Below, piece after piece: positions 1-11,919 of a DNA stretch of 11,919 nucleotides. Origin of the DNA: Chloroflexota bacterium (GTDB lineage: Bacteria; Chloroflexota; Anaerolineae; Caldilineales; Caldilineaceae); the NCBI GenBank assembly GCA_003577005.1, contig QEUW01000236.1, positions 1 to 11,919 of the forward strand. The letters run 5' to 3'. The translations under genes and the position numbers were made by a program. Position 1 is the first letter of the stretch; each line of letters opens with the position of its first letter. The notes under the pieces are model-generated. The model did no database searches. It saw only the letters and a program-made list of their open reading frames with translations, and had not been told where the DNA came from.

Positions 1-1
1 G

Positions 2-2098
2 ATCCTGACAAACGCCCCTGATGTCAAGCTGTTGGTGACTTCGCAGAAAGCGCTCAATCTGCGCGAAGAGTGGTTTTATCCGTTGGCCGGCATGACCTTG
101 CCGCCCGGCGTTGGGCAACACTCGCCCCTGCCGGCGGTTCATCAAACAGAGACAACGATGGGTCTGGCCTCTGACGCGGCTCAACTCTTTATCCAGAGTG
201 CGTTACGGGCGCGGGCAGACTTTGTCGCCGAGGCAGAGCAGGAGCAGATCACCCGTATCTGCCGGCTGGTAGATGGGATGCCGCTGGCGCTCGAACTGGC
301 CGCGGCGTGGTTGAAGGTCCTGCCGTGCGCACAGATCGCCGACGAGATCGAGCGGAGCCTGGATATCCTCACGGCGCGCCATCAGAATATACCGGTGCGC
401 CACCGCAGCATGTACGCCGTTTTGGGGCAATCGTGGCAGTTGCTAAGCGAAGACGAACAAAATGTGCTCAAACGGCTGGCGGTCTTTCGCGGTGGCTTTG
501 TGCAAGATGCGGCGCTAACAGTCGCTGGCGCCTCATTGCTGGTCCTGGCAACTTTTGTGGAAAAAGCACTGGTTCGGGTGACGCAGAGCGGTCGTTATCA
601 CATGCACGAACTGCTGCGCCAGTTCGCCCAGCAACAACTGGCGGCGAACGCAGACGAGGCGAACGCAACACGAACGCAACACAGCGCCTACTATCTGCAC
701 TTTCTTAGCACGCGGGCGTCGCTGCTCATTGGCCGCGCCCGGCGCATCGCACTGGAAGAGATCACCCAGGAGATCGAAAATGTGCGTGTGGCCTGGCAAT
801 GGGCGGCGCAACAGGGCGACCTTGCGGCCTTGCATGAGGCAGTAGAACCGCTCTACCATTTTTACCAGATCCAAAGCCGCTATCAAGAAGGGAAGGATCT
901 CTTTGTTCAGGCGTGGGAGCGGCTACGACTGTTGGGCGCTGGCGATAAGCGTTCACCTGCGGCGAGCACACCCGTTCGCATCCTGGCTCGTTGTGGCGCG
1001 TTTTGTTACTTTCTCTGTGAATACGACACGGCCGGGCGTTATCTGGAAGAGTGTCTGTCTCTGGCCCAAGAAGTGGGTGATCAAGCCGAAGCGGCCTTTG
1101 TGCTCAACTTTTTGGGGCAACTTACCGTCTGGAAAGGCGATCAGGAGACGGCGCACCAATATCTGGCCGAGAGCCTGGCCATCAGCCAGGCGATTGGGGA
1201 CAAGAGCGGCGCCGCAAGCGCCCTGGAAAAGCTGGCCAATCTGATCTACGCAACCTTTGGTGAGTATGCCGAGAGCAAACGGCTCGCCGCACAGAGCCTG
1301 GTCCTCAGCCGTGAATTGGGACGGCCAGACTGGATCGCCTATGCGCTTGATACGCTCGGGTTTGTAACCTTCTGTTTAGGCGAGTACGCCGATGCCGAAA
1401 GCTATTACCAGGAAAGTCTGGCGCTGTTCGAGTTGATCGGCGACCAGTATGGCACCGCGATGGCGCAGGGCGGGATCGCCCTAGTTCTCTGGGCCATGCC
1501 GGGCGACAAACATACCGAGGCCACCGCCTATTTTGAAAAGAGCCTACTCATCTGCCGTACCATCGGGCATCAAGGCCAGGTCGCCGGGCGGATTGCCGGT
1601 CTGGCGCGGATTGCGAACGATCTCGGGGAATACGAGAGGGCACAGCAGCTCGCACGGGAAGGTTTGACCCTGGCGCACGAAGTGGGCAGCCCCGTCTATC
1701 TCTCCCACATCCTCTACTGTCTGGGCCAGACCGCCTATGAGACCGGCGCCCTGCGCACCGCGCGCGAGCACCTGATGGAGGCCCTGCGTCTGACCGCGCA
1801 GACCGGGCTCCTCGCCAATCTCGCTATCGCGCTCTTCCACTATGCAACCTTGCTGTTCAAGGAGAGCCTACAAGCAGCGGACGATGCAGCGGAGAAGCAG
1901 ATCGCTGCACTGGACCTGCTCTTGCTCGTCCAGCGCCACCCGGCTACCTGGCACGTCTATAAAGAGCGCGCCGCTGCACGGCAGGCTGAACTCGCCGCGC
2001 AGTTGCCGCCTGCCGCTCTGGTCGCGGCCCAAACACGCGCCGGAAGCCATACGTTAGAGGAAGCAGTCGCTGATCTCCTGGGCGGTATATCCTTTTGA
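2..2098 (+). CDS. STAND-type ATPase/TPR transcriptional regulator, C-terminal part (5' end outside window)
   Basis: The reading frame is open from base 2, and the GTG at 32 lies inside the conserved string KLLVTSQ, so it is not the start; the first 698 visible residues are the C-terminal part of a longer protein. Visible order: a sensor-1-like strand (LLVTSQ, visible residues 10-15), the GMPLAL helix motif of NB-ARC/STAND ATPases (about 92-97), a winged-helix-like segment with RHRS and MHELLRQFA (about 130-205), then TPR repeats (about 340-610) with units such as AEAAFVLNFLGQL and EYADAESYYQESLALF. Chloroflexota homologues usually carry a DNA-binding or SARP/BTAD or kinase-like effector domain N-terminal to the P-loop; here that part and the Walker motifs are not visible. 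Proteins of this class use the TPR array to sense a ligand or partner and ATP to switch state. Oddity: the usual arginine of the LLVTSR motif is Q. The specific target is unknown. Confidence 0.85.
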   Translation: MLTNAPDVKLLVTSQKALNLREEWFYPLAGMTLPPGVGQHSPLPAVHQTETTMGLASDAAQLFIQSALRARADFVAEAEQEQITRICRLVDGMPLALELAAAWLKVLPCAQIADEIERSLDILTARHQNIPVRHRSMYAVLGQSWQLLSEDEQNVLKRLAVFRGGFVQDAALTVAGASLLVLATFVEKALVRVTQSGRYHMHELLRQFAQQQLAANADEANATRTQHSAYYLHFLSTRASLLIGRARRIALEEITQEIENVRVAWQWAAQQGDLAALHEAVEPLYHFYQIQSRYQEGKDLFVQAWERLRLLGAGDKRSPAASTPVRILARCGAFCYFLCEYDTAGRYLEECLSLAQEVGDQAEAAFVLNFLGQLTVWKGDQETAHQYLAESLAISQAIGDKSGAASALEKLANLIYATFGEYAESKRLAAQSLVLSRELGRPDWIAYALDTLGFVTFCLGEYADAESYYQESLALFELIGDQYGTAMAQGGIALVLWAMPGDKHTEATAYFEKSLLICRTIGHQGQVAGRIAGLARIANDLGEYERAQQLAREGLTLAHEVGSPVYLSHILYCLGQTAYETGALRTAREHLMEALRLTAQTGLLANLAIALFHYATLLFKESLQAADDAAEKQIAALDLLLLVQRHPATWHVYKERAAARQAELAAQLPPAALVAAQTRAGSHTLEEAVADLLGGISF

Positions 2099-2129
2099 GA
2101 GATTGTTTGAGAAGATGAGCCACTCGGCG

Positions 2130-2215
2130 GGTGCGTTGCGCGCGCAGCACACGCGATGCGCTTTTCAACGAAACCAGTCCCCCAGATGCATTGCACGCTG
2201 TGCGTGCAACGCACC
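2130..2215. repeat. Long imperfect inverted repeat (stem-loop) after the TPR regulator
   Basis: Arm 2130-2148 pairs with 2197-2215 over 19 consecutive positions (17 Watson-Crick, two G-U). After a small internal loop, 2153-2160 pairs with 2187-2194 (8 more pairs, two of them G-U), leaving a loop of about 26 bases. The right arm is also a self-hairpin: TTGCACGC, TGT, GCGTGCAA at 2191-2209 is a perfect 8-bp stem. It starts 31 bases after the regulator's stop codon. No T-run follows, so it is not a classical intrinsic terminator, although it could stabilise or end the transcript. The GC-rich nested palindrome also fits a dispersed REP/MITE-like element. Confidence 0.6.
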
Positions 2216-2301
2216 AAAGCGACAGTTCCCTTTTCAAACAGCACCCAAGATTGAGCAGCAGAGGTTAGCGGCAACGATTCGTTCTCCGTTCTCTATTTTG
2301 G

Positions 2302-2329
2302 TTGACAAACGACAAAAAAAACGTACCAT
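2302..2329 (+). promoter_or_regulatory. Sigma-70-type promoter of the receiver/TrxR-like fusion gene
   Basis: A perfect -35 box TTGACA (2302-2307) and a -10 box TACCAT (2324-2329, four of six consensus bases) are 16 bases apart. Transcription would start near 2336, giving a leader of about 66 bases before the ATG at 2403. The rest of the 2099-2402 gap holds only the stem-loop at 2130-2215. A reading frame at 2103-2369 in this gap has no support as a gene. Confidence 0.6.
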
Positions 2330-2402
2330 GTCAAAAGGGTCGCCCCTATCTTGTATTCCGCTTATCTGATCTCTCTTCCACAAGGTGTCCATCAGGTGAT
2401 CT

Positions 2403-4064
2403 ATGGCCAAGCCGGTGATCTTTTCTGTCGACGATGACCCCGAAGTGTTGCGGGCAATCGTACGTGACTTGCGCCGCCATTATGGTGACGATTATCGCGT
2501 GATGCGGGCCAGTTCGGGTGAGGAAGCGCTCACCGCACTGCGGCAGCTACAACGCCGCAATGAGCCGGTGGCGCTCTTTCTGGTCGACCAGCGCATGCCC
2601 ACGATGAGCGGCGTCGAATTTATGACCGCAGCCATGCAGCTTTACCCGGATGCCTGCCGCGTCCTGCTGACCGCCTACGCCGACACCGAAGCGGCCATCA
2701 GCGCCATCAACAACGCCGGCGTCCACTATTATCTACTCAAACCGTGGGACCCGCCCGAGGAAAAGCTCTACCCGGTGCTCGATGACCTGCTGGCAGACTG
2801 GCTGGCCAACTACCGGCCACCCTTTGAAGGCATTCGCATTGTAGGCCATCGTTGGTCGCCTACAACGCATGAGCTCAAAGATTTTCTGGCGCGCAACCAG
2901 GTGCCCTACCAATACCTGGACATCGAATTAGACCCTGAAGCGCGGGCTGTGTTGGCGCGCTTCGAGATGAGCGCCGACAAACTGCCGTTGCTCTTCCTGC
3001 CCGACGGCGAGGTGATGGTCGCCCCCAGGCCGGCGGAGGTGGCCGAACGAATCGGGTTGAAACGAAGCGCAGGGCACCAGTTTTATGATCTGGCCATCGT
3101 CGGCGGGGGGCCGGCCGGATTGGCGGCTGCGGTCTATGGCGCTTCAGAAGGATTACGCACAGTGCTTATCGAAAAACACGCAACCGGTGGCCAGGCAGGC
3201 AGCAGTTCCAAGATCGAGAACTATCTGGGCTTCCCCGCCGGTTTGAGCGGGAGTGAACTGGCGCGCCGCGCCACGGCCCAGGCGCGCCGATTTGGCGTTG
3301 AGATCATCGCCCCGCAGCAGGTGGTTAGTGTACGGCTGGAAGGAACCTATCGCATTGTTCAACTGGCCGATGGTAGTGAGATCTCCTGCCATGCGTTGGT
3401 GGTGGCTTCGGGGCTGGACTATCAAAAGCTCGATGCGCCTGGCATCGAACGTCTCACCGGTGCGGGGGTCTATTACGGTGCGTCGCTCAGCGAAGTCTCC
3501 TCCTGCCGCGACGAAGAAGTGTTTGTCATAGGGGCCGGCAACTCGGCTGGGCAGGCAGCGATCTTCCTGACCCAACACGCCTCGCATGTCACCTTGTTGG
3601 TGCGGGGTGATTCACTCGAAGCCAAGATGTCCCAGTACCTCGTCCAACGTATCTACGAACATCCCGCAATCGATGTCAAATTACATTCGGTTGTCACCGC
3701 TGCCCACGGGGAAGATCACCTGGAGGCTGTTACGGTCTGCGATCTAGCAACCAAGCAGGAAAGCCGGCATGAAGCAGCGGCGCTCTTTATCTTTATCGGC
3801 GCAATGCCGTCGACCCAGTGGCTGTGCGGCGTCGTCAAAATGGACAAGTATGGCTTTGTCCTCACCGGGCCAGAGGTGATGGAAAATGGCAAACCACCCG
3901 CCGGCTGGCCGCTGGCGCGCGACCCATTCCTGCTCGAGAGCAGCGTCCCCGGCATCTTTGTGGTCGGTGATGTGCGCGCCAATTCGGTCAAGCGCGTGGC
4001 TTCGGCGGTGGGTGAAGGGTCGATTGCCGTGCAATTTGTCCACCAACATCTGGCGCAGCGATAG
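2403..4064 (+). CDS. Fused response-regulator receiver / thioredoxin-fold / thioredoxin reductase-like FAD-dependent oxidoreductase
   Basis: The protein has 553 residues in three parts. Residues 1-135 form a receiver domain: acidic cluster D10-D12, phosphoacceptor D62 (LFLVDQRMP), T90 and K113 (LLKPW). Residues 142-220 resemble a glutaredoxin/thioredoxin fold, but the active-site position reads WSPTTH instead of CPYC. Residues 227-553 are thioredoxin-reductase-like: FAD motif GGGPAG (234-239), GGQ (262-264), ENYLGFP (272-278), NAD(P)H motif GAGNSAGQAA (377-386), and C-terminal FAD motif GIFVVGDV (517-524). At the catalytic site GVSYCATC becomes GVYYGASL (355-362), so no redox disulfide exists; a lone C368 sits six residues on. 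Such receiver- or cNMP-fused TrxR-like proteins are known but poorly characterised. I infer phosphorylation-gated NAD(P)H oxidation with an unknown acceptor. The start is supported by AGGTGA at 2394-2399, rather close to the ATG. The zinc-finger gene follows after 61 bases. Confidence 0.9.
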   Translation: MAKPVIFSVDDDPEVLRAIVRDLRRHYGDDYRVMRASSGEEALTALRQLQRRNEPVALFLVDQRMPTMSGVEFMTAAMQLYPDACRVLLTAYADTEAAISAINNAGVHYYLLKPWDPPEEKLYPVLDDLLADWLANYRPPFEGIRIVGHRWSPTTHELKDFLARNQVPYQYLDIELDPEARAVLARFEMSADKLPLLFLPDGEVMVAPRPAEVAERIGLKRSAGHQFYDLAIVGGGPAGLAAAVYGASEGLRTVLIEKHATGGQAGSSSKIENYLGFPAGLSGSELARRATAQARRFGVEIIAPQQVVSVRLEGTYRIVQLADGSEISCHALVVASGLDYQKLDAPGIERLTGAGVYYGASLSEVSSCRDEEVFVIGAGNSAGQAAIFLTQHASHVTLLVRGDSLEAKMSQYLVQRIYEHPAIDVKLHSVVTAAHGEDHLEAVTVCDLATKQESRHEAAALFIFIGAMPSTQWLCGVVKMDKYGFVLTGPEVMENGKPPAGWPLARDPFLLESSVPGIFVVGDVRANSVKRVASAVGEGSIAVQFVHQHLAQR

Positions 4065-4068
4065 AGAC

Positions 4069-4098
4069 GATGGACGATAGATGATACCGATGTCCATC
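4069..4098. repeat. Short inverted repeat with heptad-like units between the fusion gene and the zinc-finger gene
   Basis: GATGGAC (4069-4075) and GTCCATC (4092-4098) are perfect 7-bp inverted copies. The left side reads as successive 7-base units TGGACGA, TAGATGA, TACCGAT. It begins five bases after the fusion gene's stop codon, and no T-run follows. The weak seven-base periodicity resembles the clearer array at 4411-4482. Confidence 0.35.
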
Positions 4099-4112
4099 AG
4101 CTCATCAACCCT

Positions 4113-4118
4113 AAAGGA
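4113..4118 (+). promoter_or_regulatory. Ribosome binding site that fixes the zinc-finger protein start at 4126
   Basis: AAAGGA lies seven bases upstream of the ATG at 4126. The longer in-frame start (ATG 4081) has no comparable site, and its extra 15 residues look unlike the zinc-finger family. Confidence 0.7.
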
Positions 4119-4125
4119 ACTTTAC

Positions 4126-4407
4126 ATGAGTTGCCAACACGTGGATCAGATCCAAGAGGTTACACCCAGCGCACAGGGGTGCGAAGATTGTCTTAGGACC
4201 GGCGGCCGCTGGGTACATCTGCGCATCTGCCTGGTCTGTGGTCATGTCGGCTGTTGCGACTCATCGCCCAACCGGCACGCCACCAAACACTTCCACGAAA
4301 CGAGCCACCCGCTCGTCCAGTCGTTCGAGCCGGGCGAAGATTGGGTCTGGTGCTACGTGGATCAGGAAGTGGTGGGCCGGATGGACAAAGGCTGGGAAAA
4401 GGTGTGA
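4126..4407 (+). CDS. UBP-type zinc-finger domain protein
   Basis: This 93-residue protein is almost entirely one ZnF-UBP domain. Candidate zinc ligands are C3 and H5, C19 and C22, C35 and C38, H40, C43, H51, H55/H57 and H61, in the order typical of the family (CxH, CxxC, CxxC, then H-rich HxxxHxH). In eukaryotic deubiquitinases and HDAC6 this domain binds the free C-terminal diglycine of ubiquitin; bacterial stand-alone versions have no established role, and no ubiquitin-like protein is seen here. It sits 61 bases after the receiver/TrxR-like fusion gene on the same strand with no promoter visible between, so the two are probably co-transcribed. From memory, such zinc-finger genes often neighbour FAD-dependent TrxR-like genes in other bacteria, which suggests a partner or substrate relation; I could not check this here. 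Confidence 0.85.
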   Translation: MSCQHVDQIQEVTPSAQGCEDCLRTGGRWVHLRICLVCGHVGCCDSSPNRHATKHFHETSHPLVQSFEPGEDWVWCYVDQEVVGRMDKGWEKV

Positions 4408-4410
4408 TAA

Positions 4411-4482
4411 GTGATGCGTAATCCGTAATGCGTGAATGTGCGCATTACGGATTACGCATCACGGATTACGCACCACGCATGA
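4411..4482. repeat. Heptanucleotide repeat array with a perfect 22-bp inverted repeat
   Basis: Positions 4411-4432 and 4441-4462 are exact reverse complements, with an 8-base loop (4433-4440). The right side consists of six consecutive 7-base units from 4441: CGCATTA, CGGATTA, CGCATCA, CGGATTA, CGCACCA, CGCATGA. The left side holds three units in the opposite direction (TGATGCG, TAATCCG, TAATGCG at 4412-4432). It lies three bases after the zinc-finger gene's stop and ends directly at the TATAAT of lepA. The hairpin could act as a terminator-like barrier between the two units, although no T-run follows. Similar short units occur between genes in some Chloroflexota genomes, as far as I recall. 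Confidence 0.85.
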
Positions 4483-4488
4483 TATAAT
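4480..4488 (+). promoter_or_regulatory. Extended -10 promoter for leaderless lepA transcript
   Basis: TGATATAAT matches the extended -10 consensus TGnTATAAT exactly; the hexamer TATAAT is 4483-4488. No -35 box like TTGACA is found at the right distance, as is common for extended -10 promoters. Transcription would start about seven bases downstream, at the A of the lepA ATG (4495). No Shine-Dalgarno sequence is present in 4470-4494, which agrees with a leaderless mRNA. Confidence 0.65.
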
Positions 4489-4494
4489 ACAAAC

Positions 4495-6294
4495 ATGAAC
4501 TTAAAGAATATCCGCAACATATCAATCATCGCTCATATCGACCACGGCAAGAGCACGCTGGCCGATCGGTTGCTCCAGATGACCGGCACGGTGACGCAGC
4601 GCGAGATGAAGGAGCAACTGCTCGACTCCATGGACCTGGAGCGCGAGAAAGGGGTCACCATCAAAGCGAGTGCGGTCCGCATGATCTACAAGCATGAGGG
4701 GGAAGAATACGAGATCAACCTCATCGATACGCCGGGCCACGTGGATTTTAGCTACGAAGTCAAACGGGCGCTGCAAGCGTGCGAGGGGGCGGTGCTTGTG
4801 GTAGATGCCTCGCAGGGCATCCAGGCGCAGACGATGGCGCATCTCTTTGCTGCGCTCGACCTCAATCTGGCGATCGTGCCGGTGATCAACAAGATCGACC
4901 TCCCTGCCGCCACCCCCGACGAGGTGGCGCAGGAGATCGAAGACCTGCTGGCCGTGCCCGCCGAAGACATCCCGCTGATCAGCGCCAAGGCCGGGATCAA
5001 CGTCGAAGAAGTACTCCAGCGCGTGATACAGGAGGTACCACCCCCCCAGGGCAATTTGGAGGGCCCCCTGCGCGCCCTGGTGTTTGACTGCCAGTACGAC
5101 GCTTACAAGGGGGTAATCGCCTACGTTCGGGTGATTGATGGTCGGATACAGGGCAAGCCCAATCTCTTCGCTATGACCACCAAAAAGTTGATCGAGCCGC
5201 TGGAAATCGGCGTCTTGACGCCCAATATGCTGCCAGTCAACGAACTGCACGCCGGCCAAGTCGGGTACATCGCCACAGGTTTAAAGACCGTGCAAGACCT
5301 GGATGTGGGCGACACGATCACGCTGGCCGCCGCGCCGGCCAAGGAGCAACTGCCCGGCTATCAGCCCATGAAGCCTATGGTCTTCGCCGGTCTCTACCCC
5401 TCCAATCCGGATGATTATACTGACCTGCGCGATGCGTTGGAGAAGCTGCAACTCAACGACGCTGCGCTGGTTTACGAGGCAGAGACGAGCCAGGCGCTCG
5501 GCTTTGGCTTCCGCCTGGGCTTTCTGGGCCTCTTCCACATGGAGATTGTCCAGGAGCGGCTTGAGCGCGAGTACGACATGGACATCATCTTCACCGCGCC
5601 GTCAGTAGAGTACCGGGTCGTGCTCACCGACGGCACGCTGATGACCATCGACAGCCCCGCTGACCTGCCAGAGCCGACCAAGATCGACCACATCGAAGAA
5701 CCGTGGTGCGAGTTGCGCATCTTTACGCCATCCGAATATATCGGCGCGGTGCTCGATCTGGTCACCAAACGCCGGGGCGAGTTGAAAAACCAGTCGTGGC
5801 TGGACACCAAGCGTGTCGAGATCGCCTGCATGATCCCGCTCTCGGAGATCATCGTCGATTTCTACAACGAACTCAAGGCCCGCACACGTGGTTACGCCAG
5901 CATGGACTACACGCTCGACGAATACCGCACGTCGGACATGGTCAAGCTCGACATCCTGGTCAACCAACAGCCGGTGGATGCGCTCAGCGTCATCATCCAC
6001 CGCGACGACACCTATCACAAAGGCCAGCGCCTGGTCAGCAAGATGAAGGAGATCATCCCGCGCCAGATGTTCACCGTACCGATCCAGGCAGCGGTGGGCA
6101 ACAAGATCATCAGCCGGGCCAATGTGCAGGCGCTGCGCAAAGATGTCCTCTCCAAGTGCTACGGCGGCGACATCACGAGGAAGAGAAAGCTCCTCGAAAA
6201 GCAAAAAGAGGGCAAGAAGCGGATGAAGATGGTCGGCAGCGTGGAAATTCCGCAGGAAGCGTTTATGTCGATCTTGAAGTTGGATGAGGAGTGA
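4495..6294 (+). CDS. lepA: Elongation factor 4 (LepA), ribosome back-translocating GTPase
   Basis: The 599-residue protein has the full LepA length. GTPase motifs: G1 AHIDHGKST (13-21), G2 around T55 (GVTIKASA), G3 DTPGH (78-82, with catalytic H82), G4 NKID (132-135), G5 SAK (163-165). Domain II, the EF-G-like domains III and V, and the LepA-specific C-terminal domain follow, the last with ISRANVQALRKDVLSKCYGG, RKRKLLEKQKEGKKR and VEIPQEAF. LepA binds the ribosome and acts in initiation, ribosome assembly or rescue of stalled elongation, mainly under stress. It acts in the cytosol, with a membrane-associated pool in some species. It appears to be a single-gene unit: an inverted repeat precedes it and a convergent minus-strand gene follows after 24 bases. 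The start is fixed by the conserved N-terminus (NIRNISIIAHIDHGKST) and by the extended -10 box just before the ATG. No anomalies are seen. Confidence 0.98.
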   Translation: MNLKNIRNISIIAHIDHGKSTLADRLLQMTGTVTQREMKEQLLDSMDLEREKGVTIKASAVRMIYKHEGEEYEINLIDTPGHVDFSYEVKRALQACEGAVLVVDASQGIQAQTMAHLFAALDLNLAIVPVINKIDLPAATPDEVAQEIEDLLAVPAEDIPLISAKAGINVEEVLQRVIQEVPPPQGNLEGPLRALVFDCQYDAYKGVIAYVRVIDGRIQGKPNLFAMTTKKLIEPLEIGVLTPNMLPVNELHAGQVGYIATGLKTVQDLDVGDTITLAAAPAKEQLPGYQPMKPMVFAGLYPSNPDDYTDLRDALEKLQLNDAALVYEAETSQALGFGFRLGFLGLFHMEIVQERLEREYDMDIIFTAPSVEYRVVLTDGTLMTIDSPADLPEPTKIDHIEEPWCELRIFTPSEYIGAVLDLVTKRRGELKNQSWLDTKRVEIACMIPLSEIIVDFYNELKARTRGYASMDYTLDEYRTSDMVKLDILVNQQPVDALSVIIHRDDTYHKGQRLVSKMKEIIPRQMFTVPIQAAVGNKIISRANVQALRKDVLSKCYGGDITRKRKLLEKQKEGKKRMKMVGSVEIPQEAFMSILKLDEE

Positions 6295-6296
6295 GC

Positions 6297-6308
6297 GGCG
6301 TTTACGCC
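6297..6308. terminator. Short palindrome between convergent lepA and toxin genes
   Basis: GGCGTTTACGCC is a perfect four-base stem (five if the loop closes to TT) centred between the lepA stop (6294) and the toxin stop (6319). It may serve as a weak bidirectional terminator. The short stem and the lack of a real T-run keep this tentative. Confidence 0.25.
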
Positions 6309-6318
6309 CGTTCTTGGT

Positions 6319-6573
6319 CTAGCCATGATCTTCCACAATACCGGCTCGGATCACGGTCTCTCCTCTGTCTCGCTCGACTTCATATCCAATCCAAAACCCG
6401 CGCGTTCCTGCCTTGACAAAAATTTCATAACGTCCAGGTCGTTCGTCCGAACGCAACGCATCTTTTTGATCAGGATTACGCATAATCTCGGCGAGCATGG
6501 TGTGCAATGGAGCCGATTCTTCGCGCAAAGCGTGAAGCAGCGCAATCGCTTCTCTACTCAGATGGAGGCGCAT
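6319..6573 (-). CDS. Type II toxin, RelE/ParE-like
   Basis: This 84-residue protein shows the RelE/ParE pattern. There is a short N-terminal strand plus helices (LSREAIALLHALREE, then LHTMLAEIMRNP), then beta strands with YEIFVKAGTRGFWIGYEV (49-66) and TVIRAGIVED (73-82). Such toxins are mostly ribosome-dependent mRNA endonucleases (RelE) or gyrase inhibitors (ParE); the sequence does not show which. The start at 6573 gives the family's usual N-terminus and a 20-base overlap with the antitoxin gene, implying coupled translation. A longer in-frame start at 6675 would add 34 residues that run in another frame inside the antitoxin gene and look non-conserved. Family membership is from pattern only. 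Confidence 0.6.
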   Translation of the reverse strand: MRLHLSREAIALLHALREESAPLHTMLAEIMRNPDQKDALRSDERPGRYEIFVKAGTRGFWIGYEVERDRGETVIRAGIVEDHG

Positions 6574-6805
6574 ATTCCACGTATTCTCCGGCGCGAATGG
6601 CAGCAAGTTGACGGTCAAATTCGACCATTCTCCGTAGCCGTGCGAGTTCGTTAGCGGTTGCGGTCCATTCATCAACGGACACGAGCACTGCCGCAGGCTT
6701 GCTCCGCTGCGCTAAAAAGACTGGCCCTGCTTTCAACTTTGCGAACATGCTACGATAATCACGCGCCAGATTGGAGACGGGCTCGATCTGTGGAGCTTGT
6801 ATCAT
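6554..6805 (-). CDS. Antitoxin of the Phd/YefM family
   Basis: This 83-residue protein has the Phd/YefM core: an N-terminal DNA-binding half (LARDYRSMFAKLKAGPVFLAQRSKPAAVLVSVDEW, residues 13-47, with the hallmark strand PAAVLVS). The C-terminal helix (NELARLRRMVEFDRQLAAIRAG) would wrap the toxin. Family members neutralise the toxin and repress their own promoter as a toxin-antitoxin complex. The ATG at 6805 has AAAGGG seven bases upstream (6813-6818) and a strong promoter at 6849-6876. The toxin gene follows with a 20-base overlap, in the usual antitoxin-first order. Confidence 0.85.
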   Translation of the reverse strand: MIQAPQIEPVSNLARDYRSMFAKLKAGPVFLAQRSKPAAVLVSVDEWTATANELARLRRMVEFDRQLAAIRAGEYVEYAPPSE

Positions 6806-6839
6806 TTGTTTGCCCTTTCTACTGAATCAATGATGTAAC

Positions 6840-6857
6840 TGGTATCTAAGTATATCA
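6840..6857. promoter_or_regulatory. Candidate autoregulatory operator of the toxin-antitoxin operon
   Basis: The imperfect palindrome TGRTAT-N6-ATAYCA (minus-strand reading) overlaps the -10 box and the expected transcription start of the antitoxin gene. This is where Phd/YefM-type repressors normally bind. Only the symmetry and the position support it. Confidence 0.4.
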
Positions 6858-6876
6858 TGTGTTCGACGCTTGTCAA
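6849..6876 (-). promoter_or_regulatory. Promoter of the toxin-antitoxin operon
   Basis: On the minus strand a perfect -35 TTGACA (6876-6871) is separated by 16 bases from -10 TATACT (6854-6849, five of six consensus bases). The start would be near 6842, leaving a leader of about 37 bases with AAAGGG before the ATG at 6805. Confidence 0.75.
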
Positions 6877-6927
6877 CCGACACTTGCGGAGTCGGGGATC
6901 TCAGCCAGGCTTTAAGGCTGTCCGCAA
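6877..6927 (+). other. Inverted-repeat-rich leader before the 99-residue gene
   Basis: CCGAC (6877-6881) pairs with GTCGG (6891-6895). TTGCGGA (6884-6890), which lies in that loop, pairs with TCCGCAA (6921-6927). CAGCC (6902-6906) pairs with GGCTG (6916-6920). The first two helices cannot form together as simple stems, so the leader could switch between forms or make a pseudoknot. Its end is 13 bases before the AGGAGG. No known riboswitch class is recognised. Confidence 0.3.
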
Positions 6928-6954
6928 ACTGCTGGCCGATAGGAGGTTCGACCG

Positions 6955-7254
6955 ATGAACAGAAACGATACACGTTCCGCTTTTGACCAGTTGATCGCTT
7001 TTCTCGATCAGTTGGAACAACAGCGCATTTCCTACGAGTTAGCTTACCATCGAGAAGGCGCAATTATGGTTACGGTCGCGTTACCGGGCCAGCAGTGGGA
7101 GGTCGAGTTTCTGGCTGATGATTCGGTCGAGGTAGAAAAGTTTATCAGCGATGGTGATATTGGTGACGAATCGGCCCTGGTTGAACTGTTTGCGGTACAC
7201 TCAGCTACCTCACCGATGGTCACAGAGCCATTCGTGATGGTTTCCCACTCGTGA
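6955..7254 (+). CDS. Small conserved-looking protein of unknown function
   Basis: This 99-residue soluble protein has no signal peptide or membrane segment. A helix (DQLIAFLDQLEQQRISYEL) is followed by strands rich in acidic and hydrophobic residues (AIMVTVALPGQQWEVEFLADDSVEVEKFISDGDI). The layout resembles small conserved bacterial proteins that read like AIMVEVAVPGERWEVEFFEDGSVEVE. I know no function for them. The start is firm: AGGAGG at 6941-6946 lies eight bases before the ATG. The last about 18 residues (VHSATSPMVTEPFVMVSHS) look less like the family, which usually ends soon after ELFA. The stop overlaps the GTG of the broken rsmA by GTGA, so the two were once an operon. It is divergent from the toxin-antitoxin pair. 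No convincing promoter is visible; the leader (6877-6927) is rich in inverted repeats. Confidence 0.75.
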   Translation: MNRNDTRSAFDQLIAFLDQLEQQRISYELAYHREGAIMVTVALPGQQWEVEFLADDSVEVEKFISDGDIGDESALVELFAVHSATSPMVTEPFVMVSHS

Positions 7255-7468
7255 ACAATCAACCTCACATCCTCAGTCACAATCCTTCCCCAAAAAGTCG
7301 CTGGCCCAGAACTTCCTGGTCGACGAAACCCACCTCGACCGCATCATCGCCGCCGCCGACCTGACCCCCGCCGACACCGTGCTCGAAATCGGCTCCGATC
7401 TCGGTGCTGGAGATCGGCCTGGGCCGCAGCGTGCTCATCGGCTGGCGCAGGAGGCAGGACCCGTTATC
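7251..7468 (+). pseudogene. rsmA: Truncated, frameshifted 5' remnant of rsmA/ksgA (16S rRNA dimethyladenosine transferase)
   Basis: The frame-2 translation from 7286 gives FPKKSLAQNFLVDETHLD followed by an RIIAAADLTPADTVLEIG block. This is the RsmA/KsgA N-terminus with the SAM-binding motif I strand (normally KKSLGQNFL and VLEIGPGLG). A GTG at 7251 starts a plausible N-terminus (MNNQPHILSHNP) in frame 3, which must shift to frame 2 at about 7285; one missing T would explain it. Unshifted, that frame stops at 7362. A second copy of the motif I coding stretch (gtgctggagatcggc, 7404-7418) repeats 7379-7393 with 13 of 15 bases alike, in another frame. Then RLAQEAGPVI returns in frame 2 (7439-7468), after which similarity ends. 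Only about 60 of the roughly 270 family residues remain and the catalytic NLPY-type motif is gone. The intact enzyme dimethylates two adenines near the 3' end of 16S rRNA; a working copy would have to lie elsewhere. Confidence 0.8.
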
Positions 7469-7478
7469 GACTCGCTGT

Positions 7479-7498
7479 GCCGGGAAGAGCGGCCCGGC
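7479..7498. terminator. GC-rich hairpin downstream of the two-component operon
   Basis: GCCGGG (7479-7484) and CCCGGC (7493-7498) form a perfect 6-bp stem with an 8-base loop. It starts eight bases after the response regulator's stop codon on the minus strand and lies just after the rsmA remnant on the plus strand. Only a short CTTT follows on the plus side, and no T-run on the minus side. Confidence 0.35.
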
Positions 7499-7506
7499 CT
7501 TTGCGC

Positions 7507-8163
7507 CTACCCCAACCCCGCCCGTCTGGCCCGCACAATTGCCTGCGTTCGATTGGCCACCTGTAACTTGTTGAAGATGTGAGAGATGTGGTTGCCGACC
7601 GTTTTTACGGTGATGTGGAGGGTTGCGGCAATTTCTTGATTGCCATACCCCTGGGCAATCAGGTCGAGTATCTCCCGTTCTCGCTCGCTCAGTTCGGGAA
7701 AAGGCAGCGCCGGTGCAGCCGAGGGCGCGGCAGCATTGCGATTCTGAAAGAGATTCATCAGCCGCCGGGCAATCGCTGGCCCAAAGAGCGCCTCGCCGCC
7801 GGCCACCGCCCGGATCGTCTTGAGCATCTCGGCCTTGTCCGCCCCTTTGAGGATATAGCCCCTGGCCCCGGCGCAGAGGGCGGCAAAAACGGCGTCGTCA
7901 TCCTCCACCATCGTCAGCACGATGATGCCGGTCTCCGGTCTGGCTTGCAAAATTTGCCGCGTCGCCTCGATGCCATTCATCGTCGGCATCTGGATGTCCA
8001 TCAGGATGACATCCGGGTAGAGCGCCGCGGCCTGCGCCATCGCTTCAACGCCGTGGGCCGCACCGCCCACGACGAGCATGTCGCGCACCTTGCCCAATAG
8101 GGCCATGAGTCCTTCGCGGAAAAGGGTGTGGTCATCGACAACCAGAATGCGGATCCGTGTCAT
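7507..8163 (-). CDS. Two-component response regulator, NarL/FixJ (LuxR-type HTH) family
   Basis: This 218-residue protein has the usual length and layout. The receiver domain (4-120) has D10 and D11, phosphoacceptor D56 (VILMDIQMP), T84 and K106 (GYILKG). A linker follows, then a LuxR-type HTH (about 152-212) with [45 protein letters not shown]. It should be phosphorylated by the adjacent kinase and then bind DNA as a dimer; the target genes are not evident. The start at 8163 is chosen because it places the ATG in a TGATG overlap (one shared base) with the kinase stop and gives a canonical receiver N-terminus. A longer frame up to 8388 only shadows the kinase C-terminus. Confidence 0.95.
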
Positions 8164-10352
8164 CACGACGCCTCCGGTGAACTGAGGGGGAGCCTGGCCC
8201 GCACGTGGGTGCCACCGGTCGCGCCGGCTTCGACCAGACAGGCGCCGCCCAACTCCTCGGCCCGTTCGCGCATGGAGATCAATCCAACGCCGGCCTGCAA
8301 CTGGAACGGCAACCCCAGGCCATCGTCGATGATCGTGACTTCCAGTGTCTTGGGCTGGTCGACGCTGACCGCTAGATAGACGTGACACGTGCGCGCCTGG
8401 GCATGGCGGGTAACGTTGGTTAGCGCCTCCAGGACAATGCGATAGGCGGCGACCTCGACGGCCGCCGGCAAAGGCGGCAGAACCGCCGGCGTGGCTGCCA
8501 CCGCAATGCGCAGCGTCTGGTTGGCGCCAGCCAGTTTCGCCGCCTGAATCTGTAGCGCCCCCAACAAGCCCAACTCGTCCAGCGCCGGGGGCCGCAACTG
8601 GTAGATCAATCGCCGGATGTCGGCCACCATCGCCTGGGTCTGCGTCTTCAAGTCGCGCAGTAAAGCCGTGGCCGCGACCGGGTCTGGGGCGGCGCCGCTG
8701 GCTGGATCACCGGCCAATAATTCCAGGGCCTCTTCCAGTTGGAAGCTGTGGCTGGCCAGCGTTGGCCCCAGCCCATCATGCAGATCGCGGCGCAGCCGGC
8801 GTCGCTCTTCCTCGCGGCTGGTGACCAATCTTTCTCGTGAGCGCTGTAAATCGGCTGCCAGACGCGCCGCCTGAGCAGCCACGCCTGCCTGGTGGGCGAT
8901 GTCGGCTAACAAACGCTGGTCGGCTGGGCTAAAGCCCTCGCCCGGCGTGCGTGGCGCGACGATGAGCTGACCGATGATTTCAGCCTGATGAACCAGCGGC
9001 AAAGTCAGGGCCCCGGCCTCGTCAACAATGGATCGCCGTTCAGCGCCCTGGCCGGTGCAGTGCTCGGCAATCGGTTTGAAGTGGCCGCCTTCGTTCAAGG
9101 CAATGGCCACATAGGGCAACCGCAGCGCCTGGGCCACTGTCTCCGCGATGATGTCGAGCAGGTTGTCGGTCGCTAGCGTCGCCTCCAGGCGCTGGGCCAA
9201 CCGGGAGAGGACTGCGTAGGGGTCGTCTCGCTCGCCATACATCAGCCGGTTGACTGCGCGTTGCAGACGTTCTCGCAGCGGCTGCAAGAGAAGCGCCACC
9301 AGGCCTGTACCCAGCAGGGAGATGAATAAGGAACCGCGCACGTGCAACAACATGCCGAGTGAGCCTACCACGAGCATATAGATGCCCACGACAATGGCCG
9401 TTAGCGAGCCGTATACCAGCGTACGGTTGATGATGACATCAATGTCCCACAGCCGGTAGCGCCATACGGCAATGGTCAATGAAACAGGCAGGATCACCAG
9501 AGAAAGGCCCCACAGCGCTGAACTCACTGGCATCCACCAGGGGGTCGGCTGGCCGGGTGGCAGGTTAAAAGAGAGCGTGTGAGGGATGCTAAGCAGCACC
9601 ACCCCAGCCATCCAAAAGGTGAAACCCGAAACCACCCACTTTGTTTGCTGTCGCTCGGTTGGCGTGGACATGCGCCGGTAGCGGTAGATTTGGGCATAGA
9701 TAGCCAGCCCCATCGTCAGCAACCACAAGAACCCGCCAAGATACAGCCAGACGCCGTCAAAATCCATCCACCAGTTGGCTGGGAGGAAAAAAACAATGAA
9801 AGGAATCCATGCCAGCGCGCCGCCAGCCAGCCAGCGAGTCCAGGCAGGGACAAATCGTCCATTGGGGAAGAGGACTAACAGCCAGACCGTCGGAATGGTG
9901 AAGAAAAGGTGGTGGAACCGGCTGGAGATGTGGAAGGCTGCTCCGAATATGAGTCGTTCAAGATTCTCCAGCGGGCCGGCGATGCCAATGGCGTAAACAA
10001 GCAGATAAAACGAGACGAAGAGGGCGATCCGGTCACCCGGCTTGCGCCAGAAGAGCAAGCCTGCCAGGACCCAGCACACCAGAACGGCGCTTAACGAGGA
10101 GAAGCCGATAATCAATTCGAGCACGACCCGCAGCGGGGCTGGCATCTGCGCAGGGGGATTGACCTGAGCCGCCCGGTCAAGGTTGGCAAGGTAGCCGGGA
10201 ATGGAAGCGACCAGAATGACCAGCATCATGACCATCACCGTCACCCACATCCCCTGGATGAGGGGATGCCAGCGGCCGGCCAGGATTCCGCCTCTCTTTT
10301 CTGGCAAGCCGGAGCTTGCGTCCAGTTTTGGGACGATAGGTTGCGCGTCCAA
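8163..10352 (-). CDS. Membrane sensor histidine kinase (HisKA_3 type) with GAF-like domain
   Basis: The protein has 729 residues if it starts at TTG 10352. In that numbering: multiple hydrophobic segments between about 35 and 360 (roughly eight to ten helices, including VTVMVMMLVILVASIPGYLA), the linker RYRLWDIDVIINRTLVYG (298-315), a GAF-like domain (about 385-500), the HisKA_3 helix with phosphoacceptor H525 (LRRDLHDGLGP), and the HATPase_c domain with N646 (ALTNVTRHA), DDGLG (676-680) and GVGLISMRER. It autophosphorylates and passes phosphate to the regulator encoded next (TGATG overlap). The membrane layout recalls ComP-like kinases; the signal is unknown. Start: TTG 10352 has AGAGGA six bases upstream and a possible -10 upstream. 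The alternative GTG 10415 adds 21 basic residues (750 in total) but has an AAAGGGG almost touching the codon, and it would lie upstream of the proposed transcription start. Confidence 0.93.
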   Translation of the reverse strand: MDAQPIVPKLDASSGLPEKRGGILAGRWHPLIQGMWVTVMVMMLVILVASIPGYLANLDRAAQVNPPAQMPAPLRVVLELIIGFSSLSAVLVCWVLAGLLFWRKPGDRIALFVSFYLLVYAIGIAGPLENLERLIFGAAFHISSRFHHLFFTIPTVWLLVLFPNGRFVPAWTRWLAGGALAWIPFIVFFLPANWWMDFDGVWLYLGGFLWLLTMGLAIYAQIYRYRRMSTPTERQQTKWVVSGFTFWMAGVVLLSIPHTLSFNLPPGQPTPWWMPVSSALWGLSLVILPVSLTIAVWRYRLWDIDVIINRTLVYGSLTAIVVGIYMLVVGSLGMLLHVRGSLFISLLGTGLVALLLQPLRERLQRAVNRLMYGERDDPYAVLSRLAQRLEATLATDNLLDIIAETVAQALRLPYVAIALNEGGHFKPIAEHCTGQGAERRSIVDEAGALTLPLVHQAEIIGQLIVAPRTPGEGFSPADQRLLADIAHQAGVAAQAARLAADLQRSRERLVTSREEERRRLRRDLHDGLGPTLASHSFQLEEALELLAGDPASGAAPDPVAATALLRDLKTQTQAMVADIRRLIYQLRPPALDELGLLGALQIQAAKLAGANQTLRIAVAATPAVLPPLPAAVEVAAYRIVLEALTNVTRHAQARTCHVYLAVSVDQPKTLEVTIIDDGLGLPFQLQAGVGLISMRERAEELGGACLVEAGATGGTHVRARLPLSSPEAS

Positions 10353-10358
10353 TGCTGT

Positions 10359-10364
10359 TCCTCT
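10359..10364 (-). promoter_or_regulatory. Ribosome binding site supporting a TTG start for the kinase
   Basis: AGAGGA (minus strand) lies six bases before the TTG at 10352. A second AGAGGAAC occurs 11 bases further upstream. This favours the TTG over the GTG at 10415. Confidence 0.55.
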
Positions 10365-10406
10365 TTTGTTCCTCTTGGACGGTCTGCGCCGAGTGGCTTG
10401 TGCAAT

Positions 10407-10412
10407 AGTATA
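10407..10412 (-). promoter_or_regulatory. Possible -10 box for the two-component operon
   Basis: TATACT on the minus strand would start a transcript near 10400 with a leader of about 48 bases to the TTG. No good -35 box is found about 17 bases upstream, so this is weak. The rest of the gap (10413-10622) holds the stem-loop at 10526-10564 and no gene that I can support. Confidence 0.3.
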
Positions 10413-10525
10413 CACCCCTTTGTTGAATTTTGTTCGAGTTGATTTACCACCCCCACGACTGTTTTATTTCGTAAACAGCAGCCCTCATGCCCCTACTGTT
10501 GCCGAAACAATTTCTGAATCCTCAT

Positions 10526-10564
10526 GCAGTCGGACGGCTCCACCAATGAGGAACGTCCGGCTGC
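10526..10564. terminator. Stem-loop between the membrane protein gene and the kinase gene
   Basis: Arms 10526-10536 and 10554-10564 pair over 11 positions with one G-U wobble, and the helix may continue with TCC/GGA after a small bulge. It lies 58 bases beyond the stop of the 190-residue gene on the minus strand, a natural place to end that transcript or to attenuate read-through into the kinase. No T-run follows. Confidence 0.4.
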
Positions 10565-10622
10565 TAGCCAGACCTACTGTTGAATGCGGTCATGATTTCG
10601 ACTATTTCCACTGCCAGACAAG

Positions 10623-11195
10623 TCAAGCTTGTGATGAGCGCAATAGCCAGCGACCTATCGTTATTGCCCAAATCGGGTAAGCGATCACTGTCACGCCGCC
10701 GCCGGCTAACGCCCACAGCGGCGGGGGATTGGCAATGAGAAAGCCGGATGTAACCACCACCTGGCCCAGACCAGCAAGGACAGCGACGCCTGCGAGATTG
10801 GCAGATGGTATTTTGGAGAGCCACCCCAGGTAACCGACCCCGATCAGCCACGCGCCAATCAGAGCGAACGTGAGGTCGTCTAACACGTCGGCGATGCCTT
10901 CAGATGAAAATGCGCCAATCAGGACCAGGAACTTAACGCCGGCGGCCATCAGCATGGCCCCCAAGCCAATCAATGTGGGGGCCATGCTGAGAACCTGCCA
11001 GGGCTTGCAGTAAAGCCGGTGCAAGGCCAGAGCCAGCGGGAACATGGAGAGGGCCAAGGTGATCGCAGCCAGATTTTCCAGCTTGCCCACCAACCCGGTA
11101 ACCGAGATGATGGGGAAAATGCCGGCTGCGAACATGGCCGCTACACTCAAATAGGCGGACCAACCGGCCAGGCGGAACAATTGAGGTGTGGTCAC
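10623..11195 (-). CDS. Integral membrane protein of unknown function (about six TM helices)
   Basis: This 190-residue protein is mostly hydrophobic, with six likely transmembrane segments near residues 10-34, 41-60, 68-93, 105-125, 133-154 and 160-185. No catalytic motif, signal peptide or metal-binding cluster is apparent. The loop FSSEGIADVLDDL (96-108) is its only acidic stretch. I do not recognise the family; DUF4386-like membrane proteins have a comparable look, but this is a guess. The GTG start at 11195 is supported by AGAGGG seven bases upstream; an ATG at 11200 is out of frame. The gene follows the 220-residue membrane protein gene after 36 bases on the same strand, so the two are probably co-transcribed and may work together in the membrane. 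Confidence 0.75.
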   Translation of the reverse strand: MTTPQLFRLAGWSAYLSVAAMFAAGIFPIISVTGLVGKLENLAAITLALSMFPLALALHRLYCKPWQVLSMAPTLIGLGAMLMAAGVKFLVLIGAFSSEGIADVLDDLTFALIGAWLIGVGYLGWLSKIPSANLAGVAVLAGLGQVVVTSGFLIANPPPLWALAGGGVTVIAYPIWAITIGRWLLRSSQA

Positions 11196-11231
11196 GTCAT
11201 TTCCCTCTGCACACTCTTTGCACCAGACCGC

Positions 11232-11894
11232 TTAATCGCCGCGTTCGATAGTGCTCATTCCGGTAGCCGCTGTCGCCGGCAGCGACTGCTCTCGCAACAG
11301 CCAGACCATGCCCATGCCAGCCAGAGCCTGGTCAACAATCAGGCTCACCATCAGACCCATAAAGCCCTCAGGCACAATTGCCAGATCCGCTAGAACCATT
11401 GCGAGACTGATGCCGAACCCCAAAGCCAGGGCTTGAATGGTCACCCACCAGCCAGCCTTGCCCAGTTGATCCCGCAGCACGAACCATTGGGGCAGCCCAA
11501 GCAACACACCGAGTATCGCCCCACCTATGAGTGCAGCCGGGAGTGAACGCACGGCATCATTGCTTTCGGCCAGCGGATCGATTAGCGCGTTGAAGATCAG
11601 AAAGACGGCCAGCCAACCCAGGATGCTGGCTGGCACCCATCTGTCGGCTCGATCAAGTTGTTGCCGCAGGAGCAGCCATTGGGCGCCTCCCAACGCAAGT
11701 CCAAAGGCCAGCCCATTCACGAGCCCAAATACGACAGGGTGGACCTGGTCTTCAGGAATACCGGCAGCGGTGACGACAATACCCACACCCAGCGAAAGTG
11801 CCGCGCCTGTAAACGAGCCCGCAATGCCTGCCAACACCCATGAGACCCCAAAGCTCCATCCTACCTGTCTCTCTTCTCGAGTAAGCGTTGTCAT
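11232..11894 (-). CDS. Integral membrane protein with repeated QWxxLRxQL motif, unknown function
   Basis: This 220-residue protein has a short polar N-terminus (MTTLTREERQ) and then about six hydrophobic segments. It is internally repetitive: AQWLLLRQQLDRADRWVPAS (71-90) matches PQWFVLRDQLGKAGWWVTIQ (135-154), and a third, shorter copy VWLLREQSL lies at 197-205. Each motif follows a hydrophobic segment, so the protein probably arose by duplication of a helix-plus-motif unit. Proteins with this WxxLRxQ pattern are common, uncharacterised membrane proteins in Chloroflexota and Cyanobacteria, from memory. The ATG at 11894 has a strong AGGAGG (11902-11907) seven bases upstream. Only 25 bases lie beyond it, so the promoter or an upstream gene is not visible. 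Confidence 0.8.
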   Translation of the reverse strand: MTTLTREERQVGWSFGVSWVLAGIAGSFTGAALSLGVGIVVTAAGIPEDQVHPVVFGLVNGLAFGLALGGAQWLLLRQQLDRADRWVPASILGWLAVFLIFNALIDPLAESNDAVRSLPAALIGGAILGVLLGLPQWFVLRDQLGKAGWWVTIQALALGFGISLAMVLADLAIVPEGFMGLMVSLIVDQALAGMGMVWLLREQSLPATAATGMSTIERGD

Positions 11895-11919
11895 ATTCCA
11901 GCCTCCTACAAGCCAATAT

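Follow-up and report, generated by a model that had tools for sequence, protein, structure and literature searches.

A receiver-bearing, CxxC-less thioredoxin reductase-like flavoprotein and a zf-UBP zinc finger as candidate parts of a bacterial signaling-redox module

In this study, we analyzed an 11,919-nt stretch of Chloroflexota DNA (hereafter the window) and found a gene for a flavoprotein that carries receiver (REC), glutaredoxin (Grx)-like and thioredoxin reductase (TrxR)-like domains, followed by a gene for a stand-alone zf-UBP zinc finger. We are inclined to regard this pair as part of a widespread bacterial signaling-redox module, in which a kinase-switched flavoenzyme would pass electrons from FAD to a docked acceptor. 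The features concerned are as follows:

2302..2329, plus strand: TTGACA-16-TACCAT, a promoter-like site that precedes the flavoprotein gene, with 10/12 consensus matches
2403..4064, plus strand: REC/glutaredoxin-like/TrxR-like flavoprotein, open reading frame of 553 aa
2418..2756, plus strand: receiver domain, aa 6-118 (PF00072), with phospho-acceptor D62 plus T90 and K113
2826..3062, plus strand: degenerate glutaredoxin/thioredoxin-fold domain, aa ~142-220, with a PF00462 match below the cut-off and no active-site Cys
3084..4061, plus strand: TrxR-like FAD/NAD(P)H domain without CxxC, aa 228-553
4113..4118, plus strand: AAAGGA, ribosome-binding-site-like as read from the sequence, 7 nt before ATG 4126
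4126..4407, plus strand: stand-alone zf-UBP zinc finger, probably 93 aa (PF02148, E 6e-16)
4404..4469, plus strand: inverted repeat of 29 nt, with a 23-bp stem when folded as RNA, between the zf-UBP gene and lepA

Pfam analysis of the flavoprotein revealed Response_reg (aa 6-118, E 3e-15) and Pyr_redox_2 (aa 228-539, E 6e-34), together with a weak Glutaredoxin match (aa 156-199, E 0.0018) whose 18.9 bits fell below the 22.9-bit cut-off. The phosphorylation residues D62, T90 and K113 were kept in all 95 aligned REC domains, the window one included, and D10 in 94 of them; a PDB relative of this domain was the HupR receiver (2jk1). The TrxR-like part contained the glycine motifs GGGPAG (FAD) and GAGNSAGQ (pyridine nucleotide) and showed the FAD- and NAD(P)-binding fold of TrxB, while no CxxC was present in the Grx-like and TrxR-like part of any of 143 sequences (the window and 142 relatives). 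The initial annotation, which described a phosphorylatable receiver fused to a flavoprotein with intact FAD and NAD(P)H motifs and no CxxC, therefore agrees with both domain content and conservation, and the inability to bind FAD that it had named as counter-evidence is not indicated by the FAD motif, which is intact. It was silent on the degenerate thioredoxin-fold domain (aa ~142-220), which adopted a beta-alpha-beta-alpha-beta-beta-alpha fold in the predicted model.

Relatives were collected in three locus searches, which sampled 60 of 75, 20 of 61 and 36 of 39 places (the remaining 3 already being included) and scored the best 4-7 candidates per genome, so that positives are lower bounds; one locus set was a non-random sample, the best 80 of at least 592. 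Loci whose REC was at least 50% identical to that of the window were designated REC1, a class thus defined by similarity to the query, and L104, whose REC lies beyond the contig end, was assigned to it by hand.

Neighborhood analysis of 85 REC1 loci revealed that the more constant partner of REC-TrxR is not the zinc finger but a soluble histidine kinase that begins with a cyclic-nucleotide-binding (CNB)-fold domain (CNB-HK), a partner absent from the initial annotation. With kinase calls required to exceed 100 bits, CNB-HK was found within 3 kb on either strand in 71/85 loci and on the same strand within 300 nt in 63/85 (13/17, 31/33 and 19/35); it was not seen within 3 kb in the other 14, some of which were on short contigs, and 24 of the 85 regions spanned less than 3 kb on one or both sides. 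The REC-TrxR and kinase genes overlapped by 4 nt in Deinococcus and Caballeronia. All eight kinases scanned matched Pfam cNMP_binding and HATPase_c; the H-box HExxN was present in 85 and DxGxG in 86 of 90 kinase matches, and an N-box was recognized in 81/90 by a looser pattern and in 0/90 by a narrower one. At loci with diverged receivers (REC2, n=15), neither CNB-HK nor zf-UBP was observed. The two-component control of a cysteine-less flavoprotein suggested earlier now appears likely, because CNB-HK adjoins REC-TrxR in most relatives and the phosphorylation residues are invariant. Cyclic AMP control was considered and not adopted: the phosphate-binding cassette for cAMP follows the pattern GE-x-A-L...R-x-A-S/T, and this canonical cassette was found by strict pattern in just 18/82 kinases and in 0/18 proteins of the sister architecture (CNB-TrxR), in which a CNB domain is fused directly to the same type of flavoprotein, sometimes beside zf-UBP.

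No CNB-HK is encoded within the window, and the kinase would thus sit elsewhere in this genome. A kinase/regulator pair at 7507-10415 (minus strand) was not adopted as the partner of the receiver, since its kinase, of HisKA_3 + GAF type, has no CNB match and its gene overlaps that of its own Response_reg + GerE regulator. Searches against Rfam (at gathering score) and PADLOC (anti-phage defense) gave no matches.

The zinc finger was identified with 58.9 bits against PF02148 (gathering score 22.7), which confirms the stand-alone UBP fold proposed earlier. Its start is probably ATG 4126 rather than the ATG 4081 of the open-reading-frame list, leaving a 61-nt intergenic gap, because AAAGGA precedes ATG 4126 and aligned relatives begin there; the stretches of the relatives were themselves delimited by their match to the 4126 form. 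As to the view that the two genes form a likely operon, a promoter scan found no plus-strand promoter-like site between them, and a separate promoter is still compatible with the sequence. The promoter-like site at 2302..2329 is weak evidence, because two such sites were found in the region versus 0.9 +/- 1.1 in shuffled sequences. The inverted repeat at 4404..4469 (RNA fold -44.1 kcal/mol, z -7.85) has no T-run and was not picked up by the terminator scan; it is a possible end of the transcription unit.

Recurrent adjacency of the two genes, the check proposed in the initial annotation, was borne out across phyla. zf-UBP lay within 3 kb of REC-TrxR, in either order, in 22 of the 85 sampled REC1 loci, and in 12/33 Actinomycetota REC1 loci versus about 0.05 expected by chance. 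At the genome level, zf-UBP was present in 40/49 flavoprotein-positive versus 16/197 other Actinomycetota genomes (p 2e-24) and in 24/57 versus 20/144 Chloroflexota genomes (p 3e-5), these p values being based on raw counts uncorrected for genome size and phylogeny and on lists in which 5 Chloroflexota and 1 Actinomycetota genomes with partial matches were assigned REC1 by eye. One 8-locus neighbor cluster was zf-UBP itself. Two other clusters, of 12 and 8 loci, were set aside because their checked representatives (L118 and L108) were opposite-strand frames of REC-TrxR and the kinase. Long zf-UBP-containing frames in L002, L020, L029 and L056 on reading look like chance open frames.

It is quite plausible, if not our preferred view, that zf-UBP is a regulon neighbor only, both genes belonging to a general stress set and moving as a group although their products neither touch nor work together. 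The order and distance of zf-UBP vary (of the 12 Actinomycetota REC1 loci with zf-UBP, 10 have it after the kinase), it is absent within 3 kb of 63/85 REC1 loci, and many zf-UBP genes are located elsewhere. Some stand beside thioredoxin and chaperones or beside an MFS gene. Without this type of flavoprotein, zf-UBP occurs near canonical CATC-bearing TrxR genes, at 83 nt in L069 and 1.8 kb in L024, and as a fusion with Na_H_Exchanger + TrkA_N proteins (L003, L025 and L058). However, adjacency was seen with both the REC and the CNB architectures in several phyla, the co-occurrence is strong, and 4-nt overlaps couple the REC-TrxR, kinase and zinc finger genes in Streptomyces fungicidicus. The chaperone, thioredoxin and Kef-type contexts may also point to a stress role of the module.

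The structure nearest to the finger was 2ida (RPA1320 of R. palustris, titled a hypothetical protein; 61% identity over 82 columns), and the predicted model was closest to 2ida and the HDAC6 zinc finger, both of which share its family and fold. Its probable zinc ligands are C3, H5, C19, C22, C35, C38, C43/C44, H51, H55, H61, C76 and D79, positions conserved across aligned relatives, and by comparison with HDAC6 we take them to form three zinc sites. Within the open-license literature searched, a solved structure but no function was found for bacterial zf-UBP proteins. The HDAC6 pocket that binds free C-termini appeared to be kept in part: its W and Y positions were retained in bacterial fingers and its Arg was not. 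The Tyr position was Y in 94, F in 16 and I in 1 of 111 fingers (by pairwise alignment), whereas Arg occurred in 0/111 at positions 44-48, where HDAC6 R1155 aligns, so that the Arg and Tyr pair of an HDAC6-type pocket is incomplete. In HDAC6, the double change R1155A/Y1184A removes key contacts to the terminal glycine, according to an excerpt of PMC10424181. R33, present in 111/111 bacterial fingers, could replace the pocket Arg. The earlier suggestion that the redox reaction takes place on the C-terminus of a protein or peptide is thus unsupported, since nothing matches the HDAC6 Arg where it aligns and the finger is also fused to Kef-type antiporters.

In the module that we favor, the adjoining CNB-HK of most relatives presumably phosphorylates the receiver at D62. 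This would shift both the receiver and the degenerate thioredoxin-fold domain with respect to the flavin site, thereby switching the NAD(P)H-oxidizing flavoenzyme on or off. Because both cysteine pairs are lost, we propose that electrons would pass straight from FAD to a docking acceptor, in a diaphorase-like manner, and not via a disulfide of the enzyme itself. zf-UBP would serve this response as a small partner protein and might provide docking or target recognition. The fuller version, in which a histidine kinase phosphorylates the cysteine-less flavoenzyme and zf-UBP, with its changed yet aromatic pocket, presents the acceptor or target, seems doubtful. If true, the zf-UBP fold would be used in bacterial redox signaling, apart from ubiquitin, and a two-component system would have flavin electron transfer as its direct output; few studies seem to exist of response regulators that are themselves redox enzymes. 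The unit of sensor kinase, flavoprotein and zinc finger, with its sensor-fused sister form, offers an experimental handle on such regulators and on bacterial zf-UBP proteins, as it supplies a specific kinase, phosphorylation site and candidate partner, together with natural variants for comparison.

Fusions of the REC-TrxR and CNB-TrxR types have already been published, and a description of the module was not found in the open-license papers searched. Published archaeal REC + TrxR-like proteins have, by description, the architecture of the window flavoprotein, and the excerpts give no mechanism, kinase partner or zinc finger for them; excerpts of PMC4868304, PMC4506424 and PMC9584953 had no bearing on the module. 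CNB-TrxR proteins are annotated as 'cyclic nucleotide-binding domain-containing thioredoxin-disulfide reductase'. In ATII-TrxR, as described in an excerpt of PMC6544261, a CNB and a FAD/NAD(P) domain are joined, and the sampled relatives share the CxxC-less core; here CNB is fused to the enzyme, whereas the window type has REC and a separate CNB-HK. According to the same excerpt, purified ATII-TrxR bound FAD, used NADPH and NADH, reduced DTNB and was reported to reduce thioredoxin, with Cys206-Cys223 and Cys376-Cys467 named as its centers. The reduction of thioredoxin fits poorly with a pure diaphorase without cysteines of its own.

These data also bear on the possibility that the flavoprotein senses redox state without being a catalyst: its FAD would report on oxygen or on NAD(P)H/NAD(P)+, and the receiver would relay this state back to the kinase or to another target. 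The loss of CxxC throughout while both glycine motifs stay, and the N-terminal REC beside a degenerate thioredoxin fold, would suit such a sensor; we nevertheless consider it unlikely, as ATII-TrxR turned over DTNB with both nucleotides (PMC6544261, excerpt) and the conservation of the flavin and nucleotide core resembles that of an enzyme. That the flavoprotein is a true thioredoxin (disulfide) reductase using non-CxxC cysteines, as proposed for ATII-TrxR, is distinctly improbable: the activities and cysteines of that protein and a Cys at window position 368 in 20/20 pattern-matched CNB-type sequences (1 other gave no pattern match) speak for it, but this Cys is missing in 51/90 matched REC1 sequences (6 more had no pattern match) and 14/15 REC2 sequences, CxxC is absent throughout, and the flavoprotein scored 219 bits against the 343-bit cut-off of TIGR01292 (TrxB equivalog). 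A catalytic single Cys 368, which seemed at least 90% conserved in a 57-sequence alignment, was ruled out as a family feature by this larger count.

Finally, the flavoprotein was compared with related known enzymes. It differs from low-molecular-weight TrxB in having no CATC, added REC and Grx-like domains and an altered HRRxxxR stretch, a motif that marks NADPH preference; the canonical TrxR of L069 has this stretch, and the window flavoprotein reads VRGDSL there. AhpF resembles it in having a thioredoxin-fold part N-terminal to the TrxR domain, and Foldseek aligned 546-595 columns at an rmsd of 18-28 A; however, the window flavoprotein scored 157 bits against the 503-bit AhpF cut-off (TIGR03140), has a single degenerate Grx-like domain, lacks CxxC in both the thioredoxin-fold and the TrxR part, and carries an added REC. 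The TrxR-like ferredoxin/flavodoxin-NADP reductase FNR2 (8c16), an enzyme without REC or Grx-like domain, was 22% identical to the window flavoprotein.

The distribution of the window's receiver-flavoprotein (2403-4064, +; receiver [REC], degenerate Grx-like and TrxR-like parts) and of the stand-alone zf-UBP zinc finger behind it (4126-4407, +) was analyzed in three genome samples, whose phylum labels rest on loci L005 and L034: Chloroflexota (201 genomes; zf-UBP in 44, flavoprotein relatives with E up to 1e-60 in at least 57), Actinomycetota (246 genomes; zf-UBP in 56, relatives with E up to 1e-80 in at least 49) and the class of G001 (probably Anaerolineae; G001 is where Aggregatilineales locus L005 lies; 346 genomes, relatives with E up to 1e-150 in at least 36). 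The 116 flavoprotein regions that were fetched and annotated comprised 85 REC1 loci (receiver at least 50% identical to that of the window), 15 REC2 loci (diverged receiver, below 50%), nine CNB-TrxR loci (a cyclic-nucleotide-binding-fold domain, CNB, fused to the Grx-like and TrxR core) and seven others; 61 of the 85 REC1 loci had at least 3 kb of sequence on both sides. REC2 forms a second REC-TrxR group (L141, L142, L144, L154, L156-L164, L167 and L203).

First, a kinase gene was found beside the flavoprotein gene in relatives. Five annotated plasmid records containing REC-TrxR were inspected: in four, an 'ATP-binding protein' gene comes immediately after it, and in the other one a transposase gene and a channel gene are interposed. 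Pfam analysis of the four 'ATP-binding proteins' revealed an N-terminal CNB-fold domain and a histidine-kinase ATPase domain (CNB-HK). Such a kinase lay within 3 kb of 71 of the 85 REC1 genes (Chloroflexota 15/17, Actinomycetota 31/33, class of G001 25/35) and in 53 of the 61 loci with both flanks (10/12, 25/25 and 18/24, respectively), and in none of the nine CNB-TrxR or 15 REC2 loci. Both Actinomycetota misses, L118 and L131, are regions that stop directly after REC-TrxR and still show a partial match to the kinase. In L108-L111 (Actinomycetota), one REC-TrxR gene precedes two or three tandem CNB-HK genes, which is an arrangement of several sensors onto one output. No CNB-HK match occurs in the window, where the following kinase and regulator were detected:

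8163-10415, minus strand: HisKA_3-type histidine kinase with GAF (domain match)
7507-8388, minus strand: Response_reg and GerE regulator ORF, overlapping the kinase ORF

The receiver residues D62, T90 and K113 were each present in 95 of 95 receivers, including that of the window, which upholds its initial annotation as phosphorylatable. The kinase matches retained the H-box (85/90), DxGxG (86/90) and, by a looser pattern, the N-box (81/90; 0/90 by a narrower one). Given these motifs and the invariant receiver site, phosphotransfer from CNB-HK to the REC of REC-TrxR would be the natural reading. Because the sister form fuses CNB directly to the Grx-like and TrxR core, our results suggest that a sensor of one kind is coupled to one enzyme in two ways, as a separate CNB-HK or as a fused CNB. 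The canonical cyclic-nucleotide cassette, by a strict pattern, was found in 18 of 82 kinases and 0 of 18 CNB-TrxR proteins. REC-TrxR fusions (PMC5847659) and CNB-TrxR fusions (PMC6544261) already appear in published reports, the latter also being named in sequence annotation; no description of a module of REC-TrxR, CNB-HK and zf-UBP was found among the top-ranked open-licence literature.

Second, the flavoprotein was confirmed to have intact FAD and pyridine-nucleotide glycine motifs and no redox CxxC, which was absent from the Grx-like and TrxR-like parts of all 143 sequences (the window and 142 relatives from fetched loci). Where the canonical TrxR of L069 has its HRRxxxR stretch, the five REC types compared have VRGxSL or IRGxSL, and CNB types have VRG or VRR/ARR. 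The protein has the TrxR fold and falls outside thioredoxin reductases proper. Among sequences matching the pattern, Cys at 368 was patchy (REC1 39/90, CNB 20/20, REC2 1/15, other 5/11) and is thus no family feature. With no CxxC of its own, the simplest chemistry would be direct electron transfer from FAD to an acceptor. A published relative, ATII-TrxR, has CNB in place of the window's REC: the native enzyme is reported to carry 1.87 mol FAD per mol, to use NADPH and NADH, and to reduce both DTNB and thioredoxin (PMC6544261), and the thioredoxin reduction stands against direct transfer.

Third, zf-UBP recurred near the flavoprotein. The best 80 of at least 592 zf-UBP loci in bacterial and archaeal genomes spanned many phyla; the fetched flanks of 19 contained a relative of the window flavoprotein, and two more (L024, L069) a canonical TrxR. 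Loci in which the two genes lie close together, some 110 nt apart at most, include L034, L051, L057, L060, L061, L066, L067, L070, L071, L073 and L076. Within 3 kb of REC1, zf-UBP was present in 22 of 85 loci (Chloroflexota 2/17, Actinomycetota 12/33, class of G001 8/35), and in 15 of the 61 with both flanks (0/12, 12/25 and 3/24); the 12 in Actinomycetota compare with 0.05 expected from zf-UBP counts and genome sizes, and the adjacency is therefore recurrent. zf-UBP was also found in 2/9 CNB-TrxR, 0/15 REC2 and 1/7 other loci. The window order, with the finger gene behind the flavoprotein gene and both on one strand, is repeated in L091, L171, L174, L179 and L189, with the kinase next in L091, L174 and L189. 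At genome level, with ancestry and genome size ignored, zf-UBP accompanied flavoprotein relatives in Actinomycetota (40/49 versus 16/197 others, p 2e-24; REC1 genomes alone 23/31, p 5e-11) and in Chloroflexota (24/57 versus 20/144, p 3e-5; REC1 genomes alone 15/20, p 1e-7).

In the finger, C19, C22, C35, C38, C43, H51 and H55 were invariant, H61 nearly so, and C3, H5, C76 and D79 retained in most; we assume their grouping into sites to follow HDAC6. The C-terminus pocket positions W29 (110/111), W75 (100/111) and Y77 (Y or F, 110/111) are kept in bacterial fingers, but the Arg is not: none of 111 bacterial fingers has one at positions 44-48, where R1155 aligns. For HDAC6, the R1155A/Y1184A change is reported to eliminate key contacts to the terminal glycine (PMC10424181). 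H31 (109/111) and R33 (111/111) could serve a different ligand. Na_H_Exchanger/TrkA_N (Kef-type) antiporters in L003, L025 and L058 also carry zf-UBP, as their C-terminal domain, and in L085 (Rhodococcus sp. YL-1 plasmid) the finger belongs to a stress cluster, dnaK-grpE-dnaJ-cbpM-clpB-trxA-zf-UBP-CNB-TrxR, overlapping its neighbours on both sides. These contexts and the Arg-less pocket make a stress or electrophile role plausible; the redox action on a protein or peptide C-terminus that had been suggested is unsupported.

Finally, two minor features were observed in the window:

4404-4476, between the zf-UBP gene and lepA: overlapping inverted repeats of 29 nt and 23 nt (fold -44 kcal/mol)
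6319-6805, minus strand: overlapping small ORFs, a candidate toxin-antitoxin pair

The repeats do not form a terminator of the standard type and may be a small repeat element. One of the small ORFs had no Pfam match, and the upstream one (6554-6805, minus strand) showed a weak Phd/YefM antitoxin match (E 4e-5; 23.7 bits against a cut-off of 29.8).
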